In this document: piece by piece, positions 1 to 64,000 of the stretch
Position numbering within the stretch: position 1 is the first letter of the stretch
Layout of the letters: the number at the start of each line of letters is the position of its first letter
DNA from: Streptomyces sp. 2131.1
Lineage (GTDB): Bacteria; Actinomycetota; Actinomycetes; Streptomycetales; Streptomycetaceae
Assembly: GCF_900105515.1 (NCBI RefSeq)
Contig: NZ_FNSY01000001.1
Coordinates: forward strand, 5,320,001 to 5,384,000
Direction: 5' to 3'
DNA: 64,000 nucleotides
Position numbers and translations under genes: made by a program
Notes under the pieces: generated by a model
The model's database searches: none
Seen by the model: the letters and a program-made list of their open reading frames with translations, nothing else
Told to the model about the DNA's origin: nothing

Positions 1-319
1 CGGAGTCGACGACCGCGACGGCGATCCGCACCACCAGCCAGGCCGACGCCCCGATCAGCACCAGCGTCAGCATCCGGGCGATGCCCACCCGGTGGTCCCG
101 GACCGCGCCGAGCCCCGTGTGGGCGTACGTACCGCGCAGCAGCGCCGCGCACATGACCAGCTGGAACGGGATCCGGCAGCGCCGCAGCATCCCCCACAGC
201 GGGGTCTCGTGGTGACGGGCGTCGGCACGCCTGAGCAGCAGATCGAGCAGCCAGCCCGCCGCCAGGGTGATCACGATCGCCCCGCCGAGGACGATCAGCG
301 GCCGCAGAACGTTCTCCAT
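1..319 (-). CDS. MscS-family mechanosensitive channel-like membrane protein, N-terminal fragment
   Basis: This gene runs off the left edge of the window, so only about 106 N-terminal residues are visible. It opens with MENVLRPLIVLGGAIVITL, a first membrane segment (residues 6-27), then a basic loop, a second hydrophobic stretch (about 46-60) and a third (about 78-98). This architecture fits the N-terminal transmembrane region of small-conductance mechanosensitive channels, which relieve turgor in the plasma membrane. The pore and beta domains are not visible, so the assignment is tentative. The ATG at 319 is preferred over one at 334, because a GGAG lies about 9 bases upstream of 319 while a GAAAGG abuts the 334 start. 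It is divergent from the hydrolase gene, with fewer than 50 bases between the start codons. Confidence 0.6.
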   Translation of the reverse strand, partial: MENVLRPLIVLGGAIVITLAAGWLLDLLLRRADARHHETPLWGMLRRCRIPFQLVMCAALLRGTYAHTGLGAVRDHRVGIARMLTLVLIGASAWLVVRIAVAVVDS

Positions 320-365
320 GCTGTCGCTCTCCATCCTTTCGAACGCAACTGGCACCATGGGCCTC

Positions 366-935
366 ATGAACATCATGCTTTTCCACTCGATGTACGGTCT
401 GCGCCCCGCGGTCCACGCGGCAGCCGACCGGCTGCGCGCCGCCGGGCACGAGGTGCGCGTGCCCGATCTGTTCGAGGGGCACACCTTTGATTCGGTGGAG
501 GAAGCGGAGGCGTTCCGGGAGGAAACGGGCAAGGAGGAGCTGCTGAAGCGGGCCGTGCTGGCCGCCGCGCCCTACTCCGACCAGGGCCTCGTGTACGCGG
601 GCTTCTCGCTCGGCGCCTCGGTCGCCCAGACCCTGGCGCTCGGCGACGAGAAGGCGCGCGGGCTGCTGCTTTTCCACGGCACGTCTGACATCGCCGAGAA
701 CGCCTCGGTGGACGAACTGCCCGTGCAGCTGCACGTGGCGGACCCGGACCCGTACGAGACCCCGGACTGGCTGAACTCCTGGTACCTGGACATGCAGCGG
801 ACCGGGGCGGACGTGGAGGTCTACCGCTACCCGGGCGCCGGGCACCTGTTCACCGACCCTGAGCTGCCGGACTTCGACCGGGAGGCGGCGGAGCTGGCCT
901 GGAAGGTCGCGATCGGCTTCCTCGCCACGCTGTGA
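366..935 (+). CDS. Dienelactone hydrolase family protein (alpha/beta hydrolase)
   Basis: About 189 residues with an alpha/beta-hydrolase fold. The first strand is MNIMLFHSMYGL. The nucleophile elbow GFSLG places the nucleophile at about Ser81, where classical dienelactone hydrolases have Cys. A late GAGHLF motif supplies the catalytic His. Family members hydrolyse esters or lactones in the cytoplasm; the substrate cannot be told from sequence. An in-frame ATG at 357 would add three residues, and neither start has a strong ribosome-binding site. The gene converges on the DsbA-like gene and ends just before a perfect hairpin that probably terminates both. Confidence 0.75.
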   Translation: MNIMLFHSMYGLRPAVHAAADRLRAAGHEVRVPDLFEGHTFDSVEEAEAFREETGKEELLKRAVLAAAPYSDQGLVYAGFSLGASVAQTLALGDEKARGLLLFHGTSDIAENASVDELPVQLHVADPDPYETPDWLNSWYLDMQRTGADVEVYRYPGAGHLFTDPELPDFDREAAELAWKVAIGFLATL

Positions 936-939
936 CGCG

Positions 940-974
940 CGAAGGGCTCCGCGCGGATCGCGCGGAGCCCTTCG
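940..974. terminator. Bidirectional hairpin terminator
   Basis: A perfect 15-bp inverted repeat (arms 940-954 and 960-974, five-base loop) sits between the convergent hydrolase and DsbA-like genes. It ends 16 bases before the stop of the minus-strand gene, so it probably serves both transcripts. Confidence 0.85.
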
Positions 975-989
975 AGGGATGCGGGAGGG

Positions 990-1835
990 TCAGCCCTTCA
1001 GCGCGGCGGTCATCGCCGTGTTGTAGTCCTCGACCGTCATCGGTGCGTTCTTGCCGTCGCCGCCGGTGATCTTCTTGCCGTCCATGACGAGGGTCGGTGT
1101 GCCCGTCACGTCGTCCTTGTTCTCGTCGAAGCTCTTGGACATCTTCAGGGCCCAGGCGTCGTACGTGCCGTCCTCGACGGCCTTCTGGAAGTCCTTGTTG
1201 CCCTTGAGGTCCTTCACCGAGTCGGCCACCTTGATCAGGTAGCTGTCGTCCTTGAACTTGTCGTCCGACTCCTCCGGGTGGAACTCCGCCGAGTACAGGG
1301 CGCTCTTGTACTCCAGGAACGCGTCCGTGCTCACGTTCAGGGCGGCGCCGAGCGCGCTCAGGGCGTTCTTGGAGCCCTCGCCGCGGTTGCCGATGACGCC
1401 GTCGCCGAGGCTGTCGCCGTCGATGAACGACGCGCCTATGTACTGGATCTTGTACTTGCCGTCCGCGACGTCCTTGGTGACGGTCGGGCCGACGGTCTGC
1501 TCGAACGAGGCGCAGATCGGGCAGCGCGAGTCCTCGTACAGCTTGAGGGTCTTCTTGGCGCTGTCCTTGCCGATGACGACGGTGGTGCCGTTGGTGCCCG
1601 AGGTGTTCTTGGGCGCGACCACCGTCTTGTCGTCCTTGAGGGCGTCCCAGTGGTCCGGCTTGTTCAGCTGCGCCACCGCGAAGCTGATGCCCGCGACGAC
1701 GGCGAGGCCGGCGACGACCGAGACGCCGACGACGACCTGCCGGCGGGCCTTGTCCTTCTTCGCCTGGCGCTCGCGCTCCGCGCGCAGCCGCTCGCGGGCG
1801 GCGGACTTGTTGGCGTGGTTGTTGCGCTGGCTCAT
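990..1835 (-). CDS. Membrane-anchored DsbA-family thioredoxin-fold protein
   Basis: 281 residues: a charged cytoplasmic N-terminus rich in Arg and Lys (1-33), one membrane anchor (about 34-55), then an extracytoplasmic thioredoxin-like domain. The active site is CPIC (Cys105 and Cys108) and a GTPTLVMDG segment near the C-terminus carries the expected cis-proline. These features fit an oxidoreductase or disulfide isomerase for secreted proteins. The ATG at 1835 has a GGAGAA site upstream. A second protein of the same layout is encoded at 38219-39037, and the N-terminal regions resemble each other, so the two are paralogues. The redox direction cannot be decided from sequence. Confidence 0.85.
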   Translation of the reverse strand: MSQRNNHANKSAARERLRAERERQAKKDKARRQVVVGVSVVAGLAVVAGISFAVAQLNKPDHWDALKDDKTVVAPKNTSGTNGTTVVIGKDSAKKTLKLYEDSRCPICASFEQTVGPTVTKDVADGKYKIQYIGASFIDGDSLGDGVIGNRGEGSKNALSALGAALNVSTDAFLEYKSALYSAEFHPEESDDKFKDDSYLIKVADSVKDLKGNKDFQKAVEDGTYDAWALKMSKSFDENKDDVTGTPTLVMDGKKITGGDGKNAPMTVEDYNTAMTAALKG

Positions 1836-1885
1836 GGTGGTGTTCTCCGTGGGGTGTGGGTCGTACGGTCCGGGGTTCGCATTGC

Positions 1886-2617
1886 TCAGAGGGCACAGGC
1901 CCCGAGCGGCGGACCCCTCCGTCCCACGGAGTGCACGAGCAGGCGGGCGTGGGCCGGCGTGCGCGGCCCGGACACGGCGGCGAGCGCCTTGCGGTGCACG
2001 GAGCGGCCGGCCGTGCCCACCACGGCCACGGCGATCAGCAGCGGGCGGAACGCCATCAGCGCGCACGCCCCCAGCAGCCCGGCGAGCGCCAGCTCACCGC
2101 GGTGCAGCCAGACGGCGGCGAGCAGCCCGACCGTGACGTGGGCGGCCAGCAGCAGCCAGGGCATCAGCGGACCGGGGGAGGCGAGCAGTGCGGCGGCGCC
2201 CCGGCCGCCCGCGGTCACCGAGGCCAGCGGGGTGCCGACGTCGCCGAGCTGTGCGGTGCCGACGTCGCCGCCGCCGCACAGGACGTCCACGCCGACCGAG
2301 CGCAGGGGGCCCGCTATCGGGCCGCCCGCCGCCCCGTAGCAGAGGTGCTGGCCGCTGGTGAAGAACGTGTCGGCGGCCAGCTCCAGCGGGACAAGGAGTC
2401 CGGCGATCGCCCCGAAGCCGCGCTGGCGTCCGGCCAGCGCGTAGGCCGCGGCGAAGACGGCGACGGCCAGCACGGCGACGGGCACCAGCGGCAGCGCGAC
2501 CTGCGAGAGCAGGACGTGGGACGCGGCGGAGAGCGTCACGACGAGCGCTGTGAAAAGCGCCGCGCGTGCCGCTCTGAGCTGCGTCCCGGATATGTCCATC
2601 GCCCAGGAGTGTCGCAT
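1886..2617 (-). CDS. Unrecognised multi-pass membrane protein
   Basis: 243 residues that I do not recognise. Hydrophobic segments lie near residues 17-35, 38-58, 65-80, 145-165 and 175-205, suggesting about five membrane spans. Between spans there is a Gly-rich loop with two Cys residues (QHLCYG and DVLCGGG). The C-terminal 40 residues are basic and probably cytoplasmic. An ATG at 2617 has AGG five bases upstream; an in-frame ATG at 2599 lacks a ribosome-binding site. It is followed on the same strand, 50 bases on, by the DsbA-like gene, so the two could be co-transcribed. A role as redox partner of the DsbA-like protein is possible but unsupported. Confidence 0.6.
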   Translation of the reverse strand: MRHSWAMDISGTQLRAARAALFTALVVTLSAASHVLLSQVALPLVPVAVLAVAVFAAAYALAGRQRGFGAIAGLLVPLELAADTFFTSGQHLCYGAAGGPIAGPLRSVGVDVLCGGGDVGTAQLGDVGTPLASVTAGGRGAAALLASPGPLMPWLLLAAHVTVGLLAAVWLHRGELALAGLLGACALMAFRPLLIAVAVVGTAGRSVHRKALAAVSGPRTPAHARLLVHSVGRRGPPLGACAL

Positions 2618-2660
2618 GCGAACCTGTAAGCGACCCCTAAAGGTTCTGTTTCTTGGGCGG

Positions 2661-3986
2661 CTACAGACCCGGGATGCGGCCGTTGCGGAAGAGGTCCACG
2701 AAGATCTGGTGGTCCGCGCGGGCCCGCGCCCCGTAGCTGTGCGCGAAGTCCACCAGGAGGTCCCCGAAGCCCTCCTCGTCGGCAGCGATGGCCGCGTCGA
2801 TCGCGCGCTCCGTGGAGAACGGGACCAGCGAGTGGCCGCTCTCGTCGTCCGCCGCCGAGTGCATCGTGGCCGTGGCCCGGCCGAGGTCGGCGACGACCGC
2901 CGCGATCTCGTCGGGCTCGTCGATGTCGGACCAGTCCAGGTCGACCGCGTACGGCGAGACCTCGGCGACCAGCTGGCCGGCCCCGTCCAGCTCGGTCCAG
3001 CCCAGCCACGGGTCGGCATGGGCCTGGAGGGCGCGCTGCGAGATCACCGTGCGGTGGCCCTCGTGCTGGAAGTAGTCGCGGACGGCCGCGTCCGTGACGT
3101 GCCGGGAGACGGCCGGGGTCTGCGCCTGCTTGAGATAGATCACGACGTCGTTCTCCAGGGCGTCGCTGTTGCCCTCCAGCAGGATGTTGTACGAGGGCAG
3201 GCCCGCCGAGCCGATGCCGATGCCGCGCCGGCCCACGACGTCCTTGACCCGGTAGGAGTCGGGCCGGGTCAGGCTCGACTCCGGCAGCGTCTCCAGATAG
3301 CCGTCGAACGCGGCCAGCACCTTGTACCGCGTGGCCGCGTCCAGGTCGATCGCGCCGCCGCCCTCGGCGAACCGGCGCTCGAAGTCGCGGATCTCGGTCA
3401 TCGAGTCCAGCAGCGAGAACCGGGTCAGCGAGCGGGCGACGCGCAGGGCGCCCAGGAGCGGGCCCTCGGCGGTGTCGAGGGTGAACGGCGGGACCTCGTC
3501 GTTCTTGGCGCCCGTCGCCAGGGCGTGGATGCGCTCCCGGTAGGCCGCCGCGTAGATCCGGACCAGCTCGGTGATCTGCTCGTCGCCCAGCGCCTTCGCG
3601 TACCCCAGCAGGGCGACCGAGGCGGCGAAGCGCTTGAGGTCCCAGGTGAAGGGGCCCACGTACGCCTCGTCGAAGTCGTTCACGTTGAAGACGAGGCGGC
3701 CGTTGGCGTCCATGTAGGTGCCGAAGTTCTCCGCGTGCAGGTCGCCGTGGATCCAGACCCGGCCGGTGCGGTCGTCCAGATACGGGCCGCCGTGCCGCTC
3801 GCGCTCCAGGTCGTCGTAGAACAGGCAGGCCGTGCCCCGGTAGAACGCGAAGGCCGAGCCCGCCATCTTGCGGAACTTGACCCGGAAGGCGGCCGGATCG
3901 GCCGCCAGCAGCTCACCGAAGGCGCTGTCGAAGACCTCGAGAATCTGCTCCCCGCGCCGCTCCGCGCCGGTCTGCGTGTCCGACAT
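2661..3986 (-). CDS. DUF2252 family protein
   Basis: 441 residues matching the DUF2252 family, which has a kinase or phosphotransferase-like fold of unknown function. The segments VWIHGDLHAENFGTY and NVNDFDEA (about residues 77-107) resemble the HGDxHxxN catalytic loop and DFD metal-binding loop of aminoglycoside-phosphotransferase-like enzymes. A central RRGIGIGSAGLPSYNILLEG block is typical of the family. The ATG at 3986 follows a GGAGG site. It is transcribed divergently from dnaE with about 200 bases between the start codons. No substrate can be inferred. Confidence 0.85.
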   Translation of the reverse strand: MSDTQTGAERRGEQILEVFDSAFGELLAADPAAFRVKFRKMAGSAFAFYRGTACLFYDDLERERHGGPYLDDRTGRVWIHGDLHAENFGTYMDANGRLVFNVNDFDEAYVGPFTWDLKRFAASVALLGYAKALGDEQITELVRIYAAAYRERIHALATGAKNDEVPPFTLDTAEGPLLGALRVARSLTRFSLLDSMTEIRDFERRFAEGGGAIDLDAATRYKVLAAFDGYLETLPESSLTRPDSYRVKDVVGRRGIGIGSAGLPSYNILLEGNSDALENDVVIYLKQAQTPAVSRHVTDAAVRDYFQHEGHRTVISQRALQAHADPWLGWTELDGAGQLVAEVSPYAVDLDWSDIDEPDEIAAVVADLGRATATMHSAADDESGHSLVPFSTERAIDAAIAADEEGFGDLLVDFAHSYGARARADHQIFVDLFRNGRIPGL

Positions 3987-4187
3987 CTCTGGGTGCCTCC
4001 TGGTACCTGGCCTGGCTGATGACGTGCATGACAAAAGGGACGGGTGGCCCCGTCCTTCCAACGCGCGACCGTATCGCGGAGTGCCCGTCGCCGCGCTCCT
4101 CGGAGACGTAGACTTCCACGCTGTCCCCCCAGACATCCCGAGACGTCACCCGTCCCGTCATCCACATTTCCCCGGAGGCACAGCGCC

Positions 4188-7100
4188 GTGACCAAGCCGC
4201 CCTTCACGCACCTTCACGTCCACACCCAGTACTCGCTGCTGGACGGTGCCGCGCGGCTCAAGGACATGTTCAACGCGTGCAACGAGATGGGCATGTCCCA
4301 CATCGCGATGACCGACCACGGCAACCTGCACGGGGCGTACGACTTCTTCCACTCGGCGCAGAAGGCGGGCGTGACGCCGATCATCGGCATCGAGGCGTAC
4401 GTCGCGCCCGAGTCGCGCAAGCACAAGCGGAAGATCCAGTGGGGGCAGCCGCACCAGAAGCGCGACGACGTCTCCGGTTCCGGTGGTTACACCCACAAGA
4501 CGATCTGGGCGGCCAACGCGACGGGGCTGCACAACCTCTTCAAGCTGTCCTCGGACGCCTATGCCGAGGGCTGGCTCCAGAAGTGGCCGCGTATGGACAA
4601 GGAGACCATCTCGCAGTGGTCCGAGGGTCTGATCGCGTCCACCGGCTGCCCCTCCGGCGAGGTCCAGACGAGGCTGCGGCTCGGCCAGTTCGACGAGGCG
4701 GTGCAGGCGGCCTCCGACTACAAGGACATCTTCGGCGAGGGGCGCTACTTCCTGGAGCTGATGGACCACGGCATCGAGATCGAGCGCCGGGTCCGCGACG
4801 GGCTCCTGGAGATCGGCAAGAAGCTCTCCATCCCGCCACTCGTGACGAACGACTCGCACTACACGTACGCCTCCGAGGCGACCGCTCACGACGCCCTGCT
4901 GTGCATCCAGACCGGCAAGAACCTCTCCGACCCGGACCGCTTCCGCTTCGACGGCACCGGCTACTACCTCAAGACCACCGAGGAGATGTACGGCGTCGAC
5001 TCCTCCGACGCCTGGCAGGAGGGGTGCGCCAACACCCTGCTGGTCGCGCAGCAGATCGACACCGCCGGGATGTTCGAGAAGCGCGACCTGATGCCGAAGT
5101 TCGAGATCCCCGAGGGCTACACGGAGGTCACCTGGTTCCAGGAGGAGGTCCGGCTCGGGATGAACCGCCGTTTCCCCGGCGGCGTCCCCGAGGACCGGCA
5201 GAAGCAGGTCGAGTACGAGATGGACATCATCATCCAGATGGGGTTCCCGGGGTACTTCCTGGTCGTCGCCGACTTCATCATGTGGGCCAAGAACAACGGC
5301 ATCGCGGTCGGCCCCGGCCGAGGCTCCGCGGCCGGCTCGATCGTCTCGTACGCGATGGGCATCACCGACCTCGACCCGATCGAGCACGGACTGATCTTCG
5401 AGCGGTTCCTCAACCCCGAGCGCGTCTCCATGCCCGACGTCGACATCGACTTCGACGAGCGCAGGCGCGTCGAGGTCATCCGGTACGTCACGGAGAAGTA
5501 CGGCGCCGACAAGGTCGCCATGATCGGCACCTACGGCAAGATCAAGGCCAAGAACGCGATCAAGGACTCCGCCCGCGTCCTCGGCTACCCGTACGCCATG
5601 GGCGACCGGCTCACCAAGGCCATGCCCGCCGATGTCCTCGGCAAGGGCATCGACCTCAACGGCATCACCGACCCCAGCCACCCGCGCTACAGCGAGGCGG
5701 GCGAGATCCGGGGGATGTACGAGAACGAGCCGGACGTCAAGAAGGTGATCGACACCGCGAAGGGCGTCGAGGGCCTGGTCCGGCAGATGGGCGTGCACGC
5801 CGCCGGCGTCATCATGTCCAGCGAGCCGATCGTCGACCACGCCCCGGTCTGGGTGCGCCACACCGACGGCGTCACCATCACGCAGTGGGACTACCCGCAG
5901 TGCGAGTCGCTCGGCCTCCTCAAGATGGACTTCCTGGGGCTGCGCAACCTGACGATCATGGACGACGCCATCAAGATGGTGAAGTCCAACAAGGGCATCG
6001 ACCTGGAGATGCTCGCCCTCCCGCTCGACGACCCCAAGACCTACGAGCTGCTCTGCCGCGGTGACACGCTCGGCGTGTTCCAGTTCGACGGCGGGCCGAT
6101 GCGCTCCCTGCTGCGCCAGATGCAGCCCGACAACTTCGAGGACATCTCCGCCGTCTCGGCCCTCTACCGGCCGGGCCCGATGGGCATGAACTCGCACACG
6201 AACTACGCCGAGCGCAAGAACGGCCGCCAGGAGATCACCCCGATCCACCCGGAGCTGGAGGAGCCCCTCAAGGAGGTCCTCGGCCTCACCTACGGCCTGA
6301 TCGTGTACCAGGAGCAGGTGCAGAAGGCCGCCCAGATCGTCGCCGGGTACTCGCTCGGCGAGGCCGACATCCTGCGCCGCGTGATGGGCAAGAAGAAGCC
6401 CGAGGAGCTGGCGAAGAACTTCGTGCTCTTCGAGGCCGGCGCCAAGAAGAAGGGCTTCTCGGACGCGGCGATCAAGGCGCTCTGGGACGTGCTGGTCCCG
6501 TTCGCCGGGTACGCGTTCAACAAGGCGCACTCCTCCGCGTACGGCCTGGTCACCTACTGGACCGCGTACCTCAAGGCGAACTACCCCGCCGAGTACATGG
6601 CCGCCCTGCTGACCTCGGTCAAGGACGACAAGGACAAGTCCGCGGTCTACCTGAACGAGTGCCGGCGCATGGGCATCAAGGTGCTCCCGCCGAACGTCAA
6701 CGAGTCGGAGTCCAACTTCGCCGCCCAGGGCGACGACGTGATCCTGTTCGGGCTGACGGCCGTCCGCAACGTCGGCCAGAACGTCGTGGACTCGATCATC
6801 CGGTGCCGCAAGGCGAAGGGGAAGTACAGCACCTTCCCCGACTTCCTGGACAAGGTCGAGGCCGTCGTCTGCAACAAGCGGACCGTGGAATCGCTCATCA
6901 AGGCCGGCGCGTTCGACGAGATGGGCCACACCCGCAAGGGACTCGTCGCCCACCACGAGTCCATGATCGACAACGTGGTGCAGGTCAAGCGCAAGGAGGC
7001 CGAGGGGCAGTTCGACCTCTTCGGCGGCGGCGAGGAGGACAGCGACGAGCCGGGCTTCGGGCTCGACGTGGAGTTTTCCGACATCGAGTGGGAGAAGTCC

Positions 7101-7724
7101 TACCTGCTGGCCCAGGAGCGCGAGATGCTCGGGCTCTACGTCTCCGACCACCCGCTCTTCGGCATCGAGCACGTCCTGAGCGACAAGTCGGACGCCGCGA
7201 TCTCGCAGCTCACCGGCGGCGAGCACAGCGACGGCGCGATCGTCACCATCGGCGGCATCATCTCGGGCCTCCAGCGCAAGATGACCAAGCAGGGCAACGC
7301 CTGGGCCATCGCCACCGTTGAGGACCTGGCCGGTTCCATCGAGTGCATGTTCTTCCCCGCCACCTACCAGCTGGTCTCGACGCAGCTCGTCGAGGACACC
7401 GTCGTCTTCGTCAAGGGGCGCCTCGACAAGCGCGAGGACGTGCCGCGCCTGGTCGCCATGGAGATGCAGGTCCCCGACATCTCCAACGCGGGCACCAACG
7501 CGCCCGTCGTCCTGACGATCCCCACCGTCCGGGTCACCCCGCCCATGGTCAGCAGGCTCGGTGAGGTGCTGAGCAGCCACCGGGGCGACACCGAGGTACG
7601 CATCCGGCTCCAGGGCCCCCGCAAGACCACGGTGCTCCGGCTCGACCGGCACCGGGTGAAGCCGGACCCGGCGCTCTTCGGCGACCTGAAGGTGCTGCTC
7701 GGGCCGTCCTGCCTGGCGGGCTGA
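4188..7724 (+). CDS. dnaE: DNA polymerase III subunit alpha
   Basis: 1178 residues, full length for the actinobacterial replicative polymerase DnaE1. The N-terminal PHP domain starts with HLHVHTQYSLLDG and keeps MTDHGNLHG, so its metal ligands look intact and proofreading by this domain is plausible. The palm domain shows GPGRGSAAGS and PDVDIDF, the latter carrying two catalytic aspartates. A QFDLF clamp-binding peptide lies near residue 943, upstream of the C-terminal OB-fold (GGIISGLQRKMTKQG). The enzyme synthesises DNA at the replication fork with the beta clamp. The GTG at 4188 is chosen because GGAGG precedes it at a suitable distance; an upstream in-frame ATG at 4044 would add 48 residues unlike the family. 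A hairpin terminator follows. Confidence 0.97.
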   Translation: MTKPPFTHLHVHTQYSLLDGAARLKDMFNACNEMGMSHIAMTDHGNLHGAYDFFHSAQKAGVTPIIGIEAYVAPESRKHKRKIQWGQPHQKRDDVSGSGGYTHKTIWAANATGLHNLFKLSSDAYAEGWLQKWPRMDKETISQWSEGLIASTGCPSGEVQTRLRLGQFDEAVQAASDYKDIFGEGRYFLELMDHGIEIERRVRDGLLEIGKKLSIPPLVTNDSHYTYASEATAHDALLCIQTGKNLSDPDRFRFDGTGYYLKTTEEMYGVDSSDAWQEGCANTLLVAQQIDTAGMFEKRDLMPKFEIPEGYTEVTWFQEEVRLGMNRRFPGGVPEDRQKQVEYEMDIIIQMGFPGYFLVVADFIMWAKNNGIAVGPGRGSAAGSIVSYAMGITDLDPIEHGLIFERFLNPERVSMPDVDIDFDERRRVEVIRYVTEKYGADKVAMIGTYGKIKAKNAIKDSARVLGYPYAMGDRLTKAMPADVLGKGIDLNGITDPSHPRYSEAGEIRGMYENEPDVKKVIDTAKGVEGLVRQMGVHAAGVIMSSEPIVDHAPVWVRHTDGVTITQWDYPQCESLGLLKMDFLGLRNLTIMDDAIKMVKSNKGIDLEMLALPLDDPKTYELLCRGDTLGVFQFDGGPMRSLLRQMQPDNFEDISAVSALYRPGPMGMNSHTNYAERKNGRQEITPIHPELEEPLKEVLGLTYGLIVYQEQVQKAAQIVAGYSLGEADILRRVMGKKKPEELAKNFVLFEAGAKKKGFSDAAIKALWDVLVPFAGYAFNKAHSSAYGLVTYWTAYLKANYPAEYMAALLTSVKDDKDKSAVYLNECRRMGIKVLPPNVNESESNFAAQGDDVILFGLTAVRNVGQNVVDSIIRCRKAKGKYSTFPDFLDKVEAVVCNKRTVESLIKAGAFDEMGHTRKGLVAHHESMIDNVVQVKRKEAEGQFDLFGGGEEDSDEPGFGLDVEFSDIEWEKSYLLAQEREMLGLYVSDHPLFGIEHVLSDKSDAAISQLTGGEHSDGAIVTIGGIISGLQRKMTKQGNAWAIATVEDLAGSIECMFFPATYQLVSTQLVEDTVVFVKGRLDKREDVPRLVAMEMQVPDISNAGTNAPVVLTIPTVRVTPPMVSRLGEVLSSHRGDTEVRIRLQGPRKTTVLRLDRHRVKPDPALFGDLKVLLGPSCLAG

Positions 7725-7740
7725 CTTCCGTTCACGCGAA

Positions 7741-7780
7741 CGGGAGGGGCGGCTCCGCTCGCGCGGGGTCGCCCCTCCCG
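7741..7780 (+). terminator. Hairpin terminator after dnaE
   Basis: An 11-bp perfect stem (7741-7751 with 7770-7780) with an 18-base loop lies 16 bases past the dnaE stop. It also lies beyond the end of the convergent small gene. Confidence 0.7.
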
Positions 7781-7841
7781 GTGTGCCGGCCCAGGGCCTT
7801 TCCGGCCGATCAGGGCCGGACAGGCCCTCACGGGAGTCCGG

Positions 7842-8021
7842 TCAGTTGTGGCCGAAGCGCCGCTGATGCTTGCGCGCAACATCGGCAGGGCTGCCCTGCG
7901 CCTGCGACTCCATCGAGCTCCGCGCCTCGGTGGCCGTAGCGCGTGCCTCCTGAGCACCGCGCTCCGACTGCGAAGCGCGGTCCTGCTGGCTGCCCTGCTT
8001 GCGGTTCTTGTTCTTGGCCAT
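7842..8021 (-). CDS. Small basic hydrophilic protein, 59 residues, unknown function
   Basis: A 59-residue product beginning MAKNKNRKQGSQQDRASQSE and ending RRFGHN. It is Gln-, Arg-, Ser- and Ala-rich, has no hydrophobic segment and is probably intrinsically disordered. The ATG at 8021 has an excellent AGGAGGA ribosome-binding site 6 bases upstream, the strongest evidence that it is a real gene despite its size. I recall similar short MAKNKNRKQ-type proteins as common in Streptomyces, with no known function; this is from memory. It converges on dnaE and is divergent from the NYN gene. Confidence 0.8.
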   Translation of the reverse strand: MAKNKNRKQGSQQDRASQSERGAQEARATATEARSSMESQAQGSPADVARKHQRRFGHN

Positions 8022-8121
8022 GGTGTTCCTCCTGTAAGGACTCTCGGGGCCAGGACACCGTCAGATTCACATAATCGGATAAACATCGCATGTCGGATCA
8101 TTACCGTGCGTAGCGGCGAGG

Positions 8122-8127
8122 TATGAT
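8122..8127 (+). promoter_or_regulatory. Candidate -10 box for the NYN-domain gene
   Basis: TATGAT, one mismatch from the consensus -10, lies about 125 bases upstream of the NYN gene in a locally AT-rich gap. No convincing -35 hexamer is visible, so this is a weak inference. Confidence 0.3.
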
Positions 8128-8251
8128 GCGCGCTTTTCGCGATCCGCCACGCCGATGATCGAGTTCCGGCCGTCAACCCCGGCGCCGTCGGGCAGACTCG
8201 AAGGAACCTTGAGAAAACCCGATCCCGAATGCCTGGAAGAGGGTGGAGCGC

Positions 8252-9553
8252 GTGGACCGTTGCGTCGTCCTGGTGGACGCCGGCTATCTGCTGGGCGCAG
8301 CCGCGAGTCTGCTGGCAGGAGAGCCCGCCCGGTCCCGCATCACCGTCGACCACGCGGCCCTCATCCAGCAGCTGCGCGAGCGCGCCGAGGCCGACACCGA
8401 ACAGCCGCTGCTGCGGATCTACTGGTTCGACGGCGCCCCCGACCGCGTCCCGCAGCCCGAGCACCGCAGGCTGCGCGTCATGCCCCGGGTCACGGTCAGG
8501 CTCGGAGCGCTCACCCGAAGTGACGGACGCTGGGCGCAGAAGGGCGTCGACGCCGCGATGCACGCCGAGCTGACCGAGCTCGCCCGCAACCGCGCCTGCT
8601 CCGACGTGGTCCTGGTCACCGGCGACGGCGACCTGCTGCCCGGCCTGATGTCCGCCAAGGAGCACGGCGTCGCCGTCCACCTCTGGGCCGTCCAGGCCGC
8701 CGACGGCGACTACAACCAGTCCGAGGACCTGGTCGCCGAGGCCGACGAGCGCCGCGTCCTGGACCGGGCCTGGATCACCCAGGCCGTCCGCGCCAAGGAG
8801 ACCGGCGGCGCCTGCGCCCCTGCGCCCGTGACGCGCCCCGAGATCGCCGCGATCCTCTCCGCCCCGCTGCCCGAGTCGGCCCTCGCCGCCTCCGCCGAGC
8901 GCGCCGCCCGGGCCTCCGCCCGGGCGGAGGAGGCCCCCGACGACGAGGAGGCGGCCCCCCGGCCCGACGAGAGCGCCGCCCCGCCCGCCCACGGCCACGG
9001 CTCCAAGGGCGTCCCCACCCCGAAGGACCTCGCCGGTACCCTGCGCGGCCCGCTGGGCCAGCCCGAGCGGCCCCCGGCCCCGCAGCCCGCGGCGACCCTG
9101 CGCTGGTCGTCGGACCGGGGCTGGGTGGAGCGCGGCGGCCCGCTGGGCGAACCCCCGGAGACCGCGTCGCTGCCCACCCTCGCGCAGCTCACCAGCGCCG
9201 AACAGCGCTGGGCCGACCGCGAGGAGGACATCACCACGGTCGGCGGCGACCCCTTCGAGGTGGGCCAGGTCTTCGCCCGCCGCTGGATGGAACGGCTCCC
9301 GGAGGCCGGCCACCTGCCGAAGCTCTCCGTCCTCTACCCGCGCATCCCGCACCGCATCGACGGTGAGCTCCTGCGGTACGCGGCCCGCTTCGGCCTCCTC
9401 GCCCACAAGGACGACCAGATCGACGAGCACGACCGGTACGCGATCCGGGCGGGCTTCTGGCGCGAGATCGACGTACGGGCGGCGGCCGACCACGCCCCGG
9501 CGGCCGAGCGGGCGGCGGAGAAGGCCGGGAAATCCGGGGCCGCCGGAGACTGA
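8252..9553 (+). CDS. NYN (PIN-like) domain protein
   Basis: About 433 residues. The N-terminal 170 residues form a NYN/PIN-like nuclease domain: VVLVDAGYLLG at the start and VLVTGDGDLLPGL around residue 128 carry the conserved acidic residues. The domain family binds metal and is often associated with RNA cleavage. A Pro/Ala/Glu-rich linker (about 200-270) precedes a C-terminal helical region with an aromatic-rich stretch (LKLSVLYPRIPHRID region) of unknown role. The GTG at 8252 has GAAGAGG about 9 bases upstream; a GTG at 8243 abuts that site and is less likely. RNase activity is inferred from the family, not shown. Confidence 0.8.
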   Translation: MDRCVVLVDAGYLLGAAASLLAGEPARSRITVDHAALIQQLRERAEADTEQPLLRIYWFDGAPDRVPQPEHRRLRVMPRVTVRLGALTRSDGRWAQKGVDAAMHAELTELARNRACSDVVLVTGDGDLLPGLMSAKEHGVAVHLWAVQAADGDYNQSEDLVAEADERRVLDRAWITQAVRAKETGGACAPAPVTRPEIAAILSAPLPESALAASAERAARASARAEEAPDDEEAAPRPDESAAPPAHGHGSKGVPTPKDLAGTLRGPLGQPERPPAPQPAATLRWSSDRGWVERGGPLGEPPETASLPTLAQLTSAEQRWADREEDITTVGGDPFEVGQVFARRWMERLPEAGHLPKLSVLYPRIPHRIDGELLRYAARFGLLAHKDDQIDEHDRYAIRAGFWREIDVRAAADHAPAAERAAEKAGKSGAAGD

Positions 9554-9665
9554 GGCCACATTCGGCCGAGGACCGCTCAACCCGCCCGGCGTTCGCCGCG
9601 TTGATGTCCGATCGGTGCGGCCCCGGGCGTAATGCCGGTCCCCGGACCCCGTACCCTCGTACCTC

Positions 9666-10682
9666 GTGAGTACGGGGACAGCACAGGCGCCGACGGCGAG
9701 CGGCACCGTGTGCGCGGTGCGTGATCTGGTCAAGACCTACCCCCCGGCCCGGGGCCGCCGAGGCACGCCCGCGACCCCGGAAGTACGCGCCACCGACGGC
9801 ATCAGCCTCGACGTCCGGCGCGGCGAGATCTTCGGACTGCTCGGGCCCAACGGAGCCGGCAAGTCCACCCTCGTACGGCAGCTCACCGGTCTGATGCGGC
9901 CCGATTCCGGCAGCGTCGACATGCTCGGCCACGACCTCGTACGCCACCCCGAGCGGGCCTCCCGGCTGATCGGCTACCTCGGGCAGGAGTCCACCGCGCT
10001 CGACGAGCTGACCGTCGCCCTCGCCGCCGAGACCACCGGACGGCTGCGCGGCCTGCCGGTGCGCGAGGCGCGGGCCGAGCGCGACGCCGTCCTCGACGAA
10101 CTCGGTCTCGCCGACATCGCGGGACGGCCCCTGAAGAAACTTTCCGGCGGCCAGCGCCGGCTCGCCTGCGTCGCCGCCGCGCTCGTCGGGGAGCGCCCGG
10201 TGCTCGTCCTGGACGAGCCGACGACCGGCATGGACCCGGTGGCCCGGCGCGCCGTCTGGGCCGCAGTCGACCGCCGGCGCGCCGAGCGCGGCGCCACGGT
10301 CCTGCTCGTCACCCACAACGTCATCGAGGCCGAGACCGTCCTCGACCGGGTCGCCGTCATCGAACGCGGCAAGGTCATCGCCTGCGACACCCCCGCCGGG
10401 CTCAAGGAGCGCGTCGCCGGGGAGGTCCGGGTCGAGCTGGTGTGGCGCGAACGCGCCCCCCTGGAGCTCCCCGAGGTCGCCGCCCTGCGCGCGTCCGCGC
10501 AGGAGTCCGGGCGCCGCTGGGCGCTGCGGCTCGCGCCCGACGAGGCGCGGGCGGCGGTCGCCGCGGTGACCGGTGGCGCGGCCTTCGCCGCGCTCGACGA
10601 CTTCAGCCTGGCGACGCCGAGCCTGGAGGACGTCTACCTCGCGCTCGGCGGCGGCGCTACCAAGGGACTGGTGAAGGCATGA
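9666..10682 (+). CDS. ABC transporter ATP-binding protein
   Basis: 338 residues of the DrrA/CcmA-like exporter ATPase group. Walker A GPNGAGKST is at about 60-68, the signature LSGGQ at 159-163 and Walker B VLVLDEP at 179-185, followed by the H-loop in LLVTHN. The C-terminal 100 residues form the extension typical of drug or polysaccharide exporters. It energises export by the permease encoded immediately downstream, whose start overlaps this stop. The GTG start has no Shine-Dalgarno sequence but follows TACCCT by 8 bases, so the mRNA may be leaderless. The substrate is unknown. Confidence 0.93.
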   Translation: MSTGTAQAPTASGTVCAVRDLVKTYPPARGRRGTPATPEVRATDGISLDVRRGEIFGLLGPNGAGKSTLVRQLTGLMRPDSGSVDMLGHDLVRHPERASRLIGYLGQESTALDELTVALAAETTGRLRGLPVREARAERDAVLDELGLADIAGRPLKKLSGGQRRLACVAAALVGERPVLVLDEPTTGMDPVARRAVWAAVDRRRAERGATVLLVTHNVIEAETVLDRVAVIERGKVIACDTPAGLKERVAGEVRVELVWRERAPLELPEVAALRASAQESGRRWALRLAPDEARAAVAAVTGGAAFAALDDFSLATPSLEDVYLALGGGATKGLVKA

Positions 10683-11464
10683 GCGGAATCGGTGCGGTGG
10701 CCGGGGCGGCCGCGACGCTCGCCCCCCGGGCCCGGCTGTTCCCCTCCCTCGCGGCCGTCTACCGTGCCCAGCTCTCCCGGGCCCGGGTGGCCCGCATCCC
10801 GCTGCTGTTCGTGGCGACCTTCCAGTCCATCGGCATCATGATCCTGATGCGCGGGGTGGTGGACGGCGGCTCCGAGGCGAGGGCCGTCGTCGCCGGGTCC
10901 AGCGTCCTGGTCGTCGCCTTCGTCGCCCTGAACCTGCTCGCCCAGTACTTCGGCCAGCTCCGGGCGGGCGGCGGGCTCGACCACTACGCCACCCTGCCCG
11001 TGCCGCCCGCCGCAGTCGTGCTCGGCGCGGCCGGGGCGTACGCCTCCTTCACCGTGCCCGGGACCGTGGTCACGGCGGTGACCGGCAGCGTGCTGTTCGG
11101 GCTGCCGATGGTCCACCTGTGGGTCCTCGTGGCCGTCGTGCCCCTCTCCGGCGCGGCGCTCTCCGGCCTCGGCGCGGCGCTCGGGCTCCTCGCCCCGCGC
11201 CAGGAACTCGCCACGCTGCTGGGGCAGCTGGGCATGTCCGCCGCGCTCCTGCTGGGCGTCCTGCCGGCCGACCGGCTGCCCGGGCCGATCGGCTGGGCGC
11301 GCGATCTGCTTCCCTCCACGTACGGGGTCGAGGCGCTGTCCCGGTCCTTCGACGCCCACCCCGACTGGGCGGTCGTCGCCCTCGACCTGGCGGTCTGCGC
11401 CGTCGTCGGCGTGGTCTCGCTCGCCGTGGCGACCTGGGCGTACCGCAGGGCAGCGGTCCGGTGA
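10679..11464 (+). CDS. ABC-2 type transporter permease
   Basis: 261 residues with about six membrane spans. It is the membrane partner of the ATPase encoded just upstream, translationally coupled through an ATGA overlap. It shows the ABC-2 pattern: a short cytoplasmic N-terminus, a first pair of spans around residues 40-95, then the remaining spans and a conserved DLLPSTYGVEALS loop near the C-terminus. With the ATPase it would form a two-component exporter. No regulator or resistance gene adjoins to indicate substrate. Confidence 0.85.
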   Translation: MSGIGAVAGAAATLAPRARLFPSLAAVYRAQLSRARVARIPLLFVATFQSIGIMILMRGVVDGGSEARAVVAGSSVLVVAFVALNLLAQYFGQLRAGGGLDHYATLPVPPAAVVLGAAGAYASFTVPGTVVTAVTGSVLFGLPMVHLWVLVAVVPLSGAALSGLGAALGLLAPRQELATLLGQLGMSAALLLGVLPADRLPGPIGWARDLLPSTYGVEALSRSFDAHPDWAVVALDLAVCAVVGVVSLAVATWAYRRAAVR

Positions 11465-11498
11465 GGCGCGGCGCGCGGGCGCCTGGCACGATGGCACG

Positions 11499-12203
11499 GT
11501 GACCGCACCTCTGACGCCGCCGCACCGGCCCTCCTCCGACGACAACCACGCCTGGCAGAAGCCGGAGGGCGGTGAGCCCGCCGGAACCCCCGGCCCGTAC
11601 GGCTCCCACTGGGTCCCGTCGTCGGCCGCGGACCGGGAGGAGCTGCGCGCGGACCTGCGGCGTGCGGGCGTCGTCGCGGCCGTGGTGACCGTCGCGGGCG
11701 TCCTGATGGGGCTCCTGTGGCTGTGGCTGGCGCCCCGGGTGCCGCTCGTCTCCGACAGCACGGCGGTCTTCCTCAACGACAGCGAGGGCGAGGAGGCGAT
11801 CGGCGCCGACGGCACGTTCGCCCTCCTCGGGCTGGCGTTCGGGGCGGTCTCGGCGGGCCTGGTCTTCTGGTTCCACCGGCGCGGCGGGATCTGGCTGACG
11901 GTGGGTCTCGCGGTCGGCAGCGTGCTCGGGTCGGTGCTGGCGTGGCAGCTCGGTACGCGGCTGGGGCCCACTTCCGATGTGGTCGCGCATGCACGTGAGG
12001 TCGGCAAAGGGGTGGTGTTCGACGCGCCGCTGGAGATGCATGCGCATGGGGTGCTGCTGGCTTGGGGGCTGGCGGCGATGGTGGTGCATCTGGCGCTCAC
12101 CGCGGCTTGGGGGCCGCGGGATTTCGAGGGGGAGTGGGGGACGGGGGCGCCTTCGGCGCCGTCGTGGCCGGGTAAGGCTGCCGCGCCGTCCGACGGGGCG
12201 TAA
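11499..12203 (+). CDS. DUF2567 family membrane protein
   Basis: 234 residues. A Pro-rich soluble N-terminus (1-50) is followed by four predicted membrane segments (about 55-78, 105-127, 132-150 and 185-205). The motif WLAPRVPLVSD after the first span, then EEAIGADGTFALLGL and LGPTSDVVAHAREVGKG, are typical of DUF2567 proteins of Streptomyces and mycobacteria, which have no known function. The gene starts 34 bases after the ABC permease and could be in the same transcript. It ends ahead of a long repeat-rich gap. Confidence 0.8.
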   Translation: MTAPLTPPHRPSSDDNHAWQKPEGGEPAGTPGPYGSHWVPSSAADREELRADLRRAGVVAAVVTVAGVLMGLLWLWLAPRVPLVSDSTAVFLNDSEGEEAIGADGTFALLGLAFGAVSAGLVFWFHRRGGIWLTVGLAVGSVLGSVLAWQLGTRLGPTSDVVAHAREVGKGVVFDAPLEMHAHGVLLAWGLAAMVVHLALTAAWGPRDFEGEWGTGAPSAPSWPGKAAAPSDGA

Positions 12204-12248
12204 GGGGCCGCCGCGCGGGGCCTTTCCCCACTCCGCCCCTTCCCGGAA

Positions 12249-12265
12249 CCGGGGCTCCGCCCCGG
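12249..12265. terminator. GC-rich hairpin after the DUF2567 gene
   Basis: A 7-bp CCGGGGC/GCCCCGG stem with a TCC loop lies in the convergent intergenic gap. It has no T-run but is typical of Streptomyces terminators. Confidence 0.5.
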
Positions 12266-12273
12266 ACCCCGCG

Positions 12274-12331
12274 CCTCGAACGCCGGCGGGGCTGGAGGGG
12301 GCGGCGCATCCAGCCCGTCCGGCGTTTGAGG
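12274..12331. repeat. Dispersed Streptomyces intergenic repeat, inverted pair
   Basis: Two 23-base arms (12274-12296 and 12309-12331) are near-perfect inverted copies with a 12-base gap. The right arm carries the core AGCCCGTCCGGCG followed by TTTGAGG. The same element recurs at 40165-40270 and, diverged, at 60933-60953. It lies between convergent genes and could act as a bidirectional terminator or as a mobile palindromic unit. Confidence 0.8.
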
Positions 12332-12378
12332 ACGGAACCGGTGCGCGGGGGGCCCGAACCTCGCGGTGCCGGGCAACC

Positions 12379-12393
12379 GGGGGCTCCGCCCCC
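12379..12393. terminator. Hairpin after ybaK
   Basis: A 6-bp GGGGGC/GCCCCC stem with a TCC loop sits four bases past the end of the minus-strand ybaK gene. Confidence 0.45.
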
Positions 12394-12396
12394 CAC

Positions 12397-12897
12397 TCAG
12401 CCTCGGCCGATGTCCGCGAACACCGCGTCCGTCAGGGCTGCCAGGTCCTCGGGGGACAGCTCCACCTCCAGGCCCCGGCGGCCCGCCGAGACGCAGATCG
12501 TGGTGTGGGTGCGGGCCGACGCGTCCAGGACCGTGGGGAGGCGTTTGCGCTGGCCCAGGGGGGAGATGCCGCCGCGTACGTAGCCCGTGGTGCGTTCCGC
12601 CGCGGCCGGGTCCGCCATCGTGGCGCGTTTGCCGCCGACGGCAGCGGCCAGGGCCTTGAGGTCGAGGGAGCCGGCGACCGGGACGACCGCGACCGTCAGG
12701 CGGCCGTCCACGTCGGCGACCAGGGTCTTGAAGACGCGGTCGGGAGAGACGCCGAGGGCCTGGGCCGCCTCCTCGCCGTAGGAGGGCGACGCCGGGTCGT
12801 GCTCGTACGCGTGCACGGTGAACTCCGTGCCCGCAGCCGTCAGGGCGACCGTGGCGGGCGTGCCACCGGACTGGGACTTCTTCTGCTTCTTCGCCAT
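12397..12897 (-). CDS. ybaK: Cys-tRNA(Pro)/Cys-tRNA(Cys) deacylase YbaK
   Basis: 166 residues, full length for the YbaK/EbsC family. These enzymes hydrolyse Cys mischarged on tRNA-Pro in trans. Visible family features are VFKTLVADVDG with the conserved Lys (about residue 58), VPVAGSLDLKALA, and GYVRGGISPLGQRKRLP with the Gly-rich GGISP loop. The ATG at 12897 begins a Lys/Gln-rich N-terminus. The next gene upstream on the same strand ends five bases before it, so the two may be co-transcribed. Confidence 0.92.
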   Translation of the reverse strand: MAKKQKKSQSGGTPATVALTAAGTEFTVHAYEHDPASPSYGEEAAQALGVSPDRVFKTLVADVDGRLTVAVVPVAGSLDLKALAAAVGGKRATMADPAAAERTTGYVRGGISPLGQRKRLPTVLDASARTHTTICVSAGRRGLEVELSPEDLAALTDAVFADIGRG

Positions 12898-12901
12898 GGG
12901 A

Positions 12902-13645
12902 TCAGTTGAGGTGCGTCGGGCCGACGGTCAGGTCCACCGCCGGGAGGGAGGGCAGGTGCCGGATGACCGCGGTCTCCGCGCGCAGGATGCGCAGCTCCTC
13001 GCGGAGCCGGGTCGCGGTGTCCGGGGCCTGGAGGAGCCGCTGCTTGGCGGGGACGTCCAGAACCACCGTGGAGGCGACCAGGTACGAGACGACCGACGGG
13101 TCGTCCGGCAGCTCCGCGCCCGTGGTCAGGGAGCGCTCGCTCGCACCGGCCAGCCGCTTCTGGTAGCCACGGAAGGCGCGCAGGACGCCCTCGGCGAGCG
13201 GGCCCGCCTCGTCGCCCGGGTCCTCCTCCAGCTCCTCCAGCTCGGCCATGAGGAACGGGCCGCTCGCGTCCACCGAGAGCAGCCTGACCCGGGTGGTGCC
13301 GGTGGCCAGGACCTCGAAGCTGCCGTCCGCGCGTTCCCGGACGGTCGCCGCGTCGGCGACGCAGCCCACCCGGTGCAGCGACTGGAGGGGGTCCGCGCCG
13401 AAGCCGTCCGCCGGACCGCGTTCGACGTGCGTACGCACCGCCTCCGGCATGCCCAGACCCGTGACGGCGGTCTCCCGGCCGTCACGGATGGCGACCACGG
13501 CGAACCGGCGCGGTTCGTCCTCGTCGATGGTCAGGAGTTCGCGCATCATGGCGCGATATCGCTCCTCGAAGACGTTGAGGGGCAGCACGAGGCCCGGGAA
13601 CAGCACCGCGTTCAGCGGAAACAGAGGCAGGCGAGCGGTGGTCAC
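12902..13645 (-). CDS. Lon substrate-binding (LON/PUA-like) domain protein
   Basis: 247 residues consisting of one LON N-terminal-like domain without the ATPase or protease parts. RLPLFPLNAVLFPGLVLPLNVFEERYR (residues 5-31) is the family hallmark. Such stand-alone proteins are common in actinobacteria with no defined role; protein binding is inferred from the domain. The GTG at 13645 is chosen because it starts just before the hallmark strand. A TACGCT hexamer 8 bases upstream could be a leaderless -10. The upstream gene ends only five bases away, so read-through is equally possible. Confidence 0.85.
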   Translation of the reverse strand: MTTARLPLFPLNAVLFPGLVLPLNVFEERYRAMMRELLTIDEDEPRRFAVVAIRDGRETAVTGLGMPEAVRTHVERGPADGFGADPLQSLHRVGCVADAATVRERADGSFEVLATGTTRVRLLSVDASGPFLMAELEELEEDPGDEAGPLAEGVLRAFRGYQKRLAGASERSLTTGAELPDDPSVVSYLVASTVVLDVPAKQRLLQAPDTATRLREELRILRAETAVIRHLPSLPAVDLTVGPTHLN

Positions 13646-13650
13646 AGCGG

Positions 13651-14679
13651 TCAAGCGTAATGGCCGCGCGCCCGTCCCTGCCCGGCCCCTTGCCGCAGCG
13701 GCGTCGCGGACGCCACCTGAACGCGTGCGCCGTCCCGTGCCTCCAGGAAACGGCCCAGCGGATCTCCGGACACCGACGACCACGGGAACGAGGACGCGTG
13801 CGGGCCGATCCGGCCGAACTGTTCCAGCGCCTCGGCCCACCGGCCCCGCGCCACCAGGACGTACGCGAGCAGGTTGCGCACCTCGGCCGGCCACAGGTCG
13901 CCCGGCGCGAAGGCCGCCGACAACGAGATCGCCAGGTCCGCCGCCGCGTCGATCCGCTCCTCCTGCACCGAGGTCGGCCGGGCGTCCGGGGCACCCTCGG
14001 TCAGCATCGCGAACGCCGCGCGCAGCGGCAGCGCCTGGACCAGCGAGCTGGGCACCGAGTCCTCGGCGGCCCGTTCGGCGAAGTCGAAGCACTCGCGGTG
14101 CGAGCCGTACCAGGCGGCCGAGAGGTACTGCAGGGCGGCGACATGGCATCCGTAGTGGTGCGTGGAGCGCTGGAGGGCCTCCTCCCACAGCGCCTCGAAC
14201 GTGGTGTGCGTGGCCTGCGTGCCCCGGGCGTGGTCCAGCGCCAGGCGCCAGGGCACCGGGTCCCGGGGATCGCCCTCCGCGGCCGCCGTGATCAGCGGCC
14301 CCACGTCGCGCAGCTGCTCGGCGCGCGCCGGGGACTCCCAGGCGCGGTCGACCGCCAGCTGCGCCTTGACGAGCAGGGCGTCCGGATCGCGAGGGGCGGC
14401 GGCCAGCCAGTCCCCGAGCCAGCCGTCCCGGTTGCGGGCGAACGCGACGAGCCGTCTCAGGTAGCGGTCCCGGCTCTCCCACTCGGCCGCGTCCCGGGTG
14501 GTCGCCAGGAGCTTCGCGGCCGGTTCGTACTCCCCGGCGGCGGCGGCCACCAGCGCGGGCGACAGCCGTTCGTCGGGGGCGTCGAGCAGCACCGCGTGGT
14601 CCGCGGGCAACCCGGTGGAGAGCACCGGGGTGTGCCGGATCACGCGCGCGGTTCGGATCAGAGCGCGGAGGAAAGGCAT
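13651..14679 (-). CDS. Unrecognised helical-repeat-like protein
   Basis: 342 residues of mainly Ala/Leu/Glu-rich amphipathic helices beginning MPFLRALIRTARVIRHTP. The pattern of repeated paired helices with conserved Trp and Tyr (HYGCHVAALQYLSAAWYGSH) resembles TPR or Sel1-like solenoids, but I could not align a clean repeat. It is likely cytoplasmic. A second ATG at 14691 would add four residues; neither start has a strong ribosome-binding site. It precedes the LON-domain gene and ybaK with gaps of five bases or fewer, so the three probably form one operon. Function unknown. Confidence 0.65.
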   Translation of the reverse strand: MPFLRALIRTARVIRHTPVLSTGLPADHAVLLDAPDERLSPALVAAAAGEYEPAAKLLATTRDAAEWESRDRYLRRLVAFARNRDGWLGDWLAAAPRDPDALLVKAQLAVDRAWESPARAEQLRDVGPLITAAAEGDPRDPVPWRLALDHARGTQATHTTFEALWEEALQRSTHHYGCHVAALQYLSAAWYGSHRECFDFAERAAEDSVPSSLVQALPLRAAFAMLTEGAPDARPTSVQEERIDAAADLAISLSAAFAPGDLWPAEVRNLLAYVLVARGRWAEALEQFGRIGPHASSFPWSSVSGDPLGRFLEARDGARVQVASATPLRQGAGQGRARGHYA

Positions 14680-14858
14680 GGTGCAGACCATTGAAAAGCG
14701 CAGGTGGAGGCCGCGCCAAGGGGAGCGCTGTGAAGCTTTGGTGCCGACTGGATGGGTTGCCCGGGCATCAGTCAAGGGGGAGTAAAAGAATGCGGGGTTT
14801 CTGGCTGGTTCTCACGGGTGCTGGGCAGAAGGTCCGTGGTCTGTCACGGCGCCGCCCG

Positions 14859-14876
14859 GCCCCGCCGTGGCGGGGC
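14859..14876 (-). terminator. Hairpin downstream of the large membrane protein gene
   Basis: A 7-bp GCCCCGC/GCGGGGC stem (14859-14865 and 14870-14876) with a CGTG loop lies about 28 bases past the stop of the minus-strand gene. Confidence 0.45.
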
Positions 14877-14904
14877 GGAAGCCGCTCCCGCCCGCGCCTC
14901 CGGC

Positions 14905-16506
14905 TCAGCCGCGGCGCAGCAGCCGGGAGGCGCCCGCCGCGACCGTGGTGGCCAGTATCCATCCCACCAGGATCAGCGCGGCCGCGATCCACTGCCAGCC
15001 GCCCTCCATCCGCCAGTAGCCGTCCTGGCCGAGATCGATCACCGGGATGAGCAGATCCAGCGCGTACAGCGCCGCGTTCCACTGGGGGTGTTCCGCGCCC
15101 TTGAGCGACGCCGGGTGGTACCGCGAGAACGCCAGCGTGCCCGCCGCCCACAGCACCGCCATCCACACCGCGGCCCTTCCCGGCCGGTAGCCGTACGCCA
15201 CCGTCCAGTCCTGGAGGTAGCCCCAGAGCTTCCCGGCCGGCGGCAGCGTCTCGCGGCGTCGGCGCTGCTTGGCGAGCAGCACCTCCCGGGCGTCCGCGTC
15301 CTCGCCGCAGCTGCGGAGCACCGCCGCCAGCCGCTCGTACGGCTCCGGCACGTACTCCGGGGTCGCCGCCGCCACCCACTCCAGGCGCCTGGAGAGCGGG
15401 AAGTGCCCGTACGGGACGAGGTTCTCGTACACGAACCCGCCCATCGCGAGGCCCCCGGGACCGGGCCAGCTCGACGACACGTCGATCAGCGTCACGACCT
15501 TCGCGCCGTTGAGCACGACCCGGCCGCGCACCGGGCGCTCCGGGTTGAACCGCAGCTCCGGGGTGACCGTCCGGCGCAGCGACAGCTCCTCGTGCGTGTC
15601 CAGCACGAACACCGCCTTGTGGAGGTCCACCGCGTCCCCGAACCTGCCGTCGTCCAGCCGCACCCCGCCCCGGCAGCGGAACACCTGCGAGCGGGTGCCG
15701 TGGGCCGGGGTCGGCGAGGTGGCGATGCCGTACGGGGGAGTGGTGCCCTGGTTCCCCGTGTCCACGCTGACCCACGCCTCGCTCATGTACAGCGTCCGCT
15801 CCACGCTGAGCTGGGGGGCGTTCAGCGCGCGGCGGCCCCGGGCGGCGCGCAGCCGGCTGCCGCGCAGGCTCAGCGAGCCGCCCACCTTCGCGCCGCGCAG
15901 ACTCAGCTCGCCCAGCATGTCGGCCATCTCCGCCTGGAGATCCTGGGCGACCGCGAGGCCGTCCCCGAGCAGGGCCCGCCCCTGCCGGTCGGGCCCGACC
16001 TCGATCTGGTTGATCAGCAGGTCCGTGCCGATCTGCGCGTCCGTGAGCCGGATGCCTCGCTCCACCCGGCAGCGCGGCAGGTGCAGATCGCCCTCCGTGC
16101 GCAGCCGGGCCGCCTCGAAGCGGGGCACCGCGCACCCCACAAGACGCAGCGTCGTGAAGTGGCACTCGGGGAACGCCACCTCCTCGTCGAACCGGCAGCC
16201 GGTCAGCTCCACGTACGGATCGACGCGCCCGCCCGCCAGGTCCAGCTTTCCCGTGATCCGTACGCCCCAGAGCTTCAGCGCCGTCACCCGGCCGGGCCGG
16301 GCCGGCGGGCCGCTCAGCAGGAGCCGGGCGACGACCCGGGCGTCCACGCTGCGCTCGGGGCCCCACTCGTGCGGGGCGAACGGATCGTCGAGGGCCCTGT
16401 CGCGGGCCCGTAGGTCGTAGGTGGTGCCGTTCCGGAAGGACTGCCACATGCCCAGCTCCGCCGCGCTGAGGCCGTCCGGGAGATCATCGTCGTGCCGCTC
16501 CGTCAC
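14905..16506 (-). CDS. Large membrane protein with N-terminal beta-solenoid-like repeats
   Basis: 533 residues. Residues 80-330 contain irregular repeats rich in the pattern L-x-L-x-G-x-x ([38 protein letters not shown]), suggesting a pentapeptide-repeat-like or bactofilin-like beta-helix. The C-terminal 110 residues contain two to three membrane spans (about 428-445, 462-478 and 500-522). The GTG at 16506 follows AAAGGGG at a good distance. It is divergent from hisD. I do not know the family's function; it could be an envelope scaffold or sensor. Confidence 0.7.
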
Positions 16507-16609
16507 CGGTGCCCCTTTCGTTCGGAGGCGTGATCCCGTTATTCCCTCTGGGTGACCGGATGAACGCACATAGTCAGCCGTCACACGGACGGCATGTATC
16601 AGCCAGTGA

Positions 16610-19697
<3,088 letters not shown>

Positions 19698-19701
<4 letters not shown>

Positions 19702-19865
19702 CCGGCCTCAACACCATCCTGATCCTGGTCGGCCTGTTCCTGGCCGGCGGGGTCTACTCCTTCTCCAAGCAGGGCATGCCCAAGGGCGTCATCGTCCTGC
19801 TCGCCATCGCGTCGCTGATGTGCCTGGTGGCGGGCGTCCTGCGCATCCAGGGACTCTGGGACTAG
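19698..19865 (+). CDS. Tiny membrane protein inside the his operon
   Basis: 55 residues with two hydrophobic stretches ([20 protein letters not shown], residues 1-20, and [19 protein letters not shown], about 30-48) separated by a short SKQGMPK loop, so probably a two-span hairpin in the membrane. The GTG overlaps the hisB stop by four bases and hisH begins ten bases later, so it is translated as part of the operon. It belongs to no histidine enzyme family I know. Coupled placement suggests a real product; function unknown. Confidence 0.85.
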
Positions 19866-19875
19866 GAAGCGACAC

Positions 19876-20517
19876 GTGGATACGAAGAAGAAGGTCGTCG
19901 TCTTCGACTACGGCTTCGGCAACGTCCGTTCCGCCGAGCGCGCCCTCGCCCACGTCGGTGCGGACGTCGAGATCACCCGCGACTTCGACGCCGCGATGAA
20001 CGCCGACGGGCTGCTGGTGCCCGGTGTCGGCGCGTTCTCGGCGTGCATGGAGGGCCTGAAGAAGGCCCGCGGCGAGTGGGTCATCGGCCGCAGGCTGGCA
20101 GGCGGACGCCCCGTCATGGGCATCTGCGTCGGCATGCAGATCCTGTTCGAGCGCGGCATCGAGCACGGCGTGGAGACCGAGGGGCTCGACGAGTGGCCCG
20201 GCACGGTCGGCCCGCTCCAGGCCGACGTCGTCCCGCACATGGGCTGGAACACCGTCGAAGCCCCCGAGGACTCCCAGCTGTTCGCCGGACTCGACGCCGG
20301 CGCCCGGTACTACTTCGTGCACTCCTACGCGGCGCACGACTGGAGCCTCGAAGTCACCAACGCGAAGATCCGTGCCCCCCGGGTCACCTGGGCCACGCAC
20401 GGCGAACGGTTCGTGGCGGCCGTCGAGAACGGCGCGCTGTGGGCCACCCAGTTCCACCCCGAGAAGTCCGGCGATGCCGGCGCCCAGCTGCTGACCAACT
20501 GGATCGAGACGCTGTAA
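19876..20517 (+). CDS. hisH: Imidazole glycerol phosphate synthase glutaminase subunit
   Basis: 213 residues, a class I glutamine amidotransferase that supplies ammonia to HisF. The catalytic triad is visible: Cys84 in GICVGMQ, and His194 and Glu196 in [19 protein letters not shown] at the N-terminus and PHMGWN near 120 are HisH-specific. The GTG start has GGAAG about 7 bases upstream. Its TAA stop overlaps the ATG of the priA gene by one base. Confidence 0.96.
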
Positions 20518-21242
20518 TGCCGAAGCTTGAACTGCTCCCCGCCGTAGACGTCCGCGACGGCCAGGCGGTCCGCCTGGTGCACGGCGAGTCCGGCTCCGAG
20601 ACCTCCTACGGCTCACCGCTGGAGGCCGCACTCGCCTGGCAGCGCTCCGGCGCCGAGTGGCTGCACCTCGTCGACCTGGACGCCGCCTTCGGCACCGGTG
20701 ACAACCGCACCCTCATCGCCGAGGTCGCCGGCGCCATGGACATCAAGGTCGAGCTGTCCGGCGGCATCCGCGACGACGCCTCGCTCGCCGCCGCCCTCGC
20801 CACCGGCTGCCGCCGCGTCAACCTCGGCACCGCCGCCCTGGAGACCCCCGAATGGGTCGCCAAGGTCATCGCCGAGCACGGCGACAAGATCGCCGTCGGC
20901 CTCGACGTGCGCGGCACCACCCTGCGTGGCCGCGGCTGGACCCGCGACGGCGGCGACCTCTACGAGACGCTGGCCCGCCTCGACTCCGAGGGCTGCGCCC
21001 GCTACGTCGTCACCGACATCGCCAAGGACGGCACGCTCCAGGGCCCCAACCTGGAGCTCCTGAAGAACGTCTGCGCCGCCACCGACAAGCCCGTCGTCGC
21101 CTCCGGCGGCGTCTCCTCGCTCGACGACCTGCGGGCCATCGCCTCGCTGGTCCCGGCGGGCGTCGAGGGCGCGATCGTCGGCAAGGCCCTGTACGCGAAG
21201 GCGTTCACCCTCGAAGAGGCGCTGGAGGCGGTCTCCGCATGA
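20517..21242 (+). CDS. priA: Bifunctional ProFAR isomerase / phosphoribosylanthranilate isomerase PriA
   Basis: 241 residues, a (beta/alpha)8 barrel. In actinobacteria this protein catalyses both the HisA step and the TrpF step (PRA isomerisation). The two catalytic acids at the strand ends are present as Asp11 (PAVDVRDG) and Asp130 (GLDVRG), matching the numbering reported for S. coelicolor PriA from memory. GWTRDGGDL is also typical. No trpF gene is found among the trp genes at 31652-38143, consistent with a dual role. Start and stop both overlap the neighbouring genes. Confidence 0.94.
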
Positions 21243-21643
21243 CCGACTCCGCATCCGTGCGCCGCGTCTCCTCCGGCGCCCCGTGGGAGGAGAAGTTCGG
21301 CTACTCCCGCGCGGTCGAACTCCCCAACGGCCTGGTGCTCGTCTCCGGTTGCACGTCGGTGGTCGGCGGCGAGATCGCCGCGGGCGGCCCGTACGACCAG
21401 ACCGTCACCGCCTTCGGCGTCGCCTTCGACGCGCTGAAGGAGCTGGGCCTCGGCCGCGAGGACGTCGTCCGCACCCGGATGTACGTCATGCACGCCCGGG
21501 ACACCGAGGAGGTCGGCCGCGCCCACAAGGAGCTGTTCGACGCCGTACGCCCCGCCGCCACCATGATCGTGGTCTCCGGCTTCGTCGACCCCAGCCTCGT
21601 CGTCGAGGTCGAGGTCGAGGCGTACCGGGCGGGTGCGCGATGA
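21239..21643 (+). CDS. RidA-family (YjgF/YER057c/UK114) protein
   Basis: 134 residues of the RidA fold. The family signature appears as [25 protein letters not shown] and [27 protein letters not shown], including the Arg (ARDTEEVGR region) and Glu near the C-terminus expected in the active site. RidA proteins deaminate reactive enamines and imines produced by PLP enzymes. The ATG overlaps the priA stop and its stop overlaps hisF, so it is a true operon member. An imine-detoxifying role next to the PLP enzyme HisC is plausible, but it could be a non-catalytic paralogue. Confidence 0.9.
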
Positions 21644-22395
21644 GCCTCGCCGTACGCGTCATCCCCTGCCTCGACGTGGACAACGGCCGGGTCGTCAAGG
21701 GCGTCAACTTCCAGAACCTGCGCGACGCGGGCGACCCCGTCGAGATGGCGAAGCTGTACGACGCCGAGGGCGCCGACGAGCTGACCTTCCTGGACATCAC
21801 CGCGTCCAGCGGCGACCGGGAGACCACCTACGACGTGGTGCGCCGCACCGCCGAACAGGTCTTCATCCCGCTCACCGTCGGCGGCGGCGTCCGCACCCCG
21901 GACGACGTCGACAAGCTGCTGCGGGCCGGCGCGGACAAGGTCGGCGTCAACACCGCGGCCATCGCCCGCCCGGAGCTGATCCGGGAGATCGCCGAGCGCT
22001 TCGGCCGCCAGGTCCTGGTGCTCTCGGTGGACGCCCGGCGCACCCCCGACGGCTCGTTCGAGGTCACCACGCACGGCGGCCGCCGGGGCACCGGCATCGA
22101 CGCCGTCGAGTGGGCCCACCGCGCCGCCGAGCTCGGCGCCGGCGAGATCCTGCTCAACTCGATGGACGCCGACGGCACGAAGGACGGCTACGACACCGAG
22201 ATGATCGCCGCCGTCCGCAAGCACGTCCGCGTCCCCGTCATCGCCTCCGGCGGCGCGGGCCGCCTCGCGGACTTCGCGCCGGCCGTCGACGCCGGGGCCG
22301 ACGCGGTCCTCGCCGCGTCCGTCTTCCACTTCGGCGACCTGCGGATCTCCGAGGTCAAGGGCGCGCTCTCGGAGGCCGGCCACCCGGTGCGCTGA
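21640..22395 (+). CDS. hisF: Imidazole glycerol phosphate synthase cyclase subunit
   Basis: 251 residues, the cyclase barrel that joins ammonia from HisH to PRFAR, giving imidazole glycerol phosphate and [24 protein letters not shown] carries the catalytic Asp12, [11 protein letters not shown] and VLSVDARR are typical strand ends, and [20 protein letters not shown] carries the second acid region. The ATG overlaps the RidA-family stop. A strong hairpin 27 bases downstream ends the operon. hisI is separated from this operon by about 8.8 kb. Confidence 0.97.
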
Positions 22396-22421
22396 CCGGC
22401 CGGTTGTGCGCGCGCACAGAC

Positions 22422-22453
22422 ATGGGGCGCCCTTCCCTGGGAGGGCGCCCCAT
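22422..22453 (+). terminator. his operon terminator
   Basis: A perfect 12-bp inverted repeat (22422-22433 with 22442-22453) with an eight-base loop lies 27 bases after hisF. Confidence 0.85.
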
Positions 22454-22492
22454 CGCCGTACGCGCGCCTTCCGGTACCTGGCGGCCCCCGTC

Positions 22493-22505
22493 TAGCGTGC
22501 CCGGC
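22493..22505 (+). promoter_or_regulatory. Leaderless-type -10 box of the LuxR gene
   Basis: TAGCGT (22493-22498) matches the TANNNT consensus and ends 7 bases before the GTG start, which has no Shine-Dalgarno sequence. This is the spacing of a leaderless transcript. No clear -35 is visible. Confidence 0.45.
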
Positions 22506-25304
22506 GTGACTCCCCCCACGACCGTGCACCGTCCGCTCCGGCTGTACGGCCGCAGCGGCGAACTCGCCGTACTCGAAGCCTTGTTGGCGCGCCTCTGCCA
22601 CGGCGACGGCGGCGCGCTGGTCCTGACGGCCCCGCCGGGCTCGGGCCGTACGGCCCTTCTCGCCCACGCCGTCGCCGCGTACCGCGACCGGGGCGCGGGC
22701 CCGGCCCTCCATGTCGTCGGCGCACCCGACGAACGGTGGGTGCCGTACAGCGGGTTGCACGCGTTGCTGTGCGCGGCGGGCCCCGCGCCCGGCGACCCGG
22801 ACCGCGTGCTGCGCGACGGCCTCCCGCCCGCCGCGTTCCTCGCCCTCCTCCGGCGGTTCGGCGGCGGGCGGCCCCTCCTGGTGTGCGTGGACGACGCCCA
22901 CCTCTGGGACCCCGACTCCCGTGCCGCCCTCGCCTTCGCCGCCCGCCGGCTCGGGCCGGGCAGCCGGGTCGCCGTGCTGATCGCCGCCGGGGAGGAGGCC
23001 GGCTTCGCCGGGCTGCCCGCCCTCCGCCCCGGCTCCCTGGACGACGAAGCGGCCTCCGCGCTCATGGACCGGCTCACCGGGGCGGACCGGGCCGATCCGG
23101 CGGTGCGGGGCGCCCTGCTCCGGGAGGCGGCCGGGAACCCCGGGCTGCTCACCGCGCTCACCGCCCGCCTCACCCCGGCCCAGCTCGCCGGGCGGGTTCC
23201 GCTGCCGCACCCGTTGCCCGGCGGGGACGACGTCCTGGCCGCCCACGCCGACCGCGTCGGCCACCTCCCCGCCGCCACCCGGACCCTGCTCCTGATCGCG
23301 GCCGCCGCGCACGCGCACGAGCCGGAGGGGGCGGGAGCCGACCTCACCCTCGTCCGTCGCGCCGCCGCGGCGGCCGGTGTCCCGCCCGCCACGTCCGACC
23401 TGGCCCCGCACCCGTCGGGCGGTACGGCCGGTGCGCTCCGACGGGCCGGCGACCGCGTCCACTTCGGCGAGCCCCTGCTGCGCCGCGCCCTCCTGCACCG
23501 GGCGCCACCGGACCGCCGCCGCGCGGTGCACGACCTGCTCGCCGGCCTGCTCGCGCCCGGGTCGGCCGCCCTGATCCAGCGGGCCTGCGCGTCCGCCGGC
23601 CCCGACGCCGCGCTCGCCGCCGCGCTGGAGGCGGCCGCGGCCCCGCCGCTCCCGCACGCCGACCGCGCGACCGCCCTCAGCCACGCCGCCGCGCTGACCC
23701 CGGACGAGGCGGATGGGGCCTGCCGTTCGGATCAGGGCGGACCCCGCGAGCCCGGCCTGATCCGAACGGCAGGCCCCGGGGCCGCCCGGTACGCGGCGGC
23801 GGCCGAGCAGTACCGCCTCGCGGGGGAGCCGGGGCGGGCCCGCACCGCACTGGCACGGGCCGGCGCCGCCCCCGGCCCCGCCCACCACGTACGCGGCCTG
23901 CTCACCCTCGCCGACGGACCCGCCCCCGACGCCCACGAGGCCCTGCTCACCGCCGCCGCCCTGCTCGCCCCGCACAACCCCGGGCGCGCCCGGAACGCCC
24001 TGCTGGGGGCCGCCGAGGCCGCCTGGTCGGCGGGGGACGCCCTCGGGTACCTCGACGCGCTGACCCGTATCCCCGCGGAGGCCGCCGACCGGGACCTGAC
24101 CCACTACCGGGACGGGATGTGCGCCGTGCTGCGCGGGCGGATCGGTGCCGGGCACCTGCTGCTGCGCCGCTGCCTCGTCTCCGGCGCCCACGACCCCGGG
24201 GCGCTGTTACGGGCCGGAGCGGCCGGTCTTGTCCTCGGCGACCTCGACGCCGCCTGCCGGGCCGGGACCCGCGCGCTCGCCGCCGTACACGCGAGCGGTG
24301 CCGACGCCCTGCTGCCGCGGGCCCTGGAACACCTCGCCTACGCGGAGCTGCGCGCCGGGCGGCACGCCCGGGCCCGAGCCCACGCGCTGGACGGCCTGCG
24401 CGCGGCACGCCGTACCGGGGGGCTCAACGCCGCGGCCCACCTGCACGCCGTACTCGCCCTCGCCGCCTCCGTGGAGAGCGGGACGCGGGAGTGCGCGGCG
24501 CACGCCGGTGCCGCGCTCGCGGGTGCCGCGCCGCACGGGCTCGTCCAGGCGGAGACCCTGGCCACCTGGGCGCTGGCGCGCGCCGACCTGGCGGCCGGGC
24601 GCCCGGCGGAGGCGGCGGTGCGGCTCGATCCGCTGGTCCGGCCCGGGCCCCGGCGCGGACACTTCGCCACCCGGATGCTCGCAGTGCCCTGTTACGTCGA
24701 GGCGTCCGTGCTGGCCGGGCGGACGGTCCGGGGCAGGGGAGCGGAGCCGGTGGCCGAGGCGGTGGCGGAGTTCGCCGTGTGGGCGACGCGCACCACGGAC
24801 CCCCAGGTCCCCGCCCAACTCGCCCGCTGTCGGGCCCTGCTGGCGCCGGTGGGCGAGGCCGCCGGGCGGTACGGGGAGGCGCTCGCCCATCACGACCGGG
24901 CGGGCGGTGACTTCGAACAGGCCCGTACCCGGCTGCTGTTCGGATCCTGGTTGCGCAGGCGCCGCCGTACCCGCGAGGCCCGCGAGCCGTTGCGGGACGC
25001 CCTGGTCGGGTTCGAGCGGTGCGGGGCCGCGGCCTGGGCCGCCAGGGCGAGCGGCGAACTGCGGGCCGCCGGTGAGGCGGTGGAGGCCCCGGGCCCGTCG
25101 GGAACGGCCGCCCAGCTGGCCGCGCTCACCCCGCAACAGGCGCGGATCGCCCGCTGCGTGGCCGAGGGGGCCACCAACCGGGAGGTCGCGCGGCGGCTCT
25201 CGGTGAGCACGCGGACCGTCGACCACCACCTGCGCAACGTGTTCGCCGCCCTGGGCGTGCGCTCGCGGACGGAGCTGGCCGGGCTGCTGGGCGGGGGCAC
25301 GTAG
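22506..25304 (+). CDS. Large ATP-binding LuxR-family (LAL) regulator with a TTA codon
   Basis: 932 residues. An N-terminal ATPase domain has a Walker A-like APPGSGRTA (about 38-46, with Arg where Lys is usual) and Walker B-like LLVCVDDAHLW. A long Ala-rich helical region follows, then a C-terminal LuxR helix-turn-helix (LTPQQARIARCVAEGA, then NREVARRLSVSTRTVDHHLR). LAL proteins usually activate antibiotic or sugar-use genes. Codon 568 (24207-24209) is TTA, read by the bldA tRNA in Streptomyces, so expression is probably growth-phase dependent. A 22-bp-arm palindrome at 23715-23777 is carried in frame. There is no adjacent biosynthetic cluster, so the target is unknown. The substituted Walker A casts doubt on ATP hydrolysis. 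Confidence 0.88.
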   Translation: MTPPTTVHRPLRLYGRSGELAVLEALLARLCHGDGGALVLTAPPGSGRTALLAHAVAAYRDRGAGPALHVVGAPDERWVPYSGLHALLCAAGPAPGDPDRVLRDGLPPAAFLALLRRFGGGRPLLVCVDDAHLWDPDSRAALAFAARRLGPGSRVAVLIAAGEEAGFAGLPALRPGSLDDEAASALMDRLTGADRADPAVRGALLREAAGNPGLLTALTARLTPAQLAGRVPLPHPLPGGDDVLAAHADRVGHLPAATRTLLLIAAAAHAHEPEGAGADLTLVRRAAAAAGVPPATSDLAPHPSGGTAGALRRAGDRVHFGEPLLRRALLHRAPPDRRRAVHDLLAGLLAPGSAALIQRACASAGPDAALAAALEAAAAPPLPHADRATALSHAAALTPDEADGACRSDQGGPREPGLIRTAGPGAARYAAAAEQYRLAGEPGRARTALARAGAAPGPAHHVRGLLTLADGPAPDAHEALLTAAALLAPHNPGRARNALLGAAEAAWSAGDALGYLDALTRIPAEAADRDLTHYRDGMCAVLRGRIGAGHLLLRRCLVSGAHDPGALLRAGAAGLVLGDLDAACRAGTRALAAVHASGADALLPRALEHLAYAELRAGRHARARAHALDGLRAARRTGGLNAAAHLHAVLALAASVESGTRECAAHAGAALAGAAPHGLVQAETLATWALARADLAAGRPAEAAVRLDPLVRPGPRRGHFATRMLAVPCYVEASVLAGRTVRGRGAEPVAEAVAEFAVWATRTTDPQVPAQLARCRALLAPVGEAAGRYGEALAHHDRAGGDFEQARTRLLFGSWLRRRRRTREAREPLRDALVGFERCGAAAWAARASGELRAAGEAVEAPGPSGTAAQLAALTPQQARIARCVAEGATNREVARRLSVSTRTVDHHLRNVFAALGVRSRTELAGLLGGGT
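23715..23777. repeat. Perfect 22-bp-arm palindrome inside the LuxR gene
   Basis: Arms 23715-23736 and 23756-23777 are exact inverted complements around a 19-base loop. The core reads GCCTGCCGTTCGGATCAGG. It resembles intergenic palindromic elements I recall from Streptomyces, but here it is translated in frame, adding about 20 residues (CRSDQGGPREPGLIRTAGPG) to the helical middle region. Confidence 0.85.
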
Positions 25305-25490
25305 TTCCGTACGGGACGACAAGGTTGCAGGACCGTGATGAGAAGGAGGCCGCACACCTCTAGGTACCGACTGGGCGGTATGTCATTCTGCGGGCGTCAG
25401 GATCATTCGGTGCGCCCGCGGCTCCGTCGTGGGCGGGGCGTGCCGGAGCCGGCCGTTCACCGAGCCGGCCGAATCCCGGTGGAGGCCGCC

Positions 25491-26780
25491 ATGCCACAGG
25501 TCGTACATTCACGGGTCAGGGCGCTGCACACGCCGCCGCCCGTCGTCCCGGTCCCGCGCCGCTTCCGTTCGCTGGCCGATCGCGAGGCCGTCGCCGTCCT
25601 GCACCGGGCCGCCCGGGTGCTGGTGGCGGCGCTCCCGGAGCTGACGGACCGGATGGTGGAGGCGCTGCGGGAGCGGGAACCCGGCTACCGTGCCGCGATC
25701 GAGGCCGACCCGGCGGAGATATGGCAGGAGGTGCACCACTCGCTGCGGCACAACGTGGGTTCGCTCATCCAGCCCCGTGAGTTCCGGGAGGCCGCACACC
25801 GCACATCGCGGTGGATCGGCGAGGTCCGGGCCGAGCAGGGAGTGCCGCTGGACGCGGTCCTGCACGCGTTCCGGATGGGCGGGGCGATGGTCTGGCAGGA
25901 CCTGGTGGACGAGACCGCCCGCCGCCACCCGGAGGACATCCGGCTGCTGGTCCACGTCGCCGCGGACGTCTGGAACTTCGTGGACGAGCACTGCGCGATC
26001 GTCGCCGACGCCTATCGCAGGGCGGAACGCCGCCTCGCCTGGCGCCGGGAGAACCGGCACCGCCTGATGACGGCCGCGCTGCTCGACGGCACCGCCCAGA
26101 TCGCCGACCTCCCGGACACGGCGGCGGCCCTCGGCCTGCTGGAGGACGGCCGGTACGCGGTGCTCGCCCTGCGCGACGCCCGCCGCTCGCCGCACGGCAC
26201 GGCGCACCCGCCCCTGGAGCTGCCCGCCGCCACGGACGCCGTGTGGCACGCGGGGCCCGAGGCGGAGTACGCCGTCCTGTCGCTGGGCCGGGCCGGCGGC
26301 ACGGACCCGGCGGACGCCCTCGCCGCGCTGGCCGCCGGCCTGCGCCTGCCGCCCGGGGCCCGGGCCGGCATCGGCTCGGCGGTGGACGGCCTTGCGGCGG
26401 TCGGGGACGCCCGGCGCCTCGCGGACACGGCGCTGCGGGCCTGCCCGGCGCACGGCGGGACCGTTCTGCTCGACGAGCACCTGCCCGCCGCCCTGGTGGT
26501 CTCGTCCCCGGCGCTCGGCGCGGCCCTCGCCGACCGGGTGCTCGGGCCCCTGGACCGGCTGGACGCGGCGGACCGGGACGTGCTCATCGAGACGCTCACC
26601 GCATGGTTCGACGCCGACGGCTCGGCGCCCCGGGCGGGCGCCCGCCTCTACTGCCACCGCAACACGGTCCTGAACCGCCTCCGCCGCTTCGAGCAGCTCA
26701 CCGGCCGCTGCCTGACCCGCCCTTCGGACGCGACCGAGGTCTCCCTGGCCCTGACGGCCCGCCGCCTGCTGGCGGACTGA
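25491..26780 (+). CDS. PucR/CdaR-type transcriptional regulator
   Basis: 429 residues. The N-terminal 170 residues form a RsbRD-like helical sensor module (HHSLRHNVGSLIQPREFREAA and VLHAFRMGGAMVWQDLVDE are typical). A middle GGDEF-like region precedes a C-terminal PucR helix-turn-helix with the signature YCHRNTVLNRLRRFEQLTG near residues 390-408. The ATG at 25491 has GGAGG 7 bases upstream. Such regulators often control neighbouring catabolic or transport genes, here perhaps the symporter gene 210 bases downstream. The effector is unknown. Confidence 0.87.
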   Translation: MPQVVHSRVRALHTPPPVVPVPRRFRSLADREAVAVLHRAARVLVAALPELTDRMVEALREREPGYRAAIEADPAEIWQEVHHSLRHNVGSLIQPREFREAAHRTSRWIGEVRAEQGVPLDAVLHAFRMGGAMVWQDLVDETARRHPEDIRLLVHVAADVWNFVDEHCAIVADAYRRAERRLAWRRENRHRLMTAALLDGTAQIADLPDTAAALGLLEDGRYAVLALRDARRSPHGTAHPPLELPAATDAVWHAGPEAEYAVLSLGRAGGTDPADALAALAAGLRLPPGARAGIGSAVDGLAAVGDARRLADTALRACPAHGGTVLLDEHLPAALVVSSPALGAALADRVLGPLDRLDAADRDVLIETLTAWFDADGSAPRAGARLYCHRNTVLNRLRRFEQLTGRCLTRPSDATEVSLALTARRLLAD

Positions 26781-26989
26781 CCGCTGCCGGACCGAGGGGG
26801 CGCGGGGCGTGCGGGGCGCGTCCTGTGCCGCCGCACAGTCCCCGCCCGTACGGCCTGTACCCCCGCCGCGCCCCGGGGCGACCCGCTGTACGCCGGGCCG
26901 GGGGCCTGATGCCGTAACCGCATGCCTTCTCCGCACCTGATTCCCCGCACCGCCCCGGGGCCCCGGCTCACCACCCCCGGGCCCCGGCG

Positions 26990-28573
26990 GTGACCGGCGG
27001 CATCGACGCCCGCTCGCTCGCGGTCGTCGTGTTCCTCGCGTTCGTCGCCGTCTCGCTGCTGCTGTGCGGGCTGGCCGCCGCCGACCAGGACGATCCGGAG
27101 CACTTCTACGCGGGCGGCGGCTCCGCGCTCGGCCCGGCCGGGAGCGGGCTCGCCGTCGCCGGGGACTACCTCTCCGCCGCCACGCTGCTCTCGACCACCG
27201 GGTCCGTCGCGCTGGCCGGGTTCGACGGGGTGCTGTTCGCCCTGGCCACGGTCGTCTCGCTGGTCCTGGTGATGCGGGTCCTGGCCGAACCGATGCGCCG
27301 CAGCGGGGTGTTCACGCTCGGCGACTTCCTCGCGGACCGGCTCGGCGACCCCTCCGTGCGCCGCGCCCTCGGCATCACGACGCTGGTGGTCCTCACCCCG
27401 CTGCTCCTGGTCCAGCTCGCGACCGCGGGGCGGGTGATGGCCGCCATGTTCGGGCTGCCCGACGGCGCCCTCACCAGCTGCACCGTGGCCGGCGGCGCCC
27501 TGATGGTCTGCTACTCCGCGGTCGGCGGCATGCGGGGCACCGGGTACGTGCAGATCCTCAAGGTCGCGGTCGTCCTCGCGGCGGTGACCCTGCTCGCCGG
27601 TCTGGTGCTCGCCCGCTTCGGCTGGAATCCGTTCGCCCTGTTCGACGCCGCGCGTCACGGCAGCGGGGCCGGCGGCGCGTACGCCCGCCCCGGGCTCCAG
27701 TTCGGCCACGGACTCGCCGGCACCCTGGACCTGCTGGGCTTCCAGCTCACCCTGCTCCTCGGGGCCGCGTGCATGCCGCACGTCACGATGCGGCTGCACC
27801 CGATGCGCGACCGCCGGACGGTGCGCCGCGCCACCGTGTGGGCGGTGGTCCCGGTGGCCGTGCTGTGCGCCGGGATCGTCGTCGCCGGACTCGGCGCGTC
27901 CGCGCTGCTCGGGCACGAGGCCATCCAGCGGGCGGACCCGGCCGGCGGCACCGCGCTGCTCATGGTGACCGGCGCCCTCGACCCGGGCGCAGGCGGGCCG
28001 CGCGAGAGCCTGCTCTTCGCGTGCGTGGCCTGCGCGGTCTTCGTCACCACACTGGCCGCCGTCGCCGGGATCACCCTCGCCGCCGCCTCGTCCCTGGCCC
28101 GCGACTTCGCGGCGAGGAGCAGGGCGCGCACGGCGGGGCGCTCCGGCCGGTCCGCCGTGCGCGAGATCCTGCGGGCCCGCCTCGCGGTGGTCCTGACCGG
28201 CGCGGTCGCCGTCTGGGCGTCCACGTACACCCATGACCGCAATCCGCAGGTGCTGCTCTCGCTCTCCTTCGCGGCGGCGGCCTCCGTCCTGCCGCCGGTT
28301 CTGCTGTACGCGCTGTTCCGGCCGGGCTTCACCGCGCGCGGGGTGCGCTGGACGGTGTACGGGACGCTGCCGCTCATCGCGGTGCTGATGGTGTTCTCGC
28401 CCGCGTTCTCCGGCACGCCCGTCGCGCTCTTCCCGGCCCGCGACTTCCACTGGTTCCCGCTGCAGACGCCCGGCCTGCTCACGATCCCGGCGGGCTTCCT
28501 GCTCGGACATCTGGGCTCCCGCCGCAGCCGGAAGCGGACCCCGGCCAGGCGTACAGCTTTTATTTCGCAATAA
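26990..28573 (+). CDS. Sodium:solute symporter family protein, ActP/MctC-like
   Basis: 527 residues with about 13 hydrophobic segments. AAADQDDPEHFYAGGG followed by GLAVAGDYLSAATLLSTTG is the N-terminal signature of cation/acetate (monocarboxylate) symporters, and GFQLTLLLGAACMPHVTMR in the middle matches the same subfamily. It would import a small organic acid with Na+ or H+. The small DUF485 gene that usually precedes actP is absent; a 23-codon open frame (26922-26993) overlaps the GTG start instead. The 3' end is unusually AT-rich because it overlaps the operator of the next gene. Confidence 0.85.
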   Translation: MTGGIDARSLAVVVFLAFVAVSLLLCGLAAADQDDPEHFYAGGGSALGPAGSGLAVAGDYLSAATLLSTTGSVALAGFDGVLFALATVVSLVLVMRVLAEPMRRSGVFTLGDFLADRLGDPSVRRALGITTLVVLTPLLLVQLATAGRVMAAMFGLPDGALTSCTVAGGALMVCYSAVGGMRGTGYVQILKVAVVLAAVTLLAGLVLARFGWNPFALFDAARHGSGAGGAYARPGLQFGHGLAGTLDLLGFQLTLLLGAACMPHVTMRLHPMRDRRTVRRATVWAVVPVAVLCAGIVVAGLGASALLGHEAIQRADPAGGTALLMVTGALDPGAGGPRESLLFACVACAVFVTTLAAVAGITLAAASSLARDFAARSRARTAGRSGRSAVREILRARLAVVLTGAVAVWASTYTHDRNPQVLLSLSFAAAASVLPPVLLYALFRPGFTARGVRWTVYGTLPLIAVLMVFSPAFSGTPVALFPARDFHWFPLQTPGLLTIPAGFLLGHLGSRRSRKRTPARRTAFISQ

Positions 28574-28611
28574 ATATTGCACAACTTTCCTTTCCTTCCT
28601 ACGCTCGGGGT
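28567..28611 (+). promoter_or_regulatory. Promoter and operator of the ArsR-type regulator and MFS genes
   Basis: TTGCAC (28577-28582) and TACGCT (28600-28605) form -35 and -10 boxes with a 17-base spacer. The ATG at 28612 lies 6 bases after the -10, so the mRNA is probably leaderless. A palindrome GCAATAAATATTGC (28567-28580) overlaps the -35 box and fits an ArsR/SmtB-type operator for autorepression. It also overlaps the last codons of the symporter gene. Confidence 0.7.
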
Positions 28612-29199
28612 ATGGCACGCGACGCATCACGCCGGGTTTCCGACCTCGGCACCCTCAAGGCATTCGGGCACCCCCTGCGGATGAAGCTCTACCGGGCCCT
28701 CTGCATCGCCCGGCAGGCCACCGCTTCCCAGCTGGCCGAGCAGGTCGACGAGGCGGTCTCGCTCGTCAGCTACCACCTGCGCAAGCTCGCCGATCACGGT
28801 CTGATCGAGGAGGCCGACCGCGAGGGCAGGGACGGCCGAGAGCGCTGGTGGCAGCCTGCTTCGGAGGGGCTGACCTTCCACGACGAGGACTTCAGTGACG
28901 CGCCCGAGAAGGCCGCCACCCACGCGGCCGTCGGCCGGCTCTCGTACGACCAGCACGTCGAGATGTACCGCCGCCACCTCGACGCGTACCGCACCTGGCC
29001 CGCCGAGTGGCGCCGCGCCTCCTTCAGTTCCGAATTCCTCGCCCGGCTGACCGCCGACGAGCTCGCCGCCCTCGCCTCCGAGATGAACGACCTCATCAGG
29101 CGCTACGAGCAGCAGGGCCGCGCCCGTGAGGAGGCGGGCGACAGCGAGAACCGCGAGAACGTCGCGCTCCACGTGTACGGCTTCCCGTTCCGCGCCTGA
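28612..29199 (+). CDS. ArsR/SmtB-fold winged-helix regulator
   Basis: 195 residues. The N-terminal winged helix contains LKAFGHPLRMKLYRAL, ATASQLAEQVDEAVSLVSYH with the recognition helix, and HLRKLADHGLIEEA. The C-terminal half is an alpha-helical effector or dimerisation region (RLSYDQHVEMYRRHLDAY) lacking the Cys pair of metal sensors, so the inducer is probably organic. It is transcribed with the MFS gene that starts 25 bases later, a common repressor-exporter arrangement. An upstream palindrome over the -35 box suggests autoregulation. Confidence 0.88.
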   Translation: MARDASRRVSDLGTLKAFGHPLRMKLYRALCIARQATASQLAEQVDEAVSLVSYHLRKLADHGLIEEADREGRDGRERWWQPASEGLTFHDEDFSDAPEKAATHAAVGRLSYDQHVEMYRRHLDAYRTWPAEWRRASFSSEFLARLTADELAALASEMNDLIRRYEQQGRAREEAGDSENRENVALHVYGFPFRA

Positions 29200-29224
29200 C
29201 CCGGCCCTCCGAGAGGACGAGACC

Positions 29225-30472
29225 GTGACCGCCACCCTGCCCGCCCCCGAACAGGCCCCCGCCCGCCCGGCCCACCGCGACGGCAACGTCCTGCGCTGGC
29301 TCGGCGCGTACACCGCGTCCATGATCGGCGACAGTGTCTACTACATGGCCCTGGCCTGGGCCGCCGCCCGTACCGGCAGCGCCTCGCAGACCGGACTGGT
29401 GCTCGCCGCGGGCTCCATACCCCGGGCGGTGCTCCTGCTCGGTGGGGGAGTGCTCGCCGACCGGCTCGGCCCGCGCCGCGTGGTCGTGGGCAGCGACACC
29501 GCCCGCTGTCTGGTGATCCTCGGCCTGGCCGGGACCCTGCTGCTCACCTCGCCCACGGTGTGGATGCTGATCGCCGTCGCGCTCGTCTTCGGCGCCGTCG
29601 ACGCCCTGTTCCTGCCCGCCGTCGGCGCCCTGCCGCCCCGGATCACCACCGCCTCCCAGCTCGCCCGCGTCCAGGGCATGCGCGGTCTCGCCACCCGTAC
29701 CGCCAACGTCGTCGGAGCCCCGCTCGGCGGCGTTGCCGTCGCCCTCGGGGGCCCGGTCCTCGCCTTCGCCGCGGCCGGAGTCCTCTTCGCCGTGTCGCTC
29801 CCGCTCCTGCTGGCCGTACGCATGGGCGCGCTGCTCGCACCGGAGACGGCCGCGCCCACTGGAACTGCCTGGAGCGAACTGGCCGACGGGCTCCGCCACA
29901 TCCGCCGCCACCCCCTCCTCGGGCCGCTGATGCTCGTCGTCGCCGTCAGCGAACTCGGCTTCGTCGGCCCACTCAACCTCGGCCTCATCCTGCTCAGCGA
30001 CGAACGCGGCTGGGGTGCCTCCGGCATGGGCTGGGTCGTCGCCGCCTTCGGCATCGGCGCGGGCGCCTCCGCCCTGCTCCTCGCCGTGCGCGGCCGGGTG
30101 GCCAGGGCCGGACTGGTCATGTGCCTGACCGTCCTGGTCGGGTCCTTCGCCATCGCGGCCCTGGCGTACGTGCCCTCCGTACCGCTCGCCGCGACCGTCG
30201 CGGTCCTCGTCGGACTCTTCGCCGGCCTCGGCGGCTCGCTGTGCGGCGCCCTCGCGCAGACCGTCACCGACCCGGCCTACCTGGGCCGCGTCACCTCGGT
30301 CTCCACGCTCTTCACGCACGCTCTCGCGCCGCTCAGCTACCCCGTCACCGGTGCCGCCGTCGCCCTCTGGGGCACCGGCCCGGTGTTCGTCGCCAGCGCC
30401 GCCCTGTGCGTCGCAGGCGCGGGCACCGGCCTCCTCATGGCCCCGCTCCGCCGGGCGGAACTCCCGCGCTGA
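29225..30472 (+). CDS. Major facilitator superfamily exporter
   Basis: 415 residues with 11-12 hydrophobic segments. The loop between spans 2 and 3 reads GVLADRLGPRRVVVGSD, the MFS motif A, and the layout resembles the DHA3/MefA-like exporters. The GTG start has GAGAGGA about 9 bases upstream. Its co-location with a winged-helix repressor whose palindrome covers the promoter suggests drug-responsive efflux. The substrate is not predictable. Confidence 0.88.
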   Translation: MTATLPAPEQAPARPAHRDGNVLRWLGAYTASMIGDSVYYMALAWAAARTGSASQTGLVLAAGSIPRAVLLLGGGVLADRLGPRRVVVGSDTARCLVILGLAGTLLLTSPTVWMLIAVALVFGAVDALFLPAVGALPPRITTASQLARVQGMRGLATRTANVVGAPLGGVAVALGGPVLAFAAAGVLFAVSLPLLLAVRMGALLAPETAAPTGTAWSELADGLRHIRRHPLLGPLMLVVAVSELGFVGPLNLGLILLSDERGWGASGMGWVVAAFGIGAGASALLLAVRGRVARAGLVMCLTVLVGSFAIAALAYVPSVPLAATVAVLVGLFAGLGGSLCGALAQTVTDPAYLGRVTSVSTLFTHALAPLSYPVTGAAVALWGTGPVFVASAALCVAGAGTGLLMAPLRRAELPR

Positions 30473-30499
30473 GACCGCAGCGGGGCCTACGCACCCGGG

Positions 30500-31132
30500 C
30501 TACATGCCCAGCTTCGCCTTGGTCACCCGGCCGATCGCGTCCGGCTCGCCCTCCAGCTCCACCCGTGCCGCCTCCTGCCGCCCGAACGCGAACAGCAGCA
30601 GCTCGCCCGGCTCACCGGTCACCGTCACCACCGGCGTCCCCCGGTGCGCCACCGCGGTCTGTCCGTCCGGGCGGCGCAGCACCAGGCCCACGGGCGCCTT
30701 GCGGCCCAGGACCCGCGCCCCCTTCTCCGTGCGCGCCCACAGGACGTCCGCGAAGACCGGGTCCAGCTCACGGGGCGACCAGTCTGGCTGTGCCCGGCGC
30801 ACGTCCTCCGCGTGGATGTAGAACTCCACCGTGTTCGCCGCCTCGTCCAGCTGCTTCAGGCCGAACGGGGACATCCGGGGCGGTCCCGTACGGATGAGCT
30901 GGATCAGCTCCTCGTACGGCTTCTCGGTGAACTCGGCCATGACCCGGTCCCGCCGGCCCTTCAGCGGGCCGATGAGCGTTCCGGCGGCCGCGTCGGGCCG
31001 CCGCTCCCGTACCACCACATGGGCCGCGAGATCCCGGGCCGTCCAGCCGTCGCACAGGGTCGGAGCCTGCGGACCCGCCGCCTCCAACAGGTCGGCGAGC
31101 AGGAGACGTTCACGCTTCGCATGGGTCGACAT
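30500..31132 (-). CDS. TIGR03085-type protein (DinB/maleylpyruvate-isomerase-like fold)
   Basis: 210 residues. The N-terminal helical bundle has [21 protein letters not shown] with the family His, and [12 protein letters not shown] supplies later metal-binding residues. These are features of the mycothiol-dependent maleylpyruvate isomerase/DinB-like superfamily. The role is unknown, though mycothiol-linked chemistry has been suggested for relatives. The ATG at 31132 precedes [17 protein letters not shown]. It is convergent with the MFS gene and divergent from hisI. Confidence 0.8.
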
Positions 31133-31217
31133 GCCCGCCAGCGTACGACCCTCGCCCCCCGTCCGCCCAGTGGACGCACGCCCGGACACCCCGCGCCACC
31201 ACGGCACAATGGAGCCC

Positions 31218-31604
31218 ATGACCAGCACGCCCACGCCCGGCACCCCCCGGCCCGCCAGCGACCTCGATCCCGCCATCGCCGCCCGCCTCAAGCGCGGCGC
31301 CGACGGACTGGTCCCGGCCATCGCCCAGCAGTACGACACCGGCGAGGTACTGATGCTGGGCTGGATGGACGACGAGGCGCTGCACCGCACCCTCACCACC
31401 GGCCGCTGCACCTACTGGTCGCGCAGCCGCCAGGAGTACTGGGTCAAGGGCGACACCTCCGGGCACATCCAGCTGGTCAAGTCCGTCGCCCTGGACTGCG
31501 ACGCCGACACCGTCCTCGTCAAGGTCGACCAGACGGGCGCCGCCTGCCACACGGGCGACCGCACCTGCTTCGACGCCGACGTCCTGTTCCTCGGGGGTGT
31601 CTGA
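31218..31604 (+). CDS. hisI: Phosphoribosyl-AMP cyclohydrolase
   Basis: 128 residues, monofunctional. It opens the adenine ring of PR-AMP, the third step of histidine synthesis. [16 protein letters not shown] and [18 protein letters not shown] are family signatures, and [19 protein letters not shown] with DRTCF holds the Mg-binding aspartates and Zn-binding cysteines. The ATG at 31218 follows CACAAT by 7 bases, so it may be leaderless; an ATG at 31209 overlaps that hexamer. It sits directly upstream of trpE rather than in the his operon. Confidence 0.96.
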
Positions 31605-31651
31605 CCGGCCAGGGCCGGCCAGACACCCCCAGGCCAGTAAGGTCTGCCGCC

Positions 31652-33139
31652 ATGGACCTCGACACGTTCCGCAAGCTGGCCGTCGACCGGCGCGTCATCC
31701 CCGTCACCCGCCGCCTCCTCGCGGACGGCGACACCCCCGTCGGCCTCTACCGCAAGCTCGCGGGCGAGCGCACCGGCACCTTCCTCCTCGAATCCGCGGA
31801 GAACGGCCGCACCTGGTCGCGCTACTCCTTCATCGGCGTACGCAGCGCCGCCACGCTCACCACCCGCGACGGCGAGGCCCACTGGATCGGCACCCCGCCC
31901 GTCGGTGTCCCGGTCGACGGCGACCCGCTGCACGCCCTGCGCGCCACCATCGAGGCCCTGCACACCCCGCACGACCGCGAGACCGGTCTGCCGCCCTTCA
32001 CCGGCGGCATGGTCGGCTACCTCGGCTACGACATCGTGCGCCGCCTGGAGAAGATCGGCGAGAGCGGCGGCGACGACCTCAAGCTCCCCGAGCTGACCAT
32101 GCTGCTCACCTCCGACCTGGCGGTCCTGGACCACTGGGACGGCAGCGTCCTGCTCATCGCCAACGCCATCAACCACAACGACCTGGCCACCGGCGTCGAC
32201 GAGGCGCACACCGATGCGGTCGCCCGGCTCGACGCGATGGAGCGGGACCTGCGCCGCCCCGTCGAGAACGCCCCCGCCGCCCTGCCGGCCTCCGAACTGC
32301 CCGAGTACACCGCGCTCTGGGGCGGCCAGGCCTACCAGGACGCCGTCGAGGACGTGAAGGAGCGCATCCGGGCCGGCGAGGCCTTCCAGGTCGTGCCTTC
32401 CCAGCGCTTCGAGACCCCGTGCACGGCGAGCGCCCTCGACGTCTACCGGGTGCTGCGCGCCACCAACCCCTCGCCGTACATGTACCTCTTCCGGTTCGAC
32501 GGCTTCGACGTCGCCGGCTCCAGCCCGGAGGCCCTGGTCAAGGTCGAGGACGGCCGGGCCATGCTCCACCCCATCGCCGGCACCCGGCACCGCGGCGCCA
32601 CCCCGCAGGAGGACCAGGCCCTCGCCGACGAACTCCTCGCCGACCCCAAGGAACGCGCCGAGCACCTGATGCTCGTCGACCTCGGCCGCAACGACCTGGG
32701 CCGGGTCTGCGAACCGGGCAGCGTCGAGGTCGTCGACTTCATGTCCATCGAGCGCTACTCGCACGTGATGCACATCGTCTCCACCGTCACCGGCCGGGTC
32801 GCCGAGGGCCGCACCGCCTTCGACGTGCTGACCGCCTGCTTCCCCGCCGGCACCCTCTCCGGCGCCCCCAAGCCCCGCGCCCTCCAGATCATCGAGGAAC
32901 TGGAACCCACCCGCCGGGGCCTGTACGGGGGCTGCGTCGGCTACCTCGACTTCGCCGGGGACTCCGACACCGCCATCGCCATCCGCACCGCGCTGCTCCG
33001 CGACGGAACCGCGTACATCCAGGCCGGCGCGGGTGTCGTCGCCGACTCCGACCCGGTCGCGGAGGACACCGAGTGCCGCAACAAGGCGGCGGCGGTCCTC
33101 CGAGCCGTCCACACCGCCAACCGCCTCGGCGGCGCCTGA
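31652..33139 (+). CDS. trpE: Anthranilate synthase component I
   Basis: 495 residues, converting chorismate to anthranilate with ammonia from a separate TrpG. The LLESAENGRTWSRYS segment (about residues 46-60) is the tryptophan-binding motif for feedback inhibition. The catalytic domain shows PSPYMYLFRF, GSSPEALVKV, HPIAGTRHRG, DLGRNDLGRV and FPAGTLSGAPKPRA. No trpG or trpD follows. TAAGGT ends 8 bases before the ATG, so a leaderless transcript is possible, though AAGG in the same hexamer could be a weak ribosome-binding site. There is no room for a classical Trp leader in the 47 bases between hisI and trpE. Confidence 0.97.
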   Translation: MDLDTFRKLAVDRRVIPVTRRLLADGDTPVGLYRKLAGERTGTFLLESAENGRTWSRYSFIGVRSAATLTTRDGEAHWIGTPPVGVPVDGDPLHALRATIEALHTPHDRETGLPPFTGGMVGYLGYDIVRRLEKIGESGGDDLKLPELTMLLTSDLAVLDHWDGSVLLIANAINHNDLATGVDEAHTDAVARLDAMERDLRRPVENAPAALPASELPEYTALWGGQAYQDAVEDVKERIRAGEAFQVVPSQRFETPCTASALDVYRVLRATNPSPYMYLFRFDGFDVAGSSPEALVKVEDGRAMLHPIAGTRHRGATPQEDQALADELLADPKERAEHLMLVDLGRNDLGRVCEPGSVEVVDFMSIERYSHVMHIVSTVTGRVAEGRTAFDVLTACFPAGTLSGAPKPRALQIIEELEPTRRGLYGGCVGYLDFAGDSDTAIAIRTALLRDGTAYIQAGAGVVADSDPVAEDTECRNKAAAVLRAVHTANRLGGA

Positions 33140-33196
33140 GCGGCACGCACAGGGGCGAGGTGGGGCGTTCCCGGCCGGTGAGGGATAGTGGAGTAC

Positions 33197-33844
33197 GTGA
33201 GTGCCGTCCCCGTACCCCAGCCCCGCGCCGAAGCCGCCACCGCGCCCGACAGCGCGGGCAGCCGCCGCACCCTGGCCGCCGGCCTGCTCCTCGGGGCGGC
33301 CGGCGCGACCGTCGTCCTCCTCGCCTCCGGGCAGACCTGGGCCGAGGGCAAGGCCCCGGTCGGCGGCGGAACGCTGCCGCTGAGCGCCGACGGGCAGGAC
33401 GTCACCGGGCTCCCCGCCGCCCTCGCGATCGTCGCCCTGGCCGCCCTCGTCGCCGTCTTCGCCGTACGCGGCGGCGGCCGCCGCGTGGTTGCCGGACTCC
33501 TCGCGCTCAGCGGCCTCGGCGCCGCGCTGAGCGCCTTCCTCGGCGCGTCCGACAGCGGAGCCCTCGACGAGCAGGCCGCGCGGACCACCGGCGACACCGC
33601 GGCCACCATCACCGCCCTCAGCCACACCGCCTGGCCCTACGTCACGGGCGCGGGCGGCCTGCTGATCCTGCTCGCCGGCCTGCTCGCCCTGCGCTACGGC
33701 AGCCGCTGGCCCACCATGTCCGGGCGCTACGAACGCGACGGCACGCCCCGCCCCCGCAAGGCGCCCCGCGCCCCCGACCCGGACCGGCCGGAGGATCTGT
33801 GGAAGGCCCTGGACCGCGGCGAGGACCCGACGCGCGAGGCATGA
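33197..33844 (+). CDS. Trp-region conserved membrane protein (TIGR02234 family)
   Basis: 215 residues with four membrane segments (about 25-45, 70-92, 97-118 and 143-165) and a charged C-terminal tail. It matches the actinobacterial family named for its regular position beside trp genes, here 57 bases after trpE. After the first span, LLASGQTWAEG is typical. Function is unknown. A GTG at 33188 would add three residues; 33197 is preferred because GATAGT ends 7 bases before it. Confidence 0.8.
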   Translation: MSAVPVPQPRAEAATAPDSAGSRRTLAAGLLLGAAGATVVLLASGQTWAEGKAPVGGGTLPLSADGQDVTGLPAALAIVALAALVAVFAVRGGGRRVVAGLLALSGLGAALSAFLGASDSGALDEQAARTTGDTAATITALSHTAWPYVTGAGGLLILLAGLLALRYGSRWPTMSGRYERDGTPRPRKAPRAPDPDRPEDLWKALDRGEDPTREA

Positions 33845-33965
33845 CCCCCAGCTCACGTCCTACCCGCACGTACGGGACAATGACAGTGAGCTGGCACAGC
33901 GGCACGGGCCGTGGGGACAGCGACCCGAGCGATTCCAACAGCGCAACACCAACGAGGAGCAACTC

Positions 33966-34214
33966 ATGGCGGGCAGCAGCCACGGACACACCCCGGCCGC
34001 CTGGACCGGTGTCATCATCGCCTTCATCGGCTTCTGCGTCGCGGGCGTCTTCATGGTCGCGGCCAACCCGCTCGGCTTCTGGGCCGGCATGGGCGTCGTC
34101 CTCATCGGTGGTGTCGTCGGCCTCGCGATGAAGGCCGCGGGCCTCGGCATGCCGAAGGAGTCGGCCGAGCTGACCGCGGCCCGGGCGCGCGCCGGCCAGG
34201 CGCAGACCTCCTGA
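33966..34214 (+). CDS. HGxxPAAW family small membrane protein
   Basis: 82 residues. The N-terminal motif SHGHTPAAWTGV (residues 5-16) names the family. Two membrane spans (about 14-35 and 38-58) are followed by a basic amphipathic tail ending AGQAQTS. The ATG has GAGGAG at a good distance. It lies between trpE and trpC in a set of three small membrane protein genes. Function unknown. A strong terminator follows 20 bases downstream. Confidence 0.85.
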   Translation: MAGSSHGHTPAAWTGVIIAFIGFCVAGVFMVAANPLGFWAGMGVVLIGGVVGLAMKAAGLGMPKESAELTAARARAGQAQTS

Positions 34215-34234
34215 CCGGGAGACGTACGCATGCG

Positions 34235-34264
34235 AGGCGCAGCCCGGACCGGGCTGCGCCTTTC
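34235..34264 (+). terminator. Rho-independent terminator
   Basis: A perfect 12-bp stem (34235-34246 with 34250-34261) with a GAC loop is followed by TTTCC. It ends the trpE-side transcription unit. Confidence 0.9.
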
Positions 34265-34288
34265 CGCGTCTGCGGCGACAATCACCGG

Positions 34289-34786
34289 GTGGACGCAACG
34301 CCTACCCCCGCCGCCCCTTCGGCCCCCGGCCCCGGCCCGGTGACCGCCGCCCCCGGACCGCCGGTCTTCCCCCGCGCCCCCTCGGGGGCGTCCCGGCTGC
34401 GCCGCGTCGCCGTCCCGGCGGGCGTGCTGGCCGCCGTAGTCGGAGCCTTCGGATACGTCGCCACCGTCGACCCGAACGAGCCCGGCCACTACCCCGTCTG
34501 CCCGATGCTGCGGTTCGCCGGGATCTATTGCCCCGGCTGCGGGGGCCTGCGCAGCGCCCACGCCTTCGCCCACGGCGACCTCGCCGCCGCCTTCGGCGCC
34601 AACGCCCCGGCCGTCGTCGGCTACGGGATCTTCGCCGTCCTGTGGGCCGTGTGGCTGGTCCGCGAGGTCCGCGGCAGGCCCCTGCGCATCGCGCTGCGGC
34701 CGGTGCACTGGTGGGCGATCGGGGCCGTGCTGCTGATCTTCACCGTCGTCCGGAACCTGCCCTTCGGATCCGCGCTCGCCCCGTGA
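34289..34786 (+). CDS. DUF2752 family membrane protein
   Basis: 165 residues. After a Pro/Ala-rich N-terminus there are three membrane spans (about 38-55, 103-122 and 133-152). Between the first two lies the family signature [21 protein letters not shown], with three Cys residues that could bind metal or form disulfides. GACAAT ends 6 bases before the GTG start, a leaderless-type promoter, as expected for a gene just after a terminator. Function unknown. Confidence 0.85.
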
Positions 34787-34913
34787 AGTCCCAGGTTGTG
34801 GGACGGCACGTGGCCGAATGCGGGCCCAGCGGCCCGCTGCGGATACCATCGGAGTGGCTGACCCTGTGGCCTGTTACGTTTCCTTGTCACCGTTCCGGAA
34901 GGGGACCGCTCGC

Positions 34914-35723
34914 GTGAGTGTGCTCGACGAGATCATCGACGGCGTCCGCGCCGACCTCGCGGAGCGGCAGGCGCGCGTCAGCCTCGACGAGCTCAAGGAA
35001 CGCGCCGCCCGCGCCCCCCGTGCCAAGGACGGCGTCGCCGCCCTGCGCGGCGAGGGCGTCACCGTCATCTGCGAGGTCAAGCGCTCCAGCCCCTCCAAGG
35101 GCGCGCTGGCCGCCATCGCCGACCCGGCCGCGCTCGCCGCGGACTACGAGGCCGGCGGGGCGTCCGTCATCTCCGTCCTCACCGAGGAGCGCCGCTTCGG
35201 CGGCTCGCTGGCCGACCTGGAGGCCGTCCGCGCCAAGGTCGACATCCCGGTCCTCCGCAAGGACTTCATCGTCACCTCGTACCAGCTGTGGGAGGCGCGC
35301 GCGTACGGCGCCGACCTCGCTCTGCTGATCGTCGCCGCCCTCGAACAGGAGGCGCTGGTCTCCCTCATCGAGCGCGCCGAGTCCATCGGCCTCACGCCGC
35401 TGGTCGAGGCCCACGACGAGGAGGAGGCCGAGCGCGCCGTCGAGGCCGGGGCCCGGATCATCGGCGTCAACGCCCGCAACCTCAAGGACCTCAAGGTCGA
35501 CCGCTCCACCTTCGAGCGCGTCGCCCCCGAGATCCCCGACCACATCGTCAAGGTCGCCGAGTCCGGCGTCCGCGGCCCGCACGACCTGATCGCCTACGCC
35601 AACGCCGGCGCGGACGCCGTGCTCGTCGGCGAGTCCCTGGTCACCGGCCGCGACCCGCGGACCGCCGTCGCCGACCTGGTCGCCGCAGGCGCCCACCCGG
35701 CCCTGCGCCACGGGCGGGGCTGA
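34914..35723 (+). CDS. trpC: Indole-3-glycerol phosphate synthase
   Basis: 269 residues, a (beta/alpha)8 barrel closing the indole ring from Cd[15 protein letters not shown] carries the catalytic Lys, [22 protein letters not shown] the next, and [15 protein letters not shown] and AVLVGESLV are the later strand ends. GTG at 34914 has GGAAGGGG about 9 bases upstream; a second GTG at 34920 is less likely. It is the first gene of trpC-trpM-trpB-trpA. A 36-codon open frame containing two Trp codons ends overlapping its start codon. Confidence 0.96.
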
Positions 35724-35758
35724 GCCCGGACGTGTCCCCCCTCCCGCACCCCGAGCCC

Positions 35759-35947
35759 ATGCGCTGCGCCCTGCCCTCGTGGCACCGCGGCTGCCGGGCT
35801 CCGGCGCGCCGTGTGCACGGCCGTCGGGTGCGGTACGTGATCGGCGCCGAACCCGGTCAGGTCAACGGCATGCGATGGCGCACGGGGCCCGCGCAGCAGA
35901 GCGAGCCCCGGCCGCCGCACCACCCCGCCCGCGAGGGCGCGCGCTGA
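35759..35947 (+). CDS. trpM: TrpM, small modulator of tryptophan biosynthesis
   Basis: 62 residues, very basic, with a core [20 protein letters not shown] then [11 protein letters not shown] and a disordered Pro-rich tail. Its size and position between trpC and trpB match TrpM (formerly TrpX) of S. coelicolor, reported to modulate tryptophan synthesis and differentiation; the match is from memory and context. The ATG at 35759 gives the expected length; a GTG at 35732 would add nine residues. There is no strong ribosome-binding site, so translation may depend on trpC. Confidence 0.75.
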
Positions 35948-36047
35948 CGTGCGGCCGAAACCGCCCCGGTCACGGACCGGGGCGGCGCTCCGCTCGTGCG
36001 GCGCAGACGGTGAAACCACCCCTGCCATCACGAGGAGCACGTCCCGT

Positions 36048-37334
36048 ATGTCTTCCGACTTCTTCATTCCGGACCCCGAGGGTCTGATCCCCAGCGCCGA
36101 GGGCTACTTCGGCGCGTACGGCGGAAAGTTCATCCCGGAGGCGCTCGTCGCCGCCGTGGACGAGGTCGCCGTCGAGTACGAGAAGGCCAAGTCCGACCCC
36201 GCCTTCGCCGCCGAGCTCGGCGAGCTGATGGTCCACTACACCGGCCGGCCCAGCGCCCTCACCGAGGTGCCCCGCTTCGCCGAGCACGCCGGCGGCGCCC
36301 GGGTGTTCCTCAAGCGCGAGGACCTCAACCACACCGGCTCGCACAAGATCAACAACGTGCTGGGGCAGGCCCTGCTGACCCGGCGCATGGGCAAGACCCG
36401 CGTCATCGCGGAGACCGGCGCCGGACAGCACGGCGTCGCCACCGCGACCGCCTGCGCCCTGTTCGGCCTCGACTGCACCATCTACATGGGCGAGATCGAC
36501 ACCCGGCGCCAGGCGCTGAACGTGGCGCGCATGCGGATCCTCGGCGCCGAGGTCATCGCCGTGAAGTCCGGCTCCCGCACCCTCAAGGACGCCATCAACG
36601 AGGCGTTCCGCGACTGGGTCGCCAACGTGGACCGCACTCACTACCTCTTCGGTACGGTCGCGGGCCCGCACCCCTTCCCGGCGATGGTCCGCGACTTCCA
36701 CCGCGTCATCGGCGTGGAGGCCAGACGGCAGATCCTGGAGCAGGCCGGCCGGCTGCCGGACGCCGCCGTGGCCTGCGTCGGCGGCGGCTCCAACGCCATC
36801 GGCCTCTTCCACGCCTTCGTGCCCGACGCGGACGTCCGCCTCATCGGCTGCGAGCCGGCCGGCCACGGCGTGGAGACCGGGGAGCACGCGGCGACCCTGA
36901 CCGCGGGCGAGCCCGGCATCCTGCACGGCTCGCGCAGCTACGTCCTCCAGGACGACGAGGGCCAGATCACCGAGCCGTACTCCATCTCGGCGGGCCTGGA
37001 CTACCCGGGCATCGGGCCCGAGCACGCGTACCTCAAGGACGTGGGCCGCGGCGAGTACCGTGCCGTCACCGACGACGCGGCCATGCAGGCCCTGCGCCTG
37101 CTCTCCCGCACCGAGGGCATCATCCCGGCCATCGAGAGCGCGCACGCGCTGGCCGGGGCCCTGGAGGTCGGCAAGGAGCTGGGCAAGGACGGGCTGATCC
37201 TGGTCAACCTGTCCGGGCGTGGCGACAAGGACATGGACACTGCGGCCCGCTACTTCGGGCTGTACGACACGGACGCCGCCGTGGAGGCGGACGCCGACAG
37301 CGCGAACGCGGAGATCGAGGGGGACGTCCGGTGA
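36048..37334 (+). CDS. trpB: Tryptophan synthase beta chain
   Basis: 428 residues. It joins indole and serine with PLP. The Schiff-base Lys100 lies in [10 protein letters not shown], the catalytic Glu122 in AETGAGQHG, and the phosphate-binding loop is [23 protein letters not shown] is the COMM-domain end that contacts the alpha subunit. GAGGAG lies about 10 bases upstream of the ATG. The stop overlaps the trpA start by four bases, coupling equal synthesis of the two subunits. A short acidic tail extends past the usual family end. Confidence 0.97.
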
Positions 37335-38143
37335 GCGGCAACATCGAACTGCTGAACACGACGCTCGCCGCCGCGCGGGCCGAGGACAGGGCCGCGCTCA
37401 TCGCGTACCTGCCGGCCGGCTTCCCGACCGTCGACGGCGGCATCGAGGCCGTCAAGGCCGTCGTGGCGGGCGGCGCCGACGTCGTCGAGGTGGGGCTGCC
37501 GCACAGCGACCCGGTCCTCGACGGCCCGGTGATCCAGACCGCCGACGACATCGCACTGCGCGGCGGCGTGCGGATCGCCGACGTGATGCGCACGGTGCGC
37601 GAGGCGCACGAGGCGACCGGGGCGCCGATCCTCGTCATGACGTACTGGAACCCGATCGACCGGTACGGCGTCGAGCGCTTCACCGCCGAGCTGGCCGAGG
37701 CGGGCGGCGCCGGGTGCATCCTGCCCGACCTGCCGGTCCAGGAGTCCGCGCTGTGGCGCGAGCACGCCGGGCGGCACGGCCTCGCCACCGTCTTCGTCGT
37801 CGCGCCCAGCAGCAAGGACGCCCGGATCGCGACCATCACCGACGCGGGCTCCGGCTTCGTCTACGCCGCCTCCCTGATGGGCGTCACCGGCACCCGTGCC
37901 TCGGTCGGCGCCCAGGCCCGGGACCTGGTCCGGCGCACCCGCGCCACCACCGAGCTGCCGGTCTGCGTCGGCCTCGGCGTGTCCGACGCCGCCCAGGCCG
38001 CCGAGGTCGCCGGCTTCGCCGACGGCGTCATCGTCGGCTCGGCCTTCGTCAAGCGGATGCTGGACGCCCCCGACGAGGCGGCCGGTCTCGCGGCCGTCCG
38101 CTCGCTGGCGGCCGAGCTTGCCGAAGGTGTTCGAAAGCGCTGA
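37331..38143 (+). CDS. trpA: Tryptophan synthase alpha chain
   Basis: 270 residues, a barrel that cleaves indole glycerol phosphate. The catalytic acids are Glu53 and Asp64 in [15 protein letters not shown], the usual 11 residues apart. The motif has His where most homologues have Phe in [16 protein letters not shown] and [13 protein letters not shown] are typical later segments. The GTG overlaps the trpB stop. A hairpin terminator 34 bases downstream ends the operon. Confidence 0.96.
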
Positions 38144-38176
38144 CACCCGGGGTAACCCGAACGGGTGGAGATCGGT

Positions 38177-38204
38177 CCGGGGAGGCACGCGAGTGCCTCC
38201 CCGG
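38177..38204 (+). terminator. trp operon terminator
   Basis: A perfect 12-bp stem (38177-38188 with 38193-38204) is closed by a GCGA (GNRA) tetraloop and followed by GTCGTTTG. It lies just before the next gene's start. Confidence 0.85.
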
Positions 38205-38218
38205 GTCGTTTGCGCGGT

Positions 38219-39037
38219 GTGAGCGAGAAGAACGAACAGGGTAAGAGGGCCGCGCGAGACCGGCTGATCCAGCAGCGCGAGCAGGCGAAGGCGCGCGACC
38301 GCCGGCGCCGCACGCTGATCGTGTCCACGGCCGTGGTGGGGGTGCTGGGCCTGGCCGCCGTCGTCGGCGTCATCGCGGCGAACACGGGCGGCAAGAGCGA
38401 CAAGTCCAAGGCGTCCGGGCCCGCCGTCGCTCCCTCGGGCGCGACCGGCAAGGACGCCCTGGCGATCCGGGTCGGCGCGGACGACGCCCCGTCCACCCTC
38501 ACCATCTGGGAGGACTTCCGCTGCCCGGTCTGCGCCCAGTTCGAGAACGCGTTCCGCGACACGATCCACGAGATGGAGCGCAGCGGCCAGATCAAGGTCG
38601 ACTACCACCTCGCCACGATCATCGACGGCAACATGGGCGGCAGCGGCTCCCTCAAGGCGGCCAACGCGGCGGCCTGCGCGCAGGACGCCGGCAAGTTCTC
38701 CGCGTACCACGACGTGCTGTACCGCAACCAGCCGCCGGAGACCGACGACGCCTTCGGGGACAACGACAAGCTGATCGACCTCGCCAAGAAGGTCGACGGG
38801 CTGGACACCCCCGGGTTCCGCAGCTGCGTCGAGGACGGCAAGCACGACGCGTGGGTGCAGAAGTCCAACAAGGCCTTCAGCGACGGCGGCTTCCAGGGCA
38901 CGCCCACCGCCCTGCTCAACGGCGAGTCGATCTTCCCGAAGAAGGGCGACGAGGCGATCACCGAGGCCAACCTGAAGAAGTGGGTCGAGGAGGCCAACAA
39001 GGGCAAGAAGCCGGGCACCGCGACGCCCGCGCCGTAG
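38219..39037 (+). CDS. Membrane-anchored DsbA-family thioredoxin-fold protein
   Basis: 272 residues: a charged N-terminus (1-31), one membrane span (about 32-54), a Lys/Ser-rich linker and a DsbA-like domain with active site CPVC (Cys102 and Cys105) in WEDFRCPVCAQFE and cis-Pro segment GTPTALLNG. It probably acts outside the membrane in disulfide formation or reduction. It is a paralogue of the protein encoded at 990-1835. The GTG start is only 15 bases past the trp terminator stem, with no clear ribosome-binding site. Confidence 0.85.
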   Translation: MSEKNEQGKRAARDRLIQQREQAKARDRRRRTLIVSTAVVGVLGLAAVVGVIAANTGGKSDKSKASGPAVAPSGATGKDALAIRVGADDAPSTLTIWEDFRCPVCAQFENAFRDTIHEMERSGQIKVDYHLATIIDGNMGGSGSLKAANAAACAQDAGKFSAYHDVLYRNQPPETDDAFGDNDKLIDLAKKVDGLDTPGFRSCVEDGKHDAWVQKSNKAFSDGGFQGTPTALLNGESIFPKKGDEAITEANLKKWVEEANKGKKPGTATPAP

Positions 39038-39102
39038 GTCACGGCACGGGGCCGATCGGGGGAACCGATGACCCGCTCGTTACCCAGACGTTGCCGGGCG
39101 GG

Positions 39103-39143
39103 TTGTCCTACCTCCCGCCCGGCAGGGTAGCGTCGACGCTGCC
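39103..39143 (+). promoter_or_regulatory. Candidate lgt promoter
   Basis: TTGTCC (39103-39108) and TAGCGT (39128-39133) resemble -35 and -10 boxes with a 19-base spacer. The ATG follows 10 bases after the -10, with no Shine-Dalgarno sequence. Confidence 0.45.
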
Positions 39144-40100
39144 ATGAACCTTGCCTACATTCCCAGCCCGTCGACCGGCGTGATCGATCTCGGACCGATC
39201 CCGCTCCGCGGCTACGCGTTCTGCATCATCATCGGTGTCTTCGTCGCCGTCTGGTTCGGCAACAAGCGCTGGGTCGCCCGAGGAGGCACCGCCGGCACCG
39301 TTGCCGACATCGCCGTCTGGGCCGTGCCCTTCGGGCTGGTCGGCGGCCGGCTCTACCACGTCATCACCGACTACCAGCTGTACTTCAGCGACGGTGAGGA
39401 CTGGGTCGACGCCTTCAAGATCTGGCAGGGCGGCCTCGGTATCTGGGGTGCGATCGCGCTGGGCGCGGTCGGTGCCTGGATCGGCTGCCGCCGCCGCGGG
39501 ATCCCGCTGCCCGCCTGGGCCGACGCCCTCGCCCCCGGCATCGCCCTCGCCCAGGCGTGCGGCCGCTGGGGCAACTGGTTCAACCAGGAGCTGTACGGCA
39601 AGGCGACGGACGTCCCCTGGGCGCTGAAGATCAGCGAGGGCCCGAACCGGGTCGCGGGCACCTACCACCCGACGTTCCTGTACGAGTCCCTGTGGTGCGT
39701 CGGCGTGGCGCTCCTGGTGGTCTGGGCCGACCGCCGCTTCAAGCTCGGGCACGGGCGGGCGTTCGCGCTGTACGTCGCGGCGTACTGCGCGGGCCGGGCG
39801 TGGATCGAGTACATGCGCGTCGACGAGGCCCACCACATCCTGGGCCTGCGGCTGAACGTGTGGACCGCGATCATCGTGTTCGTGCTGGCGGTGACGTACA
39901 TCGTGGTCTCGGCGAAGGTCCGGCCGGGGCGCGAGGAGATCGTCGAGCCGCAGGCGCCGGAGGCGCCGGAATCCTCGGACGAGGCGGACGAGGCCGAGGC
40001 GGACGAGCCGGAGGCCGCGGAGGCGGACACCGACGCGAAGCCGGACGCGGACGTGGATTCGCCGAAGGCGGACGGTACGGCCGAGGCCGCGAAGGGCTGA
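39144..40100 (+). CDS. lgt: Prolipoprotein diacylglyceryl transferase
   Basis: 318 residues with seven membrane spans. It transfers diacylglycerol from phosphatidylglycerol to the lipobox Cys of prolipoproteins. GGRLYHVITDY, the Lgt signature GRWGNWFNQELYG (about 140-152) and YHPTFLYESLW are present. The last 55 residues are a highly acidic Glu/Asp/Ala-rich cytoplasmic tail not needed for catalysis, common in actinobacterial Lgt. It is terminated by a hairpin 21 bases downstream. Confidence 0.96.
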   Translation: MNLAYIPSPSTGVIDLGPIPLRGYAFCIIIGVFVAVWFGNKRWVARGGTAGTVADIAVWAVPFGLVGGRLYHVITDYQLYFSDGEDWVDAFKIWQGGLGIWGAIALGAVGAWIGCRRRGIPLPAWADALAPGIALAQACGRWGNWFNQELYGKATDVPWALKISEGPNRVAGTYHPTFLYESLWCVGVALLVVWADRRFKLGHGRAFALYVAAYCAGRAWIEYMRVDEAHHILGLRLNVWTAIIVFVLAVTYIVVSAKVRPGREEIVEPQAPEAPESSDEADEAEADEPEAAEADTDAKPDADVDSPKADGTAEAAKG

Positions 40101-40120
40101 CGTCGCGCGCCAGCTGGGTG

Positions 40121-40149
40121 AGGGGCCGCCGAGATTCTCGGCGGCCCCT
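40121..40149 (+). terminator. Terminator after lgt
   Basis: A 12-bp stem with a GATTC loop, based on arms around 40121-40132 and 40138-40149, lies 21 bases after lgt. Confidence 0.8.
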
Positions 40150-40164
40150 TCGCCGTCGTCGGGT

Positions 40165-40270
40165 GTCCTCAATCGCCGGACGGGCTTGATGTGGCGCCCG
40201 CCGTCGAATCTGTCCCGTCGGCTGACGTGGGCGGTGCGGCGAAAATCCAGCCCGTCCGGCGATTGAGGAC
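40165..40270. repeat. Dispersed Streptomyces repeat, perfect inverted pair
   Basis: Arms 40165-40186 and 40249-40270 are exact 22-base inverted copies separated by 62 bases, between the convergent lgt and CitE-like genes. The core AGCCCGTCCGGCGATTGAGG also occurs (with TTTGAGG) at 12309-12331 and diverged at 60933-60953. Confidence 0.85.
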
Positions 40271-40294
40271 AAAGGGGTCAGGTGGAGTGCCGGC

Positions 40295-41107
40295 TCACCG
40301 CTTTCGTTCGGCCAGCGCCAGCGTCCGCCGCGCCTGCGCAACCACCGCCGCGTCGACGAAGCGGCCGTCCGGCAGGGCCTGGGCGCCCGTCTGGTCGCGG
40401 GCCGCTTCGATGATCTCCCAAGCGGCCTCGACCTCCTGCGGGGTCGGGCGGAAGGCGCGTTCGATCACCGGGAGCTGGCGGGGGTGGATCGCCGCCCGGC
40501 CCAGGAAACCCAGGGCGCGCCCGTGGGCGCAGGAGGACCAGAGGCCGTCCAGGTCCCGGACGTCCGCGAAGACGGACTGCGTCGGCGGGGCCAGTCCGGC
40601 CGCCCGGGCCGCGACCACCACCCGGCTGCGCGACCAGTCGAGCCCCGCGTCCTCCCGTACGCCGAGGTCGGCGCGGAGGTCCGCCTCGCCCAGGGCGATG
40701 GCGCGGACCTGGGGGTGGGCGGCGGCCACCGAGTACGCGTGCTCGATGCCGAGGGCCGACTCCAGCAGCGGGCAGAGGGCGACCCCGGGGGCCAGCGCCG
40801 CGACGTGGTGCACGGACGCGGCGTGGGTGATCTTCGGCAGCCGCAGCCCGCCGAGCCCCGGCAGCCCGGCCAGCGCCAGGACGTCCGCCTCGTCGTTGAC
40901 CCGCACATGCACCGGCGGCGCCGCGCCGGACGGCGGGTCGGACAGCAGCTCCACCGTCGCGGCGCGGGCGTACTCCTTGCGGTCGGGGGCGACCGCGTCC
41001 TCCAGGTCCACGATCACCACGTCCGCCCCCGAGGCGGCGGCCTTGCGCACGACGTCCGGCCGGTCCCCGGGCACGTACAGCAGGGTGAGGGGCGCCGCCG
41101 CGTTCAC
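40295..41107 (-). CDS. CitE/HpcH-type CoA-ester lyase
   Basis: 270 residues of the citrate-lyase-beta-like family (class II aldolase barrel with Mg). LLYVPGDRPDVVRKA and DVVIVDLEDAVAP begin it, RVNDEAD and LRLPKI follow, and LLESALGIEHA with ALGEADLRADLG supply the metal-binding Glu and Asp. GRAAIHPRQLPVIERAF is the conserved end. Relatives cleave or hydrolyse malyl-CoA, citramalyl-CoA or similar esters. The GTG overlaps the stop of the CoA-transferase gene, so the two are coupled. It is the last gene of the ADP-ribosylglycohydrolase operon. Confidence 0.85.
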   Translation of the reverse strand: MNAAAPLTLLYVPGDRPDVVRKAAASGADVVIVDLEDAVAPDRKEYARAATVELLSDPPSGAAPPVHVRVNDEADVLALAGLPGLGGLRLPKITHAASVHHVAALAPGVALCPLLESALGIEHAYSVAAAHPQVRAIALGEADLRADLGVREDAGLDWSRSRVVVAARAAGLAPPTQSVFADVRDLDGLWSSCAHGRALGFLGRAAIHPRQLPVIERAFRPTPQEVEAAWEIIEAARDQTGAQALPDGRFVDAAVVAQARRTLALAERKR

Positions 41108-42303
41108 AGCACCCGCTCCGCCCGCAGGGCCGAGATCTCGGGCCCGCTCAGCCCCAGCTCGGCGAGGATCTCCTCGGTGTCGGCGCCGTGCGGGCGCCCC
41201 GTCCAGCGGATCGCCCCCGGGGTCCGGGAGAGACGGAAGAGGACGTTCTGCATCCGCAGCGGGCCCAGCTCCGGATCGTCGACCTCGGTGACCGAGTCCA
41301 GCGCGCGGTACTGCGGGTCCTCCATGACGTCCCGGACGTCGTGGATGGGCGCGATGGCGGCCTCCGCCTTCTCGAACGCGGACAGGGCCTCATCCCGGGA
41401 GTGCCGGGCGATCCAGTGGCCGACGGCCTCGTCCAGCTCGTCGCTGTGCTCGGCGCGGGTGGAGCCCGAGGCGAACCACGGCTCGTCGATCAGGTCCGGC
41501 CGCCCGACCAGCCGCATCACCCGCTCCGCGACGGACTGCGCGGAGGTCGAGACGGCCACCCACTGCCCGTCCGAGGTGCGGTAGGTGTTGCGCGGGGCGT
41601 TGTTGCGCGACCGGTTCCCGGTGCGCGGCTGCACGTAACCCAGCTGGTCGTACCAGAGGGGCTGCGGGCCGAGCACGGTCAGGATCGGCTCGATGATCGC
41701 CATGTCGACGACCTGCCCCTCTCCGGTGCGGTCCCGGCCGGCCAGCGCGGCCATCACCGCGTACGCCGTGGCGAGCGCGGCGATCGAGTCGGCGAGCCCG
41801 AACGGCGGCAGGGTCGGCGGCCCGTCCGGCTCCCCGGTGATCGCCGCGAAGCCGCTCATCGCCTCGGCGAGCGTCCCGAAGCCGGGCCGGTGGGCGTACG
41901 GGCCGAACTGGCCGAAGCCCGTGACGCGTACCAGCACGAGCCGCGGGTTGACGGCGTGCAGCTCGTCGGGGCCGAGACCCCACCGCTCCAGCGTGCCCGG
42001 CCGGAAGTTCTCGATGATCACATCGGTGTCCGCAGCGAGCCGCAGGAGCAGATCGCGGCCCTCCGGGGCGGAGAGGTCGAGCGTCAGGTTGCGCTTGTTG
42101 CGGCCGAGGAGCTTCCACCACAGGCCGACGCCGTCCTTGGCGGGGCCGTGGCCCCGGGACGGGTCGGGGCGCGTCGGGTGCTCGACCTTGATCACCTCGG
42201 CGCCGAAGTCGCCGAGCATCGTCGCGCAGAGCGGGCCCGCGAAGAGCGTGGCGAGGTCGACGACCCGCAGTCCGGTCAGCGGCGGCGCCGCGGGGGCGCT
42301 CAC
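41104..42303 (-). CDS. Class III (CaiB/BaiF) CoA-transferase
   Basis: 399 residues. LRVVDLATLFAGPLCATMLGDFGAEVIKVE is the family N-terminal signature, ENFRPGTLERWGLG follows, and the catalytic Asp is in PFGLADSIAAL (about residue 170). It would move CoA between carboxylic acids. The start overlaps the stop of the ribokinase-family gene, and its stop overlaps the CoA-ester lyase start. The pairing suggests activation of an acid to a CoA ester followed by cleavage of that ester. The substrate is not evident. Confidence 0.9.
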   Translation of the reverse strand: MSAPAAPPLTGLRVVDLATLFAGPLCATMLGDFGAEVIKVEHPTRPDPSRGHGPAKDGVGLWWKLLGRNKRNLTLDLSAPEGRDLLLRLAADTDVIIENFRPGTLERWGLGPDELHAVNPRLVLVRVTGFGQFGPYAHRPGFGTLAEAMSGFAAITGEPDGPPTLPPFGLADSIAALATAYAVMAALAGRDRTGEGQVVDMAIIEPILTVLGPQPLWYDQLGYVQPRTGNRSRNNAPRNTYRTSDGQWVAVSTSAQSVAERVMRLVGRPDLIDEPWFASGSTRAEHSDELDEAVGHWIARHSRDEALSAFEKAEAAIAPIHDVRDVMEDPQYRALDSVTEVDDPELGPLRMQNVLFRLSRTPGAIRWTGRPHGADTEEILAELGLSGPEISALRAERVL

Positions 42304-43184
42304 GCGGCGTCGATTTCGCTGCGGTACGGCATGGAGACCGAGGCGCCCGGCTTCTGCACGCAGAGCGCGGCGGCGGCCGAGGCCCAGGCGATGGCCTGCG
42401 GGATCGGCCGCCGTTCGCCGAGCGCCACGGCGAGGGTGCCGACGAAGGTGTCCCCGGCGCCGGTGGTGTCGACGGCGGTGACGTCCGGGGCGGGGAAGTG
42501 GATGGTCCGGCTGCCCCGGGCCGCGTACAGGCAGCCCTTCGAACCGAGCGTGATGAGCACCGCCGGGACCTGTCCGAGCAGGATCTCCGCCGCGGCGTGC
42601 GGGTCGTCGTAGCCGGACAGTTCGGCCGCCTCGTGCTCGTTGGGGACCAGCAGGTCGACGTGGTCGAGGAGCTCGGAGGGCAGCTCCTGCACGGGAGAGG
42701 GGGTGAGCACGGTCCGTACGCCCTGGGCGTGGCCGGCCCGCGCGCCCTCGATCACGGCGGACATGGGCAGCTCCAGCTGGAGCAGCAGCAGGTCCGCCTC
42801 GGCGATGGCGGCCATCTCGCCCGGACCGAGCGCGGTCACGGTCCCGTTCGCGCCGGGGATGACCACGATCGCGTTGGAGCCCTTGGCGTCGACCACGATG
42901 TGCGCGGTGCCGCTGGGACCCTCGGCGGTGTGCAGCAGATCGGTGTCGACGCCGGAGTGCTCCAGGTTCTCCCGCATCCGTACGCCGTACTCGTCGTCGC
43001 CGACCGCGCCGATCATCAGCACGTCGCCGCCCGCGCGGGCGGCGGCCACGGCCTGGTTGGCGCCCTTGCCGCCGGGGATGGTGCGGAACTCCCGTCCGGT
43101 GACGGTCTGTCCGAGCTCCGGGGCCCGGTCGACGTAGGCCACCAGATCCATATTGGTGCTGCCGAGCACCGCGATCCTGGTCAT
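42300..43184 (-). CDS. Ribokinase-family (PfkB) carbohydrate kinase
   Basis: 294 residues, close to ribokinase in length and sequence. The N-terminal IAVLGSTNMDLVAYVDR, the substrate loop IPGGKGANQAVAAARAGG and the ATP and anion-hole motif DTTGAGDTFVGTLA (catalytic Asp in GAGD) are all present. It probably phosphorylates ribose or a related pentose or nucleoside. AGGAGG lies about 10 bases upstream of the ATG, whose ATGA overlaps the stop of the upstream hydrolase gene. In this operon it could phosphorylate a sugar released by the ADP-ribosylglycohydrolases. Confidence 0.9.
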   Translation of the reverse strand: MTRIAVLGSTNMDLVAYVDRAPELGQTVTGREFRTIPGGKGANQAVAAARAGGDVLMIGAVGDDEYGVRMRENLEHSGVDTDLLHTAEGPSGTAHIVVDAKGSNAIVVIPGANGTVTALGPGEMAAIAEADLLLLQLELPMSAVIEGARAGHAQGVRTVLTPSPVQELPSELLDHVDLLVPNEHEAAELSGYDDPHAAAEILLGQVPAVLITLGSKGCLYAARGSRTIHFPAPDVTAVDTTGAGDTFVGTLAVALGERRPIPQAIAWASAAAALCVQKPGASVSMPYRSEIDAA

Positions 43185-44560
43185 GGGCGGAGTGCCTCCT
43201 CGTGGGTGAGCCGGTGGGTCAGGTCGGCCAGCGTGTCGAAGCCGGTCCCGTCGAAGCCGGGGACGGACGTGGCGAGCCGGTTCTTCAGCGGGGTCGTCCA
43301 CCGCTCGGGCAGCGCGTCCGGCCGCCCGGCGAGCAGACCGGCGAGCGAACCGGCGGTCGCGCCGTTGGAGTCGGTGTCCCAGCCGCCGGACACCGCCTTG
43401 CAGACGGAGCCGGTGAAGTCGCCGTCGGCGTGGGTGAGGGCGGCGGCCAGCAGGGCCGCGTTGGGCAGCACATGCACCCAGTGATACCTGCCGTACGCCG
43501 CGTGCAACCGGTCGACGACCGTATCGAAGTCCCGTTCCTCGCGGGCCGCGGCGATGCCGTCGCGTACCGCGCGCGCGTACCTGGAGCGCGGCGGCACCAC
43601 GCGCAGGCCCGTGGCGAGGCAGCCGTGCACGTCGGTCTCGCCCGCGGCGGCCTCGGCCAGCGCCGCCGCCGTGAACATCGCGCCGTAGACGCCGTTCCCG
43701 GTGTGGGTGAGGACCGCGTCGCGGTACGCCTGCTCCGCCGCGCCGGCCGGGTCGTCGGGCCGGGTCCAGCCGTGCGCGTCGGCCCGGATCTGCGCGCCGA
43801 TCCACTCCCGGAACGGGTTGCGGCACCGGGCGGTGTCCGGCGGCTCGATGCCGTCGAGCAGATTGCGGTACGCGATGCGCTCGGCGGTGAACGTACGCCC
43901 CGCCGGGAGCTCGTCGAGCCACAGCCGGGCCAGGTCCGCGGTGGTGAACGAGGTGCCGTGCCGCTGGAGCAGCAGCAGGGCGAGCAGCGGGTGGTTGAGG
44001 TCGTCGTCCTCGGGCATCCCGTCGATGTTCTCGGCGAGCGAGGTGGACGCGGAGCGCCGGTTCCACGGGTAGGTGGCGGCCAGCGGAGCCGGCAGGCCCC
44101 GGGCGGTGAACCAGGTGTCCAGCGGCCAGTTGCCGGTGGCCCGGGCCAGGGCGCGGATGCCTTCCAGCGGCAGCTTCTCGACCGGTTTGCCCAGCAGACA
44201 GCCGGCGGCGCGGCCCAGCCAGGCCGCGTGCAGCCGCTCCCGGCCGGCCGGCCGTACGCGCCGGGCGTGAGGCCACTGCGGGCAGGCGGCCCTGATCGCG
44301 TCCAGGCCGTCCGGCTCGTCGGCGGCCAGCGGGGACTCCAGCAGGGCGAGTTCGTCGAGCAGCCGTTCGGCGACCGCGCGCAGGCCGGGCGGGGCACCGG
44401 GGGCGGAGGCGCCGGCGCGCTCCGGGGCTGGGGAGCCGCCGGCCTCGTACCAGCGGCGGGCGAGAGCGCGCGCGTCGCGGCCGTCCTCGCCGGCCTGCCG
44501 CAGCTCGTGGCCCACCAGGTCCTCCGGCTGCACCCAGGTCACGCGCACCTCTGCGGTCAC
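43181..44560 (-). CDS. ADP-ribosylglycohydrolase family protein, paralogue 1
   Basis: 459 residues. Beyond a 105-residue N-terminal extension, the hydrolase fold begins at AAWLGRAAGCLLGKPVEKL. The usual GDALG is GCLLG, but MPEDDDLNHPLLAL and the C-terminal SGGWDTDSNGATAGSLAG keep acidic residues fit for a binuclear Mg site. Family enzymes remove ADP-ribose from proteins or small molecules. The GTG overlaps the stop of paralogue 2. It differs enough from the other three that its substrate may differ. Confidence 0.85.
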   Translation of the reverse strand: MTAEVRVTWVQPEDLVGHELRQAGEDGRDARALARRWYEAGGSPAPERAGASAPGAPPGLRAVAERLLDELALLESPLAADEPDGLDAIRAACPQWPHARRVRPAGRERLHAAWLGRAAGCLLGKPVEKLPLEGIRALARATGNWPLDTWFTARGLPAPLAATYPWNRRSASTSLAENIDGMPEDDDLNHPLLALLLLQRHGTSFTTADLARLWLDELPAGRTFTAERIAYRNLLDGIEPPDTARCRNPFREWIGAQIRADAHGWTRPDDPAGAAEQAYRDAVLTHTGNGVYGAMFTAAALAEAAAGETDVHGCLATGLRVVPPRSRYARAVRDGIAAAREERDFDTVVDRLHAAYGRYHWVHVLPNAALLAAALTHADGDFTGSVCKAVSGGWDTDSNGATAGSLAGLLAGRPDALPERWTTPLKNRLATSVPGFDGTGFDTLADLTHRLTHEEALRP

Positions 44561-45789
44561 GGGGTGCCCGCCAGCGTCGCGAAGGCGGCCTCGTGGGCGC
44601 GGCGGCGGGCGGTGTCCCGGGCGAACACCTCGCGGGCCACCTCCGCCAGCGTCCGGGCCGGGGCGCGCAGATCGAGGCGGCTGGCCTCTGCGACCGTGGC
44701 CGCCCAGTCCGCGGGGACGGCCCGCTCGCCGTGGAGCGCGCCCGCGAGCGCGCCGCTCATGGTGGCGATCGAGTCGCAGTCGCGGCCGTAGTTGACCGAG
44801 CCGAGCACCGCCTGCCGGTAGTCCCCTCCGGCCACGAGCAGCATGCCGAGCGCGACGGGCAGCTCCTCGATGGCGTGCAGCCGGGACGGGCGGCGGGCAC
44901 CGAGCGAGGGGGCGCGGTAGTCGGGGCCGACGGTGTCGAAGGGAGCGACGGCCTCGCGCAGCGGGGCGATCGCGGCCTCGAAGTCCTGGTGGCGGGCGGC
45001 GGTTTCGCAGACGGCCTCGATGGCGGAGCGGGTGCCGTCCTTGGCGAGGGACAGGCACGCCTCGACGACCGACGCGGGGGTCGCCCCGGGCGCGCAGGCG
45101 GCGGCGACGCCCGCCGCGAAGACGCCTGCCGCCTCCCTGCCGTAACTCGACTGATGGGCTCCCGCGACGTCGATCGCCTCGGCGTACGCCGCCCCCGGGT
45201 GGGCGGCGTTGACCAGACCGACCGGGGCCATGTACATCGCCGCCCCGCAGTTGACGATGTTCCCGGCGCCCGCCTCGCGCGGGTCGACGTGGCCGTAGTG
45301 CAGCCGGGCGACGATCCACTTCTCCGCCAGGAAGACCCGCTGGAGCGGCAGCGCCTCCGCCTCCAGCTCCGGAATCCAGCGCGGCTCGCCGATCATCTCC
45401 GGTACGAGGTGGTCGGCGACCGCGTACGCGTCGAGGTGGCCGCGCACCTTCCCGTACACCCGGACCAGCGCGTGGGTCATCAGGGTGTCGTCTGTGACGT
45501 GCCCATCTCCCTTGTGGTACGGGGCGATCGGGCGGGCGGTCCGCCAGTCGTCGCCGTCCCAGGGGCCGACGATCCCGGTGACCCCGCCCCCGTGGCGGGC
45601 CGCGATCTGCTCCGGTGAGCGGCCCTCGACCGGGCCGCCCAGCGCGTCGCCGACCGCGGCGCCGACGAGGGCGCCCGCGATCCGGTCATCGAGCGTGGGC
45701 GTCGTGGCTGTCGTGGGGGAGAGGGACGCCGCGGCTGTCGTGGGGGAGGAGGGGGACGTCGTGGGCGCCAGGGGCACGGTGGAGGTCAT
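44557..45789 (-). CDS. ADP-ribosylglycohydrolase family protein, paralogue 2
   Basis: 410 residues, the most canonical of the four. GALVGAAVGDALGGPVEG, HVTDDTLMTHAL and NYGRDCDSIATMSGALAG provide the metal-binding Asp and Thr residues of the DraG/ADPRH fold. A low-complexity Thr/Ser/Pro-rich N-terminus (about 30 residues) is encoded by tandem DNA repeats that also encode the tail of paralogue 3 in another frame. GTG at 45804 would add five residues. It is in the middle of the operon and its stop overlaps paralogue 1. Confidence 0.87.
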   Translation of the reverse strand: MTSTVPLAPTTSPSSPTTAAASLSPTTATTPTLDDRIAGALVGAAVGDALGGPVEGRSPEQIAARHGGGVTGIVGPWDGDDWRTARPIAPYHKGDGHVTDDTLMTHALVRVYGKVRGHLDAYAVADHLVPEMIGEPRWIPELEAEALPLQRVFLAEKWIVARLHYGHVDPREAGAGNIVNCGAAMYMAPVGLVNAAHPGAAYAEAIDVAGAHQSSYGREAAGVFAAGVAAACAPGATPASVVEACLSLAKDGTRSAIEAVCETAARHQDFEAAIAPLREAVAPFDTVGPDYRAPSLGARRPSRLHAIEELPVALGMLLVAGGDYRQAVLGSVNYGRDCDSIATMSGALAGALHGERAVPADWAATVAEASRLDLRAPARTLAEVAREVFARDTARRRAHEAAFATLAGTP

Positions 45790-46972
45790 GTCCGAATTGT
45801 CCACCCCGGGACGCCGGTTCCGTGGCTGCCAGCAGCCCGGCGAGTTCGATCAGATCCGTGCCCGCGAGGCGGGGCAGCGCGCAGCCCGCCAGCGTCCGGC
45901 AGGTCTCCCGCCAGCCGTCGGGCACGGAGGCGATCGAGCCCAGCGCCCCGGTCAGCGCCCCGGCCAGGGCGGGCGCCGAGTCCGCGACCCGGGACAGGCA
46001 GGCCGCCGCGGGCACGGCCTGCGCGATGTCGCCCCGGGAGGCGGTGGCCAGCGCGAGGGCGACCGGTACGGTCTCGGCGGCGGCGATCCCGTAGCTGTAG
46101 ACGTGGTCCACGATCTGGTGCTCCAGGACCGGTACCAGGGCGAATGCGCCGGCCCGCTCCCCGGCGAACTCCCGGGCGATCCGGACCGCGTGGGCCGCGT
46201 TGCGGGCGATCTCGGTGCCGTCGGGAAGCTGGGCGAGCGCGGCGTTCACCGCCGCGTCGACGTCCGCCCCGCCGAGCGCCTCGGCACTCGCGGCGGCCAT
46301 CGCCCGCGCCCCGTGCACCCCGTCGCCGTCCTGGGTGAAGCGCGCGTCGTACTCCGCGAGGTCCGCCGCCGCGCCGGGGTCGCCGGGGTGGACGACCGCC
46401 AGCACGGCCGCCCGTACGCACGCCGCGTCGTCGAAGTAGTGCGGGTTGTCGTGGCCGGTGGCGGGCGGCCGGAGCCCGGCGGCGAGGTTGCCGAGCCCGG
46501 CCCGCACCGAGATGCGGGCCCGCAGCGGCAGCACCGCCGCCTCCACCTCGGGCGCGCGGGCCGCGGCGGCGGCGACCTCGGCGGCCAGCGCGTTCCAGGC
46601 CCCGGCCACGGCGGCCCGTACCCGTCCGTCGACGTCGTCCGGGCCGAGCCGGGGCTGTCCGGGTGCGGAGCCCGCGGCGGCCCGCCCCTGCCCCGGTCCG
46701 GCCGCCGCCAGCACCGTCCCCGCCGCGAACGCCGCCCACTCCGCGTCGTCGGACGGGCCGAGCCGCAGCGGCTCGGGCGGCTGGTTGAGCGCGATGGGCA
46801 CGGGGAGGGTGGTCGTCGCGTTCTGCTCGGCGAAGGTGTCCAGCTCGCGGGTCAGGCGCCGGGTCCACTCCGGCATCCGCGCCGCCCGGTGCCGGGCCGC
46901 GGGCCACCCCGCGGCGTCCCCGGAGGCCAGCCCGATGAGCAGCCCCTCGACGCGGGCACGCCGGCCGCTCAC
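45686..46972 (-). CDS. ADP-ribosylglycohydrolase family protein, paralogue 3 (degenerate metal site)
   Basis: 428 residues. It begins VEGLLIGLASGDAAGWPA and keeps SDDAEWAAFAAG, but the C-terminal motif reads SRVADSAPALAGALTGALG, so Val stands at the first Asp of the usual GRDADT. One metal ligand therefore appears lost and the protein may be inactive or altered in specificity. Its 3' end overlaps paralogue 2 by about 104 bases in a different frame, through a repeat-encoded tail containing LLPHDSRGVPLPHDSHDAH. The GTG overlaps the stop of paralogue 4. Confidence 0.8.
   Translation of the reverse strand: MSGRRARVEGLLIGLASGDAAGWPAARHRAARMPEWTRRLTRELDTFAEQNATTTLPVPIALNQPPEPLRLGPSDDAEWAAFAAGTVLAAAGPGQGRAAAGSAPGQPRLGPDDVDGRVRAAVAGAWNALAAEVAAAAARAPEVEAAVLPLRARISVRAGLGNLAAGLRPPATGHDNPHYFDDAACVRAAVLAVVHPGDPGAAADLAEYDARFTQDGDGVHGARAMAAASAEALGGADVDAAVNAALAQLPDGTEIARNAAHAVRIAREFAGERAGAFALVPVLEHQIVDHVYSYGIAAAETVPVALALATASRGDIAQAVPAAACLSRVADSAPALAGALTGALGSIASVPDGWRETCRTLAGCALPRLAGTDLIELAGLLAATEPASRGGQFGHDLHRAPGAHDVPLLPHDSRGVPLPHDSHDAHAR
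45706..45747. repeat. 27-base-period tandem repeat in overlapping coding ends
   Basis: GGCTGTCGTGGGGGA occurs at 45706-45720 and again at 45733-45747. It lies where paralogues 3 and 2 overlap, so the repeat extends the tail of one protein and the N-terminus of the other in different frames. Confidence 0.75.
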
Positions 46973-48294
46973 CGGGACACCGCCCCGGCGCCCGCGGACC
47001 CGGCCGCGGCGGGGGCCGGCGGTGTGTCCTCGACGAGGGCACGGCATGTCGGTGCGGCCGGGCCCGCCCGGTCCGGTTCGGGGTCCGGTTCGTTGGTTGG
47101 GCTGTGACCGGTCCGTTCGGCCGGGATCACCCGGTCCGGTTCGTGGGCCGCCGCTGGGCTGTGACCCGTTCGTTCGGCCCGGCCCGCCGTCCGGCCGGCC
47201 GTCGGCGTACGGCGCGGTGGTTCGTCCGTCGCGGCCGCCGCGGCGGCCCCCGCCACCAGCAGGTCCGCGATGTCCACCACGTGGTGGCCCCGCATCGACG
47301 GCAGGCAGCTGCCGCGGACCGGGCCGATCGCATCCGACCAGATGCGCGGGATCGCCGACGCGCCGTGCAGGGCGCCGGACAGTGCGCCCGCCACCGCCGC
47401 CGTCGTGTCGGCGTCGCGGCCCATGTTGACCGCCGTCAGCACCGCCGTACGGAAGTCGCCGCGCGCCGCCGCGAACGCGCCGAAGGCCAGGCCCACCGCC
47501 TCCGGGGCCAGGTCGGTCCACGGGTAGCCGCCGACCACCACGGCCGAGCGGACCGCGCGTTCGCCGGTGAGGCGGTCGGGGTACGGGCGCTGCGCCGTGG
47601 TCACCGCGCGGCGCAGGGAGCGGGCGGTCCAGGAGTCCATGGGGACGACGGAGAGCGCGGCGGCGATGACGGAGGTGACCGAGGCGCCGGTCATCGCGGC
47701 GGCCACCCCGGCGGCCACCGCCTGGCCGCCGTAGATGCCCTCGCCCTCGTGGCTGACCCGGCCGTCGACCGCGACCAGCCGGGCCGCCTCGGCGGGCCGC
47801 CCGGCCGCGAAGACGCCGAAGGGCGCGGCCCGCATGGCCAGGCCGTCGCTCCAGGCGTGCCGGTGCTGCGCGGAGATCGGCGCGGCCAGGCCCCGGCGCA
47901 GGTTCTCCAGCGTGCCGCGCTCGCTGAAGCCGGCGCCCCGGAACGGCCCCTCGTCCACGTCGGCGATCCACAGCCGCCAGGCCCGCTCGACGTCGGTGAC
48001 CGTCAGCTCCGAGCCGTGCCGGGCCAGCAGCAGCCCGGAGAAGATCGCGTACTCCGTGTCGTCGGTGCCCGCCGGGTCGTCGCTGACGAAGCCCTCGATC
48101 CGCCCCCAGCGGCGGCGGATCTCGGACGGCCGCATGTTCTCCGCCGGGGCGCCGAGCGCGTCCCCGACCGCGAGCCCGAGCAGCGCGCCCCTGGCCCGGT
48201 CGCGCGCCCCGCCCGGGGCCGGCTCGTCCGGGGGGTGTGCCGTCCGTGTGCCGCCCGTCCGCGGCGCCGTCGGATTTCCTGCGACCGTCTCCAT
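46969..48294 (-). CDS. ADP-ribosylglycohydrolase family protein, paralogue 4
   Basis: 441 residues, first gene of the operon. GALLGLAVGDALGAPAENM, GTDDTEYAIFSGLLLA and NMGRDADTTAAVAGALSGAL are the expected active-site motifs, so it is probably active. The C-terminal 85 residues are low-complexity with repeated AERTGHSP and EPDR units, encoded by imperfect DNA repeats. The ATG at 48294 has GAAGGG about 9 bases upstream. The promoter must lie in the 273-base gap shared with the divergent VIT gene. Confidence 0.87.
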   Translation of the reverse strand: METVAGNPTAPRTGGTRTAHPPDEPAPGGARDRARGALLGLAVGDALGAPAENMRPSEIRRRWGRIEGFVSDDPAGTDDTEYAIFSGLLLARHGSELTVTDVERAWRLWIADVDEGPFRGAGFSERGTLENLRRGLAAPISAQHRHAWSDGLAMRAAPFGVFAAGRPAEAARLVAVDGRVSHEGEGIYGGQAVAAGVAAAMTGASVTSVIAAALSVVPMDSWTARSLRRAVTTAQRPYPDRLTGERAVRSAVVVGGYPWTDLAPEAVGLAFGAFAAARGDFRTAVLTAVNMGRDADTTAAVAGALSGALHGASAIPRIWSDAIGPVRGSCLPSMRGHHVVDIADLLVAGAAAAAATDEPPRRTPTAGRTAGRAERTGHSPAAAHEPDRVIPAERTGHSPTNEPDPEPDRAGPAAPTCRALVEDTPPAPAAAGSAGAGAVSR

Positions 48295-48567
48295 CGCGTC
48301 GACCCTTCGCTCGTACCGAGCCAGTACTCGTCCCTGTGGGATCCGTTCCACGCGGAGCCCGGACGAAGGCCGGTTATGCACACAAAAGGGCCACTCGGAT
48401 GAAACCTTCCGGACAGCAAGGCAAGCCGTACCTATCCGGTCACATAGCGTGGTAAGTACGGCCTTCCTTGCTGGCAGGAGCGATTTTTCGTGCGTACTTT
48501 CGATGGTGTCGAGCACCGGCGGGCGGGCAGGAGGTCCGTCGCCGGAAGCAGGGGAGAGGGATAAGCC
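48295..48567. promoter_or_regulatory. Divergent intergenic region with an 18-base-arm inverted repeat
   Basis: The region between the ADP-ribosylglycohydrolase operon and the VIT gene contains arms 48414-48431 and 48456-48473, matching at 16 of 18 positions around a 24-base spacer. TAGCGT (48445-48450) within the spacer resembles a -10 box for the VIT gene. A GATTTTTCG run follows. It could be an operator or an attenuator hairpin; no known metal-repressor box was recognised. Confidence 0.5.
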
Positions 48568-49302
48568 GTGGCCATCATCGAGACCGACGCCGTACTGCAC
48601 GAGGCGCACCGGGACAACCACACCCACCGCGACGTCAACGGCGGCTGGCTGCGTCCGGCGGTCTTCGGTGCGATGGACGGGCTCGTCTCGAACCTCGCCC
48701 TGATGACCGGGGTCGCCGGCGGCGACGTCTCGCACCGCACCATCGTCATCACCGGCCTCGCCGGACTGGCCGCCGGCGCCTTCTCCATGGCGGCCGGCGA
48801 GTACACCTCCGTCGCCTCCCAGCGCGAGCTGGTCGAGGCCGAGCTGGACGTCGAGCGGCGCGAGCTGCGCAAGCACCCGGTGGACGAGGAGCGGGAGCTG
48901 GCCGCGCTCTACGAGTCCCGGGGCGTCGAGCCCGCGCTCGCCCGCGAGGTCGCCCGGCAGCTCTCGCGCGACCCGGAGCAGGCCCTCGAAATTCACGCCC
49001 GCGAGGAGCTGGGCATCGACCCGGGCGACCTGCCCTCGCCGCTGGTGGCCGCCTTCTCCTCGTTCGGTGCCTTCGCGCTCGGCGCGCTGCTGCCCGTGCT
49101 GCCGTTCCTGCTGGGGGCGAGCGCGCTGTGGCCGGCCGTGCTGCTGGCGCTCGCCGGGCTGTTCGGCTGCGGCGCGGTGGTGGCCCGGGTGACCGCCCGC
49201 AGCTGGTGGTTCAGCGGACTGCGCCAGCTGGCCCTCGGTGGTGCGGCCGCCGCGATCACGTACGGGCTCGGCGCGCTGTTCGGCGTGGCCGTGGGCGGCT
49301 GA
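48568..49302 (+). CDS. VIT1/CCC1 family transporter (Fe/Mn)
   Basis: 244 residues. WLRPAVFGAMDGLVSNLALMTGVAGG is the first-span signature, and GLAAGAFSMAAGEYTSVASQRELVEAEL carries Glu and Met residues of the metal path. A charged cytoplasmic segment of about 70 residues precedes three C-terminal spans. Family members move Fe2+ or Mn2+ out of the cytoplasm. The GTG start has GGGAGAGGG upstream. It is divergent from the ADP-ribosylglycohydrolase operon. Confidence 0.9.
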   Translation: MAIIETDAVLHEAHRDNHTHRDVNGGWLRPAVFGAMDGLVSNLALMTGVAGGDVSHRTIVITGLAGLAAGAFSMAAGEYTSVASQRELVEAELDVERRELRKHPVDEERELAALYESRGVEPALAREVARQLSRDPEQALEIHAREELGIDPGDLPSPLVAAFSSFGAFALGALLPVLPFLLGASALWPAVLLALAGLFGCGAVVARVTARSWWFSGLRQLALGGAAAAITYGLGALFGVAVGG

Positions 49303-49320
49303 CCGGAACTTCTTCCCGCC

Positions 49321-49352
49321 GTAACGGGCCGGTCGCGCAACCGGCCCGTTAC
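49321..49352 (+). terminator. Terminator after the VIT gene
   Basis: A perfect 13-bp stem (49321-49333 with 49340-49352) with a six-base loop lies 18 bases past the stop. Confidence 0.88.
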
Positions 49353-49711
49353 GCGTACGCCACGCGTGTGACGTACGTCTTGGTCCGCGCCACTGGGCGG
49401 GAACGCTCCCAGCACCGTAAAATGAGTCTCTATGCAGGGCTGCACATAAGTAGCCACAACCCGGCGGTTTCGTTTGTTCCGCCACCGGGCAAGAGCCGTA
49501 GACACCGCAGGCAACGACGCCTGCTCTCCGCGTCTCCCGGGCGCCGATCCTCCGACAGCGACCCATTCCACCGTCCTTCACGGTGTCCGCATGTTGGAAC
49601 GGTTCATCCGCTTTTTGAGAAGCGCCCCATCATGTAATCTGCACGAAATTTCGCAGAGGGCCAACGTCGTCCCTCGGCACTGCATATGCCACGACGACGA
49701 CGGGAGAGCCG
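49353..49711 (+). promoter_or_regulatory. gltB upstream region
   Basis: This gap before gltB is AT-richer than its surroundings. TAAAAT (49418-49423) and TAATCT (49635-49640) resemble -10 boxes; neither has a convincing -35. Between them lie small hairpins, such as GCAGGC/GCCTGC (49507-49524). A palindrome CGAAATTTCG (49644-49653) lies just after the second -10 and may be an operator. A 71-codon frame from ATG 49422 has no ribosome-binding site and is probably not a gene. Confidence 0.45.
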
Positions 49712-54263
<4,552 letters not shown>

Positions 54264-54271
<8 letters not shown>

Positions 54272-55724
54272 CCCCAAGGGCTTCCTGACCACCGGCCGCG
54301 AGGTCGCCGAGACCCGCCCGGTGGGCGAGCGCGTCAAGGACTGGAACGAGGTCTACGTTCCGGGCTCGCTGCTCCCGATCATCAGCAAGCAGGCCGGCCG
54401 CTGCATGGACTGCGGCATCCCGTTCTGCCACAACGGCTGCCCCCTCGGAAACCTCATCCCCGAGTGGAACGACTACGCCTACCGCGAGGACTGGTCCGCC
54501 GCCTCCGAGCGGCTGCACGCCACGAACAACTTCCCGGAGTTCACCGGGCGGCTGTGCCCGGCCCCCTGCGAGTCGGCGTGCGTGCTCGGCATCAACCAGC
54601 CGGCAGTCACCATCAAGAACGTCGAGGTCTCGATCATCGACAAGGCGTGGGGCAACGGCGACGTCACCCCGCAGCCGCCCGAGCGCCTCTCCGGCAAGAC
54701 CGTCGCCGTCATCGGCTCCGGTCCGGCCGGCCTCGCCGCCGCCCAGCAGCTGACCCGGGCCGGCCACACCGTCGCCGTCTACGAGCGCGCGGACCGCATC
54801 GGGGGCCTCCTCCGCTACGGCATCCCCGAGTTCAAGATGGAGAAGTCGCACATCAACCGCCGCATCGAGCAGATGCGCGCGGAAGGCACCAAGTTCCGCA
54901 CCGAGATCGAGATCGGCCGGGACATCGACGCCGCGAAGCTGCGCCGCCGCTACGACGCCGTGGTCATCGCCGCCGGTGCCACCGTCTCCCGCGACCTGCC
55001 CGTCCCGGGCCGCGAGCTGAACGGCGTGCACTTCGCGATGGAGTACCTCCCGCTCGCCAACAAGGTGCAGGAGGGCGACCTGACGGTCTCCCCGGTCACC
55101 GCCGAGGGCAAGCACGTCGTCGTCATCGGCGGCGGCGACACCGGCGCCGACTGCGTCGGCACCGCGCACCGCCAGGGCGCCCTGTCGGTCACCCAGCTGG
55201 AGATCATGCCGAAGCCGGGCGAGGAGCGGAACGCCAACCAGCCCTGGCCGACCTTCCCCATGCTCTACAAGGTCACCTCCGCGCACGAGGAGGGCGGCGA
55301 GCGGGTCTACTCCGTCTCGACGACCCACTTCGAGGGCGACGAGGACGGCAACGTCCAGGCCCTCCACCTGATCGAGGTGGAGTTCAAGGACGGTAAGCTG
55401 GAGCAGAAGCCCGGCACCGAGCGGGTCATCCCCGCGCAGCTGGTCACGCTCGCGATGGGCTTCACCGGCACCGACCAGGCCAACGGTCTGGTCCAGCAGT
55501 TCGGTCTGGAGCTCGACGAGCGCGGCAACATCGCCCGCGACGCGGACTACGCCACCAACGTCGACGGCGTCTTCGTCGCCGGTGACGCGGGCCGCGGCCA
55601 GTCCCTCATCGTGTGGGCCATCGCCGAGGGCCGCTCCGCGGCACGCGGCGTGGACCGCTTCCTGACCGGAGCCAGCGCCCTGCCGGCCCCGATCCGCCCG
55701 ACGGACCGTTCCCTGATGGTCTGA
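54264..55724 (+). CDS. gltD: Glutamate synthase small subunit
   Basis: 486 residues, supplying electrons from NADPH to GltB. The N-terminal cysteine clusters [17 protein letters not shown] and [14 protein letters not shown] bind two 4Fe-4S clusters. The FAD site is [21 protein letters not shown] and the NADPH site [21 protein letters not shown], with a late [22 protein letters not shown]. It is translationally coupled to gltB by an eight-base overlap. A terminator follows 46 bases downstream. Confidence 0.97.
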
Positions 55725-55769
55725 TACGGCACACCAGACGTCCCGCACAACGGCGTGCGGAACTGAACG

Positions 55770-55811
55770 CGGCGCCTGCCCGTCCCCGACCGGACGATTC
55801 GGCAGGCGCCG
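55770..55811 (+). terminator. gltBD terminator
   Basis: An 11-bp perfect stem (55770-55780 with 55801-55811) with a 20-base loop lies between convergent genes and may act in both directions. Confidence 0.7.
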
Positions 55812-55857
55812 TGGCGCATTCGGAGCCGGGTACGGGCAGGCCCGGGCGGCCCGGACC

Positions 55858-57078
55858 TCAGACGGTCAGGGCCAGCGCACAGGTCGCGGCCGCCGTCGCC
55901 GTCACCGCGAGCACCAGACCCGTCAGCGCGAACCGCCGTACGCCGATGCGCGTCCCCTGGAACCGGCACCGCTCGAACCACAGCAGCGTCGCCAGCGATC
56001 CCCACGGCGTGACCAGCGGGCCCGCGTTCACCCCGATGAGCAGGGCCAGCAGCTGATGGTGGTTGTCCGCCGGGACGACCGCCTCGCCCGCCACGTACGC
56101 CGGAAGGTTGTTCAGCACGTTGGCGAGCCCGGCGCCCACCCCGGCGGTGCGGAGCATGCCCGCGAGGCCGTCGTCCGAGCCGAGCGCCCGCACCAGCAGC
56201 TCGTGCAGCCCGTGCGCGTTGACCGTCTCCACCACCAGGAACATCCCCGGCACCAGCACCAGCAGCCGCCACGGGACCAGCGAGAGCCGCAGCTCCTCGC
56301 GGCGCCGCACCGCGTACGCCGCCACCACGACGACCATCGCCACCAGCGAGGCGGACCACAGCGGCACGTCCACCGCCAGGATCGCCAGCAGGAACCCGGC
56401 ACACGCCACCGAGCACACACCCAGCAGCACCCGGTCCTCCGGCGACGGCACCGGCGGCGGGGTGTACGTGTCGGCGCCCCGCCGGCCCCGGCGCCAGTAG
56501 AACACCCACAGGCACAGAGCCGTCATCCCGATCGCCGCCAGTTGCGGCAGCCACATCACGGCCGCCAGCCCGGCCGGCGACAGCGCCACCCGGTCCGCCG
56601 CCAGCAGATTGGTCAGATTCGATACGGGCAGCAGCAGGCTCGCCGTGTTGGCCAGCCACACCGTCGTCATCGCCAGCGGCACCGCCGCGATGCCCACCCG
56701 CCCGGCCAGCGCCAGCATCACCGGAGTCAGCAGCACGGCCGTGGTGTCCAGGTTCAGGGTGATCGTGGTGAGCGACGCGAACGCCACGCACAGCCCGAAC
56801 AGCAGCGGATAACGCCCCCGCCCCGCCCGCGCCACCCACGCCGCGACCACGTCGAAGACCTGCGCCCGGCCCGCCAGCTCCGCCAGCACGATCACCGTGG
56901 CCAGGAACGCCAGCAGGGGCCCGATGCGCCGCAGCTGGTCCTGCGCCGGACCGGCGGGCAGCAGCCCGGTCGCCGCGAAGACCACTCCGAGCAGGAGCAG
57001 CCCGCCGGCCAGCCAGTCCAGGGGATGCAGCCGCCGCACCAGGGCACGCGAGCGCTCCGTGAAGTGATCGTTCCGCAT
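55858..57078 (-). CDS. SLC13/ArsB-type permease
   Basis: 406 residues with about 11 spans of the ion-transporter superfamily including ArsB and NhaD. Internally repeated hairpin motifs are visible: TTITLNLDTTAVLLTPVML in the first half and GAGLANVLNNLPAYVAGEAV with NAGPLVTPWGSLATLLW in the second, the sites that bind the anion and cation. A Na+-coupled anion or arsenite transporter is likely. The ATG has no good ribosome-binding site. There is no ars regulator nearby, so arsenite is not favoured. Confidence 0.82.
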   Translation of the reverse strand: MRNDHFTERSRALVRRLHPLDWLAGGLLLLGVVFAATGLLPAGPAQDQLRRIGPLLAFLATVIVLAELAGRAQVFDVVAAWVARAGRGRYPLLFGLCVAFASLTTITLNLDTTAVLLTPVMLALAGRVGIAAVPLAMTTVWLANTASLLLPVSNLTNLLAADRVALSPAGLAAVMWLPQLAAIGMTALCLWVFYWRRGRRGADTYTPPPVPSPEDRVLLGVCSVACAGFLLAILAVDVPLWSASLVAMVVVVAAYAVRRREELRLSLVPWRLLVLVPGMFLVVETVNAHGLHELLVRALGSDDGLAGMLRTAGVGAGLANVLNNLPAYVAGEAVVPADNHHQLLALLIGVNAGPLVTPWGSLATLLWFERCRFQGTRIGVRRFALTGLVLAVTATAAATCALALTV

Positions 57079-57115
57079 GCGCTCATCGTGTCAGACCGGG
57101 CCACCCCGGCCCCGC

Positions 57116-58039
57116 TCAGCCGGTCAGCGCCGACGTCTTGAGGACCACCAGAAGGATCAGCACCGCCGCCAGCACCACACAACCGGCTGTCTGCACCGCC
57201 GTACGCCGCCCGGCGGGGGCGTACGCGTACACGACGGTCACCGCCGCCCCGGTGAGCAGCCCGCCCAGGTGCGCCTCCCACGAGGTGAAGGCCGCCGAGA
57301 TGAGCATCCACACCAGGAACCCGGCCAGGAAGCTGTTGACCGCCTGCACGTCCCGGCCCAGGCGCCTGCTGATGACGTAGAACGCGGCCGCGAGCCCGAA
57401 CACCGCCCCCGACGCGCCCACCACCTGGTCGGACGGCGAGACCAGGTACACCAGCACCGAACCGCCCAGCGCGGCCAGCAGGTACAGGGCGAGGAAACGG
57501 ACCCGGCCCAGCTGCTCCTCGACGACCCGGCCGAGATTCCACAGGGCGTACATGTTGAACACGATGTGCAGCACCCCGAAGGGCAGCGCGCCGAACGACG
57601 TGCCCTCCGGCGGCAGATGCAGGAAGGACCCGGTCAGCAGCCGGTACCACTCGCCGTCCACCACCCCGACCGCGTCCAGCCCGGGGATGCCCCCGTCGAC
57701 GTAGAGGTACCGCCCGCCGTCCGCGTCGGTCAGCCCGGCGCCCGTCATCGCGAACCGGTCGACGACCCCCGGGCGTATCAGCTCCGCCACGTACGCGAGG
57801 ACGTTGAGGGCTATGAGCGCGTACGTGACGACCGGCACCGCGCTCCGCGCCACCGTCCCGCCGAACACCGTCCGGGCCCGGCGCACCGACCGCTGACCCT
57901 CCTTCACGCACTCCACGCACTGGTGGCCGACCGCCGCCTCCCGCATGCAGGAGGGGCATATGAAGCGCTCGCAGCGGACGCAGCTCACATACGTCTCGTA
58001 CGAGGGGTGGCGGTAGCACGTGCTGGCGGCGGCCTCCAT
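57116..58039 (-). CDS. Rhomboid family intramembrane serine protease
   Basis: 307 residues. The N-terminal 45 residues form a B-box-like zinc module (Cys8, His11, Cys20, Cys23, Cys28, Cys31, His39, Cys41, Cys44). Six or seven spans follow with Asn162 in HIVFNMYALW, nucleophile Ser210 in GASGAVFG and catalytic His257 in AHLGG, so the Ser-His dyad is complete. It would cleave membrane-anchored substrates. AAGGAG precedes the ATG. It lies upstream of the permease gene on the same strand with a 37-base gap. Confidence 0.93.
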   Translation of the reverse strand: MEAAASTCYRHPSYETYVSCVRCERFICPSCMREAAVGHQCVECVKEGQRSVRRARTVFGGTVARSAVPVVTYALIALNVLAYVAELIRPGVVDRFAMTGAGLTDADGGRYLYVDGGIPGLDAVGVVDGEWYRLLTGSFLHLPPEGTSFGALPFGVLHIVFNMYALWNLGRVVEEQLGRVRFLALYLLAALGGSVLVYLVSPSDQVVGASGAVFGLAAAFYVISRRLGRDVQAVNSFLAGFLVWMLISAAFTSWEAHLGGLLTGAAVTVVYAYAPAGRRTAVQTAGCVVLAAVLILLVVLKTSALTG

Positions 58040-58215
58040 GGCCGGCTCCTTCGTCTGTACGGGGATCGGGGGCCGGTGGGGGGACGGCGGCGATCAAGAT
58101 AGCGAACGCGCGACGACCGCCCCGACCCGGGCTCCGCACACCCGAACGGGTGGGGGACGACGGACCGGCGGGAAACCGGACAGAGGATGTCGGGATTGCC
58201 GAGTTGCATGGGCCC

Positions 58216-58722
58216 ATGACCACGAGCACCTGGACAGACTTCCGCACCGCCGAACCCGACTTCGCCGACACCGTGCGCCGCCGGTTCGCGCAATACAGGC
58301 ACCACGTCCTCGCCACGCTCCGCAAGGACGGATCGCCCCGGCTCACCGGCCTGGAGATCGACTTCTGGGAGGACGAGCCGCACCTCGGCATGATGCCGGA
58401 CTCCCGCAAGGCCCTCGACCTGCGCCGCGACCCCCGCTTCTCCGTGCACGCCAACCCCGGCCCCGGTTCCGACATGGCCGACGGCGACGTCCGCATCTCC
58501 GGCCGGGCGGTCGAGATCACCGACCCCGCCGTGCTCGCCCGTTTCATCGACGAGCGCACCCCGCCCGAACCCTTCCACCTGTTCCGCGTCGACCCCACCG
58601 AGGTGGTGCGCGTCGGCCTGGAGGGCGGCGACACCATCGTCATCACCACCTGGCGCCCCGGCCGCCCGCTGCGCACACTCCGCAGGGGCAACGAGGCGGG
58701 TACGGTCACCGAGGACCGCTGA
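58216..58722 (+). CDS. Pyridoxamine-5-phosphate-oxidase-like (split-barrel flavin-binding) protein
   Basis: 168 residues of the PNPOx-like split barrel: FAQYRHHVLATLRKDGSPRLTGLEIDF then LHLGMMPDSRKALDLRRDPRFSVHA-type strands (here HLGMMPDSRKALDLRRDPR). Such proteins bind FMN, F420 or haem and often act as reductases; the cofactor is not decidable here. It starts at the ATG at 58216, with no strong ribosome-binding site. It is divergent from the rhomboid gene and upstream of the cold-shock gene. Confidence 0.8.
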   Translation: MTTSTWTDFRTAEPDFADTVRRRFAQYRHHVLATLRKDGSPRLTGLEIDFWEDEPHLGMMPDSRKALDLRRDPRFSVHANPGPGSDMADGDVRISGRAVEITDPAVLARFIDERTPPEPFHLFRVDPTEVVRVGLEGGDTIVITTWRPGRPLRTLRRGNEAGTVTEDR

Positions 58723-58859
58723 GAGCGGCGGGCGGGCGGACCATGGGCGGGTGCCTGCCGAGAAGAAGCCCCGGGCGACCCCCGGCACCCGAGCGCCGTG
58801 ACGAACCCACCCGCCCCGCCTCCGCCACACGGCGGCGAGTCGTGCTACCGTTGGTCCCG

Positions 58860-58887
58860 TTGCAGTTTTGGTACCCATGAACATTAT
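58860..58887 (+). promoter_or_regulatory. Candidate promoter of the cold-shock gene
   Basis: TTGCAG (58860-58865) and CATTAT (58882-58887) resemble -35 and -10 boxes with a 16-base spacer. Transcription from here would give a 5' leader of about 120 bases, as is usual for cold-shock mRNAs. Confidence 0.5.
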
Positions 58888-58890
58888 GTG

Positions 58891-58929
58891 CGCCTGACGG
58901 GAATGCTTCGTCAGGCGCTTTATTGTTTT
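58891..58929 (+). terminator. Intrinsic terminator or attenuator ahead of the cold-shock gene
   Basis: CGCCTGACG (58891-58899) pairs perfectly with CGTCAGGCG (58909-58917) and is followed by CTTTATTGTTTT, a T-rich tail rare in this genome. It either ends the upstream flavin-protein transcript or attenuates cold-shock transcription in its leader. Confidence 0.75.
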
Positions 58930-59016
58930 CCGGCTTTCTCCGGATGGGGCTCAATGCGGCGACTTGGAATTCGTAAAGTGCGAATTTCCGGCACTGCACC
59001 TCCTTAGGAGAATGAC

Positions 59017-59220
59017 ATGGCTACTGGAACCGTGAAGTGGTTCAACTCCGAAAAGGGCTTCGGCTTCATCGAGCAGGACGGCGGCGGCGCCGACGTCTTC
59101 GCCCACTACTCGAACATCAACGCCTCCGGCTTCCGTGAGCTCGTCGAGGGCCAGAAGGTCAGCTTCGACGTCACGCAGGGCCAGAAGGGCCCGCAGGCGG
59201 AGAACATCGTCCCCGCCTAA
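59017..59220 (+). CDS. Cold-shock domain protein
   Basis: 67 residues, a single cold-shock domain. [20 protein letters not shown] contains RNP1 (KGFGFI) and DVFAHYSNI contains RNP2 (VFAHY). It binds single-stranded RNA and DNA and melts mRNA secondary structure. AGGAGA precedes the ATG by 7 bases. It lies upstream of a DEAD-box helicase gene, separated by a strong hairpin. The leader is long and contains an attenuator-like hairpin. Confidence 0.96.
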
Positions 59221-59240
59221 GCGTCGGACGCGTACCTCGC

Positions 59241-59276
59241 AGCCGGGGCCCGCACCGTGAGGTGCGGGCCCCGGCT
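59241..59276 (+). terminator. Strong hairpin between cold-shock and helicase genes
   Basis: A perfect 16-bp stem (59241-59256 with 59261-59276) with a GTGA (GNRA) tetraloop lies 20 bases past the cold-shock stop. It ends 28 bases before the helicase ATG, so read-through would be partial or regulated. Confidence 0.85.
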
Positions 59277-59304
59277 CGTGCTGTCCCAGGAGGACAATCC
59301 CCAT

Positions 59305-60861
59305 ATGACCCGCTCCGAACGTCAGGACCGTCCCGCCCGCAACCGCCCGTCGAGGGGACGCGGCACGGACCGGCCCAAGGCAACAGCGCAGGGTTCCGGC
59401 AAGGGATCCGGAAAGGCGTCGCCCCGTCGCAGGGCCACGCCGCCGCAGGGCGAATTCGCGCTGCCCGAAACCATCACCCCCGCACTGCCCGCCGTCGACG
59501 CGTTCGCCGAGCTGGACATGCCCGCAGCCCTGCTGAAAACCCTTGCCGCGCAGGGCGTGACCGAGCCGTTCCCGATCCAGGGCGCCACCCTGCCCAACTC
59601 GCTGGCCGGCCGCGACATCCTCGGCCGGGGCCGCACCGGCTCCGGCAAGACCCTCGCCTTCGGCCTCGCGCTCCTGGCCCGCACCGCCGGCCGCCGCGCC
59701 GAGCCGAAGGCACCCCTGGCCCTCGTCCTCGTCCCGACCCGCGAGCTCGCCCAGCAGGTCACCGACGCGCTGACCCCGTACGCCACCGCGGTCAACCTGC
59801 GCCTGGCCACCGTCGTCGGCGGCATGTCGATCACCAAGCAGTCCGCCACCCTGCGGCGCGGCGCCGAGGTGCTCGTCGCGACCCCCGGCCGGCTCAAGGA
59901 CCTCATCGAGCGCGGCGACTGCCGCCTGGACCAGGTCGCGATCACCGTCCTGGACGAGGCCGACCAGATGGCCGACATGGGCTTCATGCCGCAGGTCACC
60001 GCCCTGCTCAAGCAGGTCGAGCCGGACGGCCAGCGGATGCTGTTCTCCGCGACCCTGGACAAGAACATCGACCGCCTCGTCAAGATGTTCCTGACCGACC
60101 CCGTCGTGCACTCCGTCGACCCGTCCGCCGGTGCCGTCACCACCATGGAGCACCACGTCCTCCATGTGCTCGACGAGACCGACAAGAAGGCCGTCGCCAC
60201 GAAGATCGCCGCCCGCGAGGGCCGCGTGATCATGTTCGTCGACACCAAGCGCGCCGCCGACCGCTTCGCCAAGCGGCTCCTCGCCAGCGGGGTGCGCGCC
60301 GCCGCGCTGCACGGCGGACGCTCGCAGCCGCAGCGCAACCGGACCCTGGACCAGTTCAAGAACGGCCAGGTCACCGCCCTCGTCGCGACCAACGTGGCCG
60401 CACGCGGCATCCACGTCGACGACCTCGACCTCGTCGTCAACGTGGACCCGCCGACCGACCACAAGGACTACCTCCACCGCGGCGGTCGCACCGCCCGGGC
60501 CGGGGAGTCCGGCAGCGTCGTCACGCTGGTGCTGCCCGACGAGAAGCGGGACATGACCCGCCTGATGCAGGACGCGGGCATCGCACCCCGCACCACCCGC
60601 ATCAAGTCGAGCGACGAGGAACTCACCCGCATCACCGGCGCCCGCGAGCCCTCCGGAGTCGCGGTCGTCATAGAGGTCCCGCAGCCGGCCCAGCCCAAGG
60701 CCCGCCCTGCCGGCACCCGCTCGGGCAGCCGCGGCCGCGGGCGCGGCCGCGGTGCCGCGTCGAGCACGGCAGGCACCACCCGGGGCGCAGCCCCCCGCAC
60801 CGGCGCCGCCCGCGGCACCGGCCGGGGCGCGTCCCCGTCGCGCGGCCGCCGCGCCGCATAA
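59305..60861 (+). CDS. DEAD-box ATP-dependent RNA helicase
   Basis: 518 residues. Motifs in order: Q-motif PFPIQGATLP, I GRTGSGKT, Ia PTREL, Ib TPGR, II LDEADQM, III SATLD, IV MFVDT, V ARGIHVDDL and VI HRGGRTARAG. The N-terminus is Arg/Lys/Gly-rich and the C-terminal 60 residues are an RGRGRG-type RNA-binding tail. It unwinds structured RNA, perhaps during cold shock with the upstream protein. GGAGGA precedes the ATG at 59305; an ATG at 59257 lies inside the hairpin loop and is unlikely. Confidence 0.96.
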   Translation: MTRSERQDRPARNRPSRGRGTDRPKATAQGSGKGSGKASPRRRATPPQGEFALPETITPALPAVDAFAELDMPAALLKTLAAQGVTEPFPIQGATLPNSLAGRDILGRGRTGSGKTLAFGLALLARTAGRRAEPKAPLALVLVPTRELAQQVTDALTPYATAVNLRLATVVGGMSITKQSATLRRGAEVLVATPGRLKDLIERGDCRLDQVAITVLDEADQMADMGFMPQVTALLKQVEPDGQRMLFSATLDKNIDRLVKMFLTDPVVHSVDPSAGAVTTMEHHVLHVLDETDKKAVATKIAAREGRVIMFVDTKRAADRFAKRLLASGVRAAALHGGRSQPQRNRTLDQFKNGQVTALVATNVAARGIHVDDLDLVVNVDPPTDHKDYLHRGGRTARAGESGSVVTLVLPDEKRDMTRLMQDAGIAPRTTRIKSSDEELTRITGAREPSGVAVVIEVPQPAQPKARPAGTRSGSRGRGRGRGAASSTAGTTRGAAPRTGAARGTGRGASPSRGRRAA

Positions 60862-60870
60862 CCCCCACCC

Positions 60871-60899
60871 GCCGGAGGGGCCACTCCAGCCCCTCCGGC
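60871..60899 (+). terminator. Terminator after the helicase gene
   Basis: A perfect 10-bp stem (60871-60880 with 60890-60899) with a nine-base loop lies 9 bases after the stop. Confidence 0.75.
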
Positions 60900-60932
60900 C
60901 GGGCAGACCGTGCCTCTCCGGTGGTCCATTCA

Positions 60933-60978
60933 AGCCCCTCCGGCGATTGAGGAGCGGGGGTCCGGGGGCAGCGCCCCC
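60933..60978. repeat. Diverged copy of the dispersed repeat and a GC hairpin
   Basis: AGCCCCTCCGGCGATTGAGG (60933-60952) differs by one base from the 40249-40270 element. GGGGGC/GCCCCC (60964-60978) then forms a hairpin that may terminate the minus-strand gene. The region lies between convergent genes. Confidence 0.7.
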
Positions 60979-60990
60979 GAGCAACGGACC

Positions 60991-61899
60991 TCAGGTCGTG
61001 CAGTCCAGCACCGCGCGACACAGCGCGCACCGCACCCGCACCCGCCCCCGCACCGCGACCCGGTTCCGCTGGAAGCACATGGGGCACGCGAACGCCACCC
61101 GCAACCCGCCGTCCCCGCCGGCCTCGAAGGCGTACGGCCCCCCTGGCATCCCCGAAGCGGACCGCCGGTCCCGCGCGTACCGCCGCCGCCCCGCCCACCC
61201 CGCCGCCGTCAGCGGCGGCTGCTCCGCGTCCCGCAGGGCCCGGGCCCGGCCCTCCGTGTACGCGGTGTACGCCTGCGGGCTGGTGAACCACGGCGAGGGG
61301 TCCTCGCCGAACAGCAGAGCCCGCTTGGCCAGCACGTACCCGAACTCCTCCGGTGTCAGATAGCCGAGCTTCTGGCTGGTGACCGCGTCCTCGCGGAACG
61401 CGTCCAGCAGCAGCCAGCCCGCCCCCAGGTACGCCGCCGTCGTGTCGGTGAGGATCTCGTTGTCCCGGGTACCGGGGAACTCCAGGCCCAGCCGGTGCAG
61501 CAGCACATGCGCGACCTCGTGCGACAGGGCCGCCCCGATGTCCCGGCGATGCGTACGGAATCGGTCGTTCAGCTCCACGAAGTACTCGGGCCCCGCCGCG
61601 AGTTCGACACTGCCCGCGTGCTCCATCGGCCGGAACGCCACGATCATCCGCGCGTCCGGCAGCCGGTAGTGGCGCACCATCGCCCGCGCCACCCGCTGCG
61701 CGCCCAGGTGCAGATCGTCCGCGTCCGCGAAGGCCGCGTCGACCGGGGCGAGACTGGTGGCGTACCGCTCCACACCGTCCACCGACAGCCTCCGGTACAG
61801 CGCGGTGATCGCCGAGCGGACCGTGTCCAGATGCGGGAAGCCGTGCTCGACGGGGCTGCGGCGGGGGCTCTCCGGCACGTCCGTACCCCCGCTCGCCAC
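60991..61899 (-). CDS. HEVAH-motif putative zinc metallopeptidase
   Basis: 302 residues. ALSHEVAHVLLHRLG (about residues 124-138) is an HExxH zinc motif, and TDTTAAYLGAGWLLLDAF downstream has the Asp/Thr-rich helix that often holds the third ligand, as in ImmA/IrrE-like proteins. The last 40 residues hold CPMC and CALC pairs (four cysteines), probably a separate zinc ribbon. The GTG at 61899 follows GAGGAG by 8 bases with TACAGT upstream; an in-frame GTG at 61968 would overlap the beta-galactosidase gene. The substrate is unknown. Confidence 0.72.
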   Translation of the reverse strand: MASGGTDVPESPRRSPVEHGFPHLDTVRSAITALYRRLSVDGVERYATSLAPVDAAFADADDLHLGAQRVARAMVRHYRLPDARMIVAFRPMEHAGSVELAAGPEYFVELNDRFRTHRRDIGAALSHEVAHVLLHRLGLEFPGTRDNEILTDTTAAYLGAGWLLLDAFREDAVTSQKLGYLTPEEFGYVLAKRALLFGEDPSPWFTSPQAYTAYTEGRARALRDAEQPPLTAAGWAGRRRYARDRRSASGMPGGPYAFEAGGDGGLRVAFACPMCFQRNRVAVRGRVRVRCALCRAVLDCTT

Positions 61900-61948
61900 G
61901 ACGCTCGACTCCTCACCACTGTAGACCGCGGCGAGCGCCCCGGGGCTG

Positions 61949-63724
61949 TCAGCCGGTACGGACCGCAAGCCCCGGGCCCAGCTCGACGAACGGCGCCCCC
62001 GCGCCCTCCGTCTCCAGCACCCACACCTCGTTGGCCCCGTCCCGCAGCACCGGACCCGGCACGTACAGCGTGTGCTGCGGGCCCGCCGACCAGTAGCGGC
62101 CCAGGCAGAAGCCGTTCACCCAGACGAACCCCCGCGTCCAGCCGGGCAGTTCGAGCCCCGCGTGATCCGCCCCGGCCGCCACGTCGAACGTGCCCCGGTA
62201 CAGACCCGCCCCGCCCTCCCCGTCGACCGGGACGAACGGCACGCCCGCCACCGCCCCCGGCTCGTCGAACGCGTCCAGCCGCAGCGCCCGCGCCCGCACC
62301 CCGTGCAGGTACTGGCGCTCGTGCAGCACGCCCCCGGTGATCCCCTTCGGCTCGCCCAGCCGCGGCCCGTAGTTGACCCGGCCCAGCGACTCCACCCACA
62401 GCTCCACCTCGGCGGGCCCGGCCACCGGCTCCTCCAGCGCCGCCGACTCCTCGCTCAGGACACCCCGCCGCACCCCGTCCACGTACACCACCGCCCGGTC
62501 CCGCAGCCCCGAGACACCCAGCGCGTACGGGCGGCGCGGACCCGGCACGGCGACCCGGTAACGGACCAGGCCGCGGTCGACGCCCAGCTCCTCGAACGTC
62601 GGCGGCACTGCCGACTCCGCCGACTCCTCGTCGCCCAGCGCCTCCAGCACGGCCGGCAGCGGCGCCCACTCCGTCAGCTCCGCCCGCACCGGGGCCAGCC
62701 CGACGGGCTCCGGCGGCAGCGCGGGCAGCGGCCCGTCCGCATACCCGGCGAGCACCTCCCGGAACAGCCGGAACTTCTCCGTCGCCCGCCCGTACTCGTC
62801 GACCGGCGCGTCGTAGTCGTACGACGTCACCGTCGGCAGCAGCCCCTGGTCCTGGAGCGGGCCCGAACGGTTCGCCCCCGCCCAGCCCCCGAAGTTCGTG
62901 CCGCCGTGCGCCATGTAGACGTTCACCGACGCCCCGCACTCCAGGATCTCCGCCAGCGCACCCGCCGCCTGCGCCGGATCCCGCACCACCGGCGGCGCGC
63001 CCCAGTGCTCGAACCAGCCGCACCAGAACTCCATGCACATCAGCGGCCCCGACGCCTGATGCCGGCGCAGCACCCGGAACGCCTCACGGGCACCCGAACC
63101 GAAATTCGCCGTCGCGAGCAGCCCGGGCACCGAACCCCCCGTGAGCATGTGGTCCTCCGGCCCGTCCGAGGTGAACAGCGGCACCACCACCCCGGACTCG
63201 GTGAGCAGGTCCGCCAGCTGCCCCAGATACACGGCGTCCGTGCCGTAACTCCCGTACTCGTTCTCCGCCTGCACCATGATCACCGGACCGCCGCGGTCCA
63301 CCTGCCGTGCCACGACCTGCGGCAGCAGCTGAGCGAACCACGCCCGCACCGCGTCGACGTACCCCGCGTCACGGGTCCGCACCCGCCGCCCGAACCGCCC
63401 GGTCACCCACGCGGGCAGCCCGCCGTTCTCCCACTCGGCGCAGATGTACGGACCCGGGCGCACGATCGCCCACAGCCCGGCCCGGTGCGCCGCGTCCAGG
63501 AACCGGCCCAGCGCCCCGACGTCCCGGAAACCACCCGGCCGCGGCTCGTGCAGATTCCACGGGACGTACGTCTCCACACAGTTCAGGCCCATCGCCCGCA
63601 GCATCGCCAGCCGGTGGTCCCACTGCCCCTCGTGCACCCGGAAGTAGTGCAGGGCACCCGACAGCAGCCGAACGGGCTTCCCGTCGATCCGGAAGTCGTC
63701 GTCCCCGACGGTGAAGTCAGCCAT
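61949..63724 (-). CDS. GH35 family beta-galactosidase
   Basis: 591 residues. The barrel domain contains RLLSGALHYFRVH, ETYVPWNLHEP and AIVRPGPYICAEWENGGLP. The acid/base Glu is in VQAENEYGSYG (about residue 153), and the nucleophile region is MCMEFWCGWFEHWG. HGGTNFGGWAG is diagnostic. Two beta-sandwich domains follow, ending GFVWVNGFCLGRYW. There is no signal peptide, so the enzyme is cytoplasmic. AGGAGA precedes the ATG by 9 bases. It is divergent from an AraC-type regulator with paired direct repeats between them. Confidence 0.95.
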   Translation of the reverse strand: MADFTVGDDDFRIDGKPVRLLSGALHYFRVHEGQWDHRLAMLRAMGLNCVETYVPWNLHEPRPGGFRDVGALGRFLDAAHRAGLWAIVRPGPYICAEWENGGLPAWVTGRFGRRVRTRDAGYVDAVRAWFAQLLPQVVARQVDRGGPVIMVQAENEYGSYGTDAVYLGQLADLLTESGVVVPLFTSDGPEDHMLTGGSVPGLLATANFGSGAREAFRVLRRHQASGPLMCMEFWCGWFEHWGAPPVVRDPAQAAGALAEILECGASVNVYMAHGGTNFGGWAGANRSGPLQDQGLLPTVTSYDYDAPVDEYGRATEKFRLFREVLAGYADGPLPALPPEPVGLAPVRAELTEWAPLPAVLEALGDEESAESAVPPTFEELGVDRGLVRYRVAVPGPRRPYALGVSGLRDRAVVYVDGVRRGVLSEESAALEEPVAGPAEVELWVESLGRVNYGPRLGEPKGITGGVLHERQYLHGVRARALRLDAFDEPGAVAGVPFVPVDGEGGAGLYRGTFDVAAGADHAGLELPGWTRGFVWVNGFCLGRYWSAGPQHTLYVPGPVLRDGANEVWVLETEGAGAPFVELGPGLAVRTG

Positions 63725-63790
63725 GGTGCTCGTTCTCCTGATGCGCGGAATGTCTCCATCCAGCCTCACCCCTGGCGTGCGGCCGGTCCA

Positions 63791-63818
63791 TGGACAAAGA
63801 TCTCTGCTGTTTGGACAA
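63791..63818. promoter_or_regulatory. Direct repeats in the beta-galactosidase/AraC intergenic region
   Basis: TGGACAA occurs at 63791-63797 and 63812-63818, exactly 21 bases apart, two helical turns. AraC-type regulators typically bind such direct repeats. They are placed to control the divergent beta-galactosidase and regulator genes. Confidence 0.6.
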
Positions 63819-63867
63819 CCGCCTGCTCACAGGCGTACGACACGAGGACCGGGGAGAGAAGGGGCCG

Positions 63868-64000
63868 ATGTACCACACCTGGATGCGCTTCTTCACGCCC
63901 AGCCCGCTCCACCACCGCCTCGGCCTCGTCTGCCTCGGCGTCGGCCTCCAGCACGGCACCCTCCCCACCGTCGGCCCGCGCACCCTCGACCACCACGTCG
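63868..64000 (+). CDS. AraC-family transcriptional regulator, N-terminal fragment
   Basis: The gene runs off the right edge; 44 residues are visible: MYHTWMRFFTPSPLHHRLGL followed by VCLGVGLQHGTLPTVGPRTL. This matches the start of the sugar-sensing cupin domain of AraC regulators I recall from Streptomyces beside GH35 genes. The helix-turn-helix is outside the window. A GGGGAG/AAGGGG stretch precedes the ATG. It is divergent from the GH35 beta-galactosidase gene, which it probably controls. Confidence 0.75.
   Translation, partial: MYHTWMRFFTPSPLHHRLGLVCLGVGLQHGTLPTVGPRTLDHHV

Follow-up and report, generated by a model that had tools for sequence, protein, structure and literature searches.

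A LipR ortholog with a TTA codon, and a candidate distant lipase target, in a Streptomyces lineage lacking the adjoining lipA gene

Known LipR systems and other regulators with TTA codons

The closest described system is that of Streptomyces exfoliatus, in which bldA-dependent expression of lipA is mediated by lipR, as the title of the report states (Servin-Gonzalez et al. 1997, J Bacteriol 179:7816, cited in PMC12134079). A review citing this work describes Streptomyces lipA and the downstream lipR, coding for a LuxR-family activator, as an operon switched on when LipR binds upstream of the −35 region. For the S. coelicolor lipAR operon the reference is Valdez et al. 1999 (cited in PMC12134079). 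This is the same regulator-lipase pair as in the LipR family considered here, and beside S. coelicolor LipR we note that relatives in what we call clade D mostly have no TTA codon (present in 3 of 49). We take SCO0712 to be the S. coelicolor lipR. It is not among the genes of Table 2 in PMC4255298. A second LuxR-like regulator of S. coelicolor with a TTA codon, SCO4263, passes the bldA effect to the nearby operon SCO4251-4253 in the account of PMC2000904, and its product is given as 1251 aa in PMC3282765; it shares family and TTA codon with the regulator described below, but it is a different gene, larger and with targets close by. AdpA, for which PMC4255298 reports a TTA codon in 14 of 14 Streptomyces genomes, between its two domains, likewise carries the codon as a bldA gate on a regulator, although AdpA is of the AraC type.

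The regulator studied here lies in a 64,000-nucleotide stretch of the Streptomyces sp. 2131.1 genome, which we refer to as the window, and it resembles LipR of S. exfoliatus M11 in family, size, base composition and the possession of one TTA codon. The M11 protein is said to have 934 aa, with a GC content of 80.2% and a single TTA in its gene, against 932 aa, 80.5% and one TTA in the window, and exchanging that TTA for CTC in lipR reportedly removed bldA dependence. The two differ in that lipA adjoins lipR in M11 and is missing in the window.

Identification of the regulator

The features on which the comparison turns are as follows.

22506..25304, + strand: lipR ortholog, a LAL-type LuxR-family regulator of 932 aa (assigned from Pfam domains and lipA upstream in relatives)
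24207-24209, + strand: TTA codon for Leu568, in frame with GTG22506, codon 568 of 932
22469..22505, + strand: promoter-like TTCCGG-N18-TAGCGT, reaching up to the start codon
21640..22395, + strand: hisF, last gene of the his cluster, 110 bp before lipR, where relatives hold lipA

The automatic gene call put the start of lipR at 22584, and we prefer GTG22506, where the conservation among relatives begins and which the promoter-like TTCCGG..TAGCGT directly precedes. The protein has an AAA_16 domain (aa 12-157, E 2.9e-14) and a GerE domain (aa 873-925, E 4.4e-13), giving the LAL arrangement of about 900 aa with an N-terminal ATPase domain and a C-terminal LuxR-type HTH. An intact Walker A motif reads GxxxxGK[ST]; in the region of aa 41-50 the window protein has PPGSGRT, and because Arg replaces Lys here the LAL-type label describes architecture only. 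The same substitution (GxGRT) is found in all 63 ungapped rows of clades A, B and D of the alignment (21 rows are gapped there), so that ATP use by the LipR family may be altered; the window protein does have a Walker B-like VDDAH. Table 1 of PMC3282765 gives no ATP-binding motif for SCO0712.

Relatives were collected from genome contigs and further genomes, and clustering of neighbouring genes over 65 loci reveals a single hydrolase family upstream of the regulator in 58; it is the adjacent gene in 55 of them and lies one gene further away in 3. Pfam shows the hydrolase from locus L082 to be PETase-like, and its PDB match is 1jfr (named LIPASE; E 1.7e-152), the S. exfoliatus lipase. On the tree of relatives, with lipA called at 72% identity or more to the L082 gene over the best segment, lipA lies upstream in 73 of the 79 rows with data (seven have none), within 1.7 kb in 72 of these 73 (L083 is the exception), as expected of orthologs of the regulator in the lipA-lipR pair. 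We name the window gene lipR because lipA adjoins its relatives, that hydrolase matches 1jfr, the review describes a lipA-lipR pair, and the length (932 aa) and GC content (80.5%) agree; it is tied to S. exfoliatus LipR by lipA adjacency, size and GC. Judged from these features, it is a LipR ortholog, of the class that activates the extracellular lipase gene lipA, and not a regulator of unknown class. It is an ortholog without the pair, since no lipA adjoins it in the window and none was found in its genome (G000).

The TTA codon and its rarity

The original prediction placed an in-frame TTA at codon 568 of a 932-residue regulator and found no other in the window by eye. Both observations hold: the codon is in the frame of GTG22506, and although TTA occurs 44 times in the window (13 on the + strand, 31 on the −), a programmatic count finds it in frame only here among 52 called genes covering 88% of the window. 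The gene caller was home-made and trained on the GC-rich window, so that AT-richer genes may be undercounted, and because at least 19 TTA trinucleotides sit in stretches without a called gene, another TTA gene is possible if a gene was missed. Across 1.084 Mb of this genome, a span that contains the window, TTA occurs in 9 of 863 called genes (9 in 298,557 codons), from which 0.028 are expected for lipR and 0.57 for the called codons of the window, with a probability of 0.43 for one or more in the window. A lone TTA in a window of this size is therefore ordinary, and its uniqueness there is no evidence of bldA control.

Genes dependent on bldA are recognized by an in-frame TTA in a genome with a tRNA-Leu(UAA). 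Both are present, the tRNA-Leu with anticodon TAA lying at C3:4315619-4315701 (the search gave 69 tRNA matches in the genome, of which nine long ones were passed to ARAGORN). Conservation of the codon at its position, which is not generally required and would be expected of a fixed gate, is not seen: TTA occupies site 568 in 2 of 22 clade A rows (the window and L085) and in no other of the 86 rows. The codon lies 61% into the gene, which counts against a bldA gate at this site, as TTA codons in Streptomyces lean towards gene starts (PMC4255298).

TTA codons among related lipR genes

Among the nearer regulators (540 bits or more; the first set, with the window's included) 15 of 22 have a coding TTA, compared with 3 of 55 distant ones. 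A draw made later was less favourable: of nine additional nearer relatives, one (L165) carries the codon. First-batch loci were scored only if the best segment reached at least 250 bits and the frame stayed within the contig. TTA occurs 19 times among the 20,493 codons of the nearer regulators and twice among the 68,795 of flanking genes, a rise of about 20-fold where CTA rises 2.8-fold (L053, L131, L114 and L057 were omitted from this comparison). The codon is clustered on the 86-row tree, requiring 13 changes against a mean of 19.8 after shuffling, with none of 500 shuffles as low. It is present in 9 of 22 rows of clade A (the window's), 9 of 13 of clade B and 3 of 49 of clade D, and thus in 18 of 35 rows of A and B together; L176 (with TTA) and L168 (without) are in the tree outside these clades. 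In terms of alignment columns, A and B have 13 with TTA and 14 with CTA, and clade D has 3 and 15. The ratio in A and B differs from that of codons genome-wide (9:46; Fisher p 0.0035), in flanking genes (4:25; p 0.0083) and in all pooled (16:86; p 0.0012), and less so from clade D (p 0.055); the test sets distinct lipR columns against codon counts elsewhere, the TTA of the window is itself part of the genome count, and the enrichment p values are optimistic because both the 540-bit group and clades A and B were chosen after seeing the data.

Within the four-row clade to which the window belongs, each row has exactly one TTA, at site 568 in the window and L085, at 829 in L081 and at 379 in L094. 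L081 has TTG at site 568, and L091, a split relative, has CTG at 568, TTG at 829 and no TTA. The pattern fits retention of a bldA gate whose position moves, with relaxed codon choice explaining part of it. Left off the tree were L053 (same score and TTA as L134), L171 (partial, with TTA), L164 and L167 (duplicates of L114 and L098), L170 and L174 (further pieces of genes already included) and seven partial or split genes without TTA in the counted piece (L057, L111, L091, L055, L136, L116 and L169); in L057 and L111 a TTA occurs in the other piece, at the place of the promoter arm described below.

Loss of lipA

The six tree rows with data in which lipA was not found upstream are the window, L081, L085, L094, L128 and L129. 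A whole-genome search of G000 also failed to find lipA, with the same query positive in five of five control genomes. In the window a gap of only 110 bp lies between hisF and lipR, and in L091 hisF likewise lies directly before the regulator, with no room for lipA. By this comparison of gene orders lipA is deleted in the window's lineage, and since the neighbouring lipase gene is gone, the window lipR probably switches on a lipase gene elsewhere.

The regulator itself remains under purifying selection in this lineage, with a dN/dS of 0.31-0.33 in five pairs (0.07-0.48 in 14 other pairs), and its DNA-binding helix and HTH region are nearly identical to those of lipA-bearing relatives. We considered whether lipR is a dead gene in the window and rejected this on the dN/dS of 0.31-0.33, the frameshifted L091 notwithstanding. 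In L091 (5604-9050) lipR is split into two frames about one third of the way in, and a short repeated unit, VVTGSCGLDSVGGS, begins the second piece. Two tandem lipA copies precede lipR in G069 (C7:1149103-1151260) and G081 (C1:6358064-6360164).

The lipR promoter

Immediately ahead of the start codon many relatives have the sequence TTAC-N6-GTAA, the end of which forms a −10-like TAACGT or TAACCT, with TTCCG at −35 distance, a layout that reads as leaderless with an operator-like palindrome. The window promoter also appears leaderless, and its palindrome is degraded, TAGCGT being left and the other arm gone. A stricter form of the palindrome, TTACGCNNNAGTAAC, is present once in seven and twice in one of 12 genomes, and was not found in G000 and the three others; because all eight genomes with it hold one site at the lipR promoter, it looks private to lipR, and we infer that it is perhaps autoregulatory.

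Loss of the palindrome and presence of TTA tend to coincide. In clade A, 8 of 9 rows that have lost the palindrome carry TTA compared with 1 of 13 that keep it, and over all 79 scored rows the figures are 10 of 17 and 10 of 62 (L058, L060, L172, L176, L168, L155 and L129 have no clear promoter and were left out). A gain of TTA after palindrome loss stays a suggestion, since the median p is 0.25 when the seven pairs that are phylogenetically independent are compared, and six clade D rows have lost the palindrome and have no TTA. A scenario in which selection keeps the bldA gate but not its position (a TTA disappearing at one leucine and arising again at another), the TTA gate in the window's larger clade having followed palindrome loss as if translational had replaced transcriptional control, and the gated LipR of the window's lineage having moved from the deleted lipA to an unlinked lipase, is one that we put forward speculatively and think rather unlikely in its entirety.

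A candidate distant target

Upstream of lipA, 61 sequences were collected and about 40 aligned, and a block, GAGACCGGTGAtnnnGCCGAT, is conserved there, as read from 14 of the aligned sequences. With up to two mismatches it has 23 matches in G000, two of them with a single mismatch; the reversed control has none in G000 and one in G006. One single-mismatch block, at C3:6813704, lies 73 bp before an unlinked, secreted-type class-2 lipase gene (C3:6813798) 1.47 Mb from the window, whose product has a Pfam Lipase_2 domain (E 6e-15) and PDB matches to lipases and esterases. The other, going by its locus centre alone, seems to fall inside a called gene. G012 aside, this search also puts sites ahead of lipA in G069, G081 and G006 but fails to pick up the lipA promoter of G019.

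Orthologs of the class-2 lipase (76% identity or more) are present in 8 of 71 genomes, G000 included, all of them within the 25 of 71 that have LipR at E ≤1e-80, a co-occurrence that may reflect kinship. In all ten lipase loci the best block match is 58-78 bp before the gene, with 1-6 mismatches (at least 4 in six of the ten). The ten include two distant lipases (50-53%) in G067 and G076, genomes without LipR at E ≤1e-80. Because of these two genomes, and of the six loci with four or more mismatches, the block may be the site of another factor or partly a matter of chance; the 23 matches in G000 and the missed G019 promoter count against it as well. In loci L270 and L273 its sequence is CGGTGA-N2-TCACCG, the type of inverted repeat to which GerE-type dimers bind. 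We infer from the position and sequence of the block that the unlinked lipase is the most likely remaining target of LipR, as a candidate.

Proposed mechanism and alternative explanations

We think it probable that the window gene, as lipR, activates genes for extracellular lipases under a bldA gate. The UUA at codon 568 would limit translation of LipR for as long as the bldA tRNA is scarce, in line with the report on the S. exfoliatus ortholog, and with lipA gone LipR would act in trans, most likely on the secreted lipase gene at C3:6813798 of G000, the promoter of which has a lipA-type block. The original prediction, a likely bldA target that may act globally or on distant genes, is partly supported: bldA control gains from the tRNA-Leu(TAA) in the genome, LipR orthology, the S. 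exfoliatus precedent and the TTA enrichment in related lipR genes, and of the two modes of action the distant one fits the candidate site at the unlinked lipase. The bldA idea was right in kind and is not new, since lipR-mediated bldA dependence was published for S. exfoliatus in 1997. What is new here is that lipA is lost, that TTA changes position and that a distant target can be put forward as a candidate. A bare rare-codon observation has become a named regulator with a published bldA precedent, in a lineage that offers a natural experiment, the cognate lipase being gone and the regulator kept; and because presence and position of the codon can be separated, lipR would be a good case for measuring the evolution of a bldA gate, if TTA turnover is selective.

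The most serious competitor, which we nonetheless hold to be unlikely, is that the TTA reflects drift: codon choice in lipR would be relaxed, rare codons gathering after the loss of the target lipA and without regulatory meaning. Compared with flanking genes, lipR has most A- or T-ending codons at 1.2-4 times the frequency, site 568 is not conserved as TTA, and the window's lineage has lost both lipA and the promoter palindrome. TTA is found in 4 of 6 rows without lipA and in 15 of 73 with it, in only 1 of 9 later relatives, and not in L091, a frameshift-split member of the lineage. However, relaxation of this kind does not readily account for a roughly 20-fold rise of TTA beside one of only 2.8-fold for CTA in the nearer relatives, for 13 TTA against 14 CTA columns where codons genome-wide stand at 9:46 (Fisher p 0.0035), for a lipR dN/dS of about 0.3, or for lipA being kept in those 15 TTA-bearing rows.

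It is also conceivable, and in our view improbable, that without lipA LipR now controls its neighbours, a PucR regulator and an SSF symporter, rather than a lipase. A PucR relative is near lipR in 49 of 65 loci, but the lipA-promoter block does not precede PucR in the window, where all listed sites have at least 3 mismatches; TTAC-N6-GTAA is absent between 4 kb upstream and 6 kb downstream of the window lipR start; and the symporter is seen in 9 loci of clades A and B, ABC transporter-like genes taking its place in 31 clade D loci. Hardly credible is the proposal that a TTA eight codons before the start of the relatives is the conserved bldA codon, the start codon being misplaced. This TTA (at −24 to −22) does recur in many relatives, yet it is one arm of the DNA palindrome TTACnnnnnnGTAA overlapping the −10-like TAACGT, and it does not keep a constant frame with the start, being offset by one base between relatives. 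In L083, L052, L089 and L114 it is followed by TAA in the frame of the start codon, a stop that rules it out as coding.

Downstream genes and an internal repeat

Two further features of the window concern the surroundings and the interior of lipR.

25617..26780, + strand: PucR-type regulator (HTH_30), a relative of which directly follows lipR at 48 of 65 loci
23715..23777, + strand: perfect 22-bp inverted repeat with a 19-bp loop, in frame inside the lipR linker

In the window's clade the downstream genes include the SSF symporter and an ArsR-type gene, and in clade D (e.g. L101) the ABC transporter-like genes lie downstream of lipR-PucR in the 31 loci, as read by eye from the sequences. The inverted repeat is absent from L085, L094, L082 and L114. 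A search of the window and 1.02 Mb of the genome with an 18-base arm, allowing up to 3 mismatches, turned up single arms with 3 mismatches but no second pair. In L081 this variable linker of lipR holds another insertion.
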